Source: Hongsoonwoonella zoysiae
Lineage (GTDB): Bacteria; Pseudomonadota; Alphaproteobacteria; Rhizobiales; Stappiaceae
Direction of reading: 5' to 3'
DNA: 64,000 nucleotides
NCBI RefSeq assembly: GCF_013266695.1
Contig: NZ_JABRXF010000002.1
Coordinates: 558,001-622,000, forward strand
Notes under the pieces: model-generated
Told to the model about the DNA's origin: nothing
Seen by the model: only the letters and a program-made list of their open reading frames with translations
Database searches by the model: none
Position numbers and translations under genes: made by a program
Shown here: positions 1 through 64,000 of the stretch, one piece after another
Layout of the letters: every line of letters starts with the position of its first letter
Numbering within the stretch: the stretch's first letter is position 1

Positions 1-193
1 GGCCAGCTTCATCGTGGGGGGCGGCGGGTTACTGCGCTATCTCGTTACGGGACTGATCGGGGCATTCGCGGGCGGTTTGCTCGTGAACCTGAGCGGGATC
101 AACGTCAATCTGGGCAATGAATACGTGAACCAGATCGTCGTTGCTGCCATCGGTGCCATCATCGTTGTGCTGATCGCCCGCTTCCTCGCCTGA
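1..193 (+). CDS. GlsB/YeaQ/YmgE family membrane protein, 5'-truncated
   Basis: Partial gene whose start lies before the window. The frame opens at base 2 and ends in TGA at 191-193. About 63 residues remain, rich in Gly, Ala, Val and Ile, with two hydrophobic segments: one after a Gly-rich turn and one at the C-terminus ending IVVLIARFLA. This is the look of the small transglycosylase-associated (GlsB/YeaQ/YmgE) inner-membrane proteins, whose biochemical role is not established. The next gene, 21 bp downstream, encodes a second protein of the same type, so the two are probably tandem paralogues in one transcript. The family call rests on composition and on the neighbour. Confidence 0.7.
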   Translation, partial: ASFIVGGGGLLRYLVTGLIGAFAGGLLVNLSGINVNLGNEYVNQIVVAAIGAIIVVLIARFLA

Positions 194-214
194 CGAAGAT
201 CGACCGGGGAACTT

Positions 215-460
215 ATGGGATTCATCTTCTGGATCGTCATCGGCCTGATTGCCGGTGCAGTAGCCTATCGTGTGCTCGACAGCCGTGGCGGGTTCATCGG
301 CAGCCTCGTTGTGGGGCTGGTCGGAGCGCTTGTCGGCGGCAAGCTTGCCGAGATCCTGCGCCTCAAGATTACGGGTGGCTTCGTCGATCAGCTCGTGCTC
401 GCAACCGTCGGGGCCATCCTGTTCCTCTTCGTCTGGCGCAAGATCAGGGAAGCCGCATGA
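215..460 (+). CDS. GlsB/YeaQ/YmgE family stress-response membrane protein
   Basis: 81-residue protein with three hydrophobic stretches (about residues 2-19, 26-46 and 58-75) and a Gly-rich central turn (GGFIGSLVVGLVGALVGGK), typical of the GlsB/YeaQ/YmgE family of small inner-membrane proteins often linked to stress responses. It starts 21 bp after the stop of a similar gene. Its last codons overlap the start of the thioesterase gene by 4 bp (ATGA), which suggests translational coupling. No catalytic residues are recognisable. Confidence 0.8.
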   Translation: MGFIFWIVIGLIAGAVAYRVLDSRGGFIGSLVVGLVGALVGGKLAEILRLKITGGFVDQLVLATVGAILFLFVWRKIREAA

Positions 461-900
461 AAGGTGAGATGCCGAAGCTTGAAGACTTTCCGGTGCGGAC
501 GTCGGACAAGCTGCGCTATGCCGATACGGACCGCCAGGGCCATGTGAACAACGCCGTCTTCGCAACGTTTCTGGAAACCGGCCGGGTCGAGCTGTTCTTC
601 AATCCCGAGACAGGACCGCTTGCGAAGGAAAGTGCCGCCTTCGTGATCGCAAGCCTCAAGCTCGATTTTCTGTCGGAGATCAACTGGCCCGGCACGGTCG
701 ATATCGGCACGCGCGTTTTGAAGGTAGGGCGCAGTTCGATGACGCTTGATCAGGCTATCTTCCAGAACGACGCCTGCGTTGCCAGGGCGCAAACCGTGAT
801 CGTGCAGATGGATGAGGCGACGCGCCGCTCGACGCCCCTGTCAAAGGATGTGCTGCAGCGGTTGGGCGCATTGATAATGGAGGCTTCGCCGGCCGAATGA
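457..900 (+). CDS. acyl-CoA thioesterase, 4HBT hotdog family
   Basis: 147 residues with one hotdog domain. Residues about 21-43 carry the 4-hydroxybenzoyl-CoA thioesterase signature: [15 protein letters not shown] followed by FLETGR, with the catalytic-type Asp and the HVNN segment. A central strand region ([26 protein letters not shown]) matches the rest of the fold. The expected reaction is hydrolysis of an acyl-CoA; the substrate cannot be told from sequence. The gene overlaps the upstream membrane-protein gene by 4 bp and ends about 60 bp before lipA, so it may share a transcript with lipoate synthesis. Confidence 0.8.
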
Positions 901-961
901 ACATCGCTGCCCGTCGCCTTCGTCACTTGACCTTTCTCCGCAAAAACGACATGTGAAGCCC

Positions 962-1954
962 ATGGTTACGATCGTCGACACTCTCTCCAAGCCCGACACC
1001 GATGCGGCAAAGTCGCCGGAGCGTCCTCGCCATCCGGAAAAGGCGCATCGCCCGGATAACCCGATCCAGCGCAAACCGAAATGGATCAGGGTTAAGGCCC
1101 CGACGTCGCCCGTTTATCGCGAGACGATCGATATCGTGCGCGACAACAAGCTCGTGACGGTTTGCGAGGAGGCGGGCTGTCCCAATATCGGTGAATGCTG
1201 GTCGAAGAAGCACGCGAGCTTCATGATCCTCGGCGACACCTGCACCCGCGCCTGCGCCTTCTGCAATGTGCGCACCGGGATGCCCGGCCCGGTGGATGAG
1301 GGCGAGCCGGAGCGTATAGCCGAAGCCGTTGCCGCCATGGGGCTGAACCATGTCGTCATCACCTCCGTTGACCGGGACGATCTCGACGATGGTGGGGCAA
1401 CGCATTTCGCCAATGTGATCAAGGCGATCCGCAAAGGCTCTCCGGGCACGACGGTCGAGGTTCTGACGCCGGACTTCCTGCGCAAGGACGGTGCGCTCGA
1501 AATCGTCGTGGAAGCAAAGCCCGACGTCTTCAACCACAACATGGAAACGGTTCCATCGAAGTATCTCAAGGTCCGTCCGGGCGCGCGGTATTTCCACTCC
1601 ATTCGCCTGTTGCAGCGGGTCAAGGAGCTGGACACGACGATGTTCACCAAGTCCGGCATGATGGTCGGCCTCGGCGAGGAACGCAACGAAGTGCTTCAGC
1701 TGATGGACGATCTGCGCACGGCGGATGTCGATTTCCTGACCATCGGTCAATATCTTCAGCCGACGAAGAAGCACCATGCGGTCATGGCCTTCATCACGCC
1801 TGAGGAATTCAAGGCTTATGAGCGTATTGCCTACGCCAAGGGATTCTTGAAGGTATCGTCGAGCCCGCTGACCCGCTCCTCACATCATGCGGGGGAAGAT
1901 TTCGCGGACCTTCGCCGCGCGCGCGAGGCGAAATTCGGCAGGATCGCCCGATAG
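962..1954 (+). CDS. lipA: lipoyl synthase
   Basis: Radical-SAM enzyme that inserts two sulfurs into octanoyl groups on E2 and GcvH proteins. Both iron-sulfur motifs are intact. The auxiliary cluster set is [12 protein letters not shown] (Cx4Cx5C, about residues 68-79). The SAM cluster set is CTRACAFC (Cx3Cx2C, about residues 94-101). I start at the ATG at 962 (MVTIVDT) because this N-terminus is usual in rhizobial LipA; an in-frame ATG at 953 would add three residues. The product is about 330 residues, the usual length. The COQ10/RatA-like gene follows 49 bp downstream on the same strand. Confidence 0.96.
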
Positions 1955-2003
1955 GGCGACCGGAAAACGCACCACGACTTGATGAGCAGCAGGCCGAGGA
2001 CAC

Positions 2004-2459
2004 ATGCCGACGTTTCACACCGAACACAAGGTTGAGCATTCCGCGAAAAACATGTTCGATCTGGTGGCCGATGTCGAACAATATCCGCGCTTCGTCCCGC
2101 TTTGCGAAGCGCTGGTCGTGCGGGGCCGCAAGCAGTTCGACGATGGGAAGGAAGTGCTCATCGCGGATATGACGGTGGCCTACAAGCTTTTCCGCGAGAC
2201 CTTCACGAGCCGTGTCACGCTAGACCGTGGCAGCTACGAAATTTACGTCGAATATCTCGATGGGCCGTTCAAGCACCTGGAAAACACCTGGGCCTTCACA
2301 CCGCTCGGGGCAAATTCCTGCGAGATACGCTTCCACATCACCTATGAATTCAAGAGCCGTACGCTGGGCGCGCTCATGGGGGCGATGTTCGACCGCGCCT
2401 TCAGCAAGTTTTCCGATGCGTTCGAGGCGCGCGCCGACGAGATCTACAAGACCGCCTGA
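2004..2459 (+). CDS. COQ10/RatA-type START-domain protein
   Basis: 151-residue protein of the polyketide-cyclase/START superfamily. The opening segment (HTEHKVEHSAKNMFDLVADVEQYPRFVPLC) and the later WAFTP and RTLGALMGAMFDRAF segments are typical of bacterial homologues of mitochondrial COQ10, which binds ubiquinone. E. coli RatA, described as a ribosome-association toxin, belongs to the same family, and automated pipelines often name such genes RatA-type toxin. No antitoxin-like partner lies beside it, so a quinone-binding role is the simpler reading. In alphaproteobacteria the gene commonly sits next to lipA, as here. Confidence 0.88.
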   Translation: MPTFHTEHKVEHSAKNMFDLVADVEQYPRFVPLCEALVVRGRKQFDDGKEVLIADMTVAYKLFRETFTSRVTLDRGSYEIYVEYLDGPFKHLENTWAFTPLGANSCEIRFHITYEFKSRTLGALMGAMFDRAFSKFSDAFEARADEIYKTA

Positions 2460-2469
2460 AATCCGTGCT

Positions 2470-2919
2470 TTACTTCGCGTGGTAGGTTGAGGCCTGCTCG
2501 CCGGAATTGCTGTATTTGTTGAACGCCTTCTTCAGCGCCTGGAAGCGCTGGTTGTATTCGATCTCGCCATCGTCGAGGCGCATGACGAGGACATAATCTT
2601 CCTCGATGCCGATATCCTTCAGGCTCACTTGTTCCTGCGGGTTAAGGCAGGCGCGGCGCCAGCCGGAACCCTGGTTGAACTCCAGCGTGACCTTGCGCCC
2701 GTGCTCCACTTCCCAACGCATCCAGGCGATTGTCCGGGGCCGGGACCAATACTTCCGGCCGCAGAGTTCGATCTGGTAAAGCCCGCGCGCTCTTTCGGTA
2801 TACATGCGGTGGCTTGCGTAGAAGACGCCGTCGACATGGCGGGAGATCATGAAGAATTCGGTCGCCTGCGCCGTACCGGCGATAAGGCTGAGGGCTAGGG
2901 CGATGATGGGCGTGCGCAT
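2470..2919 (-). CDS. hypothetical exported protein
   Basis: 149 residues from the ATG at 2919. The upstream in-frame extension to 3012 is basic and unlike a leader, while 2919 begins a good signal peptide (MRTPIIALALSLIAGTAQA, cleavage expected after AQA) and has AGAGAAG just upstream as ribosome site. The mature part holds two Cys (in ELCGRKYW and RRACLNP) that could form one disulfide, and many aromatic residues. It converges on the COQ10-like gene, with stops 10 bp apart. I recognise no family; it is probably periplasmic. Confidence 0.65.
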   Translation of the reverse strand: MRTPIIALALSLIAGTAQATEFFMISRHVDGVFYASHRMYTERARGLYQIELCGRKYWSRPRTIAWMRWEVEHGRKVTLEFNQGSGWRRACLNPQEQVSLKDIGIEEDYVLVMRLDDGEIEYNQRFQALKKAFNKYSNSGEQASTYHAK

Positions 2920-3029
2920 TCTTCTCTGTCCATGTCGGCGTGAACGGCATGCCCCAATTTGCATTTGAGCATGAAAACCTTTGGCTTCAGACAGCGACGC
3001 TATTTCACGCAAACAAAGAATACGTTAGG

Positions 3030-3524
3030 TCAGATTATAAAATTTGAAATACCTTCAATTGCTTGGCGAACCGACGCCAGCCGGATGCCGTCACGGCCGA
3101 GGTCGCCGAAGCGGCGCTCTACATGGCGAGTGGGCTCGCCGTTGCGCGCAACGGCGAAGTGAACGAGACCGACCGGCTTTTCCTCCGACCCACCGCCCGG
3201 TCCGGCTATTCCGGTCACTGAAACGGCGATATCGGCACGCGAGCGGGCAAGCGCGCCTTTCGCCATGGCGATGGCGACTTCGCGGCTCACAGCGCCGACG
3301 TTGGCGATCAGATCTTCCGGCACACCAAGCATCTCGGTTTTTGCCGTGTTCGAATAGGTGACGAAGCCGCGATCCACAACCGCCGACGATCCGGCGATTT
3401 CGGTAAGAAGGCCGGCGACCAGCCCGCCGGTGCAGGATTCGGCGGTGGCGATCATCAGGCCCTTTTCCGTGCACTCGGCGATAAGGGCCTGGGCAAGCGG
3501 TTTCAGCGTCGAGAGATCGGTCAT
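3030..3524 (-). CDS. pncC: CinA-family nicotinamide-nucleotide amidohydrolase
   Basis: 164-residue stand-alone C-terminal CinA domain. It has the hallmark ESCTGG segment at about residues 29-34, GFVTYSNTAKTEMLGV in the middle and SVTGIAGPGGGSEEKPVGLV near the C-terminus. Members such as PncC deamidate nicotinamide mononucleotide in NAD recycling. There is no N-terminal molybdopterin-like domain, so this is PncC rather than full-length CinA. Its ATG overlaps the stop of ispDF by 4 bp, so the two are translated as one unit on the minus strand. Confidence 0.9.
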   Translation of the reverse strand: MTDLSTLKPLAQALIAECTEKGLMIATAESCTGGLVAGLLTEIAGSSAVVDRGFVTYSNTAKTEMLGVPEDLIANVGAVSREVAIAMAKGALARSRADIAVSVTGIAGPGGGSEEKPVGLVHFAVARNGEPTRHVERRFGDLGRDGIRLASVRQAIEGISNFII

Positions 3525-4789
3525 CGGTTGTCCTCTCCGGCTCTATCGAATGGCAACCTGATGGTTGCGCAAGCCATTGCGGCTATCCCTTCCCGACGGC
3601 CCGTGAAGCCCAGTTGTTCGGATGTCGTGGCCTTCACCGACACTCTCGATACCGGCAGGCTACAGATTTCGGCAATACGCCGCCGCATCCTTTCCCTGTG
3701 GGGGCCGATCTTCGGCGCTTCGCAGACGATCGTCACGTCGATGTGGGCGATTCTTCCGCGCTGTTGCGCAACGCGATCGATCGCGAATATCAGGAACTTG
3801 TCGGAAGCCGCACCCTTCCACTCAGGGTCGCTCGGCGGGAAATGGTGACCGATATCTCCGTCGCCAAGCGCGCCGAAAATCGCGTCGGTAATGGCGTGTA
3901 GCACCACATCCGCATCCGAATGGCCCTTGAGTTTCCGCTCGAAAGGGATTTCCACTCCGCCAAGAATGACCGCTTTTCCCGGTTCGAACGCGTGCACGTC
4001 ATATCCCGTACCGACACGAATGTCCCCGAGCTTGAGCCATTCCTCCATCAGCACTCTCCGTTCCGCCGCCACCAGGTCATCCGGCGTCGTTATCTTCGTG
4101 TTCCCGGGCGAACCGGTTGAAACATGAACGTTCATTCCCGCCCATTCGGCCACCGCCGCATCGTCGGTAAAATCGCCCCTGCCGGCATCCGCCGCTTTCC
4201 GGTGGGCATACAGAACGTCGGAATAACGGAACGATTGCGGCGTCTGCGCCGCCCATATCCCGTTCCTGTCCACGGTCGCTCCCACCGTCATTCCGCCATC
4301 GACCCGTTTCAGCGTGTCGGCTACCGGCACCGCGGCGATGAGGGCGCTTGCGCCTTCTTCAAGCTTTGCGGCCGCATCCGACACAATGTCGCGGGTAACG
4401 AAAGGGCGTGCGGCATCGTGAATGAGCACGAATTCCGGCGCGTTTTCGAAAAGCGCCTCAAGCCCGTTCAGCACCGATTCTTGACGCGTCCTTCCTCCCA
4501 CCGCGGGCGGCAGGATCCGTTCGTCCTCGGGGTCGCTACCCATCGCACGGTCATAAAGGGCTCGGTCGTCGGCATGGATGACCGGCAAGACGGCATCGAC
4601 AAGCCCCGTATCGAGCAACGCTGTCACCGTGCGCCGGAGGATGGAAACGCCGGCCAGTTCGATATATTGCTTCGGCGTCGCGCTTTCCTGTGTCCCGGCA
4701 ATTCGCGTGCCGCGTCCGGCCGCAACGACGATCGCTACAATTCGCGGGGATAGACCCGCTTCCCGCCGTGATTTCGTGTCAATCGTCAT
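3521..4789 (-). CDS. ispDF: bifunctional IspD/IspF enzyme of the MEP isoprenoid pathway
   Basis: 422-residue fusion. The N-terminal half is 2-C-methyl-D-erythritol 4-phosphate cytidylyltransferase: VVAAGRGTR at about 21-29, PKQY at 39-42 and IHDAARPF at 123-130. The C-terminal part is 2-C-methyl-D-erythritol 2,4-cyclodiphosphate synthase: GTGYDVHAF at 260-268 with the metal-binding Asp-x-His, GHSDADVVLHAITDA around 289-303 and DIGHHFPPSD at 312-321. The fusion is characteristic of many alphaproteobacteria and catalyses two non-consecutive steps. It is divergent from dusB across about 170 bp and coupled to pncC by a 4-bp overlap. Confidence 0.96.
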   Translation of the reverse strand: MTIDTKSRREAGLSPRIVAIVVAAGRGTRIAGTQESATPKQYIELAGVSILRRTVTALLDTGLVDAVLPVIHADDRALYDRAMGSDPEDERILPPAVGGRTRQESVLNGLEALFENAPEFVLIHDAARPFVTRDIVSDAAAKLEEGASALIAAVPVADTLKRVDGGMTVGATVDRNGIWAAQTPQSFRYSDVLYAHRKAADAGRGDFTDDAAVAEWAGMNVHVSTGSPGNTKITTPDDLVAAERRVLMEEWLKLGDIRVGTGYDVHAFEPGKAVILGGVEIPFERKLKGHSDADVVLHAITDAIFGALGDGDIGHHFPPSDPEWKGAASDKFLIFAIDRVAQQRGRIAHIDVTIVCEAPKIGPHRERMRRRIAEICSLPVSRVSVKATTSEQLGFTGRREGIAAMACATIRLPFDRAGEDNR

Positions 4790-4960
4790 CTCGCTCCCAG
4801 CCGTCGTTACATCATCTCATCGTGGTATTGCGCCAAAGGGGCCTGCGAGACAAGTCACGTGACGGATGATCGTCCAAAGGTTATTTCGCACTGCAAAAAA
4901 CAGGCTTGCTACGAGAGATAAATGTCTATTACATAGGCACTAGAAGAAACTGCACAGCAT

Positions 4961-5992
4961 ATGAGCAATAATTCAGTGTCATTTGCGCCGATGAGCCCCC
5001 TTGAGCCGCTTCGGATTGGCTCCGTTGAAATCCCGAACCGGGCGTTCCTGGCCCCCATGTCGGGCGTCTCAGATCTTCCGTTCCGCCGGCTTGCCGCGCG
5101 TTTCGGGGCCGGACTCGTCGTATCGGAAATGGTCGCCTGCGAGCAGTTCGTGGAAGGTCACGACGAGACGTCGCTGCGCGCCGAAGGAGACGGCATATTC
5201 CCGCATGTCATACAGCTTGCCGGGCGCGAGGCGCGCTGGATGCATGAAGCCGCGAAACATGCGCAAGCCGCGGGCGCGGATATCATAGACATAAACATGG
5301 GCTGCCCGGCCAAGAAAGTGACGAGCGGCTACTCCGGGTCGGCTCTCATGCGCGATCTCGACCATGCGATGACGCTGATCGAAGCGACGGTGAAGGCCGT
5401 CGATGTGCCGGTAACGCTCAAGATGCGCCTTGGCTGGGACGATCGGTCCATCAACGCGCCGGAGCTTGCCCGCCGCGCGGAAGCCGCCGGCGTCAGAATG
5501 GTGACGGTGCATGGCCGCACGCGCTGCCAGTTCTACAAGGGCAGCGCGGACTGGGCCGCGATTCGGCAGGTGAGGGAGACGATCGATATCCCGCTTGTTG
5601 CCAATGGGGACTGCCGCACGACCGAAGATGCCCGGCGGATGATGGAGCTTTCCGGCGCGGATGCCGTCATGATCGGGCGCGGGGCCTATGGCCGTCCCTG
5701 GCAGCCTGGCCTCATCGGTGCGGAACTTTCCGCAAACGAGGGGCCGGAGGTTCCGGCAGGTGCCGCGCTTGCCGGTCTGGTGGCCGAACACTACGAAATG
5801 ATGCTCTCCCACCACGGCGTCGAGGTCGGGCGCAGGACGGCGCGCAAGCATCTCGGCTGGTATATGGACGAAGCTGAAACGCCCGTTCCCGCGGACCTCA
5901 GGCGCAGAATACTCACCTGCGACGATCCGGCGGAAGTCCTTCGCGCGATTCCTGCCTGTTTTGACGGAACGGCCTTGCGGAGCGCGGCATGA
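4961..5992 (+). CDS. dusB: tRNA-dihydrouridine synthase DusB (NifR3)
   Basis: 343-residue flavoenzyme that reduces uridines in tRNA. The FMN-barrel start is seen in [19 protein letters not shown]. The catalytic Cys is C115 in [11 protein letters not shown], followed by [17 protein letters not shown] and [12 protein letters not shown] close the barrel. In alphaproteobacteria this gene was first named nifR3 because it leads the ntrBC operon. Here its stop overlaps the ntrB start by 4 bp, so it is almost certainly cotranscribed with the nitrogen-regulation genes. Confidence 0.95.
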
Positions 5993-7128
5993 CGGGCGCA
6001 TTGCAGCAGCCGGTGCGCAACACCGTGAACGGCGAGGCGAGCGCGCGCATTCTCGATTCGCTTCCCCATCCCGTCATCCAGGTCGGTCCCGATGGTGCGA
6101 TCGTGGCGGCCAACATGGCGGCGGAAAACTTCTTCGGCGCCAGCGCCTCCGTTTTGAAGCGGCACCCGATTTCCTACTTCGTGCCCTTCGGCAGCCCGCT
6201 TCTGGCGCTGATCGATCAGGTGCGCGAACGTGGCGCGCCGGTCAACGAATACAAGGTCGATGTCGGCTCGCCTCGCATCGGCGCGGATCGCATCGTCGAT
6301 ATCAACGCCGCGCCCGTTACCGAGCAGCAGGGTGCTGTCGTGCTGATGTTCCAGGAACGCGGCATGGCTGAAAAGATCGACCGGCAGCTCACCTCGCGAG
6401 GTGCCGCACGCACAGTGACGGGGCTTGCGGCCATGCTTGCCCATGAGATCAAGAACCCGCTTTCGGGTATTCGCGGTGCCGCGCAGCTTCTCGAAGCTTC
6501 CACCGGCGAGGACGATCGCCCGCTTACCCGCCTCATAATGGACGAGACGGACCGGATCGTGAAGCTCGTCGACCGGATGGAGGTTTTTTCCGACGAACGG
6601 CCGATAGAGCGCGAGCCGGTAAACATCCATGTCGTGCTCGATCACGTGAAACGGCTTGCCGAATCCGGCTTCGCCCGCAACGTGCGGATTGTCGAGGAAT
6701 ATGACCCCTCGCTTCCCGCCGTCTATGCGAACCGGGATCAACTGGTGCAGGTCTTCCTCAATCTGGTGAAAAACGCCTGCGAGTCGCTCGGCGGCAGATC
6801 CGATGCCGAGGTCGCGCTCACGACGGCCTTCAGGCCCGGCATTCGCCTGTCCGTTCCCGGGACGACGGAGCGGGTCAGTCTGCCGCTTGAATTCTGTGTT
6901 CGCGACAATGGCCCTGGCGTGCCGGAAGACCTGCTGCCGCACCTGTTCGAGCCGTTCATCACCACCAAGACCAACGGTTCGGGCCTCGGCCTTGCGCTTG
7001 TCGCCAAGATCATCGGCGACCACGGCGGCGTCATCGAATGCGACAGCCAGGCGGGGCGAACCGTATTTCGCATCCTGATGCCTGCCTATCTGCCCAAGGG
7101 TATGCCCTCGAACGACAGGACATGTTGA
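5989..7128 (+). CDS. ntrB: nitrogen-regulation sensor histidine kinase NtrB
   Basis: 379 residues with no membrane segments, as expected for the soluble NtrB (GlnL) kinase/phosphatase controlled by PII. A PAS domain covers about residues 20-125 ([19 protein letters not shown]). The dimerisation and phosphoacceptor helix holds His152 in [21 protein letters not shown]. The ATPase part shows the N box ([12 protein letters not shown]), a G1 box ([11 protein letters not shown]) and a G2 box ([18 protein letters not shown]). It is preceded by dusB with a 4-bp overlap and followed by ntrC after 3 bp. The cognate regulator is therefore NtrC. Confidence 0.97.
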
Positions 7129-7131
7129 CCA

Positions 7132-8568
<1,437 letters not shown>

Positions 8569-8774
8569 ACGACCTCCAAGAGGTGCCGGAAAGCGGCCGC
8601 GCCTTGCGCCATTCTGCCTGCGGGAAATGTGGATAGTTAAATTTCCGCATAACCGGGCATGACGTTGCCCGCAAACTGTCGTATTTAAGCAACAAAGTGT
8701 GGTATCGGCGTCGCGAACTTCGAAAAACATCTTCTCGTCGATATGTGATCGGGCTTTTTACGAATGGTGTTTTG
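8569..8774. other. intergenic region between ntrC and ntrY
   Basis: 206 bp without a gene. It holds a short inverted repeat, CGGGCA and TGCCCG (8654-8671, 6-bp arms, 6-nt loop), which could be a weak terminator for dusB-ntrBC, and then more AT-rich DNA in front of ntrY. I see no clear sigma70 or sigma54 promoter. Confidence 0.4.
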
Positions 8775-11075
8775 ATGTCCGTACTTGCGGAGCGTCACGG
8801 CAAAAGCGGTATCGAGGGCGAGCAGCCTTCGCGAGCAGGCGGATTCCGCAAGGCGGGGTTTGCGCTCGTTATCCTTGCTCTGATCTCCATCGCCGTGACG
8901 TTCTTCGTCCTGACCGGCCTGACGCCGATTCAGCCGACGAGCCGGGTCGTGACGATTGCCATGGCGATCAACACGGTGCTCGTGGCGATCCTGGTTTTCA
9001 TGATCTGCTACGAGGTCGTGGGCCTCGTGCAAGCAAGGCGGCGGGGGCGGGCGGCCGCGCGCCTTCACGTGCGCATCGTCACGCTGTTCAGCGTGGTTGC
9101 CGCCGTTCCGGCGATCATCGTCGCGGTTGTCGCCACGGTCACGCTCGACCGCGGCCTCGACCGCTGGTTCGAGGATCGCACGCGCACCATCATCAACAAC
9201 GCGCTCGTCGTTGCCCAGGCCTATCTGCAGGAGCATGCGCGGGTTCTGCGTGCCGATCTCATCGCCATGGGCAACGATATCGACCGCGCCAAGGCCGTCT
9301 ATGACTACGAGCCGACGCGGTTCGACAGCTTCTTTCAGGCGCAGACTTCGCTTCGCGCGCTTCTCGGCGCCTATCTGATGAGCTCCGACGGGTCGATCAT
9401 CACCCGCGTCCTGCCGAAGCCGGATGCTCGCGTCCTGCTGCCGCCCGACAATGCCTTCAGGGAGGCTGAAGACGGTGAACCGGTGCTGATCGCGCCCGGC
9501 CCGTCCAATCTTGTCGGCGGCGTCATCAAGCTTTCCGCCTATGACGACATGTATCTCTACATCACCCGCGCGATGGACAAGCGCGTGGTCGATTACATGC
9601 GCCTGGCGGAGGAGGGGGCCGAACAATACACGGAGCTGGAAAACACCCGCTTCGGGGTGCAGGTCGCCTTTGCGTTGGTCTTTACGGGCGTGGCGCTCGT
9701 TCTGCTTCTGTCAGCGATCTGGATGGGTTTCGGCTTCGCGAACCGGCTGGTCGCGCCGATCCGGCGGCTGATCGCCGCCGCCGATGAGGTTTCCAGGGGC
9801 AATCTCTTGGTAAACGTGGAAACGGAGAAGTCCGCAGGCGACCTCGCCAATCTCGGCGAGACGTTCAACAACATGACCGGGCAGTTGCGCGGCCAGCGCG
9901 ATGCGCTGCTTGCCGCCAACGACCAGATCGACCGCCGCCGCCGCTTTACGGAAGCCGTGCTCTCGGGGGTTACCGCAGGTGTCGTGGGCATCGACGAGAC
10001 GGGGCGGATTTCGCTGGTAAACCTTTCCGCGCTTGCCCTTTTCGACATGGAAGAGGAAAGGTTGCTCGACCATTCCCTTGCCGAAGCCGTTCCCGAGCTT
10101 GCTCCCATCGTCGACGATATTCTCAACAGGAACGACGGCCGGTTCCGCGAAACGCAGGTTTCCATCGTTCGCCACGGGCGCGAGCGCACGGTGAACGTGC
10201 GTGTCACCAGCGAACAGTCGACAAGGCGCGAACACGGCTATGTCGTTACGCTCGATGACATTACGGATCTTGTCGCCGCGCAGCGAACCTCCGCCTGGGC
10301 GGATGTCGCCCGCCGCATTGCCCATGAGATCAAGAACCCGCTGACGCCGATCCAGCTTTCGGCGGAGCGTATCCGCCGCCGCTACGGCAAGAAGATCGAG
10401 GAGGACCGCACCATCTTCGATCAATGCGTCGACACGATCATTCGCCAGGTAGGCGATATCGGCCGCATGGTCGACGAATTCTCCTCCTTCGCGCGCATGC
10501 CCAAGCCGACCATGGACAAGGGGGATCTCAGGAACACGGTGCGCGAGGCGGCCTTCCTGCAAAGCGTTGCGCACCCGGAACTGGAGATAAAGACCCATCT
10601 TCCGGAGGAAAGCCTGCCGACGATCTTCGACACGCGCCTCGTCGGCCAGGCGCTTACCAACGTCATCAAGAACGCGACGGAGGCGATCGCCGCAGCACAG
10701 TTCAGCGAAGGCGAAAAGGGGCGCATCGATGTGCATTTGCGCAATGAAGACGAGATGCGCGTGATCGATATCATCGACAATGGCATCGGCCTGCCGCAGG
10801 AAAACAGGCAGCGATTGCTCGAACCCTATATGACCACGCGTGAAAAGGGCACGGGGCTGGGCCTCGCCATCGTGCGCAAGATCATGGAAGAGCACGGCGG
10901 CGGCATCGACCTACTGGACGCGCCGGCCGTAGCCGGGGGCGGGCGGGGCGCCATGGTCCGCCTTCGGTTGAGCGCACGCCCGCCAACCTCCGAAGAGCAG
11001 GCGCAAGACGACGCCGGCAAATCGGACGCCAGCAAATCGACGGTTGAAGAAACGGTAGAAAACAATGCCCTATGA
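8775..11075 (+). CDS. ntrY: membrane sensor histidine kinase NtrY
   Basis: 766 residues from the ATG at 8775 (MSVLAERHGK). The longer frame back to 8697 adds a basic stretch without a leader and is less likely. Two N-terminal membrane segments lie at about residues 28-50 and 57-78, another hairpin at about 90-115, and a last segment before a HAMP linker (GFANRLVAPIRRLIAAADEVSRG). A PAS domain precedes the phosphoacceptor His in [18 protein letters not shown]. The kinase domain ends with GTGLGLAIVRKIMEEHGG. NtrY works with NtrX and has been tied to nitrogen and redox sensing in alphaproteobacteria. Its end overlaps ntrX by 11 bp. Confidence 0.95.
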   Translation: MSVLAERHGKSGIEGEQPSRAGGFRKAGFALVILALISIAVTFFVLTGLTPIQPTSRVVTIAMAINTVLVAILVFMICYEVVGLVQARRRGRAAARLHVRIVTLFSVVAAVPAIIVAVVATVTLDRGLDRWFEDRTRTIINNALVVAQAYLQEHARVLRADLIAMGNDIDRAKAVYDYEPTRFDSFFQAQTSLRALLGAYLMSSDGSIITRVLPKPDARVLLPPDNAFREAEDGEPVLIAPGPSNLVGGVIKLSAYDDMYLYITRAMDKRVVDYMRLAEEGAEQYTELENTRFGVQVAFALVFTGVALVLLLSAIWMGFGFANRLVAPIRRLIAAADEVSRGNLLVNVETEKSAGDLANLGETFNNMTGQLRGQRDALLAANDQIDRRRRFTEAVLSGVTAGVVGIDETGRISLVNLSALALFDMEEERLLDHSLAEAVPELAPIVDDILNRNDGRFRETQVSIVRHGRERTVNVRVTSEQSTRREHGYVVTLDDITDLVAAQRTSAWADVARRIAHEIKNPLTPIQLSAERIRRRYGKKIEEDRTIFDQCVDTIIRQVGDIGRMVDEFSSFARMPKPTMDKGDLRNTVREAAFLQSVAHPELEIKTHLPEESLPTIFDTRLVGQALTNVIKNATEAIAAAQFSEGEKGRIDVHLRNEDEMRVIDIIDNGIGLPQENRQRLLEPYMTTREKGTGLGLAIVRKIMEEHGGGIDLLDAPAVAGGGRGAMVRLRLSARPPTSEEQAQDDAGKSDASKSTVEETVENNAL

Positions 11076-12435
11076 CATTCTCATCGTTGATGACGAGGCC
11101 GACATCCGGGAGCTGATAGCCGGCATTCTCGATGACGAAGGCTATGATACCCGCACCGCCGGGGACAGCGATTCCGCGCTTGCGGCGATCAGGGAGCGCC
11201 GTCCCTCGCTGGTGATCCTCGATATCTGGCTGATGGGCAGCCGGCTTGACGGCTTGGCCCTTCTCGATGTGATCAAGGAGCAGGATCCCGACCTGCCGAT
11301 CGTCATCATTTCCGGCCACGGCAATATCGAAACCGCCGTTTCCGCGATCAAGCGCGGCGCGTACGACTACATAGAAAAACCCTTCAAGGCCGACCGCCTG
11401 GTGCTTATCACCGAGCGTGCGCTGGAGGCTTCCTCGCTCAGGCGCGAGATCAAGGACCTGAAGCAGCGCAGCTCCGATGCCCTTCAGATGATCGGTGCCT
11501 CCTCCGCCGTAAACCACCTGCGCCAGACGATAGAGCGCATCGCCGCCACCAATAGCCGCATCCTGATCACCGGCCCCTCCGGTTCGGGCAAGGAGCTTGC
11601 CGCCCGCACGATCCACACCATGTCGCCGCGCGCGCGCGGACCCTTCGTCGTCATCAATGCGGCGACGATCACGCCGGAGCGCATGGAAGAAGAGCTTTTC
11701 GGCATCGAGGACGAGGCGACCGGCAAGATCAGAAAGGTCGGCGCGCTGGAGGAAGCGCACGGCGGCACGCTTTACCTCGACGAGGTGGCAGACATGCCGC
11801 GCGAGACGCAGGGCAAGATCCTGCGCGTTCTGGTGGAGCAGACATTCGTGCGCGTCGGCGGCACGGGCAAGGTGAAGGTGGATGTGCGCATCCTCTCGTC
11901 GAGTGCGCGCAACCTCGAACTGGAGATCGCGGAAGGCACCTTCCGGCAGGATCTTTTCCATCGCCTCGGCGTCGTGCCGCTCGGTATCCCGCCGCTCGCG
12001 GACCGGCGGGAGGATATTCCCGAACTGATCGCCTTTTTCATGGAGCAGATTTCCGGCGCGACCGGTCTTCCCGTTCGCAAGATCGGGGAGGATGCCATGG
12101 CCGTGCTGCAGGCGCACGACTGGCCCGGGAATATCCGCCAGCTTCGCAACAACGTCGAGCGCCTGATGATCCTGACCCGCGGCGAACCCGACGCGGTGGT
12201 GACCGCCGACCTTCTGCCGGCCGAAGTCGGCGACATGCTGCCGAGCCTGACGTCGTCGGGCAATGGCGAGCATCTCATGTCGCTTCCCCTTCGCGACGCG
12301 CGCGAGATGTTCGAGCGCGATTATCTTCAGGCGCAGATCAAGCGCTTCGGCGGCAATATCTCGCGCACGGCGGAGTTCGTCGGCATGGAGCGCTCGGCTC
12401 TTCACCGCAAGCTGAAGACGCTGGGATTGTCGTAA
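11065..12435 (+). CDS. ntrX: response regulator NtrX
   Basis: 456 residues: receiver domain with Asp53 (VILDIWLMGS), AAA+ domain with Walker A GPSGSGKE (about 170-177) and TLYLDEVADMP Walker B, and a Fis-type helix-turn-helix at the C-terminus (ISRTAEFVGMERSALHRKLK). The sigma54-contacting GAFTGA loop is absent: ELFG at about 210-213 is followed by IEDEATGKIRKVGALEEA. NtrX therefore probably does not activate sigma54 in the way NtrC does, in line with alphaproteobacterial NtrX proteins reported to act with other promoters. It is translationally coupled to ntrY. Confidence 0.95.
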   Translation: MPYDILIVDDEADIRELIAGILDDEGYDTRTAGDSDSALAAIRERRPSLVILDIWLMGSRLDGLALLDVIKEQDPDLPIVIISGHGNIETAVSAIKRGAYDYIEKPFKADRLVLITERALEASSLRREIKDLKQRSSDALQMIGASSAVNHLRQTIERIAATNSRILITGPSGSGKELAARTIHTMSPRARGPFVVINAATITPERMEEELFGIEDEATGKIRKVGALEEAHGGTLYLDEVADMPRETQGKILRVLVEQTFVRVGGTGKVKVDVRILSSSARNLELEIAEGTFRQDLFHRLGVVPLGIPPLADRREDIPELIAFFMEQISGATGLPVRKIGEDAMAVLQAHDWPGNIRQLRNNVERLMILTRGEPDAVVTADLLPAEVGDMLPSLTSSGNGEHLMSLPLRDAREMFERDYLQAQIKRFGGNISRTAEFVGMERSALHRKLKTLGLS

Positions 12436-12496
12436 AAAAATTGCCGTGGGAAGCGATATCCGTTAGCACCGCATAGAAACCACAAGGGCTTAGTGC

Positions 12497-13873
12497 ATGC
12501 GAGTTGTCATCTGCGGCGCCGGCCAGGTCGGTTACGGCATTGCCGAAAAGCTGTCGCAGGAGCAAAACGATGTCTCGGTAATCGATTCATCGCCGCGCCT
12601 CGTCAACGCGATCCGCGACACGCTCGACGTTCGTGGCTTCGTCGGCCACGGCGCGCATCCGGACGTGCTGGCCCAGGCGGGCGCCGACCAGGCCGACATG
12701 CTGATCGCCGTCACCCTTTACGACGAAGTCAACATGGTCGCCTGCCAGGTGGCGCATTCGCTTTTCAACGTGCCGACCAAGATCGCCCGCGTGCGTGCGC
12801 AAAGCTACCTGGAAGGACAGTGGAGCGACCTTTTCTCGCGCGAAAACATGCCGATCGACGTGATCATCTCACCGGAGATCGAGGTGGGAGAGATGGTGCT
12901 TCGCCGCCTTGCGCTGCCCGGCGCGGTGGAGACGGTGCGCTTTGCCGACGATAACGTGGTGGTGGTCGGCATCATGTGCAACGAGGATTGCCCGGTGGTG
13001 AATACGCCGCTCAGGCAGCTTACCGAGCTTTTTCCGGACCTCGGCGCGGTGGTTGTCGGCGTCTTCCGGGCAAACAAGCTGTTCGTGCCGAAAAGTTCCG
13101 ACACGATCCTGCAAGACGATCTCGTTTATATCGTCGCCCGGCGTGATCAGGTGCGCCGTACGCTTTCCATTTTCGGTCATGAGGAGCCGGAGGCGAACCG
13201 AGTGGTGATCGCCGGCGGCGGCAACATCGGCCTTTACGTCGCCCGCGCTCTCGAGCAGCGGCAGACGAAGGCTAAGGTAAAGCTGATCGAGCATTCGCGC
13301 GAGCGTGCGGTGGCCATTGCCGACGAGTTGAAGCGCACGGTGATCCTGCACGGCAGCGCGCTCGATCAGCATCTTCTGCTGGAGGCCGACATCGAGGATG
13401 CGGATACGATGGTCGCGCTCACCAACGAGGACGAGGTCAATATTCTCTCCTGCGTGATGGCAAAGAAGCTTGGCTGCCGGCGCAATCTTTCGCTTTTGAA
13501 CAACTCCAGCTATCCGACCTTTGCGCATGCGCTCGGCATCGACGCTTTCGTCAACCCGCGCCAAGTGACGATTTCCAAGATCCTGCGCCACGTCAGAAGG
13601 GGGCGCATTCGCGGCGTTCACGCGCTTCAAAACGGAGCTGCGGAAATTATCGAGGCCGAAGCGCTGGAAACCTCGCCGATGGTCGGAAGGCCCTTGCGCG
13701 ATGTCGATCTGCCGGACGGCATTCGCGTTGGCGCGATATTCCGCGATGGCAAGGTCATTACGCCGAACGGCGAAACCCAGCTCCAGGCGCATGACCGCGT
13801 GGTTCTCTTCGCGGTGGCGGATCGGGTGCGGCAGGTGGAGCAGATGTTCCGCGTGAGCCTGGAATTCTTCTGA
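12497..13873 (+). CDS. trkA: Trk potassium transporter NAD-binding subunit TrkA
   Basis: 458 residues with two RCK repeats. Each starts with a nucleotide-binding Rossmann motif: GAGQVGYGIAEKL at about residues 7-19 and GGGNIGLYVARAL at about 239-251. Each ends in a TrkA-C domain, the last being VGAIFRDGKVITPNG. TrkA is the cytoplasmic regulator of TrkH/TrkG K+ uptake channels; no channel gene is in the window. It lies 61 bp after ntrX, the usual place in rhizobia, and may be read from the ntrYX transcript. Confidence 0.95.
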   Translation: MRVVICGAGQVGYGIAEKLSQEQNDVSVIDSSPRLVNAIRDTLDVRGFVGHGAHPDVLAQAGADQADMLIAVTLYDEVNMVACQVAHSLFNVPTKIARVRAQSYLEGQWSDLFSRENMPIDVIISPEIEVGEMVLRRLALPGAVETVRFADDNVVVVGIMCNEDCPVVNTPLRQLTELFPDLGAVVVGVFRANKLFVPKSSDTILQDDLVYIVARRDQVRRTLSIFGHEEPEANRVVIAGGGNIGLYVARALEQRQTKAKVKLIEHSRERAVAIADELKRTVILHGSALDQHLLLEADIEDADTMVALTNEDEVNILSCVMAKKLGCRRNLSLLNNSSYPTFAHALGIDAFVNPRQVTISKILRHVRRGRIRGVHALQNGAAEIIEAEALETSPMVGRPLRDVDLPDGIRVGAIFRDGKVITPNGETQLQAHDRVVLFAVADRVRQVEQMFRVSLEFF

Positions 13874-14019
13874 TTGTTCCGAATTCTGCCGGCCTTCGTC
13901 TATTCGCGGTCGCGGCGGGCCGGAGGCGGGTATTTCGTTCATTGGCCTCTTGCCCCGCTCCACCGAAGCGCGATACTCGTTGGCGAATAACCCGTTTCCT
14001 AAAGACTGTTGGAGTTGCG

Positions 14020-14883
14020 ATGAGTCGCGTTGCCTATGTGAACGGCCAATATGTTCCGCATTCGCAAGCCTGCGTTCATATCGAGGATCGCGGCTATCAG
14101 TTCGCCGATGGCGTCTACGAGGTGTGCGAGATCTGGAACCGCAATATCGTGGACGAGCGGCGTCATCTCGACAGGCTGGACCGGTCGCTACGCGAGCTTT
14201 CCATCGATGCGCCGATGGGTCGGCCCGCGCTTTGCTTGATCATGCGAGAGGTCATTCGCCGCAATCGGGTGAAAAACGGCCTCGTTTATTTGCAGGTCAC
14301 GCGTGGCGTTGCGAAGCGCGATCATTATTTCCCGGCCGGCGATACGCCGCCGGCTCTGGTCGTCACGGCGCGTTCCACCGATCCACGTGCGGCCGAAAAG
14401 GCCGCCGAAACCGGCTGTGCGGTAATCACCGTTCCCGAAAACCGCTGGGAGCGTGTCGACATCAAATCCATCGGCCTTCTTCCGAACGTCCTTGCCAAGC
14501 AAAAGGCGAAGGAGCAGGGCGCCAAGGAGGCCTGGTTCGTGGACCGGGACGGCAACGTGACAGAGGGCGGCTCGACGAATGCATGGATCGTGACGAAAGA
14601 GGGCGCGCTCGTCACCCGTCCGGCGGAAGCCGGCATCCTGCGCGGCATCACCCGGCAGGTCGTGATCGAACTTGCGGCGCGTGAAGGCATAAAGTTCGAA
14701 GAGCGGCCCTTTACCGTGGAAGAGGCGAAATCGGCCCGGGAGGCGTTCATTACCGCGGCCTCGACGATTGTCATGCCGGTTGTGCGTATCGACGATACGG
14801 TCGTTGCGAACGGTTATCCTGGCGCGATTTCACGTATGTTGCGTGAAAAATTTCATGAAGTGAGTGAACTGGAATCGCTGTGA
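14020..14883 (+). CDS. dat: D-amino-acid aminotransferase, class IV PLP enzyme
   Basis: 288 residues starting at the ATG at 14020, chosen because GGAG lies at 14011 and because MSRVAYVNGQYVPH is the normal N-terminus; the frame open to 13942 is not needed. Class IV features are EDRGYQFADGVYEV near the N-terminus, the PLP-binding Lys at about residue 149 in DIKSIGLLPNVLAK, and NVTEGGSTNAWIV. It should interconvert D-alanine and D-glutamate with their keto acids. Related branched-chain transaminases share the fold, but the DIKS context favours Dat. The position between trkA and hfq is conserved in rhizobia. Confidence 0.9.
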   Translation: MSRVAYVNGQYVPHSQACVHIEDRGYQFADGVYEVCEIWNRNIVDERRHLDRLDRSLRELSIDAPMGRPALCLIMREVIRRNRVKNGLVYLQVTRGVAKRDHYFPAGDTPPALVVTARSTDPRAAEKAAETGCAVITVPENRWERVDIKSIGLLPNVLAKQKAKEQGAKEAWFVDRDGNVTEGGSTNAWIVTKEGALVTRPAEAGILRGITRQVVIELAAREGIKFEERPFTVEEAKSAREAFITAASTIVMPVVRIDDTVVANGYPGAISRMLREKFHEVSELESL

Positions 14884-15135
14884 CAGTCTGCCGAGGGCCT
14901 TGAAAAATCTGGAGACAAAACGAATTTTCATCCGTTAGACTGGCCTTTGTGACTGTCACGGAGCAACAAAGATATCTGACCAAATCTCAGGCGGAACGGG
15001 GATAGCGCTTCCTTCCCGCGAATCCTCAAACCGTCAAACAAGAAGGCCGCCCGACGCGCATCTATTAACCTAAGGGCACATTGGGAGACGCGCGGACGTT
15101 AAGGCCACAACTTAGAAACCAGGACATAAAAAAAC
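14884..15135 (+). promoter_or_regulatory. hfq upstream region
   Basis: 252 bp between dat and hfq with no gene. It contains the odd-spaced palindrome GTGACTGTCAC (14949-14959), and AGGA sits 12-15 bases before the hfq ATG as ribosome site. The length suggests hfq-hflX has its own promoter here. No confident -35/-10 pair was found. Confidence 0.35.
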
Positions 15136-15393
15136 ATGGCTGACCGCGCACAAAACCTTCAAGACACGTTTCTCAACCACGTACGCAAGCAAAAAACTCC
15201 GCTCACCATTTTCCTCATCAACGGTGTCAAACTTCAAGGTGTAGTCACCTGGTTTGACAATTTCTGCGTTCTTTTGCGCAGGGACGGGCATTCGCAGCTT
15301 GTCTACAAGCACGCGATTTCCACTATCATGCCGAATACTCCGATCCAGTTGTTCGATCCCAATGAGGCCGAAAGCGAGAAGGCGGCGGGCTGA
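15136..15393 (+). CDS. hfq: RNA chaperone Hfq
   Basis: 85-residue Sm-like protein that forms a hexamer and pairs small RNAs with mRNAs. The Sm1 motif is seen in [18 protein letters not shown], and the Sm2 motif includes the YKHAIST loop around residues 56-62. The N-terminal Q-rich RNA-contact segment ([14 protein letters not shown]) is present. The short acidic C-terminal tail is typical of alphaproteobacterial Hfq. The stop is followed at once by the TTG start of hflX. Confidence 0.97.
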
Positions 15394-16788
15394 TTGAAGC
15401 CGAAATCGAGAAAATCGACCGAATCTGAAAAGGGCGGCACGGCTCACGAGCCGTTCGCCGAACGTAAGGAAAGCGTCGGCGCAAGGGCGCTTGTCGTCGT
15501 GCCTGTGTTCGGGCCGAAAATCAGACGCTCGAACGAGGCCGCCCGGCCGGAGCGTTCCAATGAAGCCCGGCTGGACGAAGCTGTCGGTCTTGCCCGGGCG
15601 ATCGATCTTGAGATCGTCTCGGCCGGGATCGTCACGCTCAACAGCCTTCGCCCCGCCACGCTCTTCGGCACCGGCAAGGTGGAAGAGCTTGGCCTCACCG
15701 TGAAGACGGAGGATGTCGAGCTTGTCGTCGTCGATCATCCGTTGACGCCGATCCAGCAGCGCAACCTCGAAAAGGCGCTGAACGCCAAGGTGCTGGACCG
15801 CACGGGCCTCATTCTCGAAATTTTCGGGGCGCGGGCGCGTACCGCCGAAGGGCGCTTGCAGGTGGAGCTTGCCCATCTCAAGTGGCAGAAAAGCCGCCTT
15901 GTACGCTCATGGACACACCTTGAGCGTCAGCGTGGCGGCCTCGGCTTCATCGGCGGCCCCGGCGAAACCCAGATCGAGGCGGACAGGCGCCTTATCCAGG
16001 AGCGCATCTCGCAGCTTGAGAAAAAGCTTGAGCAGGTGCGCCGCACGCGCGATCTTCACCGCAAACAGCGCAAGAAGGTGCCTCAGCCCGTGGTGGCGCT
16101 TGTCGGATACACCAACGCCGGCAAGTCCACTTTGTTCAACAGGCTCACCGAGTCGGAAGTCTTTGCCGAGAATCTCCTGTTTGCGACCCTCGATCCGACG
16201 CTCAGGCGCATTCCGCTGCCGCATGGCGGCGAGGTGATCCTGTCCGACACCGTCGGTTTCATTTCCGACCTGCCGACGCATCTGGTCGCCGCCTTCCGCG
16301 CGACGCTGGAAGAGGTTCTGGAAGCGGACCTGATCCTGCATGTGCGCGACATTTCGCATGAGGATACGGATGCCCAGGCGCTCGACGTTGCCGATACGCT
16401 GCGTCTTCTCGGCATAGAGGAGGGCAGCGACGAGCGCATCATCGAGGTCTGGAACAAGGTCGATCTACTCGATCCGGCCCGTCGGGAGGCGGTTTTGGAG
16501 GCGAACCGGGCGGACGGCGGGGCAATCGCCCTTTCCGCCATATCGGGCGAAGGCATCGATATCCTGCTGCAGCGCATCGAGGCGCGGGTCTCGCAGGAGC
16601 GCTCGGTCTATGAGATTGACCTTCCGCTGGAAGAGGGCGAAACGCTGGCCTGGCTTTACCGCTCGACGGAAGTGCTCGAGCGGCGGGATGGCGACGCGTC
16701 AAGTCACCTGACGCTGCGTGTCGCCCCCAAGCAGCGCGACCGCTTCATGCAGCGTTGCAAGAGCTATATCGAAGCTAAATCCGCTTAG
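15394..16788 (+). CDS. hflX: ribosome-associated GTPase HflX
   Basis: 464 residues from a TTG codon directly after the hfq stop; no nearer ATG with a ribosome site is apparent. The N-terminal HflX domain has ATLFGTGKVEEL and HPLTPIQQRNLEKAL, followed by a Gly-rich linker (GGLGFIGGPGETQIE). The G domain shows G1 GYTNAGKST, G3 DTVGF and G4 NKVD. HflX splits or rescues stalled ribosomes. The 3' end overlaps the convergent mazG by 14 bp. The hfq-hflX order is standard in proteobacteria. Confidence 0.95.
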   Translation: MKPKSRKSTESEKGGTAHEPFAERKESVGARALVVVPVFGPKIRRSNEAARPERSNEARLDEAVGLARAIDLEIVSAGIVTLNSLRPATLFGTGKVEELGLTVKTEDVELVVVDHPLTPIQQRNLEKALNAKVLDRTGLILEIFGARARTAEGRLQVELAHLKWQKSRLVRSWTHLERQRGGLGFIGGPGETQIEADRRLIQERISQLEKKLEQVRRTRDLHRKQRKKVPQPVVALVGYTNAGKSTLFNRLTESEVFAENLLFATLDPTLRRIPLPHGGEVILSDTVGFISDLPTHLVAAFRATLEEVLEADLILHVRDISHEDTDAQALDVADTLRLLGIEEGSDERIIEVWNKVDLLDPARREAVLEANRADGGAIALSAISGEGIDILLQRIEARVSQERSVYEIDLPLEEGETLAWLYRSTEVLERRDGDASSHLTLRVAPKQRDRFMQRCKSYIEAKSA

Positions 16789-17635
16789 CCGCCTGCCAGA
16801 TTTCTTCCATCTCGTCCAGCGACATGGCGTCGAGCGTCGTCTGCCGCGCCTTGGCCGTTTCCTCGATGTGGGCGAAACGCTTGCGGAACTTGGCATTCGT
16901 TCGCTTCAGCGCCTTCTCCGGGTCGATCTCCAGGTGGCGGGCGAGATTGGCGATCGCGAAGAAAAGATCTCCGATCTCGTCCTCGATCCGGTCACGATCT
17001 GGCGTATCGCTTGAAACTTCTTCGGCAAGTTCTTGCGTTTCCTCGGCAACCTTGTCGAGGACGGGCCCTGCCGCGCCCCAGTCGAAGCCGACCTTCGAGG
17101 CCTGTTTCTGAAGCTTCTCGGCTTCGGTCAATGCGGGAAATATCGTCGGAACATGGTCGAGGAACCCCTTGTCCTTATCCTCGATACCCAGTTGCGCCCG
17201 CCGCTTTGCCCGCTCGCGCTTTTCCTCCGCCTTTATCCTCTCCCACGCACCTTTTGCCATGCCGGCGCTTTTGGCCTCCTCGTCGCCAAAGACATGCGGG
17301 TGTCGGCGGATCATTTTCGTGGTTATCCCCTCCACGACGTCGGCAAAGTCGAAGCGGCCCTCCTCATCGGCCATCTGGGCGTGGTAGACGACCTGCAGGA
17401 GGAGGTCACCGAGTTCTTCCCTTAAGTCATCGTGATCGTCGCGCTGGATCGCGTCGGCCACCTCGTAAGCCTCCTCGATCGTGTAGGGTGCGATGGAGCG
17501 GAAATCCTGCTCGACGTCCCATGGGCATCCTGACGCAGGGTCACGGAGCGCGGCCATGATTTCCAGGAGGCCGGATATATCGCGGGAGGGCTGCACGGTC
17601 TGCTCGCCTTTCTGGGGAAGTTTTGGAATTCTCAT
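16775..17635 (-). CDS. mazG: nucleoside triphosphate pyrophosphohydrolase MazG
   Basis: 286 residues with two MazG repeats. The first has CPWDVEQDFRSIAPYTIEEAYEV and REELGDLLLQVVYHAQM, giving the EExxE and ExxD metal sites. The second has EIGDLFFAIANLARHLEID. MazG hydrolyses dNTPs and NTPs, cleans up abnormal nucleotides and can lower (p)ppGpp. It is convergent with hflX, with overlapping stop regions, and divergent from arfB across 75 bp. Length is near the usual 260-290 residues. Confidence 0.95.
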   Translation of the reverse strand: MRIPKLPQKGEQTVQPSRDISGLLEIMAALRDPASGCPWDVEQDFRSIAPYTIEEAYEVADAIQRDDHDDLREELGDLLLQVVYHAQMADEEGRFDFADVVEGITTKMIRRHPHVFGDEEAKSAGMAKGAWERIKAEEKRERAKRRAQLGIEDKDKGFLDHVPTIFPALTEAEKLQKQASKVGFDWGAAGPVLDKVAEETQELAEEVSSDTPDRDRIEDEIGDLFFAIANLARHLEIDPEKALKRTNAKFRKRFAHIEETAKARQTTLDAMSLDEMEEIWQAAKRI

Positions 17636-17710
17636 TCACCCGGATAGCATCGAGATGAACCCGAAACAAACCTTCTGGAATTCTCCTCGCCGAAATTATC
17701 GGGACCGCAC

Positions 17711-18151
17711 ATGACGAGAGAAATACGCCGTGGCGATCTGCGCGTAACCGCCAATTTACACATCCCGGCCGAGGATATCTCCGAGGCTTTCATTCGCGCC
17801 TCCGGTCCGGGCGGCCAGAATGTCAACAAGGTCGCGACCGCGGTGCAGCTTCGCTTCGATTTGAAGGGAAACGAAACGCTGCCCCCTGACGCCAAGGCGA
17901 GGATGGCCCGGCTTGCCGGCAGCAGGTTGACGCAATCCGGCGAAATCCTGCTGCAGGCTGACCGTTTCCGTACCCAGGAGCAAAACCGGCAGGACGCCAT
18001 GGAGCGTCTTGCCGAACTTGCGCGTCAGGCGCTTGTGCGACCCAAGCCCCGCAAGCCGACCCGCCCCACGAAAGGCTCCAAGGAGCGGCGGATCGCAGCG
18101 AAAAAACAACGCGGCGAGATCAAGAAAATGCGTTCAAAGACAGTCGATTAA
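17711..18151 (+). CDS. arfB: alternative ribosome-rescue factor ArfB
   Basis: 146 residues. The catalytic GGQ is in RASGPGGQNVNKV at about residues 31-43. The long basic C-terminal tail (PKPRKPTRPTKGSKERRIAAKKQRGE and beyond) is the feature that enters the empty mRNA channel in ArfB (YaeJ). It hydrolyses peptidyl-tRNA on ribosomes stalled without a stop codon. It is short for a class I release factor and has no codon-recognition domain. Confidence 0.93.
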   Translation: MTREIRRGDLRVTANLHIPAEDISEAFIRASGPGGQNVNKVATAVQLRFDLKGNETLPPDAKARMARLAGSRLTQSGEILLQADRFRTQEQNRQDAMERLAELARQALVRPKPRKPTRPTKGSKERRIAAKKQRGEIKKMRSKTVD

Positions 18152-18288
18152 CAAAACACTTCGATAAGCGCGAACATGTTTCGTATGATTTTTTCAAGAC
18201 AGTGGATTGGCCTGGCGGCAATTATGAGTTACGTACCTCAAAAATTGTGATGACCCGAAGCGATAAAAAACCTTACGGGAGGTGAAGC

Positions 18289-19749
18289 GTGTACCTCGGC
18301 ATCGATATCGGCACATCCGGCGTAAAGGCGGTGCTCATCGACGAAGAGCAGAATATGGTCGGGCAAAAGACGGCCGATCTGTCGGTGTCGCGGCCGCAAC
18401 CCGGCTGGTCGGAACAGGATCCGCTCGACTGGTGGATGGCGAGCGAAGTCGCGCTCGACAGGCTGCACCGCGAGTTTCCCGCCGAGATGAGCGCGGTAAA
18501 AGGCATCGGGCTTTCGGGCCAGATGCATGGCGCGACGCTTCTCGATGCAAACGACGATATCCTGCGTCCGGCGATCCTCTGGAATGACGGACGCTCCTTT
18601 GCCGAATGCGCCGCGCTCGATGCGCGCGCCGATTTTCGCGGCATCGGCGGCAATCTCGTCATGCCGGGTTTTACCGCGCCGAAGCTCGAGTGGGTGCGCT
18701 GGCATGAGCCCGACGTTTTCTCCATGGTCGCCAAGGTGCTGTTACCGAAAGATTATGTGCGCTTTCGCCTGACCGGGGAGTATTTTTCCGACATGTCGGA
18801 CAGCGCGGGCACGCTGTGGCTCGATGTCGACAAGCGGCGCTGGTCCGATCGTCTTCTCGAAGCAACGGGATTGACCCGTGGACAAATGCCGGCGCTCGTC
18901 GAGGGAACGGAGCCATCAGGCACGCTCAAGGCCGAACTTGCCAACCGATGGGGCATGTCGAATTCACCAGTCGTCGCCGGCGGCGCCGGGGATAATGCCG
19001 CGAGCGCCTGCGGCATAGGCGCGGTGGAGCCGGGCGGCGCTTTTCTTTCGCTCGGCACCTCGGGCGTCCTCTTCGTTTCCACGGATCGCTTCCGCCCGAA
19101 TACCGATAGCGCCGTTCACGCCTTTTGCCACGCGCTGCCTGAGACCTGGCACCAGATGGGCGTTATCCTGTCGGCGACCGACAGTCTCAACTGGCTGGGG
19201 CGGCTTGCCGGAGCCGATCCGGCGGACCTCGTCAATGCAGCGGAAGCAAGGGCTGAAAGGGGCGAGGGGCCGTCGCAAATCGCCTTCTTGCCGTATCTTT
19301 CCGGTGAGAGGACGCCGCACAATGACGCAAAGGCGCGGGGATTGTTTGCCGGCCTCAGCCAGGCGCACGACCAGGCCGATCTTGCCCGCGCCGTCCTCGA
19401 CGGTGTCGCCTTCGCATTTCGTGACTGTCTCGATGCGTTGACAGCGGCGGGGACAAACGTCGAGCGGTTGACGGCGCTTGGCGGCGGCGCGCGTTCCCGG
19501 CTTTGGCTGAAGATCATGGCAAGCGTGCTGGAGCGCCCCGTGGATATCCCGGCGCATGGCGATTATGGCGCAGCCTTCGGTGCCGCCCGTCTCGGCATGA
19601 CGGCTTCCGGCATTCCGGCGGCCGAAGTCTTCAAGCCACCGATGATCGAAACCACCATCGAGCCCGATGCGCGGTTGACGGACGGCTATCAGGAGCCGCT
19701 GCGCCGCTACCGCACTCTTTATCCCGCTATCAAAGAGGTCATGTCATGA
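18289..19749 (+). CDS. xylB: xylulokinase
   Basis: 486-residue FGGY-family kinase that phosphorylates D-xylulose. It starts at GTG 18289, with GGGAGGTG as ribosome site 6-13 bases upstream. The N-terminal phosphate loop is [26 protein letters not shown] at about residues 76-83 is the sugar-site segment. [10 protein letters not shown] and [10 protein letters not shown] are the C-terminal ATP-site elements. Its stop overlaps the xylA start by 4 bp, so the pair forms a xylose-to-xylulose-5-phosphate operon. Confidence 0.95.
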
Positions 19750-21056
19750 GTACCGGTTTTTTCAAGGATATCACTCCGGTCCGCTATGAAGGACGGGAAA
19801 GCGAAAACCCGCTCGCCTACCGCTGGTACGACCCGGACCGCATCGTCCTCGGCAAGCGCATGGAAGACCATTTGCGCTTTGCCGTCTGCTACTGGCATAA
19901 CTTCTGCTGGCCCGGCGGCGATCCCTTCGGCGGACAAACTTTTGAGCGCCCATGGTTCGGCGACGACATGGACCACGCTCGACTAAAGGCCTATGTCGCC
20001 TTCGAAATGTTCGATATCCTGGACGTTCCCTTCTTCTGCTTCCACGACCGGGACATTGCGCCGGAGGGTGCAAGCCTTGCGGAATCGAACAAGAACGTGC
20101 GCGAAATTGCCGAAATCTTTCAAAAGAAGATGGCCTCTTCCAAAACGAAACTGCTTTGGGGCACGGCAAATCTCTTTTCGAACCGCCGCTACATGGCCGG
20201 TGCCGCCACCAACCCGGACCCCGACGTATTCGCCTATGCCGCCGCGCAGGTGAAGAACTGCATTGACGTTACGAAAGAGCTTGGCGGCGAAAACTACGTG
20301 CTTTGGGGCGGGCGCGAAGGCTACGAGACGCTGCTGAATACGGACATGGCGCGCGAGCTCGACCAGCTCGGGCGTTTTCTGTCGCTCGTCGTCGAATACA
20401 AGCACAAGATCGGATTCGACGGGACGATCCTGATCGAACCGAAGCCGCAGGAACCGACCAAGCACCAGTATGATTATGACGTTGCCAGTGTTTACGGCTT
20501 CCTCAAGCGCTACGGCCTTGAAAACGAAGTGAAAGTGAATATCGAGGTCGGCCATGCCGTGCTTGCCGGCCATTCCTTCGAGCATGAAGTGGCGCTGGCT
20601 GCGGCACTTGGTATTTTCGGGTCGTGCGACATCAACCGGAACGACTATCAGTCCGGCTGGGACACCGATCAGTTTCCGATGAACGTCCAGGAAGTGGCGC
20701 TTGCGCTCTATTACATCCTTAAATCGGGCGGCTTCACGACGGGCGGGCTCAACTTCGATGCGAAGCTGCGGCGCCAGTCGATCGATCCGGCGGACCTGAT
20801 CCATGCGCATGTCGGCGGGATCGACACTTGCGCCCGCGCGCTGCTGGTGGCAGCCGACCTGATCGAGCGAGGCGACCTTTCAAGGGCTTTGGAAGACCGT
20901 TACGCGAAGTGGGGAAGCGACAAGGCGCAGGCAATGCTGAAAGGCGAAATGAGCCTTTCCGGCATCGCCGAGATGGTCGAGCGCGAAAGAGTGAATCCCT
21001 CACCCGTCTCGGGTCGCCAGGAATATCTGGAGAATATTCTGAACCTGAGCCTTTGA
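19746..21056 (+). CDS. xylA: xylose isomerase
   Basis: 436 residues from the ATG at 19746, which overlaps the xylB stop; the open frame upstream is the shadow of xyl[13 protein letters not shown] holds the catalytic His-Asp pair. GHSFEHE, DINRND and WDTDQFP supply the metal-binding residues. It converts D-xylose to D-xylulose, feeding XylB. A perfect-arm terminator follows 21 bp after the stop. No xylose transporter or XylR-type regulator is in the window. Confidence 0.97.
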
Positions 21057-21077
21057 GGCTGAATTCCAAAGAGAAAA

Positions 21078-21105
21078 AAGCCCCGTACGATATCGTACGG
21101 GGCTT
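21078..21105 (+). terminator. rho-independent terminator of xylBA
   Basis: A perfect 28-bp palindrome with two 14-bp arms (AAGCCCCGTACGAT and its reverse complement), followed by AGTTTACTT on the plus strand and preceded by AAAAA, so it reads as a T-run on the minus strand too. It lies between the convergent ends of xylA and the small minus-strand gene and may stop transcription from both sides. Confidence 0.85.
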
Positions 21106-21132
21106 AGTTTACTTAAGTTGGGAGGGGGAGCA

Positions 21133-21339
21133 TCAACGCCCGTTCACGCCCAGGCGTGCGGCGTTGGACGCGCCGGGTTCGCCAAAGCGGAAGGAGTTGA
21201 AACGGGCACGCTGTGCAGCGTTACCGTTGATGCCGAGATCGTTGAACGAGCGCGGATCGGCATCAGACAGGTGAACGTGATGCCGCCCGTTGATGATGCC
21301 GAAGAGAGCATCTCCAAGTGCATGAGCCAGGAAAGACAT
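21133..21339 (-). CDS. small hypothetical protein, possibly DUF1127-like
   Basis: 68 residues from the ATG at 21339 (MSFLAHALGDALFGIING), chosen because GGTGAG lies a few bases upstream; an in-frame ATG at 21408 would make it 91 residues. The segment DADPRSFNDLGINGNAAQR loosely resembles the DUF1127 pattern of D, L-x-D-I/L-G-[IL] and a basic tail found in small alphaproteobacterial RNA-associated proteins. The resemblance is weak. It sits between xylA and a divergent LysR gene and ends just before the bidirectional terminator. Confidence 0.45.
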   Translation of the reverse strand: MSFLAHALGDALFGIINGRHHVHLSDADPRSFNDLGINGNAAQRARFNSFRFGEPGASNAARLGVNGR

Positions 21340-21425
21340 TTCACTCACCAAAGGTTTCGGGTTGCGACCGGATGGAAATCGCGGGATCCGCGATGACTTG
21401 ATCGCCATATGGTGCCATTCGACCT

Positions 21426-21471
21426 TTCAATCAAACGAAAAGAGTTTATGCTATCGATCAATTTGATTGAA
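21426..21471. promoter_or_regulatory. 10-bp inverted repeat, candidate LysR operator
   Basis: TTCAATCAAA at 21426-21435 and its exact reverse complement TTTGATTGAA at 21462-21471, separated by 26 bp, lie just before the LysR gene (ATG 21494) and between it and the divergent small gene. Placement fits an autoregulatory LysR-type binding region. This is inference from position and symmetry only. Confidence 0.45.
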
Positions 21472-21493
21472 CCGACAATTCGAGCGGGATTCA

Positions 21494-22411
21494 ATGGAAC
21501 AGCTTCCGGGAAAAGGCGCGCCGCTGGTTGAGCTCGATCTTTATCGAACCTTTCTGGTGATTGTAGAATGTGGAAGTTTTTCAAAGGCTTCCGAAATCAT
21601 TGGCCGAACGCCTTCGGCTGTCTCCATGCAGATCAAGAGACTGGAGGCAATTCTCGGGGTTACCGTTTTTGCAAGGGAGAACCGCAGTGTGCGCATGACG
21701 GCGGAAGGCGAAGCTCTGCTTGGATATGCGCGAAAGATCCTTCTCCTGAACGAAGAGGCGGTGTTCCTGTTCCGCTCGCCCAACGTGGAGGGGGAAGTCC
21801 GTTTCGGCGCGCCGTCCGATTTCGGAACGCGTTTCCTGCCGAACATCCTGGCCCGTTTCGCCCGCACCCACCCGGGCGTAAGCGTGGATGTGCATCTGGA
21901 CGGCAGCCCGCAACTTCTAAAGGGACTCAGGCAGAACGAACTCGACCTGATCCTCTATACCGCACGGCCCGACAGCGATTTCGCGCTCGGCGGGGAGATC
22001 GTTTACACGGAGCCGCTCGTCTGGGTGGGGCTTGAAGGTGGTATCGCCTATCAGCGCGACCCCGTTCCGCTTGCCGTCTCGATTTCCGGTTGCCCGTGGC
22101 GAAGGGCTGCGCGTATAGCGCTCGACAAGGCGGAAAAACCATACCGGATCGCATATCAGAGCTTTCACAGCGCGGGGCAGGAAGCGGCATTGCTCGCCGA
22201 CCTCGCCATAGCCCCATTTCCGGCAAGCGTCGTCAATTCTCCGCTACAACGTCTCGACGACAGGCATAATCTGCCGGAAATTGGTAATTACAACATCATC
22301 CTCAAGGAATCGTCCTCCGCCGGCAAGGCGACGGACGCCTTCGCCAGGCACGTGATCGAATCCTTCAAGGAACTGAACACCGCCTCGGCGCCGAAAGCGA
22401 TGAGCGCCTGA
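21494..22411 (+). CDS. LysR-family transcriptional regulator
   Basis: 305 residues from the ATG at 21494 (MEQLPGKGAP); an in-frame TTG at 21467 is less likely. The winged helix-turn-helix is at about residues 13-70, with GSFSKASEIIGRTPSAVSMQIKRLE as the recognition region. The effector-binding domain follows (GEVRFGAPSDFGTRFLPNIL). The gene converges on the dimethylglycine-dehydrogenase-like gene with about 30 bp between stops. The target could be that catabolic block or the small divergent gene; sequence alone does not decide. Confidence 0.88.
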   Translation: MEQLPGKGAPLVELDLYRTFLVIVECGSFSKASEIIGRTPSAVSMQIKRLEAILGVTVFARENRSVRMTAEGEALLGYARKILLLNEEAVFLFRSPNVEGEVRFGAPSDFGTRFLPNILARFARTHPGVSVDVHLDGSPQLLKGLRQNELDLILYTARPDSDFALGGEIVYTEPLVWVGLEGGIAYQRDPVPLAVSISGCPWRRAARIALDKAEKPYRIAYQSFHSAGQEAALLADLAIAPFPASVVNSPLQRLDDRHNLPEIGNYNIILKESSSAGKATDAFARHVIESFKELNTASAPKAMSA

Positions 22412-22442
22412 AAACACAGGCTTCCACCGGCAAAAACGGCCA

Positions 22443-24878
22443 TCAGCCGCGCATCCTGAGAGCTTGAGGATCGAACAACGGTTCCGGATTGATCCGCGCC
22501 TTGCGGCGCTCGCCAATGATTTCGATCTCGAACGCGCCTTCGTCGAGATTATCGGCCAGTTCCTTCGGGATGTAGCCCTGGGCGAGCGACGCATCGACAA
22601 AATGCGCGTATCCGCCGGAAGTCACCCAACCGATCACCTCGTTATCATGCCAGATCGGCTCATCGCCGATGACGTCCGCATCTCCCGCATCGACAATGAA
22701 GGAAACGCGGCGCAGTTTTCCGCCAGTTTCCTTTTCTGCCACTGCCGCATCGCGGCCGATGAAATCTTCCTTGTCGAGCCTCACGAAACGGTCGAGCCCG
22801 GCTTCGAACGGACCGTAGATCGGCCTGAACTCGCGGAACCAGGTGCCGAAATTCTTCTCAAGACGAAGCGAGAGGAGGGCGCGCATGCCGAAATCCCGAA
22901 TGCCGAAATCCGCTCCGGCCTGCTTGAGCGCATCGTAGACTCGACGTTCATATTCCGGCGTCATCCAGATTTCATAGCCGAGATCGCCTGTGTAGCTGAT
23001 CCGGTTGACGAAACAGGGCGCGCCGGCAATGTCCATCGCGCGGGCATCCATGAAGCGGAACGCTTCATTAAAAACATCGGTAACTACAACCTTTTCAAGC
23101 ACTTCTCGCGCCTTCGGCCCGGCGATCGAGACGCCGACCCAGCCAAGACCAATCGCGCGAACCCGGACCGATCCGTCGTCGGGCAGATGATTTTCGAACC
23201 AGCGCATGTGATAGATCTCGGCTTGGCTCGAGCCCCACATGTAGAACCGGCCGTCCGCCACCTTTGCAATGGTGAAATCGCCGATCAGCTTGCCGCGTTC
23301 GTTCAACATCGGCGTGAGGATAATGCGTCCCGGCTTCGGCATGCGATTCGTCATGAGGCGGTTTAGCCAGGTTTCCGCACCAACGCCCGTGATCTCGTAT
23401 TTTGCGAAATTGGCGATCTCGGTGATGCCAACGCTCTCGCGCACCGCAAGGCATTCGGCCTTCACATGCTCGAAATCGTTTGAACGGCGGAAGGAAACGA
23501 TATCCTTCGCTTCAACCCCGTCGGGCGCGAACCAGAGCGGTGTTTCGAGCGCCCAACTGTCTCCCATGACGGCCCCTTGCGCCAACATGCAGTCGTAAAG
23601 CGGTGTGGTCTGGTGAGGGCGAGCGGCCGGAAGCTCCTCGTTCGGGTAGCGGATGCGGAAACGGCGGGAATAGTTTTCGCGCACCTTGGCGTTCGTATAG
23701 GCGAGCGTGGCCCAATTCCCGTAACGGGCGACATCCATGCCCCAGATGTCGAATCCCGGATCGCCTTCAACCATCCAGTTGGCCAGCGCAAGACCAACGC
23801 CACCCCCTTGCGAGAAGCCGGCCATAACCGCACAGGCGACCCAATAGTTTTTAAGCCCGCGCACCGGCCCGACGAGGGGATTGCCATCGGGCGCGAACGT
23901 GAAGGGGCCGTTGATGAACTGCTTGATCCCCGTGTGTTTGAGTGCCGGGAAATGCTCAAAACCGACCTCGAGAGAAGGCGCAATGCGTTCCAGGTCTGGC
24001 TCCAGCAGTTCGTGGCCGAAATCCCATGGGGTTTCCTTGGGGCTCCAGGGGGTCGCCGCACGCTCGTACGTGCCGAGCAGCATGCCGCCGCGTTCCTGGC
24101 GCGTATAGATTTCCCCTCCAAAATCAATGGCATGGATCAACTCTTTACCGGTCGATGCATTGATTTCGGCAATCTCGGGCATGTCGTCGGTGAGGAGGTA
24201 ATGATGCTCCATGGCAAGTACCGGCAGCTCTATGCCGACCATGCGCCCGACCTCGCGCGCCCAAAGGCCGCCGGCATTCACAACGTGGTCCGCATGGATG
24301 GTGCCTTGCTCGGTGACGACATCCCAACTACCGTCCTCGCGCTGCACCAACTCCATGACGCGATTGCGAAGAACGATTTCCGCACCGTTCTTGCGCGCGG
24401 CTTTCGCGTAGGCATGCGTCGTACCGGAAGGGTCGAGATGACCTTCGATGGGGTCGAACAGGGCGCCGACGAAGTGTTTCTCGTCGATCAGCGGCAGGAG
24501 GTCCTTGGCCTCCTTCGCCGAGATGATTTCCGTTTCCATGCCAAGATAACGGCCTCGCGCATGTGCCATCTTCAGCCATTCCAGCCGCTCCGGCGTATCG
24601 GCAAGCTGCAAGCCGCCCGTCAGATGCAATCCGCAGGACTGCTCTGAAAGAGCTTCTATCTCCTTGTAGAGATTGACCGTATAGGCCTGAAGCTTTGCAA
24701 CGTTCGGATCGCCGTTCAGCGTGTGGAAACCGCCCGCCGCGTGCCATGTGGAACCGGACGTCAATTCCGAACGCTCGATCAGCGTGACATCGTGCCAACC
24801 AAGCTTCGTGAGATGATAGAGAATACTTGCACCGACAACACCGCCACCGATGACAACGGCCTTCGCGTGAGACTTCAT
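22443..24878 (-). CDS. FAD-dependent dimethylglycine/sarcosine dehydrogenase-family protein
   Basis: 811 residues from the ATG at 24878 (MKSHAKAVVIGGG). The N-terminal DAO-type FAD domain has GGGVVGASILYHL at about 11-23 and GSTWHAAGG at about 42-50, where His46 matches the His that carries covalent FAD in dimethylglycine and sarcosine dehydrogenases. The C-terminal half is a GcvT-like aminomethyltransferase domain (YTGDLGYEIW) that passes the one-carbon unit to tetrahydrofolate. It should oxidatively demethylate an N-methylated amino acid. The next gene upstream on the same strand is an MttB-like methyltransferase, so the two probably act in sequence. The exact substrate is unknown. Confidence 0.88.
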   Translation of the reverse strand: MKSHAKAVVIGGGVVGASILYHLTKLGWHDVTLIERSELTSGSTWHAAGGFHTLNGDPNVAKLQAYTVNLYKEIEALSEQSCGLHLTGGLQLADTPERLEWLKMAHARGRYLGMETEIISAKEAKDLLPLIDEKHFVGALFDPIEGHLDPSGTTHAYAKAARKNGAEIVLRNRVMELVQREDGSWDVVTEQGTIHADHVVNAGGLWAREVGRMVGIELPVLAMEHHYLLTDDMPEIAEINASTGKELIHAIDFGGEIYTRQERGGMLLGTYERAATPWSPKETPWDFGHELLEPDLERIAPSLEVGFEHFPALKHTGIKQFINGPFTFAPDGNPLVGPVRGLKNYWVACAVMAGFSQGGGVGLALANWMVEGDPGFDIWGMDVARYGNWATLAYTNAKVRENYSRRFRIRYPNEELPAARPHQTTPLYDCMLAQGAVMGDSWALETPLWFAPDGVEAKDIVSFRRSNDFEHVKAECLAVRESVGITEIANFAKYEITGVGAETWLNRLMTNRMPKPGRIILTPMLNERGKLIGDFTIAKVADGRFYMWGSSQAEIYHMRWFENHLPDDGSVRVRAIGLGWVGVSIAGPKAREVLEKVVVTDVFNEAFRFMDARAMDIAGAPCFVNRISYTGDLGYEIWMTPEYERRVYDALKQAGADFGIRDFGMRALLSLRLEKNFGTWFREFRPIYGPFEAGLDRFVRLDKEDFIGRDAAVAEKETGGKLRRVSFIVDAGDADVIGDEPIWHDNEVIGWVTSGGYAHFVDASLAQGYIPKELADNLDEGAFEIEIIGERRKARINPEPLFDPQALRMRG

Positions 24879-24977
24879 GACCGGGCTCCACATAGGGCTC
24901 TTGCGTTTCCGCCGGATTTGTAATTCCAACGGGGCCGCGTCTTGAGATTACGATTTTTTGCGGGCTTGAACCGTCGA

Positions 24978-26576
24978 TCAGAAATCCGTCGGCGCGCCGC
25001 CTTCCTCCTTGCGTTTTTCCACGAATGCAGAAAGCTCCTCGTCAATCGCAGGATCGAGAGCCGGCATTTCGAACTCGGCAAGCACCTGTTTGTAAAGCCG
25101 GTTCGCCTTCTCATAGGCGGTCGGGCTGCCGGCTTCCGCCCAGCTTTCGTAGTTGCGCCAATCGGAGATGATCGGCGAGTAGAACGCATCCTTGTAACGC
25201 GCCTGCGTATGCGCCGTGCCAAAGAAGTGACCGCCGGGGCCGACCTCGCGGATCGCATCCAGCGCAAGGCTTGCCTCATCGACCACAATCGGTCGGAGAT
25301 ATTCGTCGACCATCTGAAGAAGGTCGACATCGATGATGAATTTTTCGAATCCCGCCGAAAGCCCGCCTTCCAGCCAGCCGGCCGCGTGCTTGAGGTAATT
25401 TCCACCGCCGTTGATGGCGCCCCAAAGCGAAAAAACGGTTTCGTAAGCCGCCTGCGCATCGACGGTATTGGCGGCGCAAACCGCCGATGTTCGATACGGA
25501 ATACGGTATTTGCGCGCCAACTGCCCGCCGACGAGTGCCGCCTTCATATACTCCGGCGTGCCGAAGGCTGGGGCGCCCGACTTCATGTCGACATTGGAGG
25601 TAAAGCCGCCATAAACGACCGGAGCACCCGGCTTCACCATCTGGGCGAACGCGAGCCCGGCGAGCGCCTCCGCGTTCTGTTGCGCAAGAGCACCGGCAAG
25701 CGTCACCGGCGCCATCGCACCCGCCAGCGTGAAGGGCGTAAGCACGATGACCTGGCCGCGCCGCGACATCTCGATGATGCCCTGGAGCATCGGCGTGTCG
25801 AGACGAAGCGGAGAGGAGGAATTGATGATCGACAGGACAACTGGTGTCCGCTCGAACTCATCCTCGCTCAAGCCATTGACGATTCGAGCAATTTCCATCC
25901 CGTCGAGATTGCGTTCCTTACCCAGCGAATAGATGTGGAACACCTTGTCGGTGATGCGCACCGTGTCCGACAAACACTCAAGATGACGCACGCTCGGGTG
26001 GATATCGACAGGCTCGACCGGATAACCTCCGTTCAGATCGATCACATTGAAATATTGCGTCAGTTTCAGAAGGTTTTGGAAGTCCTCTCGATTGCCAGGG
26101 CGCCGGCCTTTTTCGGCGTCAACGCAATTGGGCGCACTCGCCACAGCGCTCCAGACAACGGAATCACCACCGAAGTGCAGGTTCTTCTCCGGGTTGCGCG
26201 CATGCATCGTGAATTGCGAAGGCGCCGTGCCGATCGCTTCCAGCACGATTGCGCGATCCATCCGGACACGATCGGAGGAGGGGTCGATGTCGGCTCCGGC
26301 GGCCTTAAGAATGGCCTTCGCCTCCTCGTTGATGAAATCGATGCCGATTTCCTCAAGAATTTTCAGCGATGCCTCATGGATCATTTCCAGTTCGTCCGCA
26401 GAGACAGCATCCACCTTGGGATAAGTATTTCGCCTCGCCCGGAAAGGCTTTTGTTCGATCGACCTTGCAGTAGCTCCGATACCCTTGCGTGCCTTGCGTG
26501 CCTTGCGTCCGCGACGTCCGGCACGGGGTGCGGACGGCAGGTCGCCTTCGGCATTCGGTACTATATCGTCTGCCAT
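24978..26576 (-). CDS. trimethylamine methyltransferase family protein (MttB-like, COG5598)
   Basis: 532 residues forming the TIM-barrel MttB fold, as seen in LEMIHEASLKILEEIGIDF, the central LDTPMLQGIIEMSRRGQ and GPGGHFFGTAHTQARY. The frame is uninterrupted, with no in-frame amber codon, so this is the non-pyrrolysine branch, members of which demethylate glycine betaine, proline betaine or carnitine through a corrinoid protein. The N-terminal 40 residues are basic and include an RKA repeat encoded by a 9-bp tandem repeat. It lies about 100 bp upstream of the DMGDH-like gene. No corrinoid protein or reductive activase is in the window. Confidence 0.85.
   Translation of the reverse strand: MADDIVPNAEGDLPSAPRAGRRGRKARKARKGIGATARSIEQKPFRARRNTYPKVDAVSADELEMIHEASLKILEEIGIDFINEEAKAILKAAGADIDPSSDRVRMDRAIVLEAIGTAPSQFTMHARNPEKNLHFGGDSVVWSAVASAPNCVDAEKGRRPGNREDFQNLLKLTQYFNVIDLNGGYPVEPVDIHPSVRHLECLSDTVRITDKVFHIYSLGKERNLDGMEIARIVNGLSEDEFERTPVVLSIINSSSPLRLDTPMLQGIIEMSRRGQVIVLTPFTLAGAMAPVTLAGALAQQNAEALAGLAFAQMVKPGAPVVYGGFTSNVDMKSGAPAFGTPEYMKAALVGGQLARKYRIPYRTSAVCAANTVDAQAAYETVFSLWGAINGGGNYLKHAAGWLEGGLSAGFEKFIIDVDLLQMVDEYLRPIVVDEASLALDAIREVGPGGHFFGTAHTQARYKDAFYSPIISDWRNYESWAEAGSPTAYEKANRLYKQVLAEFEMPALDPAIDEELSAFVEKRKEEGGAPTDF
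26483..26508 (+). repeat. 9-bp tandem repeat inside the MttB-like gene
   Basis: CCTTGCGTG occurs at 26483-26491 and 26492-26500, then as CCTTGCGT at 26501-26508. On the coding (minus) strand it encodes RKA-RKA-RK in the basic N-terminal tail. A unit change would keep the frame, so the tail length could vary by slippage. Confidence 0.8.
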
Positions 26577-27034
26577 GAGAGGTCCTTCGATTTACGCTTT
26601 TCTTTTTTATCTGAATTATTCGAGAACTGGCGAGTAACCTCAAATCGAATGCGAAAATCATGATGTATTTTCGCATTTAAAATCTCGAGATCGCAGTTAT
26701 TCGAAAACCATCGTAGCGCCGTTCGCCGCATTGCAGCGACACCCCGTTTGCGACATCTATTTACACAGGTCCGACATCGCCCGCGCTATTTTGATGAAAT
26801 AATTCAAAACGCTTTGCCCGCCGGGAGTGTTTGCATGTTAACTTGGGCGAGCTGTCGAAATGCTGATATCCGCTAGCCACCCTTGCGACCGGAGGCAGGC
26901 GGCGATTTCGCCAGTCAAAGAAGGAAAGACAACCGTGCGGTTGCCTTGGAACCGGCAGACGAACACCGGCACATAAGCCGGAGAATTTGCCGGGGCTTCC
27001 GTGCGTCAAACAAAGGTAGAGGGTTGTAGAACCA
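26577..27034. promoter_or_regulatory. divergent control region between the methyltransferase and ABC transporter genes
   Basis: 458 bp without a gene, AT-rich at 26.58-26.72 kb. It must hold both divergent promoters. A perfect 11-bp inverted repeat lies at 26648-26677 (separate entry). Nearer the transporter gene a small hairpin, CCGGC and GCCGG around ACATAA (26966-26981), lies in the probable leader. I see no cobalamin or glycine riboswitch core that I would trust. Confidence 0.5.
26648..26677. promoter_or_regulatory. perfect 11-bp inverted repeat, candidate operator
   Basis: AATGCGAAAAT (26648-26658) and its exact reverse complement ATTTTCGCATT (26667-26677), with 8 bp between, lie 72 bp upstream of the MttB-like gene start. 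There is no adjacent T-run or gene end for it to terminate, so a regulator binding site is more likely than a terminator. The regulator is unknown; the LysR product at 21.5-22.4 kb is one candidate. Confidence 0.5.
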
Positions 27035-28729
27035 ATGACGAAAGACAAGAAATCCAACCGCATACATCCGAAGGTCGACGAGGCGCGTGATCTGATGGAA
27101 AGCGGGCGGATGAACCGCCGCGAGTTCGTACGGATTGCCGCCTTGTTGGGCGTGGGCGCATCCGCTGCCTATGCCATGGCGGGACTTCCGGCACCCGCGT
27201 TCGCCGACGATGCCAACAACCTGCCGTTCCCGCCCGACAACGCGGACGCCAAGGAGGGCGGCATCCTGAAGGTCGGCATGCAAGTCCAGAAAATGGAAGA
27301 TCCGGCGACTTATTCCTGGGTCGAAATGTCGAACCAGACGCGCCACATCCTTGAACATCTGGCTTTCACCACGCCCGACAATGTGACCCGTCCGATGCTG
27401 GCTGAAAGCTGGGAAGCTTCAGAAGACCTTACGACGTGGACGTTCCACCTGCGCAAGGGCGTGAAGTGGCACAATGGCGACGATTTCACGACCGAGGATG
27501 TGAAGTTCAACTTCGAGCGCTGGACCAATCCCGATCTCGGCTCCTCGAATGTCGGCCTGTCTTCGATCGCCGCGATGCTTGAGGAAAAAGACGGCAAAAA
27601 GGTCTTGCGCGAAGGCGCGATCGAGGTGATCGACGATCACACGATCCGCTTCAATCTCGCCAAGCCGGTACTGTCATTCCCGGAAGACATGTACAACTAT
27701 CCCACGGCTATCGTGCATCGAAGCTTCAAGGCCCCGCTTTCCGACAATCCAATTGGCACCGGTGCTTTCACGCTCGTAGAAAACGTCGTGGGAGACCGAT
27801 GCATCCTGAAGCGCATCAGGGAGACGACAAACGGCGAGCCTTTCGAGTACTGGGGCGGCAAGGTTTATCTCGACGAAATCCATTACTACAATTTCGACGA
27901 GGACAACCAGCTGACCGCATTCGCCGGCGGCGACGTCGACGCGATCTACGAGTTCGGTATCGAACAGATGGAACTCGCCAAGGCAGTCGAAGGCAATATC
28001 ATCGCGGCCAGAACGGCACAGACGCTCTGCTGCCGCTTCCAGGTCACGCAGAAGCCGTTCGACGACAAGCGCGTGCGCCAGGCTCTGGTCAAGGCGGTTG
28101 ACAATTCCCGCATCCTCGACCTGGTCTACCCGGAAGGCGGGGATGTTGCCGAAAACCACCACGTCGCGCCGATCCACCCGGAATATTTCGAGTTGCCGCC
28201 GCTTGAACGCGATGTCGAAGGCGCCAAGGCGCTTCTCGCCGAAGCCGGCTACGAGGACGGGCTGGAAATCACCATCGACGTCGGCAACACGGATGGCCCG
28301 TGGCACCAGACGGTTGCCGAAGCCATGCGCGATCAGCTCAAGGATGTCGGCGTTACGCTGAACGTCAACGTGATTCCGCCGTCGAAGTACTGGGAAATCT
28401 GGGACAAGACGCCATTCGGCGCGACTGCCTGGACGCACCGCCCGCTCGGCACGATGGTGCTTTCACTCGGCTACAGGACAGGCGTTCCCTGGAACGAGAC
28501 CAAATATGCCAATGCGGAGTTCGACGCCGCACTGGACGAGGCCGAATCCACGCTCGACGTGGAAAAGCGTACGGCCATCATGGAAAAGGTGGAAAAGATC
28601 CTGCAGGACGATGCGGTGATGATCCAGCCGCTCTATCGGCCGGTCTACACCATTACATCGAAATCCGTGCATGGGTATCCAGGACATCCGACCCAGTACC
28701 ATCAGTTCAACAAGGTCTGGAAGGGCTGA
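27035..28729 (+). CDS. peptide-type ABC transporter substrate-binding protein, Tat-exported
   Basis: 564-residue family 5 (SBP_bac_5) binding protein. The N-terminus has a twin-arginine signal: [15 protein letters not shown] at about 27-41, with expected cleavage after PAPAFA near residue 57. The mature domain shows [25 protein letters not shown], the family signature. Tat export suggests a folded or cofactor-sensitive protein. It heads the transporter operon with two permeases and a fused ATPase, divergent from the demethylation genes. The ligand could be a quaternary amine or a peptide; context favours the former. Confidence 0.93.
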
Positions 28730-28739
28730 CAATCGCCTG

Positions 28740-28839
28740 GAGCATATCCCGCAAAATCCGAACCGGATTTCGCGACAGGGACATGCTCAAGATATTGAAT
28801 CTGGAGCGAACTCTGGATCGCGAAAGCGATCCAGAGTTC
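28740..28839. repeat. palindromic intergenic element of rhizobial mosaic (RIME-like) type
   Basis: Two nested dyads in the gap after the binding-protein gene. The outer arms GAGCATATCCC (28740-28750) and GGGACATGCTC (28778-28788) match at 10 of 11 positions, and enclose AAATCCG-AAC-CGGATTT (28754-28770). Next comes a perfect hairpin with 14-bp arms, GAACTCTGGATCGC (28808-28821), loop GAAA, and its complement (28826-28839). GAGCAT...ATGCTC palindromes of this look are scattered between genes in rhizobial genomes. The hairpin could also act as an mRNA stabiliser or attenuator before the permease genes. Confidence 0.75.
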
Positions 28840-28923
28840 GGGGCCGGAGGAGCAATCTTCGACCCCGACCGTTTCCCGGCACCCCCGGAAAAACTCCAGA
28901 TAACGCGATAGCGGTGCACTGAT

Positions 28924-29874
28924 ATGGCAAAACTGGTCCTGCGGCGCCTTGTTCAGATGCTTCTGATCATGGTCGTCGCCTCACTTCTGCTTTTCGCAAT
29001 TTTCGACACGCCAGAATTCAAGAAACGGCTCGCGATTCAGGAACTTGGCGGATTTGCCGTCTCGGCATTGTCGGAAGATAGTTACAACCAGTGGCTGGCT
29101 GAAAAAGGGCTCGATGTGCCTTTCTACCAGCGCTACGTCAACTGGGTCGGCAACATCCTGAGCGGGGATATGGGCTATTCCTACGAGAAGGCGACGCCCG
29201 TGGCTCCCTTGTTGCTCGACCGACTGGCGAATACCGGAATTCTCGCCTTCTTCGTTTTCGCGCTCATGATCCCGATATCCCTTTTGCTCGGAGTTCTGGC
29301 CGGCATGAAGGAAGGGTCGATCCAGGACAGGGCGATCAGCTTTTTCTCGGTGTTCACGACATCCATCCCTGAAATCGCGACAGCGATCCTGCTGACCGTC
29401 ATATTCGCGCTCGGGCTGCAATGGTTTCCGGTAAAATCTGCGATGATCGGCGGTTTCCAGTTCGACCAGTTGATCCTGCCGGTCCTGACGCTCGTTCTCT
29501 ACGATTTCGGTTACGTTGCCCGAATGACCCGCGCCTCCATGGCGGAAGTCATGACCTCGCAATACATCCGCACCGCAATCCTCAAGGGTTTGCCCTACAA
29601 GCGCGTAATCATGAAGCATGCACTGCGCAACGCGTTAATCGCTCCCTTCACCATCATCGTCCTGCAGCTCAATTGGCTGCTTTCCGGCGTGGTCGTTGTG
29701 GAAGTGTTCTTCGAGTATGACGGGTTCGGAAAACTACTTCTGGAAGCGGCACTGTTTCCCGATGTCGAGGTGGTTCAGGCCTGCACGCTTGTGGCGGTTG
29801 CCGTAGCCGTGCTTTCGCAGCTGATTTCCGACATCGGCTATACGTTCCTCAACCCGCGCATCCGTTTCGCCTGA
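28924..29874 (+). CDS. ABC transporter permease (DppB/OppB-type)
   Basis: 316 residues with about six membrane segments. It begins MAKLVLRRLVQMLLIMVVASLLLF. The cytoplasmic EAA-type loop is seen at VARMTRASMAEVMTSQYIRTA with LPYKRVIMKHALRNALI after it, which couples to the ATPase. First permease of the peptide-type importer. It is separated from the binding-protein gene by the palindromic element, so expression of the membrane parts may be lower than that of the binding protein. The second permease starts 16 bp downstream. Confidence 0.93.
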   Translation: MAKLVLRRLVQMLLIMVVASLLLFAIFDTPEFKKRLAIQELGGFAVSALSEDSYNQWLAEKGLDVPFYQRYVNWVGNILSGDMGYSYEKATPVAPLLLDRLANTGILAFFVFALMIPISLLLGVLAGMKEGSIQDRAISFFSVFTTSIPEIATAILLTVIFALGLQWFPVKSAMIGGFQFDQLILPVLTLVLYDFGYVARMTRASMAEVMTSQYIRTAILKGLPYKRVIMKHALRNALIAPFTIIVLQLNWLLSGVVVVEVFFEYDGFGKLLLEAALFPDVEVVQACTLVAVAVAVLSQLISDIGYTFLNPRIRFA

Positions 29875-29890
29875 GAGGGGGCAAGGCATA

Positions 29891-30895
29891 ATGGCTGTAT
29901 CCGAATCCATCGCCGCTCCCGGCCTTGTCGAGCGGCTAAGCGCGCCGAAACCGGCGATAACGCTTCTCTTGTTGATGTGGGTGCCGCTGACGATCTACGT
30001 CATGTTCGGCGCCCATCAGTTCGTGCTTTTGCCGGCCATTCCGGCAACAATCCTGCTTTATTGGGTCGCGTTCTACAATTTCCGGGAGAGTTCAACCGCG
30101 ATCATCGGGCTGACGCTCGTCTTTTTCTGGCTTTTAATGGCGGTGTCCGCGCCATATCTGCCGCTCGTTGACCCGAACAAGCCGATCGCACCCTTCACCC
30201 TGCCATTTTCCGAAAAGCGCGACATCTTTTTCTGGCTCGGAACAGATTTCAAGGGCCGTGACATGCTCTCTCGCATGATCTGGGGATGTCAGCGCGTCAT
30301 CGTTTGGGGCGTTACGGCGACATTCGTCGCCTATGTGATCGGCACCTTGTTCGGCCTCATCGCCGGCTATCTGTCGGGATGGTGGGACGAGATCATCTCG
30401 TTTCTGGCGAACGTGCTTCTATCCTTCCCGGTGATGGTGCTTTTCATCGTCATTCTGAACTATCTCGGCCCGTCGGGCTTCAACATTGTCGTCGCCGTCA
30501 CTTTCGCATCCGCCCCGGCGATCATGCGTATCGTGAGGGGGCTCACGCTTGATATAAAGACACGGGACTATGTCTATGCTGCCCAAACGAGAGGTGAGCA
30601 TCCCTTCTACATCATGGTGATCGAGCTCCTGCCGAATGTGCGCGGGCCGATCATCGTCGATGCGTGCCTCAGGCTCGGTTACACGACCGTTGCGATCACC
30701 ACGTTGACGTTTCTGGGCCTCGGCCTTCAGCCGCCCGATCCCGACTGGGGCCTGATGATCCGCGAAGCGGCGAAAACCGCGATGCTCTGGAAGTTTTCCT
30801 ACATGCTGCTCGTTCCGGCATTGAGCGTTTCGACGCTCATCCTCGGCTTCAACCTGATGGCCGACGGACTGCGCGAAATGAGCCTGAAAGACTGA
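29891..30895 (+). CDS. ABC transporter permease (DppC/OppC-type)
   Basis: 334 residues with about six membrane segments and a longer N-terminal part typical of DppC/OppC partners (FWLGTDFKGRDMLSRMIWG is the usual GTDxxGRD motif). The EAA loop lies at TLDIKTRDYVYAAQTRGEHPFYIMVIELLPN. It pairs with the preceding permease. GAGGGGGCAAGG upstream serves as ribosome site. The ATPase gene follows after about 20 bp. Confidence 0.93.
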   Translation: MAVSESIAAPGLVERLSAPKPAITLLLLMWVPLTIYVMFGAHQFVLLPAIPATILLYWVAFYNFRESSTAIIGLTLVFFWLLMAVSAPYLPLVDPNKPIAPFTLPFSEKRDIFFWLGTDFKGRDMLSRMIWGCQRVIVWGVTATFVAYVIGTLFGLIAGYLSGWWDEIISFLANVLLSFPVMVLFIVILNYLGPSGFNIVVAVTFASAPAIMRIVRGLTLDIKTRDYVYAAQTRGEHPFYIMVIELLPNVRGPIIVDACLRLGYTTVAITTLTFLGLGLQPPDPDWGLMIREAAKTAMLWKFSYMLLVPALSVSTLILGFNLMADGLREMSLKD

Positions 30896-30915
30896 GAATG
30901 GGGACGACAAGAGAC

Positions 30916-32994
30916 ATGAGCGACCAGACACCGGTTCTGGAGTGCCGGAACCTTTCGATCTCCTACTACACGCGCGCGGGCGAAATCCCGGCGGTGGTGG
31001 ATTTCAACCTGAAACTGATGCCGGGTGAATCGCATGGCATCGTCGGCGAAAGCGGCTGCGGCAAATCCACGGTCGCGCTCGCCATCATGCAGTACATGGG
31101 CAAGAACGGAGCGATCGTCGGCGGAGAACTGCTGTTCGAAGGGCGTGACATGCGCAGCATGAGCCCTGATGAGCTACGCAAGCTTCGCGGCTCCAAGATC
31201 GCCATGGTCTACCAGGAGCCGATGGCCTCGCTAAACCCGGCCATGCGCATCGGCGATCAGCTTTGCGAGGTGCCGATATACCACGACGGCGTTTCGGAAA
31301 GGGAGGCTTGGCAGCGATCGGCGGAGATGCTCGCCAAGGTGCGCCTGCCCGACCCCGAACGGATCATGAATTCGTTCCCGCACCAGATTTCAGGCGGGCA
31401 GCAACAGCGTGTCGTGATTGCCATGGCGCTCCTGTCGAGCCCGAAGCTTCTGCTTCTCGACGAACCCACGACGGCGCTCGACGTTACGGTGGAAGCAGGC
31501 ATTGTGGAACTCATCCGGGATATCGCCGACGAGTTCGGCACCTCGATGATCTACATTTCCCACAACCTCGGTCTCATTCTCGAAACCTGTGACAGGTTGA
31601 CGGTGATGTATTCCGGCGAGGCGGTGGAGGTCGGCGACATTCACGACGTCTTCGACGAGATGCGCCATCCTTATACGCGCGGGCTTTTCGGTTCGATTCC
31701 GCTTCCGGGCGCGGACAAGAACGAGCATCCGCTCGTCGCCATTCCCGGCCAACTGCCGCTTCCGCATGAGCGGCCGAAAGGCTGCAACTTCGGTCCGCGC
31801 TGCACATTCTTCAGACAAGGGGTATGCGACACGGGCCGCTTGCGAATGCACTCCGTGCCGGGAGATGACGACCACCGGGTGAGATGTGAACGGTTTCAGG
31901 AAATCGACTGGGAACGCGACCTGCCGAAGGGCGAAGCCAAACCGCCCGTGGAGTCCGGCGATGTCGTGCTTTCCGTCGACGATATGACGAAACACTATGT
32001 AATTGAAGAGTCAGGCTTTCTGATATTCGGCGGCGAAGAGAAAACGGTCAAGGCCAACGAGCACCTGAATTTCTCCGCCCGCGAAGCGGAAACTGTCGCG
32101 ATCGTCGGTGAAAGCGGCTGCGGCAAATCTACCTTCGCCAAAGTTCTCATGGGCCTGGAAGATGCGACTGCTGGACAGGTAAAGCTGGGCAATGTCGAAC
32201 TCGGAAACCTCCCCGTCGAGAAGCGGGACGAAAAGACAATCTCACGTCTGCAGATGGTGTTCCAAAACCCCTTCGATACGCTCAATCCATCTCACACCGT
32301 TGGCGGCCAGATCGCACGTGTCATCCGCAAGTTTGGCGTGGCCAAGACCAAGGAAGAGGTCGACGAAATCGTCTTCAGGCTTCTCGATATCGTTAAGCTT
32401 CCTCGCGATTTCGCAAAACGCCGTCCCCGGCAGCTTTCAGGCGGACAGAAGCAGCGCGTCGGTATCGCGCGCGCCTTCGCCGGCAATCCGGACGTCGTGA
32501 TCGCCGACGAGCCGGTCTCAGCGCTCGACGTTTCCGTGCAGGCGGCGGTGACGGACCTTCTGATGGACATTCAGCGCGAAAACCGCACGACGCTGCTTTT
32601 CATCAGCCATGATCTTTCCGTGGTGCGCTATCTGGCGGATCGGGTGGTCGTTATGTATCTCGGCCAGATCATGGAGCAGGGGACCACGGAGGAGATTTTC
32701 TCTCCGCCCTATCATCCATACACGGAAGCCTTGCTCGCCGCCGTGCCGATCGCCGATACGAGCATCGAGAAGCGTCACATCGTGCTGAAAGGGGAGTTGC
32801 CTTCACCGTCCAATCCGCCGAAAGGCTGTCCCTTCTCCACGCGCTGCCAATACATGATGCCGGGCAAATGCGATGTGGAGGCGCCGCCGATCCGGGCGTT
32901 CGGCCGTGAGGGACACGAGATCCTTTGCCATCTCGACCCGACCGAGTTGCAGGAGATGGAGCCCGTAATCAAGAAAAAGGAAGAGGCGGCCTGA
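30916..32994 (+). CDS. dipeptide-type ABC transporter ATPase, two-cassette fusion
   Basis: 692 residues from the ATG at 30916 (MSDQTPVLECRNL); an in-frame ATG at 30898 would add six. Two complete cassettes are fused, equivalent to DppD plus DppF. Cassette 1 has Walker A GESGCGKS (about 44-51), ISGGQQQR and LLLLDEPTTALD. Cassette 2 has GESGCGKSTFAKVL, LSGGQKQR and VIADEPVSALD. Each ends in the oligopeptide-ABC C-terminal domain with Cys clusters (PKGCNFGPRC and PKGCPFSTRC). It supplies energy to the two permeases just upstream. Confidence 0.94.
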   Translation: MSDQTPVLECRNLSISYYTRAGEIPAVVDFNLKLMPGESHGIVGESGCGKSTVALAIMQYMGKNGAIVGGELLFEGRDMRSMSPDELRKLRGSKIAMVYQEPMASLNPAMRIGDQLCEVPIYHDGVSEREAWQRSAEMLAKVRLPDPERIMNSFPHQISGGQQQRVVIAMALLSSPKLLLLDEPTTALDVTVEAGIVELIRDIADEFGTSMIYISHNLGLILETCDRLTVMYSGEAVEVGDIHDVFDEMRHPYTRGLFGSIPLPGADKNEHPLVAIPGQLPLPHERPKGCNFGPRCTFFRQGVCDTGRLRMHSVPGDDDHRVRCERFQEIDWERDLPKGEAKPPVESGDVVLSVDDMTKHYVIEESGFLIFGGEEKTVKANEHLNFSAREAETVAIVGESGCGKSTFAKVLMGLEDATAGQVKLGNVELGNLPVEKRDEKTISRLQMVFQNPFDTLNPSHTVGGQIARVIRKFGVAKTKEEVDEIVFRLLDIVKLPRDFAKRRPRQLSGGQKQRVGIARAFAGNPDVVIADEPVSALDVSVQAAVTDLLMDIQRENRTTLLFISHDLSVVRYLADRVVVMYLGQIMEQGTTEEIFSPPYHPYTEALLAAVPIADTSIEKRHIVLKGELPSPSNPPKGCPFSTRCQYMMPGKCDVEAPPIRAFGREGHEILCHLDPTELQEMEPVIKKKEEAA

Positions 32995-33001
32995 GCGGGC
33001 C

Positions 33002-33742
33002 TTATTCCAGCGACGCGCTCAACGGGAGGTCCTCGATCTCCCGCAAGAGCTTGCGGAGCATGGCTTGGGCGAAATCCTCATATTCGCCGGCCCGGACGAC
33101 AAAGCTCTTCGGGCCGGTCGCTACCTTTTCCAGATAGTAGGCCGAAAGTTCCTTGTCTTCGTTCTCGATAGCAAGCCCGTTGATCGTAATGCCGCGCGAC
33201 AGTGCCATGCCGCGCGCATTTTCCACGAGAACGACATAGTCACGCGGCGGTGTTTCACGCCCGTCACCCGACACGTCGACCGTGCGCCGCACACTTGTGT
33301 AACCGTTGCGGTCGAACATGCGCATGGCCTGAACAAGGCCTGCGCCTATGCCCGTTCCACCATTTACATGGCGGGGCCATGCCGAGACGTCTCCTGCGAA
33401 GCGGTTCGCACTTCCAGAGCCACTCACAAGATACCAACCAGATTCATCGGCAGGCGTGCCCGATTCCGCCCAGACGATGATCGCCACCGCGATCGCGCCC
33501 TTGTCGCCAGCCGATATGGCTTGATGTACCCGAATATCTCGAAATGCAGCAGCAATTCCGTCGAGTTGAAGCTGATACTCCTGTGGGTCAACGCTTGCCG
33601 ATGCGTCGATGGCAAGCACGAGCTGCAGGTCGACTTCGCGGGCTGATTGCGCCGGGGCAATCGAGGCATATGCAGCAACGGCGAGCGAGATGCAAAGCGT
33701 AAGAGCCCGCTTCAAGGAAACGGCAAACCGACCGATGTGCAT
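33002..33742 (-). CDS. DUF1194 family exported VWA-domain protein
   Basis: 246 residues from the ATG at 33742 (MHIGRFAVSLKR), chosen because it opens a signal peptide ending SIAPAQSA; the frame open to 33889 is not leader-like. The domain is von Willebrand factor A-like with a MIDAS start DASASVD (DxSxS). RRTVDVSGDGRETPPRDYV and NGLAIENEDKELSAYYLEKV are typical of DUF1194, a rhizobial periplasmic family without known function. It converges on the transporter ATPase, with stops 8 bp apart, and is divergent from the PPOX gene. Confidence 0.85.
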   Translation of the reverse strand: MHIGRFAVSLKRALTLCISLAVAAYASIAPAQSAREVDLQLVLAIDASASVDPQEYQLQLDGIAAAFRDIRVHQAISAGDKGAIAVAIIVWAESGTPADESGWYLVSGSGSANRFAGDVSAWPRHVNGGTGIGAGLVQAMRMFDRNGYTSVRRTVDVSGDGRETPPRDYVVLVENARGMALSRGITINGLAIENEDKELSAYYLEKVATGPKSFVVRAGEYEDFAQAMLRKLLREIEDLPLSASLE

Positions 33743-33875
33743 ATGTTCGCGAGCTCCCCACCCCAGGCAACAGAACAAGACTGGGTGAGGGGAGACGCCA
33801 TGGCAAGAATGCAACTGGCCACAATTTCGCGATTGGGATAGGTCTCCAGCGATCAGCCAAAAAAAGAGGCGGGGC

Positions 33876-34487
33876 ATGAGCGGTATCACGACAATCGAAG
33901 AACTTGAGGCGATTTACGGCACGCCTGCCGAGGCATCGACAGTGAAGGTGCTTGACCACGTCTCGCCGCTCTATCGCCGGTTCATCGAGGCATCGCCCTT
34001 CGTTGCGCTCGCCACCTGCGGGCCGGACGGCCTCGACTGCTCGCCACGGGGCGATCAGCCTGGCTTCATGAGGATTGCGGATGAGAACACGCTGATGCTT
34101 CCAGACCGGCGCGGTAATAACCGTGGCGATTCCCTTAAGAACATCATTCTCGATCCGCGCGTGTCGTTGATGTTCCTTGTTCCGGGATCGGGAAATACAA
34201 TCCGGGTCAACGGTCGCGCAAAAATTTCAACCGATGAAGAGCTTTGCAATTCTTTCGCGATCAAGGGCAAGGCACCACGGACTGTCATCGTCATCACCGT
34301 AGATGAAGTCTACTTCCAGTGCGCGCGGGCGATCATCCGGGCCGACTTGTGGAACCCGGACCAACGCAAACTGGCAGACGGGCTACCATCTCCGGGCGAC
34401 TATCTGACCGAAGCGACGAACAACGGCTTCGATGGCGAGACATACGACAAGGAATGGCCGGAACGTGCGGCCAAAACACTCTGGTAG
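33876..34487 (+). CDS. pyridoxamine-5'-phosphate-oxidase-like FMN-dependent protein
   Basis: 203 residues of the PPOX-class split-barrel fold, MSMEG_1061-like subgroup. FVALATCGPDGLDCSPRGD and LMLPDRRGNNRGDSLKNII form the flavin-binding part, and VNGRAKI and FQCARAIIRADLW complete the barrel. Such proteins bind FMN or F420 and reduce small molecules; this one is unlikely to be true PdxH because it lacks that protein's C-terminal region. GAGGCGGGG sits just before the ATG. It converges on the SLAC1-type channel gene. Confidence 0.85.
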   Translation: MSGITTIEELEAIYGTPAEASTVKVLDHVSPLYRRFIEASPFVALATCGPDGLDCSPRGDQPGFMRIADENTLMLPDRRGNNRGDSLKNIILDPRVSLMFLVPGSGNTIRVNGRAKISTDEELCNSFAIKGKAPRTVIVITVDEVYFQCARAIIRADLWNPDQRKLADGLPSPGDYLTEATNNGFDGETYDKEWPERAAKTLW

Positions 34488-34520
34488 CACCCCAAGCCTG
34501 TTGGGTTACCGGGCCGTCCC

Positions 34521-35510
34521 TCAGTCCGGTTGGCATATTTCGTCGCGCCGCGCTGCATTGATCGTCTTGATCACGAGCGTGGCCAGCACGGCCAAGAGTA
34601 CCGCGTAGACAGCATAGGCGACGCCTTTCATCGCCGGATAGCCGGATACGTCGGCGTAAATGAATGTGGCAACAGAAAATGCGGCGAGCGGGAACGAATA
34701 AGCCCACCATGCGATCGTAAAGGGCAGCTTCGCGAAGCGGCCGATTTGTGCGGTCACCACCATCACGAAAAAAAGCCCTGAAAAATAGAGGATCCGTCCG
34801 AATGCGTTCAGCTCTCCAGAAAGCTGCATCCATGCGATAAAACCGGCCGAGGGGGGCGCGACCAGAATAACCAATGTCGGCAATAGCCGCTCGGGCAGCG
34901 GATTGTGAAAGATCAGCCGGTTGAAAACGAGGGTTAAGAGCACCGTCCAGAAAACGACGCTGATGGAGAAAAAGAACCAGGAAATTTCGACGAAACCGAA
35001 TCCGACACCCCCAATCGGCACCAGGACGTTTCCGACAACCGGGATGAACCACGCCGGATTGAGGTGAACAGGTTCGAACGAACGATGCCCGATCCAGGCG
35101 GATATAACAGCCAGCGTTGCCGCAAGATGCAATATCGCTCCCGCCGCCCAGACCACCCGGCCAACTTGAAAGAAGAATGGGGCAAGTGCCGTTCCCGTAA
35201 GAATAAGCCCGATGCTGATAGCCGGGAAAAACGCGATCTTTACCGGGTGATTCCACTCGGCGCGAACAGCTTGCGGATGTTTAACAAGCTTCAGGAGATA
35301 GAGCGCGGACAAAAGCAAAAGCACGGAGACGGTCGCGCCAAGGAACATAAGGCTTATGCTGGCAGAAACGCCTGAGGCGCTTTCAAATCTGATCGTTGCC
35401 AGCGTTAATCCCGCCATTCCCATGACGATCGCAAAAAGATTGACCGGCAAATGCGGCAACTTCTGAAGATCTCCTATGACAGTCGCATCGTCGGCGCTGC
35501 TGCCCACCAT
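34521..35510 (-). CDS. SLAC1/TehA-type (TDT family) anion transporter
   Basis: 329 residues with about ten hydrophobic segments and short loops. The opening LPVNLFAIVMGMAGLTLA, the WIGHRSFEPVHLNPAWFIPVVGNVLVPIGG segment and the WWAYSFPLAAF segment are typical of the tellurite-resistance/dicarboxylate transporter family that includes bacterial TehA and plant SLAC1. These are anion channels or carriers; the real substrate (nitrate, chloride, sulfite or dicarboxylate) cannot be told. No tehB methyltransferase is next to it. Confidence 0.87.
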   Translation of the reverse strand: MVGSSADDATVIGDLQKLPHLPVNLFAIVMGMAGLTLATIRFESASGVSASISLMFLGATVSVLLLLSALYLLKLVKHPQAVRAEWNHPVKIAFFPAISIGLILTGTALAPFFFQVGRVVWAAGAILHLAATLAVISAWIGHRSFEPVHLNPAWFIPVVGNVLVPIGGVGFGFVEISWFFFSISVVFWTVLLTLVFNRLIFHNPLPERLLPTLVILVAPPSAGFIAWMQLSGELNAFGRILYFSGLFFVMVVTAQIGRFAKLPFTIAWWAYSFPLAAFSVATFIYADVSGYPAMKGVAYAVYAVLLAVLATLVIKTINAARRDEICQPD

Positions 35511-35998
35511 AATTTTCTCCCAACCAGGCGGTCATACGAATAATATATTCACGAGGGTGAATCCAAAGATCGCGGCATATCAACGCGATGTCGGCCGGAC
35601 GCTAATGGCTGTATGCGGGGATGTCCCCCCACCAGTCCGTCAACAGGGTACAAATCTTCGCGAAGAGGCAGAATGCCACGGTTAAGCGGTCGGCGCGGCG
35701 TATTCTCCAAGGCCTGTCCTGAGAAACGATAATTACCGTGTCCCTGCGCGTCCCGCCGTCATAGCCGCGAAAAATGTGACACTACAAATCTTTACTCTAC
35801 GATAGTTAACCATGTTCCGAAGATTTACTTAGCGTTTGATCAAAGAATTATGCTTTCTGAGTTGGAAAAAATATTTCTTGGATTATTCTTTGTAGCGATC
35901 TGGCAAATCGTCCACCAGCGTTATACATCCCATAAGTCGCGCTCTGAGCGGCCTCTCGTTCGATTACGAGGGATCAGATCGGGAGGTGTTATTGACGA
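35511..35998. other. intergenic AT-rich region
   Basis: 488 bp between the divergent SLAC1-type gene and the SGNH-like gene. No convincing gene in any frame. Composition shifts to AT-rich from about 35.76 kb. A small hairpin CTCGT-N6-ACGAG lies at about 35955-35970, and GGGAGGTG precedes the next ATG by 11 bases. Promoters for both flanking genes must lie here but none is clear. Confidence 0.5.
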
Positions 35999-37408
35999 AT
36001 GAAAGAGCAACGAGTTTGTAGAAAGCGTATCGCTGCTCTGACAGTCTCATCCATTGTGGCCGTGTATTTTTTGGCGAGTGCAAGCTATGCACTACTGAAC
36101 TATTCAGACTTTGGAACTGCTATACCCCAATTTATCCGATACATAAAAGTACCTATCATTTTGGCATTATTGACAATTTTCCTTGCGGCCTATCTTAAGC
36201 CGACATCAGCGCTCTTGTTTGGCATCTGTGCTTTTTCAATATTGTTCTCCTTTTTTGCCGTCGAAGCATTTTTGTCTTACCGGATGCTCGGAGTTCAGAT
36301 GGCAATGTTGGGAAAGATGCCCAAGGCCGGAGATAAAATAAGTGATCTTGATATATTGCGTGGATTTACATTGAGACGACTCAACAACAAACTGGAGACG
36401 AATAAACTGTCATCTTCCGTTTTGTCGGGTCTCCCTGGCGCCAACGTCCTTCTTTGCACCCCGGGTGGTGAGATCGTTAATTACTTCGCGGACCGTTACG
36501 GCTTTGCCAATGACGACAATGTTTATGACGAACAAGTGGACGTTCTAATTGTAGGCGATTCATTCATCGAAGGTTTTTGTCTCGAACCGGAACTGAGCCT
36601 GGTGGGCCAATTGCGCCGGCAAGGCCTGCAAGTCGCCGGGATGGGCATACGCGGGAGCGGCCCTTTGATCGAACTGGCCACAATCGGAAGGTATGGCCCG
36701 ATTTTGAAGCCCAAAAAAGTCGTGATGGCGTTTTTTGAAGCCAATGACTGGGAAAACCTGGAGAAAGAACTCGAACAACCGTGGCTGGAGGCGGCGCTTC
36801 TCGAAGGCGTGGATTTTGGCAGTCCCATCCAATCGGAAGCTGTTCTCACCCGCATAGAAAAGGCACTGAGAGAAGATTCAGCTTCTGAAGTGAATGTGAC
36901 GGATGTATTTAAGAGATCCAAAATTATTCGTAATTTCCTTGCTTTGCACCTGACCGGAACGTCTTTGGGGCTAATCTATCCGAAGGTGCACGAGAACAAT
37001 CCACGATATGTTGAAATACTCATTCGCGCGAAGCAACTCGCTGAGCAATGGGGTGGGGAATTTTCTCTGCTCTACGTTCCGCAGACGGACCGATTCCGGG
37101 GCCTCTTCGCGATGGATTTCGCCATAGACGATTTACGCCACCAGGTGCTGAAGGCCGCTGATGAAGCGGGTATTGAAGTACTAGACCTTGTCCCTGTTTT
37201 CCATGGCGAAAGAAAACCCGCGCGTTTCTATGCCCCCGATGGACATTTCAGTGAAGAGGGCGCCCGTTTCGTGGCGTCCTGGCTTAAGGACAATATCAAA
37301 CAGGGCGTGTCGAAGACGCAGCGCCAGTTGACGCTGACAAGATCGGGCCCCGGTGAGGGTAAACTCACCGGAAAGACAACTCCTGAAGCTGACGGATTCC
37401 TGGACTGA
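35999..37408 (+). CDS. membrane-anchored SGNH/GDSL-hydrolase-like protein
   Basis: 469 residues. Three N-terminal membrane segments (about 11-33, 50-64 and 70-92) are followed by a large extracytoplasmic domain. That domain has the block I nucleophile motif GDSFIEG (about residues 187-193), a GMGIRGSGP segment and, near the end, APDGHFSEEGARF with the Asp and His of the catalytic dyad. This arrangement resembles AlgX/AlgJ-type or related carbohydrate O-acetyl-transfer proteins, though a specific role is not shown. Base composition is more AT-rich than in core genes, suggesting acquisition. The gene stands alone. Confidence 0.7.
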   Translation: MKEQRVCRKRIAALTVSSIVAVYFLASASYALLNYSDFGTAIPQFIRYIKVPIILALLTIFLAAYLKPTSALLFGICAFSILFSFFAVEAFLSYRMLGVQMAMLGKMPKAGDKISDLDILRGFTLRRLNNKLETNKLSSSVLSGLPGANVLLCTPGGEIVNYFADRYGFANDDNVYDEQVDVLIVGDSFIEGFCLEPELSLVGQLRRQGLQVAGMGIRGSGPLIELATIGRYGPILKPKKVVMAFFEANDWENLEKELEQPWLEAALLEGVDFGSPIQSEAVLTRIEKALREDSASEVNVTDVFKRSKIIRNFLALHLTGTSLGLIYPKVHENNPRYVEILIRAKQLAEQWGGEFSLLYVPQTDRFRGLFAMDFAIDDLRHQVLKAADEAGIEVLDLVPVFHGERKPARFYAPDGHFSEEGARFVASWLKDNIKQGVSKTQRQLTLTRSGPGEGKLTGKTTPEADGFLD

Positions 37409-37824
37409 ACCGCTATTGAGTCGTCGTTGGCTTTCACATGCTGTTAGAGCCCCTCGCAGAGCGGAACACCAATTCTACCGTAAATAACATATAAGTAATA
37501 TTCTATTGTATTTTGGCTAAATTGGTACTTTAATATCAAAATAAGGATAATGAAAGAATATTATAAAGATCATCTGGTGTAAATCGCTATTCAATCAGGA
37601 AAAAACTAAGATTTCTGCGCGCAATGACTAAATATACGCCGTACCTCATCGACCTTCATCCGCAAAACGCTCTTTATTGGTAAAAGACAGTTGTAAGAAT
37701 ATAATGTCCGTGATGCAGATCGGCGCGTTTACCGGCAAGCCGGATGGCACCCGGACATGGTGTATAATCAGGTTAACGTCCAAAAGTAGATCGATTTTCC
37801 CCATCGAAGAGTACAGGTGCTGTC
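37409..37824. other. intergenic AT-rich region before the cyclase gene
   Basis: 416 bp, clearly AT-rich in its first 200 bp, with no gene I can support. It contains the promoter-like TTGGTA-N17-TATAAT (separate entry), a second TATAAT at 37763-37768 without a good -35, and a short CCGG-CAAG-CCGG hairpin near 37733-37744. The long spacer suggests the cyclase gene has its own control. Confidence 0.5.
37677..37705 (+). promoter_or_regulatory. candidate sigma70 promoter of the cyclase gene
   Basis: TTGGTA at 37677-37682 and a perfect TATAAT at 37700-37705 with a 17-bp spacer, pointing to the cyclase gene and giving a leader of a little over 100 nt. AT-rich DNA produces such matches by chance, so confidence is moderate. 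Confidence 0.4.
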
Positions 37825-39219
37825 ATGGAAAGACGCCTTGCTGCGGTAATGGTTTCCGACATGGCGGCATATAGCCGCCTCATGGAACTCGATGAAGACG
37901 GCATCATCGCAAGGCAAAAGAATTATCGGCGCGAAGTGATCGACCCGGCGATCGCCGCCAGACACGGACGGATCGTCAAAACCACCGGCGACGGTATGCT
38001 GGCGGAGTTTCAAAGTGCCCAGGATGCTGTTCGCGCGGCGATGGAGATCCAGGAAGCGATGTTCGAGCGGGAGGGCAGATGTCCTCCCGATGTACGCATT
38101 ACTTACCGGGTGGGAATTAACCTGGGTGATGTCGTGCATGACGACGGCGATATTTTTGGCGATGGGGTAAACGTCGCAGCCAGGCTTCAGACGATCGCAG
38201 AACCCGGTGGAATCTGCGTCTCCGATCTGGTGCACCAGACTGTCAATGAAAGAATCGGCGCAACTTTCCGCGATATGGGGCGGCAAAAGGTAAAGAATAT
38301 CTCGCGCCCGATCCGCGTCTGGCAATGGACACCGGACGCAAAGCCGGAAACGGTTCAACCGGTCGAAGAGGCATTGCAGCAAAGAGTTCGCTATGCGGCG
38401 TCAGCCGACGGCACGCATATCGCCTGGGCGAGTGTGGGAAAAGGATTGCCGGTTTTAAAAGCGCCAAACTGGCTAAACCATCTGGAATACGAATGGAAAA
38501 GCCCCTGTTGGGCGCCAATGCTCGCAGAATGCGCGCGCAGGTTTCAGTTTGTGCGTTTCGACCAACGTGGCAACGGACTCTCGGACCGGGATGTTGAAAC
38601 GATTTCACTGGATGCGATGCAAAGCGATATGAACGCGGTGGTCGCCGCTGCCGGGCTTGATCGCTTTGCGCTCCTTGGAATCTCGCAAGGAGGAGCATTT
38701 TCCATACGTTACGCCGTGGAAAATCCAGAGCGGGTCAAATGCCTGGTTTTATTGGGAGGATATGTGCGCGGGCGCCGAAATCGTCCCGATTCAGAGCAGA
38801 AAGAACTGTTCGAAATGCTGACCACTACGATCGAGCAGGGCTGGGGCTCACCCAACCCCGTGTTCAGGCATTTTTTCACATCCAGCTTCATGCCTGATGC
38901 ACCACCCGATGTGGCTAGCAGCTTTGACGAGTTGCAGCGAATTGCCACAAGTTCCGAAGCCGCGCTCAGGCTTTGGCACATGAACGCGGATGTCGATGTG
39001 ACGGAACTTGCCAGAAAAATACAGGTACCAACACTAGTTCTGCACTGCATCGGAGATCGAGTGGCACCGATCGAGGAAGGACGCCTTATTGCCCGCCTCA
39101 TCCCGAATGCGACCTTCGTGGAGCTACCGGGAAACAACCATGTGCTGCTGGAGGGCACGCCCGCCTTCGATCAATTCTTCGAGGAAATTTCGACTTTCCT
39201 CAATAAGCACGCAGAATGA
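37825..39219 (+). CDS. class III adenylate cyclase fused to alpha/beta hydrolase
   Basis: 464 residues with two domains. Residues 1-170 form a class III nucleotide cyclase with all catalytic positions: metal-binding Asp12 and Asp56, adenine-selecting Lys52 and Asp109, transition-state Asn116 and Arg120 (DIFGDGVNVAAR). The Lys/Asp pair predicts ATP as substrate. Residues about 187-464 form an alpha/beta hydrolase with nucleophile Ser287 in GISQGG, acid Asp411 in IGDRVAP and base His439 in GNNHVLL. The hydrolase may sense or process a small molecule and set cAMP output; that is inference. The protein has no membrane segment. It stands alone in an AT-rich pocket. Confidence 0.85.
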   Translation: MERRLAAVMVSDMAAYSRLMELDEDGIIARQKNYRREVIDPAIAARHGRIVKTTGDGMLAEFQSAQDAVRAAMEIQEAMFEREGRCPPDVRITYRVGINLGDVVHDDGDIFGDGVNVAARLQTIAEPGGICVSDLVHQTVNERIGATFRDMGRQKVKNISRPIRVWQWTPDAKPETVQPVEEALQQRVRYAASADGTHIAWASVGKGLPVLKAPNWLNHLEYEWKSPCWAPMLAECARRFQFVRFDQRGNGLSDRDVETISLDAMQSDMNAVVAAAGLDRFALLGISQGGAFSIRYAVENPERVKCLVLLGGYVRGRRNRPDSEQKELFEMLTTTIEQGWGSPNPVFRHFFTSSFMPDAPPDVASSFDELQRIATSSEAALRLWHMNADVDVTELARKIQVPTLVLHCIGDRVAPIEEGRLIARLIPNATFVELPGNNHVLLEGTPAFDQFFEEISTFLNKHAE

Positions 39220-39392
39220 TCATCCAAGAAATACGGTGGACAACGGGAGATGTTTTCACCCGAAACATTTGTTTTTAATTAAGAATCCGATTCAACTGAT
39301 GATATATATGGCTGTCTTCCTTACATTGAAGAAATACTCTTACCGGGAGCGCCAATTCCGGCTGCAGGCGTTTGCCGATTGACGATCGATTT

Positions 39393-40697
39393 CTAGTTCA
39401 GTCTTCGAAGGAAAAGCCGTTCACCCGCAAAAATCAACGTAATGCCGATCAAGCTTGCGTAAATCACCAGCACGTCCGATTGAGCCTTCACAATAAGCAA
39501 TGCACCAAGCACGATGAGATCGAAAGCAATTGCCGCTCCCAAAACGATCGCGCTGGCATCGATATCTTTGCGTAGTCGGCGCAAGATGCCCCAATGAACG
39601 GCGATATCCATGACTATGTAAAAGATCGCGCCAAGCGATGCGATCCTTCCCAGATCGAAGAAGACAGTCAAAAACATGGCCGCCACGATCGTGTATACCA
39701 ACGTATGTTTCTGGATATCTCCCGGCATACCGAAATGGCTATGGGGCACCAGCTTCATTTCCGTCAGCATAGCCAGCATGCGGGATACTGCGAAAACGCT
39801 TGCAATCACGCCCGAGACCGTCGCTACAATCGCAAACCAGACAGTAAACCAAAGGCCATAACGCCCAAATGCCGGCTTTGAGGCTTCTGCGAGAGAGTAA
39901 TCGCGCGCACGCACGATCTCTTCGATAGAAAGGTTCCCCCCGACCGCGAGCGAGACCAGTAGATAAATAACCACGCATATCAGGATGGATATGATGATGG
40001 CCCGACCCACGTTACGGTGCGGGTCGTCAATCTCCTCGCCGCTATTCGTTATCGTCGTGAAGCCCTTATAGGCAAGAACGGCAAGTGCTACGGCACCCAG
40101 AAAGCCGGTAAGCGTGGTATCTGCCGGGTCCAGGGACACACTTTGAAAAGTAAGCCCGGAGACCCACAATCCGGCCACGGCGAATACGGCGATACCGCCT
40201 ATCTTCAGGAAAGCAAGAACAAACGAAAGGGACTGAACCGCCCGGTTTCCAAGAATATTCACCAAGAATGCGAAGGACAAAAGCGCCACGCCCAATGCGG
40301 GAACCAGATAGTTCGCCTCGGAAATATCAAACAGTTGAAGGGTATAGGTCCCGAACGTTCGCGCCACGAGACTTTCGTTGATCACCATCGAAAAATACAT
40401 GAGCAGGGCCGTAGCCCCGGTCATCATTGATTTTCCGTAGGCCTTTTCCAGGAACATCGCGATGCCGCCGGCAGATGGATAGGCATTTGCCAGCTTTACA
40501 TAGGAATAGGCACTGAACCCGCTTACGACGGCTGCGGCGAGGAATGCGAGGGCAAACCATTCTCCCGCAAGCTCGGCGACTTGGCCGGTCAGGGCAAATA
40601 TACCGGCGCCGATCATGACGCCGGTTCCCATTGCTACGGCGCCAGCAAGCGTCAGGCTGTTCTTCTGGTATCGTGCGGATCGAGCGTCATTCGACAT
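39393..40697 (-). CDS. APC-superfamily amino acid permease
   Basis: 434 residues with about twelve membrane segments. The first holds the substrate-site Gly motif MGTGVMIGAGIFALTG, and GFSAYSYVKLANAYPSAGG follows, both typical of amino acid-polyamine-organocation transporters. NSGEEIDDPHRNVGRAI matches the conserved cytoplasmic loop. The substrate is unknown. It lies 65 bp downstream of a cytochrome c gene on the same strand, at the far end of the copper/cytochrome cluster, and its link to that cluster may be only positional. Confidence 0.9.
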   Translation of the reverse strand: MSNDARSARYQKNSLTLAGAVAMGTGVMIGAGIFALTGQVAELAGEWFALAFLAAAVVSGFSAYSYVKLANAYPSAGGIAMFLEKAYGKSMMTGATALLMYFSMVINESLVARTFGTYTLQLFDISEANYLVPALGVALLSFAFLVNILGNRAVQSLSFVLAFLKIGGIAVFAVAGLWVSGLTFQSVSLDPADTTLTGFLGAVALAVLAYKGFTTITNSGEEIDDPHRNVGRAIIISILICVVIYLLVSLAVGGNLSIEEIVRARDYSLAEASKPAFGRYGLWFTVWFAIVATVSGVIASVFAVSRMLAMLTEMKLVPHSHFGMPGDIQKHTLVYTIVAAMFLTVFFDLGRIASLGAIFYIVMDIAVHWGILRRLRKDIDASAIVLGAAIAFDLIVLGALLIVKAQSDVLVIYASLIGITLIFAGERLFLRRLN

Positions 40698-40762
40698 GAA
40701 CTTTGCACCATCGAATTGAGCGGAACCTCATTCGCAGGCGTCGACCAGGAAACGAAGCCCGC

Positions 40763-41242
40763 CTATCTCAAAGTCCTGGCGTTTAGCGTATCGTGTCTGT
40801 CGCGAATTTCCTTCGGCCACCGTGACTTGATGAACGACAGGACGGCGACAATTTGTGCGTCGCTCAGAACGCCTTCATACGCAGGCATTGCGGAAGAATG
40901 ATTTTCCAGTCCAGCCGCTTTCGCCACTCCATACTTGGTAATTTTAAACAACAGTTCATCCGCGTGATGCCAGGTATGACCGGAAGCGTCATGCGGTGGC
41001 GCCGGAAACAACCCGTCCGCACCTTGTTCCTGCCAGTTCGGGTGACCTTCAAGACTTTCACCGTGACAGGATGCGCAATACGCAGCGTAAATTTCACGAC
41101 CCTGAGAGATAAGGCTCGCGTTATCGGGCATCAAGCGAAACGGTCGGCTTTCCACTTCGCCAAGCGTGTAGGTTAATGCCGCAAGGCCTGCGGTCAAGGC
41201 GATTGCCGCGCAGGCTAAAGTTACGACCTTTTTCATTCCCAT
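40763..41242 (-). CDS. mono-heme c-type cytochrome
   Basis: 159 residues. A signal peptide or uncleaved anchor at about 4-26 leads into a class I cytochrome c domain with heme motif CASCH, and the axial Met is probably in SSAMPAYEGVLSD. The WPKEIRDRHDTLNA tail is common in small periplasmic cytochromes linked to copper or sulfur oxidation loci. It transfers electrons in the periplasm. A 221-bp gap separates it from the di-heme cytochrome gene upstream, so it may have its own promoter. Confidence 0.88.
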   Translation of the reverse strand: MGMKKVVTLACAAIALTAGLAALTYTLGEVESRPFRLMPDNASLISQGREIYAAYCASCHGESLEGHPNWQEQGADGLFPAPPHDASGHTWHHADELLFKITKYGVAKAAGLENHSSAMPAYEGVLSDAQIVAVLSFIKSRWPKEIRDRHDTLNARTLR

Positions 41243-41463
41243 AAGCTACTCAGATAATCCAGCGCCCTGTCTAAGGGACAAGCCGGCTGCAAGTTAATCC
41301 CGCTACTTCCAGCGCATATCCTACTTCTTTCTGGCTCATCACAATGCCCTGGCGGGAATACGAGCATCTTCGCATCCGGACCAATCGTATTTCATTGACT
41401 TTGGATAAGCCGATGAAAAGGCCCGGAAGGCGAACGGGATCCGGAACCCTTTCGAACGTTGGT

Positions 41464-42360
41464 TTACGAACCGGCGTCCGCATCCAGCAGGTAGATGGAG
41501 ATTGCCCTCAGATCTTGCTCGCTCAAAAACGCGGTGCCGTCGCGAACCACTTCCCCCATCGAGCCGCCGAATACGTCTCCGTTCGGCAAAATGCCCGTTT
41601 TCAACGCATATTTGAGCGTCTCCACGGTCCATCCATTCTGCCGCAAATGTGCTTTTGTTATCGGAGGTGACTTTCCGCCGCCGGGGAGGCCATCCGCGCC
41701 GTGTAGGCGCTGCTCCACCTGCCTAGCCCCCATGGCATTGCGCGGCGTATGACATGCGCCGCAATGAGCCGGCCCCTCGACGATATATTTGCCCCGGTTC
41801 CACAAGTCGCTTTTTGCGCGGTCCGGCTTGTATGGTTCGGGCCTGAAGAACATGCCTCGCCAAAGCTTGAGTGCTGGCCGAAAATTGAAAGGCGGAACCA
41901 GATCTTGCGGTTTCGACGGTACCGCGACCGGTGGCACCGTCTGGAAGGCTGCCCAAAGGTCCGCGATGTCCTGGTCCGTCAGCCTGGAGTAAAACGCATA
42001 TGGAAAGGCCGGATAGTAAGGCTTTCCCTCTGGCGATATTCCTTGCCGGACAGCCTTGGCGAAATCATTCACTGTCCAGGCGCCGATCCCGTGTTCCTTG
42101 TCGGTTGTCAGGTTCGGCGAGTGGAAGGTGCCGAAGTCCGTTTTCAACGCCACGCCGCCTGCCAAAGGAGCTCCGGAATTCTCAGAATCCGTGTGGCAGC
42201 CGATGCATCCCGCCATCCGCGCGAGATAGGCTCCTTTTTGCGGATTCCCGCTTCGCTCGATACCGGGCACCGAGGCCTCGATAGGCCAGACGGCAACGCC
42301 TACTGCCACTACCCCCGCAAGCGCGAGGGCAATCAACGGCAGCTTCAGTATGCGCCGCAT
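41464..42360 (-). CDS. di-heme c-type cytochrome
   Basis: 298 residues with a signal/anchor helix at about 5-28 and two heme-binding motifs: CIGCH near residue 52 and CGACH near residue 200. GGVALKTDFGTFHSPNLTTD and GKPYYPAFPYAFYSRLTDQDIADLWAAF are typical of the small subunit of alcohol or gluconate dehydrogenase cytochromes and of free di-heme cytochromes. No dehydrogenase partner is near, so it probably passes electrons from another donor to the oxidase chain. It begins 3 bp after the cytochrome c' gene. Confidence 0.9.
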   Translation of the reverse strand: MRRILKLPLIALALAGVVAVGVAVWPIEASVPGIERSGNPQKGAYLARMAGCIGCHTDSENSGAPLAGGVALKTDFGTFHSPNLTTDKEHGIGAWTVNDFAKAVRQGISPEGKPYYPAFPYAFYSRLTDQDIADLWAAFQTVPPVAVPSKPQDLVPPFNFRPALKLWRGMFFRPEPYKPDRAKSDLWNRGKYIVEGPAHCGACHTPRNAMGARQVEQRLHGADGLPGGGKSPPITKAHLRQNGWTVETLKYALKTGILPNGDVFGGSMGEVVRDGTAFLSEQDLRAISIYLLDADAGS

Positions 42361-42363
42361 TGC

Positions 42364-42966
42364 CTATTTTTTTTCCTGACGGAACTTCGTGTGGCAGGTC
42401 GAACATGTCAGCGCCACCATGTTGAAAACTCCGTCCGCGGGCATTTCGGAAAAATCCGCACTCTCGAAGCCTGAGCCGCCCCCCATCATTTCTGAGATGC
42501 CCAGCATGCCTTCGCCGCCCATCAAGGAGGCCGGGCCAGTGCCCATCATGTGCATCGTGTCAAAGCTCGCCGCTTCGCCACCTTCATGCATGCGCCCGTT
42601 CCCCGCGGCACCCTCAAGCCCCTCTGCCAGCAAGGCTAGCCGGTCTGCAAGTTCGTTGAACTCATTCCAGTTAGCCCAGATCGTATCGCGGGCTTCCGAA
42701 GGGGTCGGATTGCTGCCTTCGGGGAAAAGCTTCACCATCGTAGCTCCGGCGTGGGACCGGATCGTTCGGGCGCTGTTTCGCACGACCGCAGCATCGTATT
42801 TCGTTTCCCCTCGCATCATTGCGGAGAGCGTTTTCATCACTTTCCCCAATTCACCCATGGCATCCATGCGTTCTTTCACGATGCCGGTCGCACCTCCATG
42901 GGCAAATGCTCCCGAAGCCGCCACAAGCAAAATGCCGGCCGCGGTATAGGCCTTGAAATTCTTCAT
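42364..42966 (-). CDS. cytochrome c'-like protein (class II)
   Basis: 200 residues. Signal peptide at 1-22 (cleaved after GAFA). A four-helix region follows with RMDAMGELGKVMKTLSAMMRG and the heme motif CSTCH close to the C-terminus, the class II (cytochrome c') arrangement. A Met/Gly-rich insert (MHMMGTGPASLMGGEGMLG and on) between helices 3 and 4 is longer than usual and could bind Cu(I) through Met sulfur. The 3' end is 3 bp before the di-heme cytochrome gene. Probably periplasmic. Confidence 0.85.
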   Translation of the reverse strand: MKNFKAYTAAGILLVAASGAFAHGGATGIVKERMDAMGELGKVMKTLSAMMRGETKYDAAVVRNSARTIRSHAGATMVKLFPEGSNPTPSEARDTIWANWNEFNELADRLALLAEGLEGAAGNGRMHEGGEAASFDTMHMMGTGPASLMGGEGMLGISEMMGGGSGFESADFSEMPADGVFNMVALTCSTCHTKFRQEKK

Positions 42967-43030
42967 GAGGTCTTCTCCTGTCTATCGATCAATTTGACGG
43001 CTGATACCGTCCAGGTTTGCGGAGCGACAG

Positions 43031-43378
43031 TCAGAAAGAGCGTGGCGGGGGAGGTTCGGGAACTGGATGATGGGAAACTTCGGCGACCGACAGGAATAAC
43101 GCCGGTTTGTTTGCCTCGACCAGGAGCGCTATTTCGCATTCATGAAAAAGCGCCAGAATATTGGAGCCGCAATGCAGGGACCCGGATTCACTTTTGTGAT
43201 TTTCGGGAACGCCTGAATGGCCATGATCAGTGTGATTGTAATGCGAAAGGGAGTGCGTGTGTCCTGCGGGGCTTATTTCGCCGGCATGAGCATAAAACCC
43301 ACCCGCCATAACAAGCGACAATACCGCCAGAACCGAGAAAAAACGGCAAAAGATTATTGTTTTCCCTTTTTCGATCAC
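43031..43378 (-). CDS. His-rich exported small protein
   Basis: 115 residues if started at GTG 43378 (VIEKGKTIIFCRFF), 4 bp after the preceding cytochrome gene; an ATG further up at 43438 would overlap that gene by 56 bp and is less likely. A hydrophobic leader ends near FYAHAG. The next segment HTHSLSHYNHTDHGHSG carries seven His in seventeen residues. Two Cys follow (LHCGSNI and HECEIAL), and the end is HHPVPEPPPPRSF. It may bind copper or another metal in the periplasm or membrane. No family recognised. Confidence 0.55.
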   Translation of the reverse strand: MIEKGKTIIFCRFFSVLAVLSLVMAGGFYAHAGEISPAGHTHSLSHYNHTDHGHSGVPENHKSESGSLHCGSNILALFHECEIALLVEANKPALFLSVAEVSHHPVPEPPPPRSF

Positions 43379-43382
43379 GTCG

Positions 43383-43805
43383 TCATGATATCCCGTTGGC
43401 TCGTTGCAGCGTGCGAACGTAATCGACAATTTTGGCAATATTGTCTTGCGTCAAGCCCTCGATCGGCGGCATATCGCCGAAAGGCCAATGATGGGCGCGC
43501 GCTCCACGCGCTACGGCAAGGTAAAACGCCCCATCCGCGTGATGGCCCGGTTCATAGATTTTATGGACAAGAGGTGGGCCCATACCATCCCGACCGGCAG
43601 CGTTTTCACCGTGACAGACCGCACAGTTTGCGGAAAACAGCTTTTGCCCGGCCTCGGCGCGGCCTGTCAATTCCGGGATTCGAACAGAAACAATTGCTCC
43701 ACCAGGCGTCGCCTTTCCATCGTCCGGCTTTTCGAAGCCGAATCGCAACACGGCAAGAACGATCGCCGCAATGCCGATCAGAAGCAGGATGCGCATTCGG
43801 TTCAT
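43383..43805 (-). CDS. mono-heme c-type cytochrome, cueR-linked
   Basis: 140 residues with a signal/anchor helix at about 4-21, the heme motif CAVCH (near residue 61) and likely axial Met in FGDMPPIEGLT. Several His in GHHADGAFYLAVARGARAHHWPFGD could take part in metal binding. Its ATG overlaps the cueR stop by 4 bp, so it is made with the copper regulator. Such cytochromes are often found beside copper-resistance genes. The electron donor is unknown. Confidence 0.88.
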   Translation of the reverse strand: MNRMRILLLIGIAAIVLAVLRFGFEKPDDGKATPGGAIVSVRIPELTGRAEAGQKLFSANCAVCHGENAAGRDGMGPPLVHKIYEPGHHADGAFYLAVARGARAHHWPFGDMPPIEGLTQDNIAKIVDYVRTLQRANGIS

Positions 43806-44197
43806 GCGTCGTTGTTTCCGGCAAGATCATCAATGATCGGGCACTCCGGCCGGTCATCGCCGTTACAGTGCGAGACGAGGTGTTTTAAAGTCGCCTCAAG
43901 CGATCTCAACTCACGAATCTTTTCCCCGATCTCGGCAAGCTTCGAATTGGCAATCCTTTTGACGTCCGCACTGGAGCGTTCGTCATCTTCATAAAGCGAA
44001 AGCAGCTGGCGGCATTCGTCGATGGTGAAGCCCAGGCTCCTGGCTCGTTGAAGAAATCGAAGCCGATGAACATCCTGTATTGAATAATCGCGGTATCCGT
44101 TTTCGGCCCGACCCGGTTTGATGAGATGGATTTCCTCGTAATAACGGATCGTTTTTGCGGGGAGATTTGATTTTTCCGAGGCGTGACCGATGTTCAT
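43802..44197 (-). CDS. cueR: CueR-type Cu(I)-responsive MerR-family regulator
   Basis: 131 residues. The MerR helix-turn-helix at about 1-70 begins MNIGHASEKSNLPAKTIRYYEEIHLI. A long dimerisation helix follows. The metal loop has Cys111 and Cys119 (CNGDDRPEC, spacing C-x7-C, as in E. coli CueR C112 and C120), and Ser76 occupies the position that marks regulators of +1 ions. CueR activates copper efflux by twisting promoters with 19-bp spacers. Such promoters are present before cueR itself and before copA. It is coupled to the cytochrome gene by a 4-bp overlap. Confidence 0.93.
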   Translation of the reverse strand: MNIGHASEKSNLPAKTIRYYEEIHLIKPGRAENGYRDYSIQDVHRLRFLQRARSLGFTIDECRQLLSLYEDDERSSADVKRIANSKLAEIGEKIRELRSLEATLKHLVSHCNGDDRPECPIIDDLAGNNDA

Positions 44198-44279
44198 AGC
44201 CTTGGCTCATAACTCTTTATGCTGCAGGTATTTCCGTCTGCATGCGACCTGCCAGGTGACCGCGCATGTAGACGGAGAA

Positions 44280-44310
44280 TATAAACACCTTACCATGACT
44301 GGAAGGTCAA
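44280..44310 (-). promoter_or_regulatory. CueR-type promoter upstream of cueR
   Basis: On the minus strand: -35 TTGACC (44305-44310), then a 19-bp spacer, then TTTATA (44280-44285), with TTATAT one base further on. The dyad ACCTTCCAG-N3-ATGGTAAGGT (44287-44307) lies across the spacer. MerR-family activators need such long spacers, and CCTTCC...GGAAGG dyads are known for CueR. It suggests autoregulation of the cueR-cytochrome operon. Confidence 0.8.
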
Positions 44311-44359
44311 GGGCCGCAGCGTTAATAACCGTCCGACAGTGACGGCCAGCCTCGAAAAC

Positions 44360-44689
44360 CTATCCCTCAAGAGCCTTACGACGCTCTTCGTATTCCGCAA
44401 CATCAATTTCCCCGCGCGCTAAACGCAGCTTCAGCGTTTCCAGCGCGTCGCCGCTTTTTTTAGAAGCACTGTCACGGTCCATGAACCACCGCACGGCAAT
44501 AACGACCAGAAAGATGATCAGGCCCCAGAACAGAAACATCATACCGGCGCCCATGAAACCATATCCGTAACCATCTCCCCACATGTGGCCGTGATAGCCT
44601 CGAAAGTCATTCGACTGCGCCGCCGCAACCCCGCTCATTGCGGTAAACATAGCCATGCCGCCCATGACGATTGAAAGAAACCTATTCAT
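44360..44689 (-). CDS. SHOCT-domain membrane protein
   Basis: 109 residues from the ATG at 44689, with GGAGAG just upstream as ribosome site; the frame open to 44734 has no better start. A leader (MNRFLSIVMGGMAMFTAMSGVAAAQ) precedes a short periplasmic segment rich in Gly, Tyr, His and Met (GYHGHMWGDGYGYGFMGAG), one membrane helix at about 45-65 and the C-terminal SHOCT motif (LETLKLRLARGEIDVAEYEERRKALE). SHOCT proteins are common near copper transport genes. It lies between copA and cueR and may help copper handling. It is read in the same direction. Confidence 0.85.
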   Translation of the reverse strand: MNRFLSIVMGGMAMFTAMSGVAAAQSNDFRGYHGHMWGDGYGYGFMGAGMMFLFWGLIIFLVVIAVRWFMDRDSASKKSGDALETLKLRLARGEIDVAEYEERRKALEG

Positions 44690-44854
44690 TTCTCTCTCCA
44701 TTTTGAAATGACGAAATTCTTGCATTAAACGCACTGCTCATCAGTAGATGAATATCTTGTCGAGGGAATAACGAATTGATTTATCTCAATATTATCAAAT
44801 AACTCACTGAATTGTGAAGTGCATTGCCGGTTCTCCCGGCCTGCTTGAACGCCA

Positions 44855-47224
44855 TCAAAGCCGGATGTTCCTGAGCCTTAGAGAATTTGAGATCACGGAC
44901 ACGGAAGAAAGACTCATGGCAGCCGCCGCGATCATCGGAGAAAGAAGCGTCCCGAAAACGGGATAAAGAACGCCCGCCGCGATGGGCACGCCTAGAGCAT
45001 TGTAAACGAAGGCGAAAAACAGGTTCTGCTTGATGTTTCGGATCGTCGCTGTGGCAAGCTTGCGTGCGCGGACGATGCCATTCAAGTCACCCTTGACGAG
45101 CGTCAGTCCCGCACTTTCGACCGCGACATCCGCCCCAGTTCCCATGGCAATGCCGACATGGGCGCTGGCAAGGGCAGGGGCGTCGTTCACGCCATCGCCT
45201 GCCATTGCAACGGATTTGCCTTTTGTGAGGAATTCTTCGACCAGTGCTTGCTTGTCTTCCGGCAGCACTTCGGCCCTGACATCATCGATGCCGAGCTTGC
45301 CGGCAACAGCGCGCGCAGTGCGCTCGTTGTCGCCGGTCGCCATGATGATGGTGAGACCAAGGTCGTGCAGAGCACGGATTGCATCGGCCGTTGTCTTCTT
45401 GATCGGGTCGGCAACCGCCAGAAGCCCGATTACCTGCCCATCGGCGGCGACGAACATTGCCGTCTTTCCTTCCCCGCTCAGATCCTTTGCCCTCTCGGAG
45501 AATCTATCCGTGTTGATCCCGAGATGATCCATCATGGCCCTGTTGCCGAGTGCAACGGATTTACCCGCGATTTCACCAGTTACACCCTTGCCCGTAACCG
45601 CCTCGAATTCGGAAGCCGATGAAAGCTCCAGGTCGCGTTCACGTGCCGCTTCGACGATCGCATCAGCAAGCGGATGCTCCGAACCCCGCTCCAGGCTTGC
45701 CGCAAGCCGCAGGACATCCATTTCATCCCAGTCGTCCGCGATGACATCCGTTAGCTTCGGCTTTCCTTCCGTCAACGTGCCCGTCTTATCGACAATCAGC
45801 GTATCGACGTGGGCAAAGCGTTCCAGTGCTTCGGCGTCTTTGATCAGGACGCCGGCCTGCGCGCCACGTCCGGTCGCCGTCATTATCGACATGGGCGTCG
45901 CAAGTCCGAGGGCGCAGGGACAAGCGATAATCAGCACCGAGACCGCCGAAACAATGGCGAATATCATCGACGGTGAGGGTCCGAAGATCGCCCAGATGAC
46001 AAATGCGAAAACGGCCACAAGCACCACTGCCGGCACGAACCAGGCCGCCACACGGTCGGCAAGCCCCTGGATCGGCGCGCGTGACCTCTGCGCCTTGGCC
46101 ACCATGTCGACTATGCGGGAAAGCATCGTGTCGGCACCAACGCGTTCGGCCACCATGATGAGGGAGCCGTTCTTGTTGAGCGTGCCGCCGGTGACGCCGT
46201 CGCCGGTTTCCTTTTCGACCGGGACAGATTCCCCCGTGATCATGGATTCATCAACCGACGAGCGGCCCTCGGCGATGCTACCGTCGACGGGAATGCTTTC
46301 GCCCGGGCGGATGCGCAGCCGGTCGCCGGATTTCACCTCATCCAAAGGCACTTCTTCTTCGTTGCCCTGCGCATCGATACGCCGCGCGGTCTTCGGTGCA
46401 AGATCGAGGAGAGCTCGGATAGCCGAGCCCGTGCGTTCGCGCGCCCGCAGTTCCATAACTTGGCCCAGGAACACCAGCGCGATGATGACGGCAGCGGCTT
46501 CAAAATAGACCGGCACATGGCCGCTCTCCATCCGGAAGGAAGCCGGAAACGCGCTCGGAAAGAGTGTCGCCACGACGCTGTATCCATAGGCCGCGCCGAC
46601 GCCAAGGCCGATAAGCGTCCACATGTTCGGGCTGCGGTTGAGAAAAGAGTGATAGGCACGCTCAAAGAAAGGAACTGCCGCCCAGAGAACCACCGGTGTG
46701 GCCAAAAATAACTCTACCCAGACCGAAGCACTCTCGCCAAGCCAGGCCCGAAAAGGAATGCCGACCATCGGCCCCATCGTCAGCACGAGAAGCGGGAGGG
46801 CACAAGCCGCGCTCACCCAGAAGCGTCGTGTGAAATCGACAAGCTCCGGGTTCGGGTCTTCATCGACGGAAGGCACGCCCATCGGTTCCAGGGCCATGCC
46901 GCAAATGGGGCAGGAGCCCGGCTCGTCGCGGATGATCTCCGGATGCATCGGACAGGTGTATTCTGTGCCGGACGGCATGGCTTCCGTTTCGGGTCGATCG
47001 CCCAGATATTTCTCGGGCGTCTCGACGAACTTGTCGTGACACCTTTGGCTGCAGAAGAAATAGCGGTGGCCGGCATGGTCGTGCGACGGCTTGTCCTCGC
47101 CAGGCGTCACCTTCATGCCGCACACAGGGTCGATAACCGAGTGTGCATGCGTTCCAGGATCGCGGCCGTCGTCATGCGGACTATCGATGCTTTTCTCGGT
47201 GGAGTCGCCTTTTTGACCGTTCAT
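44855..47224 (-). CDS. copA: Cu(I)-exporting P1B-type ATPase
   Basis: 789 residues from the ATG at 47224 ([11 protein letters not shown]), with GGCGAAAAG before it; the upstream frame overlaps the promoter. The N-terminus has no classical GMxCxxC domain but a YHS domain ([12 protein letters not shown]) and a heavy-metal-binding motif (YTCPMHPEI with [10 protein letters not shown]). Membrane motif [13 protein letters not shown], phosphorylation site DKTGTLTEG and the TM7/TM8 signatures YNALGVP and [11 protein letters not shown] mark the Cu(I) subgroup (P1B-1). It pumps Cu(I) out of the cytoplasm. A CueR-type promoter sits just upstream. Confidence 0.93.
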
Positions 47225-47256
47225 CTTTTCGCCTATCAGCACATAAAACAGCCCAA

Positions 47257-47287
47257 TACATAATTGTTCCAGCGGCTGGAAGGTCAA
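47257..47287 (-). promoter_or_regulatory. CueR-type promoter of copA
   Basis: On the minus strand: -35 TTGACC (47282-47287), 19-bp spacer, -10 TATGTA (47257-47262). The spacer includes the perfect dyad TTCCAGC-C/G-GCTGGAA (47267-47281). It shares TTGACCTTCCAG with the cueR promoter and lies about 35 bp before the copA start codon, so both are probably CueR targets. Confidence 0.8.
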
Positions 47288-47434
47288 TCATTGAAAATTA
47301 TAATAAACGAACGCTACGTGATCATATCACGGATACATATCTTCACTTAATGAAAGGGGGGGCGAATATAATCTATGCGGCGTAATTAAAGTAAGTTCAA
47401 AAATATCGACATATTAGGCGCCTGAAAGAATTCA

Positions 47435-47524
47435 TGGCGGAGGCGGTGGGATTCGAACCCACGAGACGGTCTCCCGCCTGCCGGTTTTCAAGACCGGTGC
47501 CTTCAACCACTCGGCCACACCTCC
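47435..47524 (-). tRNA. tRNA-Ser (anticodon TGA)
   Basis: 90-nt class II tRNA on the minus strand. The acceptor stem GGAGGTG pairs with CGCCTCC (one G-T pair). The D arm holds GCCGAGTGG, the anticodon loop CTTGAAAAC contains TGA, a long variable arm follows (CAGGCGGGAGACCGTCTCG), and the T arm is GTGGGTTCGAATCCCAC. The 3' CCA is encoded (47435-47437). The 3' end faces the copper/cytochrome island, the usual side for integrated elements. Confidence 0.95.
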
Positions 47525-47827
47525 GACGCGCCTCGTTTCGGTGTTTCGAAAGCGAATGTCAAGAGTGTGCGTCAGGAGCAGACTTCAACCGTGTATCCGG
47601 CTTCCTGGTCGGCTGGGAAATAAGCCGCCGACCCGGCAGGTCGAGGCAGGGGCCGGATCAGCGGCAACGCCGTCTATACGGCGAAAGGCGCAGGGGCGTG
47701 CGCCAACAACTTGTCTACAGCTAATTGGCTTCCAGGGATGTGACGTGGGTCACTTGCAATTCGATCATTCATTGATCCGTCAGATTTGCACATGCGTACC
47801 TTCCAGTGATGAAAACGGGAGGTGACG
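47525..47827. other. intergenic region right of tRNA-Ser
   Basis: 303 bp between the tRNA and the small exported-protein gene. No gene or clear repeat recognised. It should contain the tRNA promoter (reading left) and a promoter for the gene at 47828. GGGAGGTGACG is the ribosome site of that gene. Confidence 0.5.
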
Positions 47828-48241
47828 ATGAAAGGCAAGTATCCTTCGTTTTTCCGGTTCTCAGGCGTTTTCGCCGTCGCAATGGCGATTTGCTTTATGA
47901 CGAAACCAGCCGTCGCAAATTCCGTGATGACAGGAAACGAAATAAAGGCAGCGGTTTCAGGTAAACGGATTTTTCTCAAGACGCCGTTTGGCGGCGAGTT
48001 CCCGCTTTACTATCAAAGCAATGGAAAGGTCGACGGATCCGGCAAGGCGGTTGGACTTGGCCGCTTGATGAAACCGACCGATTCCGGGAACTGGTGGGTC
48101 CAGGGCGACAAACTTTGTCAGAAATGGAAGTCCTGGTACGACGGCAAGCGCTTTTGCTTTACTCTCGCAGAACGAGGCGAAGGTACACTTTTATGGACTC
48201 GTGATGACGGGTTAAGCGGCCGTGCGCGGATCGGACAGTGA
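47828..48241 (+). CDS. conserved hypothetical exported protein
   Basis: 137 residues from the ATG at 47828 with GGGAGG upstream. Signal peptide at about 1-31 (cleavage after PAVA). The mature part opens TGNEIKAAVSGKRIFLKTPFGGEFPLYY and later has WWVQGDKLCQKWKSW and KRFCFTL, so two Cys probably form a disulfide. This pattern of small periplasmic protein is common in rhizobia, usually without assigned function. It lies between tRNA-Ser and rlpA. Confidence 0.7.
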   Translation: MKGKYPSFFRFSGVFAVAMAICFMTKPAVANSVMTGNEIKAAVSGKRIFLKTPFGGEFPLYYQSNGKVDGSGKAVGLGRLMKPTDSGNWWVQGDKLCQKWKSWYDGKRFCFTLAERGEGTLLWTRDDGLSGRARIGQ

Positions 48242-48511
48242 CATATCCGCCACAATTAAGAAATCATTTACCATATTGATATCATTATCGTCTTACTGAG
48301 GCGATCTGTGTCTCGACGTGTCGTTCACGATACAGTAAGAGCTTTGATGCATTCTCTGGTTTGGCGCCATTTTTGGGGGACGGCGCTGCCTGACGGGAGG
48401 ATGTTTCCGGCATGTTAATCGAATGCCGGAATGATCGAAGCGGTTGGCCGGCGGCTAACGATCTGCCCCGTGCAGGCAAGTCAGTCGACAACGTGTATCG
48501 AGTAAGACGGC
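48242..48511. other. intergenic region before rlpA
   Basis: 270 bp without a supported gene. It must hold the rlpA promoter. Short open frames on both strands here lack ribosome sites and family features. Confidence 0.4.
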
Positions 48512-49636
48512 ATGAGACCCAAGAAGCAGAACGCATCGCAAGCCTCCAGCACGGCATTCTCCTTCTTTATTTCCCCGCGCGGAGCTGGCGCAACGGCAAC
48601 CGCGTTGCTGTGCATCGCCGTAGCAGGATGTTCTTCGGGGCCGAGCGAGAAGAAGGTCAAATTCAGTTCCGCGAAATATGGTGTTCCCGCCAGCCCGAAA
48701 GTTATCGCCGATGGCAAACCCGTTCCGAAAGGCGGCGGACGCGCGGTGGTCGGCAAGCCGTATAAGGTAGCCGGCAAATGGTATAAGCCGAAGCGCGATC
48801 CGAACTATGAGAAAGTCGGCTATGCATCATGGTATGGACCGACATTCCACGGGCGGATGACGGCTAACGGCGAAATTTTCGATCGAAGCGCACTTACGGC
48901 TGCTCATACAACACTTCCGCTTCCCTCCTATGCTCGCGTCACCAACCTTGAGAATGGCCGTTCGGTCACGGTTCGCGTGAACGATAGAGGGCCGTTCCAC
49001 GGGAACCGGGAAATCGACCTTTCGGAGCGTGTTGCGACATTGCTTGATTACAAGCACAAGGGCGTCGCCAAGGTGAAGGTCGAATATGTCGGCCCTGCGA
49101 GACTGGATGGTCGGGATGAGGAATTTCTTCTCGCATCCTATTCGGGCCCGGGCGAGACGACGCCGGGCGGCACCTTGCCGGGTACGCTGCTTGCACAGGC
49201 AACGCCACCGGCATCCATTTTTAGTTCCGCCCCAATTCCGCAAACCCGGCCTTATGGCGCATTCACAACTCTCGCATCGGTGGACGGGCAATTGCAGCAG
49301 GGGATAGAAGTGGCGGCTTTCGATCCCGCACTTGCATTCGAAGCGTCTGGCAAAACCATTCAGGTCGCATCCGCAAATGCTTTTGTCCCTTCCGCGCAGC
49401 AGTTGGGAAAACCGTATGATCTGACGCTTCCCGCCGCATTGAACCGCCCGACCGGATCGCCTGACCCTCAACCTGGTGTCCTCGGCGTGCTTCCGGTAAG
49501 GAATTCGGGCTTCGACGGCGGGTCGGCAGTGTCATCCTACTCAGCAAGACTGCGCATCAGTGCAGCCTATTCCGCCATATCGGAAATTGGGGGCGGAGTT
49601 TCGCTGGCTGCGCTCGCTGTGAAACTCCCGGAATAG
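48512..49636 (+). CDS. rlpA: RlpA-family septal ring lytic transglycosylase, lipoprotein
   Basis: 374 residues. A basic N-terminus and hydrophobic segment end in the lipobox IAVAGCSSG (Cys near residue 41), so it should be lipid-anchored. The double-psi beta-barrel at about 103-200 has GYASWYGPTFHGRMTANGE and the catalytic VNDRGPFHGNREIDLS. RlpA cleaves naked glycan strands at the septum in the species studied. No C-terminal SPOR domain is apparent; the last 150 residues look disordered. It leads the conserved run to dac, tmk and holB. Confidence 0.9.
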   Translation: MRPKKQNASQASSTAFSFFISPRGAGATATALLCIAVAGCSSGPSEKKVKFSSAKYGVPASPKVIADGKPVPKGGGRAVVGKPYKVAGKWYKPKRDPNYEKVGYASWYGPTFHGRMTANGEIFDRSALTAAHTTLPLPSYARVTNLENGRSVTVRVNDRGPFHGNREIDLSERVATLLDYKHKGVAKVKVEYVGPARLDGRDEEFLLASYSGPGETTPGGTLPGTLLAQATPPASIFSSAPIPQTRPYGAFTTLASVDGQLQQGIEVAAFDPALAFEASGKTIQVASANAFVPSAQQLGKPYDLTLPAALNRPTGSPDPQPGVLGVLPVRNSGFDGGSAVSSYSARLRISAAYSAISEIGGGVSLAALAVKLPE

Positions 49637-49740
49637 TCGGGCTTTTCGGATGCCAGGAAAGCTCTGCAATTTATATTTAAATTTGAAATCATTGAGATTT
49701 TCGCTAACGTCCACCGCATTGGCAGATCGGGCGACGAAAA

Positions 49741-50904
49741 GTGCGTGCAGGGTACGGTTTCATATCAATGTTGCAGACTGGCCTTCTGGCCATGACGTTT
49801 TTCCTTCATCCGCCCGCAAGCGCGGAGGAAGGTGCTGAAAAGACATCCACCTACCTCCTCGATACGACGACGGAAACGCTGCTTTCAGCGACCGATCCCG
49901 AGCGACCGTTTCCTCCCGCTTCCACCGCGAAGCTGATGACAGCTGCGGTCGTCTTCAAGGCACTTGAAGAGGGCAAACTAAAACTCAGCACCACATTCAA
50001 GGTGAGCGAGCATGCATGGCGTACAGGTGGCGCGCCGGCACGCACGGCAACGATGTTCGCCGAACTGGGCAGCGAGATCCGCGTGGAAGATCTCTTGCGC
50101 GGCCTCATAATCCAAAACGCCAATGACGCGGCTATTGTCATCGCCGAGGGAATGGCCGGCAGCGAAGCAGATTTCGCCGATCTTATGAACGAGCTTGCCC
50201 GAGAAATAGGCCTGCGAAACACACGCTTCGCAAATCCGACCGGCTACGAAGCGGAAGGCGCTCATACAAGCGCACGCGACCTCGCCGTGCTGGCCAATTA
50301 CATCCTGGATGAATTCCCTCAATTCTATTACCTCTACAGCCTCCCCGAGTTCACCTGGAACAATATTTTTCAGCGCAATCGCAACCCGGTGCTGGGAGAG
50401 ATCCGTGAACTCGACGGCATGGTATCGGGCTTCAGCGAGACGGACGGCTTCAATGCCGTCGGCTCCACGGTTCGAGGAGATCGCCGATTCGTCGCAGTCG
50501 TCGCCGGCGCACCCAGCGAGAGCGCTCGCATCGACGCCCTGAAACGGCTTCTCGACAGTGTCGAGAAAGACTTCGAGGAAGTAATACTTTACGATGCTTG
50601 GGAGCCGGTTGCGGATGCCCGTACTTTTGGCGGCACGAAATCCGGTGTTGCACTTGCAGCGGAAGCGCCGGTACGTGTCCTTTTACCGCGCGGCGACCGG
50701 CACGACTATAAAATCCGCGTCGTTTACCGAGGCCCGCTCATCGCCCCGGTCGAGAAGGGGCAGAAAGCAGGGGAGCTTCGCATTCTCAAAAACGATGTCG
50801 TTACCTACCGCACTTCCCTTGTCACAATGGACAGGGTGGAAGAAGGGACAATGCGGACCAAGGCCCTCGATTCGGTGACGGAAACATTATTCGGTTGGTG
50901 GTAG
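49741..50904 (+). CDS. D-alanyl-D-alanine carboxypeptidase homologue with altered active-site motifs
   Basis: 387 residues from GTG 49741; ATG 49768 is an alternative. Signal peptide ends near ASAEE. The first penicilloyl-serine motif STAK is present at 61-64. The second, normally SxN, reads NAN at 126-128 (IIQNANDAA). The third, normally KTG, reads VSG at 228-230 (DGMVSGFSETDGF). The C-terminal beta domain of class A low-mass PBPs is present (about 285-375). It would be expected to trim pentapeptides, but the altered motifs cast doubt on activity. It lies before tmk as in other rhizobia. Confidence 0.85.
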   Translation: MRAGYGFISMLQTGLLAMTFFLHPPASAEEGAEKTSTYLLDTTTETLLSATDPERPFPPASTAKLMTAAVVFKALEEGKLKLSTTFKVSEHAWRTGGAPARTATMFAELGSEIRVEDLLRGLIIQNANDAAIVIAEGMAGSEADFADLMNELAREIGLRNTRFANPTGYEAEGAHTSARDLAVLANYILDEFPQFYYLYSLPEFTWNNIFQRNRNPVLGEIRELDGMVSGFSETDGFNAVGSTVRGDRRFVAVVAGAPSESARIDALKRLLDSVEKDFEEVILYDAWEPVADARTFGGTKSGVALAAEAPVRVLLPRGDRHDYKIRVVYRGPLIAPVEKGQKAGELRILKNDVVTYRTSLVTMDRVEEGTMRTKALDSVTETLFGWW

Positions 50905-51019
50905 GTGCGCCTCGGATCGTCTCTGCAGGCTGCCGCTGAATCGGCTACACTCGATTTGCAGACACCAGTTACCGGTTTTTCAGGAACCAGCGCTACCCCG
51001 ACCAAGAGGCTACAACTGC

Positions 51020-51718
51020 GTGACGGGACAATTCATAACCTTTGAAGGGGGCGAGGGCGCAGGCAAATCCACGCAGATTGCCCGCCTGAAAGCACATCTT
51101 GAAAAGCTGCGCATTCCGGTATTTGTCACGCGTGAGCCCGGCGGCTCCCCGGGAGCGGAGGTCGTGCGCAGCGTTCTTCTTTCGGGCAAGGCGCGAGCCC
51201 TTGGTCCGGATACCGAGGCTATGCTTTTTGCGGCGGCCCGCGCCGACCATATGGATTCTATTATCCTTCCAGCGCTCGAACGCGACGAATGGGTCCTATG
51301 TGACCGTTTTACCGATTCCACCCGCGTCTACCAGGGTGAGGCCGGGGTAGATCCGGCATTCATTCGTGAACTGGAAAACCTCGCAGTTGCGGGAAAGAAG
51401 CCCGACCTCACGGTCCTGATAGACGTCCCGCCGAATATCGGCTTGGCGCGGGTCTCCACGCGAAGCGCCACTGAATCGGCATCCGGCGCGCCCGACCGGT
51501 TCGAAAAGGATGATCTCGAAGTGCAGGTTCGCCGGCAAGCCATGTTCCTTGATCTCGCCAAGGCGGAACCGGATCGGATTGCCGTCGTCGATGGTTCAAA
51601 GTCCGCCGACACGGTGGAAGAAGCGATATGGGCACTTGTCCGTGAAAGGCTCGGCCATAGGCTTGAAGATGCGACTCGCGTTGTTCCTCTGATTGTGCCC
51701 GGAACACGGGATGGCTAG
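51020..51718 (+). CDS. tmk: thymidylate kinase
   Basis: 232 residues from GTG 51020 (reads TGQFITFEGGEGAGKST). The P-loop is at about 9-17, REPGGSPGAE is the dTMP-binding DR-type loop, and DRFTDSTRVYQG is the conserved central motif. It phosphorylates dTMP to dTDP. The C-terminus overlaps the holB start by 8 bp if the ATG at 51711 is used. The pair tmk-holB is standard. Confidence 0.95.
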   Translation: MTGQFITFEGGEGAGKSTQIARLKAHLEKLRIPVFVTREPGGSPGAEVVRSVLLSGKARALGPDTEAMLFAAARADHMDSIILPALERDEWVLCDRFTDSTRVYQGEAGVDPAFIRELENLAVAGKKPDLTVLIDVPPNIGLARVSTRSATESASGAPDRFEKDDLEVQVRRQAMFLDLAKAEPDRIAVVDGSKSADTVEEAIWALVRERLGHRLEDATRVVPLIVPGTRDG

Positions 51719-52796
51719 AAACATGGCTCTACGGCAGAAAGATACTCAGGCACCCGGCGAGTGGGACCAGATTGACGGCATCCCCCATCCACGCGAAACC
51801 ACCGATCTGATCGGCCATCAAGAGGCGGAAATGGTCCTGCTTGACGCCTTTCGCTCGGAAAGGTTTCACCACGCATGGATTATCGGTGGGCCAAGAGGTA
51901 TCGGGAAAGCAACTCTTGCCTTCCGCTTCGCGCGTTTCGCATTCTCGCACCCGGAACGCTTCTCTTCGGCGGTGATGGAAGCAAAAACGCTCGCCGTCAG
52001 TCCGCAATCACCGGTCAGCCGGAAGGTGGCAAGTGGAGCGCATCCCGATATCCTGCATTTGCGCCGCCCCCTAAACGAGAAGACGGGCAGGTTTCGAACA
52101 GAACTGACGGTAGACGAGGTCCGTCGCACGGTCTCTTTCTTCGGCTCCACGGCATCCGGCGGCAACTGGCGTGTCTGCATCGTTGACGCGGCGGACGACA
52201 TGAACGCCAATGCGGCGAATGCGCTTCTTAAGATCCTGGAAGAACCTCCACCGCATTCCGTGTTTTTCGTTCTCTCTCATGCACCGGGGAGGTTGCTTCC
52301 GACAATCCGCTCACGCTGCCGCCGCCTACATCTGAAACCCCTTGAAACCGATATGGTGTCGCAGGGTATTGGCCGGTTCGTACCGGAGCATGGTCTCGAC
52401 CCGGAAGATCTTCCGCTTGTGGCACGACTTTCCGGCGGTAGCCTGCGGCGGGCGCTGCAACTTTTGTTGACCGGCGGTCTTGAACTTGCCCGCTTGTTCG
52501 ACCGCCTCATGGCTAATCTCCCGGACGTAGATACGGAAGCCCTGCATGGGTTCGCCGATTTTGCTTCCGCAAGCGGGTCTGACGACGCGTGGATTCTGTT
52601 TTATGATCTCGTTTCGGAGCATTTGCACGCACGCCTGCGTGCTGAGGCAGCAAGCGGCGGACACCGGCTTGTCAGGTGGAGCGAGGTGTGGGAAAAGACC
52701 AACCACGCCGTATCGGATGCGGATGCGCTGAACCTTGACAGGAAGCAGGTAATCTTGACCGTCTTCAGGCAAATGGCCCAAACCGCCCGAATGTGA
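51711..52796 (+). CDS. holB: DNA polymerase III subunit delta'
   Basis: 361 residues from the ATG at 51711, chosen over 51693 (GTG, deeper in tmk) and 51723. It has the clamp-loader AAA+ fold: HHAWIIGGPRGIGKATLAFRFA as the modified P-loop, VDEVRRTVSFFGSTASGGNWRVCIVDAADDMNANAANALLKILEEPP as the central region and a sensor I segment SHAPGRLLPTIRSRCRRL. It is part of the sliding-clamp loader. It follows tmk with overlap and precedes metG by about 130 bp. Confidence 0.93.
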   Translation: MARNMALRQKDTQAPGEWDQIDGIPHPRETTDLIGHQEAEMVLLDAFRSERFHHAWIIGGPRGIGKATLAFRFARFAFSHPERFSSAVMEAKTLAVSPQSPVSRKVASGAHPDILHLRRPLNEKTGRFRTELTVDEVRRTVSFFGSTASGGNWRVCIVDAADDMNANAANALLKILEEPPPHSVFFVLSHAPGRLLPTIRSRCRRLHLKPLETDMVSQGIGRFVPEHGLDPEDLPLVARLSGGSLRRALQLLLTGGLELARLFDRLMANLPDVDTEALHGFADFASASGSDDAWILFYDLVSEHLHARLRAEAASGGHRLVRWSEVWEKTNHAVSDADALNLDRKQVILTVFRQMAQTARM

Positions 52797-52927
52797 CGAC
52801 AAGTTCCGCAGACCTGCAACAGCGCGCCTTGTCCTACGCAGACCTTTCTCGAGATGCTTGAAATACGCCCAGTCGGCCGTGGCATCATTCGCCCCCGTCG
52901 ACACTGCGTTTCCGACCGAAAAGAGCC

Positions 52928-54490
52928 ATGACCGCCAAGCCGCCATTTTACATCACCACCGCGATTTCCTATCCAAACGGCGCGCCGCATATCGGCCACG
53001 CGTATGAGGCGATCGCGACAGATGCGATCGCGCGATTCCACCGCCTGGATGGCCGTGACGTCTATTTCCTGACCGGGACAGACGAACACGGGCAGAAAAT
53101 GCTGCAAACCGCGCGAAAAGAAGGCATCGAGGTCAGGGACTTGGCCGATCGAAACGCCAAGCGATTCAAGGAGATGATTGGGGCGCTCAATTGTTCCAAC
53201 GACGATTTCATCCGCACCAGCGAAGAGCGCCATTATGAGGCATCGCAGGCGATCTGGAAGCGGATGGCCGACAACGGCGATATCTACAAGGATTCCTATT
53301 CCGGTTGGTACTCCATTCGCGATGAGGCCTACTATCAGGAAAGCGAGACCGAACTTCGCGACGATGGCATGCGCTACGGCCCACAGGGAACTCCCGTCGA
53401 ATGGGTGGAGGAGGAAAGCTATTTCTTCCGGCTTTCCAACTATCAGGACAAGCTGTTGGAGCATTATGAGAAACACCCGGAGTTCATAGGCCCCGACGAA
53501 CGGCGCAACGAAGTCGTCAGCTTTGTGAAAAGAGGTTTGCGCGACCTGTCGGTATCACGCACCACATTCGACTGGGGCATTCCGGTACCCGGCGATGAAA
53601 AACACGTTATGTACGTGTGGGTGGATGCGCTTACCAATTACATTACAGGTTTGGGATTCCCGGATGAGGCAGCGCCGAATTGGCGGTACTGGCCAGCTAA
53701 CCTGCATGTGATCGGCAAGGATATCGTAAGATTTCACACGGTTTATTGGCCGGCGTTCCTGATGTCCGCCGGGATACCGTTGCCTGACCGTGTGTTTGCC
53801 CACGGCTTTCTCTTCAATCGGGGGGAGAAGATGTCCAAATCCGTCGGCAACGTGATCGATCCGTTTGCCCTGATCGGTCATTACGGTCTAGACCAGGTAC
53901 GCTATTTTTTCCTGCGCGAAGTGCCTTTTGGGCAGGACGGCAACTACAGCCACGATGCGATCGTCAACCGCATCAATGCCGATCTCGCCAATGACCTGGG
54001 GAATCTCGCGCAGCGTTCGCTCTCGATGATCGCCAAGAATTGCGGAGGCACCTTGCCCGATTGCGGCTCGCTCTCGAATGCCGATAAGGCCATGCTCGCT
54101 CAGGCCGATGCCATGCTGGAGGCCTGCCGAAGCGCCATGAGGACGCAAGCGATTCACCAGGCGCTCGCGACCGTCTGGGCGTGTGTTGCCGAAGCGAACC
54201 GGTATTTTGCGTCTCAGGAGCCTTGGGTTCTAAGGAAGACGGATCCGGCGCGCATGGGCACTGTTTTGTATGTGACGGCGGAGGTGATCCGGCAAATCGC
54301 GATCCTTGCCCAGCCGGCCATGCCGGATAGCACTGCAAAGATTCTCGATGCTCTCGGTGTGCCGGAAGGCGCGCGCAATTTCGCAAACCTGGGTGCCGAG
54401 GGACGGCTTAAGAGCGGGACAGAGCTTCCAAAACCTCAACCTGTATTCCCGCGCTACGTCGATGAGGAAAAGGTCGAGGGCGAAGCCTGA
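52928..54490 (+). CDS. metG: methionine-tRNA ligase
   Basis: 520 residues. Class I synthetase with HIGH at 21-24 (PHIGHAYE) and KMSKS at about 301-305 ([10 protein letters not shown]). The DEHGQK and [12 protein letters not shown] segments are also typical. It lacks the C-terminal tRNA-binding extension found in E. coli MetG, as is usual in alphaproteobacteria. It charges initiator and elongator tRNAs with methionine. Its stop overlaps the tatD start by one base. Confidence 0.96.
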
Positions 54491-55278
54491 TGCTTGTCGA
54501 CAGCCACTGCCATCTCGATTTTCCTGATTTTGACGAAGAGCGCGATGAAATCATCGCCCGGGCGTGCGATGCCGGCGTGAAGGTCATGGTGACAATCTCA
54601 ACTCGGGTTCGACAGTTCGACCGGATCCGCGACATCGCGGAGCGCTATGACAACGTCTACTGCTCCGTCGGAACTCATCCACACAATGCTGGCGAAGAAC
54701 CTGACATCGAGGTCGACGAACTTATTCGCCTTTCCGAGCATCCGAAGGTTGTTGCGATCGGCGAAGCCGGGCTGGATTATTTCTACGACAAGTCTCCGCG
54801 GGACCTGCAGGCGGCCGGCTTCCGGCGCCACATCGCCGCCGCACGAGAAACCGGGTTGCCGCTGGTCATTCATTCGCGCGATGCCGATGAGGACATGGCT
54901 ACCATCCTCGAGGACGAAATGGGGAAGGGGGCCTTTCCGGCCATTCTTCACTGTTTCTCATCCGGCCGGGAACTGGCGTTGAAGGGAATAGAATTAGGAC
55001 TCTACGTCTCTTTTTCCGGCATCCTGACCTTTAAAAGGTCAACGGAGTTACGCGAAATCGCGAGCGAATTGCCGCGTGATCGCCTTCTTGTCGAAACCGA
55101 TGCTCCTTATCTCGCCCCGCAACCCTGGCGCGGAAAACGCAACGAGCCGGCTTACGTCGCTCACACCAACCAGGTTCTTGCCGATTGCCATGGTTCTTCG
55201 ACAGAAGAAATGGCGACCCAGACAACGGCGAATTTCTTCCGGCTGTTTTCCAAGGTACCGCTTCAGGAGGCGGAATGA
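54490..55278 (+). CDS. tatD: TatD-family metal-dependent hydrolase
   Basis: 262 residues. The metal site starts with DSHCHLDFPDF (HxH). VAIGEAGLDYFYD holds the Glu, LVIHSRDA and ILHCFSSGRELA the later His, and LVETDAPYLAP the catalytic Asp. TatD-type proteins are 3'-5' exonucleases or deoxyribonucleases linked to oxidative DNA repair. Although named for the Tat operon, no tat gene is near. Its stop overlaps the MBL hydrolase start by 4 bp. Confidence 0.93.
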   Translation: MLVDSHCHLDFPDFDEERDEIIARACDAGVKVMVTISTRVRQFDRIRDIAERYDNVYCSVGTHPHNAGEEPDIEVDELIRLSEHPKVVAIGEAGLDYFYDKSPRDLQAAGFRRHIAAARETGLPLVIHSRDADEDMATILEDEMGKGAFPAILHCFSSGRELALKGIELGLYVSFSGILTFKRSTELREIASELPRDRLLVETDAPYLAPQPWRGKRNEPAYVAHTNQVLADCHGSSTEEMATQTTANFFRLFSKVPLQEAE

Positions 55279-56081
55279 CGGCGCAGCTGGAATTCACGAT
55301 CCTCGGCTGCGGTTCCTCCGGCGGCGTCCCAAGGGTCGGGAACATATGGGGAGCTTGCGACCCGGCGGAGCCCAGAAACCGCAGGCTTCGTTGCGCATTG
55401 CTCGTCCGGCGGGTCGCCGAAACCGGCACCACTACGGTGCTGATCGACTCCGGGCCGGATGTTCGTCAACAGCTATTGAATGCGGAAGTGAAGGACCTGG
55501 ATGCGGTCGTCTATACCCACGCACATGCAGACCATATTCATGGTATCGACGATCTGCGCGCGATCGCGATTACCCATCGAAGGCGTGTCGATGTCTATAT
55601 GGATGCACCGACGTCTCTGAAGGCGCATGAGGCGTTCGGCTATGTATTCAAGACGCCGGAAGGTTCGAACTATCCGCCGATCCTGAACGAGCACCGGATT
55701 GACCCGAAGAGGGCATTTGCCGTCGAAGGCGCTGGCGGCACCCTCGAATTCCTGCCGGTGAAGGTTGGTCACGGCGACATTGATGCGCTTGGTTTCAAGA
55801 TTAAGAACGTTGCTTACCTCCCTGATGTGAAAGATATTTCACCAATGTCTGAATTGCATTTCAGGGACTTGGATATATGGATTCTCGACGCATTGCGCCA
55901 TTCACATCATCCGAGCCATCTCTCACTTTCCGAAGCTTTGGAGTGGATCAAGCGCATGGCGCCGAAGCAAGCGATCCTGACGAACATGCATATTGATCTG
56001 GATTACCGTACGCTTCGCGCGGAGCTGCCTGAAAATATCGAACCTGCCTATGACGGCCTGACATTTTCCGTGGATGCGTGA
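55275..56081 (+). CDS. metallo-beta-lactamase-fold hydrolase (PhnP-like)
   Basis: 268 residues from the ATG at 55275 (MTAQLEFTILGCGSSGGVP), overlapping the tatD stop by 4 bp. The metal motif HAHADHIHGIDDLR (HxHxDH) and the later HSHHPSHLS and TNMHIDLDY supply the other ligands. It is closest in pattern to PhnP, a cyclic phosphodiesterase of phosphonate breakdown, and to RNase Z. No phn genes are near, so substrate is uncertain. Position after tatD is conserved in rhizobia. Confidence 0.88.
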   Translation: MTAQLEFTILGCGSSGGVPRVGNIWGACDPAEPRNRRLRCALLVRRVAETGTTTVLIDSGPDVRQQLLNAEVKDLDAVVYTHAHADHIHGIDDLRAIAITHRRRVDVYMDAPTSLKAHEAFGYVFKTPEGSNYPPILNEHRIDPKRAFAVEGAGGTLEFLPVKVGHGDIDALGFKIKNVAYLPDVKDISPMSELHFRDLDIWILDALRHSHHPSHLSLSEALEWIKRMAPKQAILTNMHIDLDYRTLRAELPENIEPAYDGLTFSVDA

Positions 56082-56087
56082 CACGTT

Positions 56088-56639
56088 TTGAAATTCCGCC
56101 GCCCGCCAAAACCGCCGACGGAAGAGCGCCTGAAACGTTCGGCTATCGCATACCTCCAGCGCTATTCATCGAGCGAGGATAACCTCAGGCAGGTTTTGCA
56201 ACGCAAGGTCATGCGTGCCGCTATGGCGCTGGAACTGAACCCTGACGATTTTCAGGACATGATCCGAGATACGGTTGGCTTCTGCGTTCGCAACGGGCTT
56301 GTAGATGATCGGGCTTATGCCGAAACAAAGATTGCCGGACTCAGGCGGCGCGGCAGGTCAACGAGCAGGATCAAGGCGACGCTGGTAGCAAAAGGCGTTT
56401 CGAAGGATTTGATCGACGAAACGTTGGACGATGATCCGAAAAGCGAAATCGCCGCCGCGATGCGCTTCGCCAAACGTCGGCGCTTCGGACCGTGGCGCAC
56501 GACGCTCGCAGTGGATCACAAGCTCATGGAGAAGGAAACCGCCGCGCTTTGCCGCGCAGGGTTTTCATATGCGCTCGCCCGAAAGATAGTGACGGCAGAA
56601 AACGTCGATGCGCTTCGGCAAAGCGCCTGTGATGAGTGA
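56088..56639 (+). CDS. recX: RecX-like recombination regulator
   Basis: 183 residues from TTG 56088, 6 bp after the MBL gene. Sequence pattern fits RecX three-helix repeats: AIAYLQRYSSSEDNLRQVLQRKV, FCVRNGLVDDRAYAETKIAGLRRRGRSTSRIKATLVAKGVSKDLIDETL and the C-terminal RKIVTAENVDALR. RecX inhibits RecA filaments. No recA is adjacent, unlike in many bacteria, but rhizobial recX is often unlinked. The start codon is not certain. Confidence 0.82.
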   Translation: MKFRRPPKPPTEERLKRSAIAYLQRYSSSEDNLRQVLQRKVMRAAMALELNPDDFQDMIRDTVGFCVRNGLVDDRAYAETKIAGLRRRGRSTSRIKATLVAKGVSKDLIDETLDDDPKSEIAAAMRFAKRRRFGPWRTTLAVDHKLMEKETAALCRAGFSYALARKIVTAENVDALRQSACDE

Positions 56640-56898
56640 ATGGACGCGAGCGCAAAACGATTGGCTTGGCCAAGGCGGGCATCTGCAGCCTGAAGCGGCC
56701 AAAACCTGGCTGATGTCATACCCACAAACCTTCGTCAAAATAATTCCATAATATATCTTATGCGAATTTATTCATTCGAGGGCACATACGAAGACGGCTT
56801 AGACGGCTGTACTCGAGTCGCCCTCTTTGAGATCCGGCGCGTATCGGGTGGTTATTCGATAAATGCGCCCCTATGCGGGTGCGGCTGTGAATGATGGA
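56640..56898. other. intergenic region between recX and the M20 gene
   Basis: 259 bp between two convergent genes, with an AT-rich stretch near 56.73-56.78 kb (TTCCATAATATATCTTATG). No gene supported. A clear terminator was not found. Confidence 0.4.
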
Positions 56899-58116
56899 TT
56901 ATCCGCTCAGCATGTCTTTTAGCGTCAGCGTAATAACTTCCGTTGCAGCTCGCAGGTCCGCCAGCATGATATGCTCATCCGCCCCGTGTGCGTTCGCTTC
57001 GGCGATGGATCGCGGTCCGGCTCCGTAAAGCACCGTTGGGATCCCAACCTGCGTATAGTGGCGCGCATCGGTGTATAGCGGTATGCCGGTGTCGCGCACG
57101 TCTTCGCAAAGCACCTCGCCCGCGTGATGCTTGACGACTTCGGCAAGCCGCTCGGTTCCAGAGATCGGGCGCATCGGATCGGCGAGCATGATACGCCTGC
57201 ACTCGACCTCAAGGCTTTCGTGGTCAGGCGCAGCGGTTTCGATCAGATCCTTCAACGCCTCTTCGGCCGCGTCGCCGTCCTCTTCCGGAATCAACCGGCG
57301 GTCGACACGCAGCGTCACGCGATCCGGCACGACATTCGTGTTTATGCCGCCTTCAATGAGACCGACAGTGAGTTGCGGCGAGCCGATGCCGGGCGTCTCG
57401 CTTTTGATCTTATGCAGCCGTTTGCGTTCCTCGTAGAGTGCTGCAAGCACTGGTGTTGCAGCCTCCAGCGCATCGGCGCCGTTTTCCGGCGTAGCCGCAT
57501 GAGCCTGCCTGCCGCGAATAACGATTTCGAGATGAAGACAACCGTTATGGGCCGTGGTCACCGCATGCGAAAATCCCGCGGAAATGGCATAGTCGGGCTT
57601 TGAAAGGCCCTGTTCCAACAACCATCTTGGCCCAACGAAGCCACCGGCCTCTTCATCATAGGTCAGGTGCAATTCAACAGTACCGTTCAGGCCGTCGGAC
57701 GTATCTTTCAACGCAAGAAGTGCAAAGGTGTACGTGGCGAAGTCGGATTTGGAAACTGCCGCGCCACGTCCGTAGATCGCTCCATTGATTTCCTCTCCGC
57801 CGTATGGGTCGCTCGTCCACCCCTCACCTGGCGGCACCGCATCGCCGTGGGCGTTCAAGGCAATCGTCGGCCCGGTACCTTCGCCGAACTTCTCGCGCAC
57901 GATGAGATTGGTAACATTGCGCATCCCGTGTTGCTTCACGAAAGGTTCGGGCACCGGATGGCGCTCGACCTGAAAGCCAAGGGCTTCCAGCCGCTTCGCT
58001 GTTTCCTCCGCATGAGCAATTGTGTCACCGGGCGGATTATCGCTCGGCAATCGGATAAGCGCCTTGAGAAAACCCACCTCCTCGGCCCACCGTGCATCGA
58101 TTGCCGCTTTGATCAC
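56899..58116 (-). CDS. M20-family metallo-hydrolase (ArgE/DapE-like)
   Basis: 405 residues from GTG 58116, overlapping the upstream gene's stop by 4 bp (GTGA). LNAHGDAVPPGEGW supplies His90 and Asp92. TYDEEAGG supplies catalytic Glu155 and Glu156. The bridging Asp expected in GRGxxDxK is replaced: the sequence is GRGAAVSKSD, with Val121 at that position and Asp125 four residues on. The lid domain (HLEIVIRGRQAHAATPENGADA) is present. It probably cleaves an amide of an N-acyl amino acid or a ureide, working with the next enzyme and the transporter. Confidence 0.85.
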   Translation of the reverse strand: MIKAAIDARWAEEVGFLKALIRLPSDNPPGDTIAHAEETAKRLEALGFQVERHPVPEPFVKQHGMRNVTNLIVREKFGEGTGPTIALNAHGDAVPPGEGWTSDPYGGEEINGAIYGRGAAVSKSDFATYTFALLALKDTSDGLNGTVELHLTYDEEAGGFVGPRWLLEQGLSKPDYAISAGFSHAVTTAHNGCLHLEIVIRGRQAHAATPENGADALEAATPVLAALYEERKRLHKIKSETPGIGSPQLTVGLIEGGINTNVVPDRVTLRVDRRLIPEEDGDAAEEALKDLIETAAPDHESLEVECRRIMLADPMRPISGTERLAEVVKHHAGEVLCEDVRDTGIPLYTDARHYTQVGIPTVLYGAGPRSIAEANAHGADEHIMLADLRAATEVITLTLKDMLSG

Positions 58117-59438
58117 GCTTTCATCTCCTGTTGCGCGATTTCCGCGACCCAACGGACCGTCGCCTCGACAGCCATCCCCATATCTTCGATGGATACATAT
58201 TCGGACGGATTATGGCTTATTCCCTTCCTGCATCGCACAAAAAGCATGCCGATATCCGTCAGAGCCTTCATTGCCTGACCGTCGTGCCCCGCGCCGGACA
58301 TCAGCCGGAACGGACGAATGCCCATGGATGCAATCGCGCGTTTCGCCGCGTCCTGAAAGATCTCGGAACAAGGAGACGTTACCACTTCATGAAACTGATC
58401 GAATTCGATCGGGCATCCGCGCTTCCTGGATATTCTAGCTGCTCGCGCCTTGATTTCGTCTATCGCCGCCGCTCGTGGCCTATCTGTTGCCGCGCGCAGA
58501 TCCAGCGTCATTTTCACTTGCGCCGGAATAACGTTTACCGCACCTGGATGGATCCCAAGCTCCCCGACGGTCGCCACGACACCATCGCTTCTAGCTGATT
58601 TGGCCGCCGTCTCCATAGAGACGATCAAATCCGCAGCGGCGGAAACAGCATCCTTTCGCGCATCCATCGGCACAGTCCCGGCATGTCCCGCTTCGCCTTG
58701 AACGGTAATCCAGTGACGCTCCGCACCGGCAAGTGACGTCACGATGCCAACCGGCAGGGCCTCCCTTTCGAGAACGGGCCCCTGCTCGATATGGACCTCC
58801 AGATACCCGACGAGCTTTTCGGGCACCTCCTTGAGATCTTGAATGTTTTCCGGGCGTCCTCCGAATTCGCGCAAAGCTTCGGCGACGCTGATACCATTCG
58901 CGTCTCGCGCGTCCAACTCGCTATAAGGCGCGGTACCGGCAAGGGCCGACGAAGATAATAGCGTGGTTGGAAAACGCACTCCCTCCTCGTCTCCGAAGGC
59001 GAGCACATCGATGTCAAATGGAAGGTCGATACCGCGCTTTCGCAGCTCGCGCGCGGCAAGAATCGCGCAGATGACACCAAGCGCCCCGTCGAATTTTCCT
59101 GCATCGATCACGGTATCGATGTGCGAGCCGATCAAAAGGCATTTTTCGCCATAGGCGGGCATTGAGGAAGGTAATCTGCCCCGCACGGTTCCAAGGCTGT
59201 CTTCGCGAACGTCAAGCCCGGCTTGCCGCATCCACCGGGCGACAAGATCCGCCGCATTGCGGTGCTCCGGGGTGAGGTAAAGGCGCGTTAGCTTGTCTTC
59301 TTCGGCAGATATCCGAGAAAGCTCATCGATGAGTGCGGCAGCCTCCTCGCCCAGCTCATGCGCGGTTAGCGGCGGCTCATCAGGCACCACGGCCCACTCC
59401 CCTGCTCGCCAGCATCCAGCTCTTGGATCTGGCGGCAT
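58113..59438 (-). CDS. M20-family amidohydrolase, allantoate/N-carbamoyl amino acid type
   Basis: 441 residues. LIGSHIDTVIDAGKFDGALGVICA carries the metal-binding His and Asp, FGDEEGVRF the catalytic Glu, HIEQGPVLE the next ligand and GHAGTVPMDARKDA the lid region. This is the hydantoinase/carbamoylase (allantoate amidohydrolase, AllC-like) branch, which removes carbamoyl groups or opens ureides. A shorter start at an in-frame GTG (VVPDEPP) is possible. It is 152 bp downstream of the binding-protein gene and coupled to the second M20 gene. Confidence 0.88.
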   Translation of the reverse strand: MPPDPRAGCWRAGEWAVVPDEPPLTAHELGEEAAALIDELSRISAEEDKLTRLYLTPEHRNAADLVARWMRQAGLDVREDSLGTVRGRLPSSMPAYGEKCLLIGSHIDTVIDAGKFDGALGVICAILAARELRKRGIDLPFDIDVLAFGDEEGVRFPTTLLSSSALAGTAPYSELDARDANGISVAEALREFGGRPENIQDLKEVPEKLVGYLEVHIEQGPVLEREALPVGIVTSLAGAERHWITVQGEAGHAGTVPMDARKDAVSAAADLIVSMETAAKSARSDGVVATVGELGIHPGAVNVIPAQVKMTLDLRAATDRPRAAAIDEIKARAARISRKRGCPIEFDQFHEVVTSPCSEIFQDAAKRAIASMGIRPFRLMSGAGHDGQAMKALTDIGMLFVRCRKGISHNPSEYVSIEDMGMAVEATVRWVAEIAQQEMKA

Positions 59439-59551
59439 GATTTAAAATCACGATTGGCATCGTCATGATATCGATATCTTATTGTCAGTTCGATATCGAA
59501 GCCAACACATCATCGTTTAAAATAAGAAATCCCATAAAAATCAATGGAAGC

Positions 59552-59578
59552 CGCCGGGACACGACCTGCATCCCGGCG
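59552..59578 (-). terminator. hairpin after the BMP-binding-protein gene
   Basis: CGCCGGGA (59552-59559 on the plus strand) and TCCCGGCG (59571-59578), perfect 8-bp arms with an 11-nt loop, lie 13 bp after the minus-strand stop and before a delayed T-rich stretch on the minus strand. It may be a partial terminator that lowers expression of the downstream amidohydrolases. Confidence 0.5.
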
Positions 59579-59590
59579 CTTTTAATCGTC

Positions 59591-60658
59591 TTATTGCGGT
59601 AGCTTGTCGTCCACGCCTTCGACGTAGAAATTCATGCCAAGAAGCGTGCCGTCATCGGCCGTCTCGCCTTCGGCGAGCCACTGCGTGCCGTCCTGCTTGT
59701 TGATCGGGCCGGTAAAGGGATGCAATTCGCCGGATTTGATCTTGGCTTCCGTCTCTTCCGCCATTGCCTTCACGTCATCGGGCATGTTCGTATAAGGCGC
59801 CATCGTGAGGATGCCTTCCGCCAAACCGTCCCAGCTCGACTGGGATTCCCAGGTCCCGTCGATCACTGCCTGGATCCGCTTGATATAGTACGCGCCCCAG
59901 GTATCGACGATGGCGGAAAGCTGCGTCTCCGGACCGGCTTTGATCATGTCGGAGGCCTGACCGAACGCATGGGCACCACGCTCGGCGGCAACCTGCATCG
60001 GAGCCGTGGAATCAGTGTGCTGCGTCAGAATATCCACGCCCTGATCGATCAAGGCCTTGGCGGCATCGGCTTCCTTGCCGGCATCGAACCAGCTGTTCAC
60101 CCAGACAACCTTGAGCTTGAAATCCGGATTGACCGATTGGGCACCGAGCAGAAATGCGTTGATGCCCTGAACGACTTCAGGAATGGGGAAGGAGGCGATG
60201 TAACCGGCAACGCCCGTCTTCGACATCTTCGCGGCGATCTGGCCGATGATATAGCGGCCTTCATAGAAGCGCGAATTATAGCTCGTGACGTTGTCGGCCG
60301 TCTTGTATCCGGTTGCGTGCTCGAATTTCACGTCAGGGTATTTTTTTGCGACCTTGATCGTGGGATCCATGAAGCCGAAGGACGTCGTGAAGATGATGTC
60401 GCAGCCGGACCGTGCGAAGCGCTCGATTGCGCGTTCGGCGTCGGCCCCTTCGGGGATATTCTCGACGAACTTGGTGGTCACCGCATCGCCCATAAGGTTG
60501 TCGGCTTCCTGCCGGCCGATGTCATGGGCCTGCGTCCAGCCGCCGTCGGTTTTCGAGCCGACGTAGACGAAGCAGGCCTCTACCGGGTCTTGCGCCTGGG
60601 CGCTGGCCGATCCGACAATTGCGGCGGCAAGGGTAAGTCCCAGAATTCTCAACTTCAT
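59591..60658 (-). CDS. BMP-family ABC transporter substrate-binding protein
   Basis: 355 residues from the ATG at 60658 (MKLRILGLTLAAAIVGSASAQAQ is the leader). The mature protein has VGSKTDGGWTQAHDIGR, ARSGCDIIFTTSFGFMDPTIKVAKKYP and QHTDSTAPMQVAAERG, the pattern of the basic membrane protein/PnrA family that binds purine nucleosides or related compounds. It is periplasmic. With the two permeases and ATPase just upstream it forms a complete importer. The amidohydrolases downstream suggest that a purine breakdown product may also be taken up. Confidence 0.93.
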   Translation of the reverse strand: MKLRILGLTLAAAIVGSASAQAQDPVEACFVYVGSKTDGGWTQAHDIGRQEADNLMGDAVTTKFVENIPEGADAERAIERFARSGCDIIFTTSFGFMDPTIKVAKKYPDVKFEHATGYKTADNVTSYNSRFYEGRYIIGQIAAKMSKTGVAGYIASFPIPEVVQGINAFLLGAQSVNPDFKLKVVWVNSWFDAGKEADAAKALIDQGVDILTQHTDSTAPMQVAAERGAHAFGQASDMIKAGPETQLSAIVDTWGAYYIKRIQAVIDGTWESQSSWDGLAEGILTMAPYTNMPDDVKAMAEETEAKIKSGELHPFTGPINKQDGTQWLAEGETADDGTLLGMNFYVEGVDDKLPQ

Positions 60659-60734
60659 GATTGCAACATCCTCTCTGGTTTTTTCAAGCAGGTGTGAACG
60701 CGCTTTGCCCGCTCTCCTGCTCTTCATACGTCGG

Positions 60735-61655
60735 TTATCTGTCCGGTACGAAGGGTTTTCCGAGCGAAGCCGGCGTATTCACAAGAGTCAACCGACGATC
60801 GCGCGAGATGATAACGAGAACGGCTATCGTCGCAAGGTAGGGAAGCGAGGACAATAGCTGCGATGGAATTCCGAAACCCAGCGCTTGCGCGTGCAGCTGA
60901 CCGATGGTAACCGCGCCGAAGAGGTAGGCGCCCGCAATTACGCGCAGTGGCCGCCAGGACGCGAAGACGACAAGCGCCAGAGCGATCCAGCCCCTGCCGG
61001 CTGTCATGTTTTCAACCCACTGGGGCGTGTAGGCGAGCGAAAGCTGCGCGCCGGCAAGGCCGGCGCAGGCCCCGCCGAACATGACCGCCAGATATCGAAT
61101 GCGGATCACAGGAATTCCAAGCGTATGCGCCGACGTCTGGCTGTCCCCGACAGAACGTAACGTAAGCCCGGAACGTGTACGAAAGAGGAACCACGCCACA
61201 CCCGCCACAAGGGCGAATGACACATATACGATGATGTCCTGCTTGAAGAAGACCGGCCCGAAAAACGGAATATCGGCAAGCAGGGGAATTTCGATCGGCT
61301 GCAGCTTCGTACCGGGAAGACCGACGTAAGGTTCGCCGATTGCCCCGGAAAGCCCCAGGCCGAGGAGGGTCAGAGCAAGACCCGTCGCTACTTGGTTCGT
61401 TGCAAGCGTAAGGGTCAAAAAACCGAACAGCAGCGAAAGAAAGACACCGGCTGCGATGCCGCCGATGATACCCATATACGGGCTTCCGGTACCGTGCGCG
61501 ATGGCGAAGGCGACGACAGCCCCGATCACCATCATGCCTTCGACGCCCAGATTCAATACGCCGGAGCGCTCCACGACCAATTCGCCAGTCGCGGCGATCA
61601 GCAGCGGTGTCGCTGCCGTAACGATCGTTATTATGACTGCGACAGCGAGTTCCAT
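60735..61655 (-). CDS. nucleoside-type ABC transporter permease
   Basis: 306 residues from the ATG at 61655 (MELAVAVIITIVTAATP), overlapping the upstream permease stop by one base. Eight or more hydrophobic segments. VERSGVLNLGVEGMMVIGA is the conserved BPD_transp_2 motif of the branched-chain/ribose/nucleoside permease family, and LRSVGDSQTSAHTLGIPVIRIR is the coupling region. It pairs with the other permease gene in the operon. Confidence 0.93.
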   Translation of the reverse strand: MELAVAVIITIVTAATPLLIAATGELVVERSGVLNLGVEGMMVIGAVVAFAIAHGTGSPYMGIIGGIAAGVFLSLLFGFLTLTLATNQVATGLALTLLGLGLSGAIGEPYVGLPGTKLQPIEIPLLADIPFFGPVFFKQDIIVYVSFALVAGVAWFLFRTRSGLTLRSVGDSQTSAHTLGIPVIRIRYLAVMFGGACAGLAGAQLSLAYTPQWVENMTAGRGWIALALVVFASWRPLRVIAGAYLFGAVTIGQLHAQALGFGIPSQLLSSLPYLATIAVLVIISRDRRLTLVNTPASLGKPFVPDR

Positions 61656-62746
61656 CAGTTTTCTCCCATCGCAAGCGACGGTGCACGCTTGGACACGAGG
61701 CGTATGCGGTAGAGGATCAGCGTGTCGCAAGCGAGAACGAAGAAGAGCAGCATGCCCTGGAAAACGCGGGTGATCTTGTCTGAGAGACCAAGAACGATCT
61801 GCGCTTCCTCACCGCCCAGATAGGATATTCCAAGCAGAATGCCGGCAAAGAGAACGCCGATCGGGTTAAGCCTCCCCAGGAAAGCCACGATGATTGCGGT
61901 AAAGCCGTAACCCGGCGAAACCACCGGCCGGAGCTGCTGAACAGCGCCGGACACCTCCGAAACGCCTGCAAGTCCGGCTAACGCACCTGAAAGCAGAAAT
62001 GCGAAGAACGTCATTTTCGCAGTTGAAAACCCACCGAAACGCCCTGCCCTTGGCGCCTGGCCGGTTACCTGGATCTCGAAACCCTTCAGCGTTTTGGAAA
62101 GCAGTATTGCAAGTCCAAGCACCGCCAGGATCGCGAATACCGCCCCATAGTGCGCCCGCCCGGATTCCAGCACTTCCGGAAGGATCGCATATTCATGGAA
62201 CGCACGGGATTCCGGGAAGTTGAATCCTTCCGGATTGCGCCAGGGGCCACGCACCAGCCAGTCGAGAAAAAGCTGGGCGACATAGACGAGCATCAGGCTT
62301 GTCAGGATCTCGTTCGTGCCGAAGCGTGTCTTGAGGAACGCCGGTATGAACGCGTAGGCAGCGCCGCCCGCCATGCCCATTATGATCATGAGTGGAAGGA
62401 CGAGTGAATTCTGGACGTCCGGAAACACGATGGGCATCATCGAGCCGACGACCGCACCCATGACGAATTGCCCTTCCGCGCCGATATTCCAGTTCGAAGA
62501 CAGGAAGCAAAGCGAAAGACCGGCGCCAATCAGGATCAATGGCGCGGATTTAACGGCAAGCTCATGAAGTGACCAGGTCGACGTCAATGGACTCACGAAA
62601 TAGATGTATAGCGCTTCGGCCGGGTCCTCTCCGATGACGGCAAACAGGATCGCGCCGAATACCAGCGTCAACCCGATTGCGATAAATGGCGAGGCGATCG
62701 AATAAAACGTCGAATGCTCGGACCGTTTTTCGAGTTCAAGCCGCAT
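61655..62746 (-). CDS. nucleoside-type ABC transporter permease
   Basis: 363 residues from the ATG at 62746 (MRLELEKRSEHST), which overlaps the ATPase stop by 11 bp. The frame open to 62782 would overlap further. SSNWNIGAEGQFVMGAVVGS is the BPD_transp_2 motif, and QVTGQAPRAGRFGGFSTAKM is the cytoplasmic coupling loop. About ten membrane segments. Longer N-terminus than its partner, as in YufP-like proteins. Confidence 0.93.
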   Translation of the reverse strand: MRLELEKRSEHSTFYSIASPFIAIGLTLVFGAILFAVIGEDPAEALYIYFVSPLTSTWSLHELAVKSAPLILIGAGLSLCFLSSNWNIGAEGQFVMGAVVGSMMPIVFPDVQNSLVLPLMIIMGMAGGAAYAFIPAFLKTRFGTNEILTSLMLVYVAQLFLDWLVRGPWRNPEGFNFPESRAFHEYAILPEVLESGRAHYGAVFAILAVLGLAILLSKTLKGFEIQVTGQAPRAGRFGGFSTAKMTFFAFLLSGALAGLAGVSEVSGAVQQLRPVVSPGYGFTAIIVAFLGRLNPIGVLFAGILLGISYLGGEEAQIVLGLSDKITRVFQGMLLFFVLACDTLILYRIRLVSKRAPSLAMGEN

Positions 62747-64000
62747 CGAACGCCGCTCCTTCGCCTTGAGCCGAATGTGCATCGGTTATTCCGCCCATCA
62801 GCAGACCAATCCTTTCTCGCGTCATTATTTCTGCAGATACGGCCTCCGAAAGCTCGCCGCGCGAGATCACCGCGATGCGGTCGGCCACTTCGAAAATCTC
62901 GTCAAGATCCTGGCTGATTACGAGAACGGCGCTTCCAGCCCGCGCCAGATCGATCAATTCCTGGCGGATGGTGGCAGCTGCGCCAGCGTCGACGCCCCAG
63001 GTTGGTTGATTGATGACGATTACGCCGGGATTTCGGTCGAGCTCGCGACCGACGACGAATTTCTGCAGATTGCCGCCAGAGAGCGACCTTGCCTCCGGGT
63101 CGTCATGTGACATGCGCACGTCGTAATTTTTCTTGATCTTTTTTTCGAGCTCCTCAGCTCGCGATCGGTTCACGAAGCCTGCGTTCACGAGCCCGTCGTT
63201 CACACCATGCCGCGTCAGCACGATGTTTTCCGATAGCTTGAGGCCCGGAACCGCGCCGTGCCCAAGCCGCTCCTCCGGCACAAAGGCCGCACCGGTCCGG
63301 CGCCTGTCGTTAACGCCTTTGCGGCCGACTGCTTGTCCGTCAATGAGTACGCTATCCGCCCGGTCCGCAAGGCGCTCTCCAGAAATCAGGTCGAATAGCT
63401 CGCCCTGCCCATTTGCCGCGATTCCGGCGATCGCAACGACTTCACCTGCGCGTACCGCAAGATTGACGTCCCGCAGCGCAACGCCAAACGGGCCGTCAGC
63501 CGGAGCGCTCAGACTGCCTATCACCAACCTCTCATCCCCAGGCTCACCGGCGCCGGTCTTGCGTACATCCTTGATTTCCGCGCCGACCATCATGCTTGCG
63601 AGGGTAGCCGGTGTTTCCTGCGAAGGGTCACATTCGCTGACGACCTCGCCGTGGCGCATAATCGTTGCGTGATGACAGATCTGCTTCACCTCTTCCAGCC
63701 GGTGACTGATGTACAATATCGCGCAGCCTTCGCTCGTCAGGCGCTGCAAGGTGATGAAAAGCTGATCCGTCTCCTGCGGTGTCAATACCGAAGTAGGTTC
63801 ATCCATGATGATGAGATCGGGCTCCTGGAGCAGGCACCTTACGATCTCCACACGCTGGCGGATGCCGACCGGCAGGTCGGCAACGATTGCTCCGGGATCG
63901 AGTTCCAGACCGTAATCGGTCGAAACGGTTCGTATACGTTCGGAAAGCGCGCGGATGGACAATTTGCCGGGAATGGCGAGAGCGATATTTTCAGCGACAG
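62736..64000 (-). CDS. nucleoside-type ABC transporter ATPase, 5'-truncated
   Basis: Partial gene whose start lies beyond the window; the reading frame is open to base 64000 (VAENIALAIPGKLSIRAL is the first visible part), and about 421 residues are seen. It keeps the end of cassette 1 (VEIVRCLLQEPDLIIMDEPTSVLTP, Walker B, and ISHRLEEV) and a complete cassette 2 with a divergent Walker A (GIAANGQGELFD) and signature LSGGNLQKFVVGRELDRNP, the RbsA/YufO-type two-cassette ATPase. It should drive uptake through the two permeases downstream. Confidence 0.92.
   Translation of the reverse strand, partial: VAENIALAIPGKLSIRALSERIRTVSTDYGLELDPGAIVADLPVGIRQRVEIVRCLLQEPDLIIMDEPTSVLTPQETDQLFITLQRLTSEGCAILYISHRLEEVKQICHHATIMRHGEVVSECDPSQETPATLASMMVGAEIKDVRKTGAGEPGDERLVIGSLSAPADGPFGVALRDVNLAVRAGEVVAIAGIAANGQGELFDLISGERLADRADSVLIDGQAVGRKGVNDRRRTGAAFVPEERLGHGAVPGLKLSENIVLTRHGVNDGLVNAGFVNRSRAEELEKKIKKNYDVRMSHDDPEARSLSGGNLQKFVVGRELDRNPGVIVINQPTWGVDAGAAATIRQELIDLARAGSAVLVISQDLDEIFEVADRIAVISRGELSEAVSAEIMTRERIGLLMGGITDAHSAQGEGAAFDAA

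Follow-up and report, generated by a model that had tools for sequence, protein, structure and literature searches.

The window (the whole 64 kb stretch of DNA analysed here) carries a CueR-linked cluster of four c-type cytochrome genes beside the copper pump gene copA, and represents a module that many marine bacteria carry in the neighbourhood of genes for copper pumps. Its probable task is to deal with toxic copper beyond the cell membrane. Our best explanation, to which we give an even chance, is a mobile, CueR-controlled copper-tolerance module whose cytochromes accept electrons from Cu(I) in the periplasm. Multicopper oxidases (MCOs), which require O2, are generally held responsible for detoxifying Cu(I) there. 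A conserved and, on this explanation, mobile CueR-linked cytochrome module that recurs both in the company of an MCO and on its own provides natural pairs for comparison, which bear on whether cytochromes take Cu(I) electrons, perhaps also at low oxygen.

A CueR-linked cytochrome cluster beside copA

The list of open reading frames, combined with profile matches, places all cluster genes on the minus strand with the following coordinates and domains. In strand order they run copA, SHOCT, cueR, cytA, His-rich protein, Met-rich cytochrome c', di-heme cytochrome, cytB and APC permease.

47435..47524, minus strand: tRNA-Ser(TGA), border of a variable site
47264..47287, minus strand: weaker CueR-like operator, TTGACCTTCCAGCCGCTGGAACAA, upstream of copA (3 mismatches)
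44855..47224, minus strand: copA, Cu(I)-exporting P1B ATPase with YHS and HMBD metal-binding domains (TIGR01511, 610 bits; cut-off 397)
44360..44734, minus strand: small SHOCT-domain protein (28.0 bits; cut-off 27)
44287..44310, minus strand: CueR operator, TTGACCTTCCAGTCATGGTAAGGT, with -35 element TTGACC, in the SHOCT-cueR gap (1 mismatch)
43802..44197, minus strand: cueR, Cu(I)-responsive MerR-family activator (equivalog TIGR02044, 158.1 bits; cut-off 147.4)
43383..43805, minus strand: cytA, mono-heme class I cytochrome with an N-terminal helix and invariant H88, H89, H105 and H106 (profile and alignment)
43031..43375, minus strand: small His-rich protein, probably exported (frame opens at 43438; GTG start at 43375 likely)
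42364..42966, minus strand: cytochrome c' with a Met-rich insert (PF01322, E 1e-21)
41464..42360, minus strand: di-heme cytochrome, related to the first two hemes of a three-heme dehydrogenase subunit
40763..41242, minus strand: cytB, mono-heme cytochrome with invariant H84, H89, H92 and H93 (GHTWHH motif; profile and alignment)
39393..40697, minus strand: APC-family permease-like protein (AA_permease_2 match; 30% identity to E. coli YbaT)

The gene set and order given in a preliminary description of this DNA were recovered in full, every named gene being found on the minus strand with the expected domains. The same holds for the overlap it had claimed between cueR and a cytochrome gene (cueR and cytA share ATGA) and for its heme motifs (CxxCH occurs twice in the di-heme protein and once in each of the mono-heme ones). 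For copA, translation more likely starts at ATG 47224 than at the TTG opening the 810-aa frame, because that TTG falls within the CueR-like operator; a domain profile search of the protein gave no HMA match. The His-rich protein, which matched no Pfam family and is probably exported, more likely starts at GTG 43375, past the end of cytA. Operon membership of the APC permease is uncertain. The cluster sits at a variable site adjoining tRNA-Ser, and searches of the window with 18, 22 and 30 nt of the tRNA 3' end, allowing up to three mismatches, found no second copy and hence no tRNA attachment repeat.

CueR and its operators

Copper sensors of the CueR type are marked by a C-x7-C copper site and by the lack of a Cys where sensors of divalent metals have one. 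By-eye comparison shows that the window's protein fits this pattern, with CNGDDRPEC matching C-x7-C and a Ser in place of Cys in DDERSSADV. It is the only one of three regulators scored from the genome to pass the TIGR02044 cut-off, the other two scoring 108.8. A similar comparison of the regulators of loci L165 and L167 places a Cys near the divalent-sensor position.

The pattern TTGACCTTCC-N7-GGAAGGT, allowing up to three mismatches, occurs at two sites in 64 kb, one before cueR and one before copA, against a mean of 0.16 expected; at least two sites were obtained in 3 of 100 shuffles. A comparative regulon study gives the CueR consensus as an ACCTTCC-N7-GGAAGGT palindrome between -35 and -10 elements with a 19-20 base spacer (PMC1526738). 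At the cueR operator, a good candidate -10 element, TATATT, lies at a 21-base spacer, while a 19-base spacer gives only TTTATA, a poor fit. This site is likely the promoter of the cueR-cytochrome operon. Across 99 sources (the window, plasmid, reference and relatives' loci; 1.87 Mb), 64 boxes with at most two mismatches were found, whereas shuffling every source once yielded 3; many of the boxes are near-copies. They mostly precede copZ/copA, and at most Rhodobacterales loci the box found precedes copZ/copA and not the cytochrome operon. Genome-wide, two-mismatch boxes showed no enrichment over the reversed pattern (86 + 97 vs 124 + 107). Copper control of the cluster, as the preliminary description had claimed, is well supported by the CueR equivalog and the operator predicted upstream of the cueR-cytochrome operon; we infer copper induction itself.

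The arrangement shares with the E. coli Cue system (CueR, CopA, CueO) a CueR-type activator with its operator and a Cu(I) ATPase target, and in E. coli K-12 an APC permease, YbaT, also adjoins cueR. It differs in that the window's CopA carries YHS/HMBD domains and its CueR-linked operon holds four c-type cytochromes and no MCO, whereas PMC1526738 lists CueO in the E. coli CueR regulon. That study (Permina et al. 2006; PMC1526738) also predicts CueR sites upstream of Vibrio cytochrome genes and proposes a role in copper resistance. The likeness to the Vibrio genes, drawn from their description there, lies in predicted CueR sites before cytochromes; the window differs in its four-cytochrome module and in the Met-rich c' with a di-heme partner.

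Conservation and spread of the module

The di-heme gene lies directly 3' of the c' gene at 80 of 80 reference-genome loci kept, with a gap of at most 92 bases. Within the DNA examined per locus, cytA is present at 65/80, cytB at 69/80 and CopA or CueR at 57/80; among the 23 full-length loci left after dereplication, only 15 show CopA or CueR within their 10-kb flanks. The preliminary description had named a lack of conservation beyond CopA and CueR as grounds for abandoning its proposal; since the cluster is kept well beyond these two genes, those grounds do not apply. Homologues of the His-rich protein (6/80 loci only) and of the APC permease (4/80 loci and one plasmid) are rarer. A DUF411 protein adjoins the cluster in L022.

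Relatives of the cytochrome c' were found on 92 plasmid records. In copper islands of Rhodobacterales/Stappiaceae plasmids (e.g. NZ_CP021049, NZ_CP010870 and NZ_CP045381), relatives of c', the di-heme protein and cytB lie near copA in all five plasmids examined. Three Rhodobacterales plasmids carry a cytA relative and, unlike the window, an MCO between di-heme and cytB; two Labrenzia/Roseibium plasmids gave no cytA match and, like the window, no MCO match between these genes. A literature search, with most subscription papers outside its reach, found no description of the module.

The MCO gene is an optional neighbour

Immediately after the di-heme gene comes an MCO gene at 65 of the 77 judgeable loci and no MCO gene at 12 (3 of 80 were not judgeable), so the window shows a more widespread module in a form that lacks the MCO. 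The earlier statement that no MCO is present stands for the cluster, from which CueO is absent, and for the window, and fails for the genome, where one MCO gene was found (C2:114 kb, ~0.48 Mb from the cluster). The idea of an organism lacking an MCO was accordingly rejected. The 16 kb surrounding this MCO gene contain no CueR box at two mismatches, and one three-mismatch site ~6 kb away. Because the genome's MCO is distant and has no good CueR box, "instead of CueO" may be true of the CueR regulon but does not describe the genome as a whole. In an MCO tree, this MCO groups beside the cluster MCO of L120, a placement resting on long branches.

Of 15 genomes with a cluster labelled MCO-free, 14 (the window's included) encode an MCO somewhere; in G029 and G425 (= L015) it lies within the same locus. 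An MCO elsewhere in the genome was also found in 7/7 relatives checked. On the di-heme tree, the MCO neighbour changes seven times under a strict MCO-free label, with at least four changes forced by starred branches, and the corresponding values are 10 and 6 under a looser label that took in L015, L119 and L122 (MCO elsewhere in the locus DNA) and L114 (very long branch); leaving these four out lowers the forced changes from 6 to 4. By these labels, the cytochrome core persists while the MCO is gained or lost repeatedly. The counts given here do not rest on the labels of the MCO tree, where some cluster MCOs whose start overlaps the di-heme gene were wrongly tagged "other" (e.g. L016, L018, L024, L027 and L048). 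A role for the cytochromes as a general MCO substitute was rejected on the 65/77 and 14/15 counts. The preliminary description, which had cytochromes act rather than CueO, is partly wrong on this point. The MCO genes elsewhere in this genome and in the relatives also speak against the mechanism favoured below.

The four cytochromes and a proposed mechanism

Non-heme His residues conserved in at least 95% of sequences number five in cytA, four in cytB, two in c' and one in the di-heme protein, a modest enrichment (binomial P ~0.018 for cytA and cytB, 0.17 for c'). The Met-rich insert of c', present in at least 21 of 42 aligned rows, is predicted to be disordered. Two search patterns for an N-terminal His of c' tallied differently, and the result was taken from the aligned rows: read by eye, all 42 sequences share His23, with which the mature protein would begin given a signal peptide judged by eye. 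An AlphaFold model of c' is all-helical with CxxCH in the last helix, in agreement with a four-helix bundle bearing a C-terminal CxxCH. The helix order would put His23 as well as His72 at the end of the bundle that holds the heme. The extra His and Met residues of the cytochromes may bind copper.

The di-heme profile covers the first two heme domains of the cytochrome c subunits of fructose, alcohol and glucose dehydrogenases (7w2j, 8gy2 and 8hdd; best E 2.8e-67). Unlike these membrane-bound sugar/alcohol dehydrogenase subunits, the window's protein has two CxxCH motifs, the alignment stopping after the second domain with the third absent, and its cluster is without a dehydrogenase gene.

In the mechanism we favour, a rise in Cu(I) would lead CueR to activate copA and the cueR-cytA-His-c'-di-heme-cytB operon. 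CopA would export Cu(I), and in the periplasm the His-rich protein would bind copper, as would the Met-rich c' with its terminal His. Heme proteins would then take the Cu(I) electrons and relay them from c' through the di-heme protein to cytA/cytB, ending in the respiratory chain or, where encoded, the MCO, with less toxic Cu(II) as product; the window would be the variant without the MCO. The gene set, operators, conservation and repeated MCO gain or loss are the parts supported by sequence. Cu(I) as electron donor and the direction and order of transfer, like the Cu(I)-oxidising chain of the preliminary description, we infer. A more specific version, which we hold only tentatively and think improbable, makes c' a cupro-cytochrome: the processed N-terminal His23 and His72 would hold copper, and the heme would oxidise the bound Cu(I). 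Cu(I) would in this way feed electrons into respiration, the MCO being an optional outlet.

The strongest competitor, possible though rather unlikely, is a respiratory back-up: copper would harm c-type cytochrome assembly, and CueR would therefore induce copper-tolerant replacement carriers that feed oxidases and never touch copper. Copper damage to this assembly is the subject of a paper cited in PMC10304878. Small electron carriers and CcoP domains are among the proteins that cytA resembles. Structure searches with cytA and cytB gave a wide variety of class I cytochromes, the best Foldseek match being weak (E 3e-4, rmsd 17 Å). Many Rhodobacterales loci also lie near annotated CcmF, DsbE, cytochrome c-type biogenesis protein and CcmI, with a CcmF homologue in 37/80 loci. 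However, replacement carriers leave unexplained the Met-rich insert, the invariant extra His residues, the His-rich protein and the MCO gene inside the operon.

The disordered Met-rich insert and the small His-rich protein, together with the DUF411 protein in L022, would also suit heme proteins that store or hand over copper without redox turnover. We consider this unlikely, as spending four proteins and five hemes on copper binding would be costly, and the di-heme protein has one conserved non-heme His yet is kept with c' at every locus. Some cytochromes c' bind NO, but a copper-induced defence against nitric oxide or peroxide with c' as NO binder is highly improbable, as the Pfam and NCBIfam matches of the cluster's proteins include neither an NO reductase nor a peroxidase above cut-off, and the genes adjoin copA and cueR.

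Organisation and predicted copper control of the cluster

All nine genes named in the preliminary description are present on the minus strand as given there, and the claimed overlap of cueR and cytA proves to be four shared bases. The di-heme gene begins 3 bases after the cytochrome c' (c') gene.

Features of the copper cluster and of a second copA
39393-47287, - strand: copA, SHOCT, cueR, cytA (mono-heme cytochrome), His-rich, c' (with Met-rich insert), di-heme, cytB (mono-heme cytochrome), APC permease, in this order
L182 (locus in the same genome, G000 C1:1287 kb) 3310-5556: second copA, apparent HMA domain

The copA start is probably at 47224, preferred because the longer reading frame opens within an operator. 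The His-rich protein, which has no Pfam match, probably starts at GTG 43375.

The regulator scores as a CueR equivalog (158.1 bits against a cut-off of 147.4). The genome holds six PF09278 matches; two further members have the C-terminal Cys pair and an additional Cys of the kind typical of divalent-metal sensors, and score 108.8 bits, under the same cut-off. The C-x7-C pair was not found in the reading frames inspected for the other three (CueR scores cover three of the six). A CueR operator with 1 mismatch to the ACCTTCC-N7-GGAAGGT palindrome lies in the SHOCT-cueR gap, followed by an uncertain -10 element, and a weaker one (3 mismatches) precedes copA. These two matches in 64 kb compare with 0.16 expected, and 3 of 100 shuffles reach two; at 2 mismatches the box shows no enrichment across the genome. 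The second copA (46% identical) has a 3-mismatch CueR-like box immediately upstream and no MerR match or cueR was found nearby, so the CueR of the cluster may, on sequence grounds, also serve this gene.

CueR sites have been predicted ahead of Vibrio cytochrome genes and a copper role suggested (Permina et al. 2006, PMC1526738). No description of the present module was found in the available portions of that paper or of PMC10141476, PMC9044938, PMC10304878 and PMC6769254.

Conservation of the module

Conservation past CopA-CueR, the check named in the preliminary description, is borne out by the di-heme gene, which directly follows c' in 80/80 loci (gap ≤ 92 bases), these being the best 80 of 362 relatives in the reference-genome collection. 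Within the fetched DNA, shorter than 20 kb for 20 of the 80, cytA was present in 65 loci, cytB in 69, and CopA or CueR in 57; such raw counts overstate independent cases because many Rhodobacterales copies are near-identical. After dereplication, CopA or CueR was found in 15 of 23 full-length loci and was absent from 8. A class-wide sample gave c' matches at 1e-20 in 20 of 385 genomes, including the window's own and counting short forms without the insert. Three genomes of genus g2, in the window's family (G003, G019, G023), carry a short version, copA-cueR-cytA-c', and a fourth (G014) only copA and c'.

Searches of a plasmid collection returned 92 records for c', 43 of them typed conjugative, and 87 for the di-heme protein at 1e-60. 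Across 12 loci from different species the di-heme sequence is identical, suggesting recent spread. Gammaproteobacteria (Neptuniibacter) and an Osedax symbiont carry the c'-di-heme pair too (L074, L076, L081); in L074 and L076, perfect CueR boxes lie ~1.3 kb ahead of c'.

Relation to multicopper oxidases

The absence of a multicopper oxidase (MCO), as first described, holds for the cluster and fails for the genome, which encodes one ~0.48 Mb away. In the MCO tree it belongs to the starred set containing the cluster MCOs, with one of which it shares 51% identity. No CueR box at 2 mismatches was found in the 16 kb around its gene, though one CueR-like site with 3 mismatches lies ~6 kb off. MCOs were present in all seven relatives checked.

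An MCO gene lies within 250 bases after the di-heme gene in 65 of the 80 loci; it does not in 12, among them L015, with an MCO ~4 kb further on, and 3 loci were not judgeable. On a quick di-heme tree with several long branches, whose change counts do not separate gain from loss, a strict label (69 MCO, 15 without any MCO match in the fetched DNA) changes 7 times, at least 4 of these forced by starred branches; a looser one (69 and 19) changes 10 times, at least 6 of these forced. A PF07732 protein is encoded somewhere in 14 of the 15 genomes whose cluster was labelled MCO-free, at the same locus in two; none was found in the genome of L081, the Osedax symbiont.

The best explanation is a periplasmic electron-transfer module that copper would induce and that would take electrons from Cu(I); the MCO would be an optional partner. 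Alternatively, the cytochromes may be copper-tolerant replacement carriers, in keeping with the Ccm-type genes that adjoin Rhodobacterales clusters. In the window's genome, two PF01578 (CcmF/CcmC-type) proteins lie away from the cluster. CcmF, DsbE, CcmI and a cytochrome c biogenesis protein are encoded beside the cytochromes in L011 (NZ_CP021049, 3495-9951) and like loci, and the same copper plasmids carry a DsbD-domain protein and L,D-transpeptidases there.

Protein features

His23 and His72 are invariant in an alignment of 42 c' sequences, and a signal-peptidase site, judged by eye, lies just before His23. The Met-rich insert is present in all 21 rows displayed and is predicted with low confidence, as for a disordered loop. 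Since 20 of 25 lower-scoring relatives from fetched loci also show the N-terminal His by eye (missing in L106, L107, L108 and L133, ambiguous in L143), this residue marks a broader subfamily than the insert does. Non-heme His kept at ≥ 95% number five in cytA, four in cytB and one in the di-heme protein. cytA, whose model is confident (mean pLDDT 90.7), is similar to class I cytochromes, among which a nitrite reductase's cytochrome domain (2zoo) is a weak match. Its conserved His have no matching His in aligned CcoP of 6xkx and 6xkw; alignment with 8snh places one near H105/H106. The di-heme protein is similar to the cytochrome subunits of GMC-type dehydrogenases, its profile matching the first two heme domains of the dehydrogenase subunits. 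A GMC oxidoreductase gene (16424-18040) lies near the cluster in the Oricola locus L016.

Genomic location

The cluster occupies the interval between tRNA-Ser(TGA) (47435-47524) and a cyclase-hydrolase gene (37825-39219), whose product fuses a class III nucleotidyl cyclase domain to an alpha/beta hydrolase. Four relatives share the tRNA together with RlpA, dacC and tmk homologues, and their fetched stretches (20 kb each) gave no match to the copper cluster. G001, a member of the same genus, has a cyclase-hydrolase gene of 89% identity, but 12 kb of DNA with other genes separates it from the tRNA. These comparisons suggest that the cluster occupies a variable island site beside tRNA-Ser; a search for an attachment repeat gave none. 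The tRNA likewise flanks a variable site in the compared locus L161 (6333-18326), and the G001 interval encodes an MFS protein, a neurotransmitter-gated channel ligand-binding domain protein and a DUF3604 protein.
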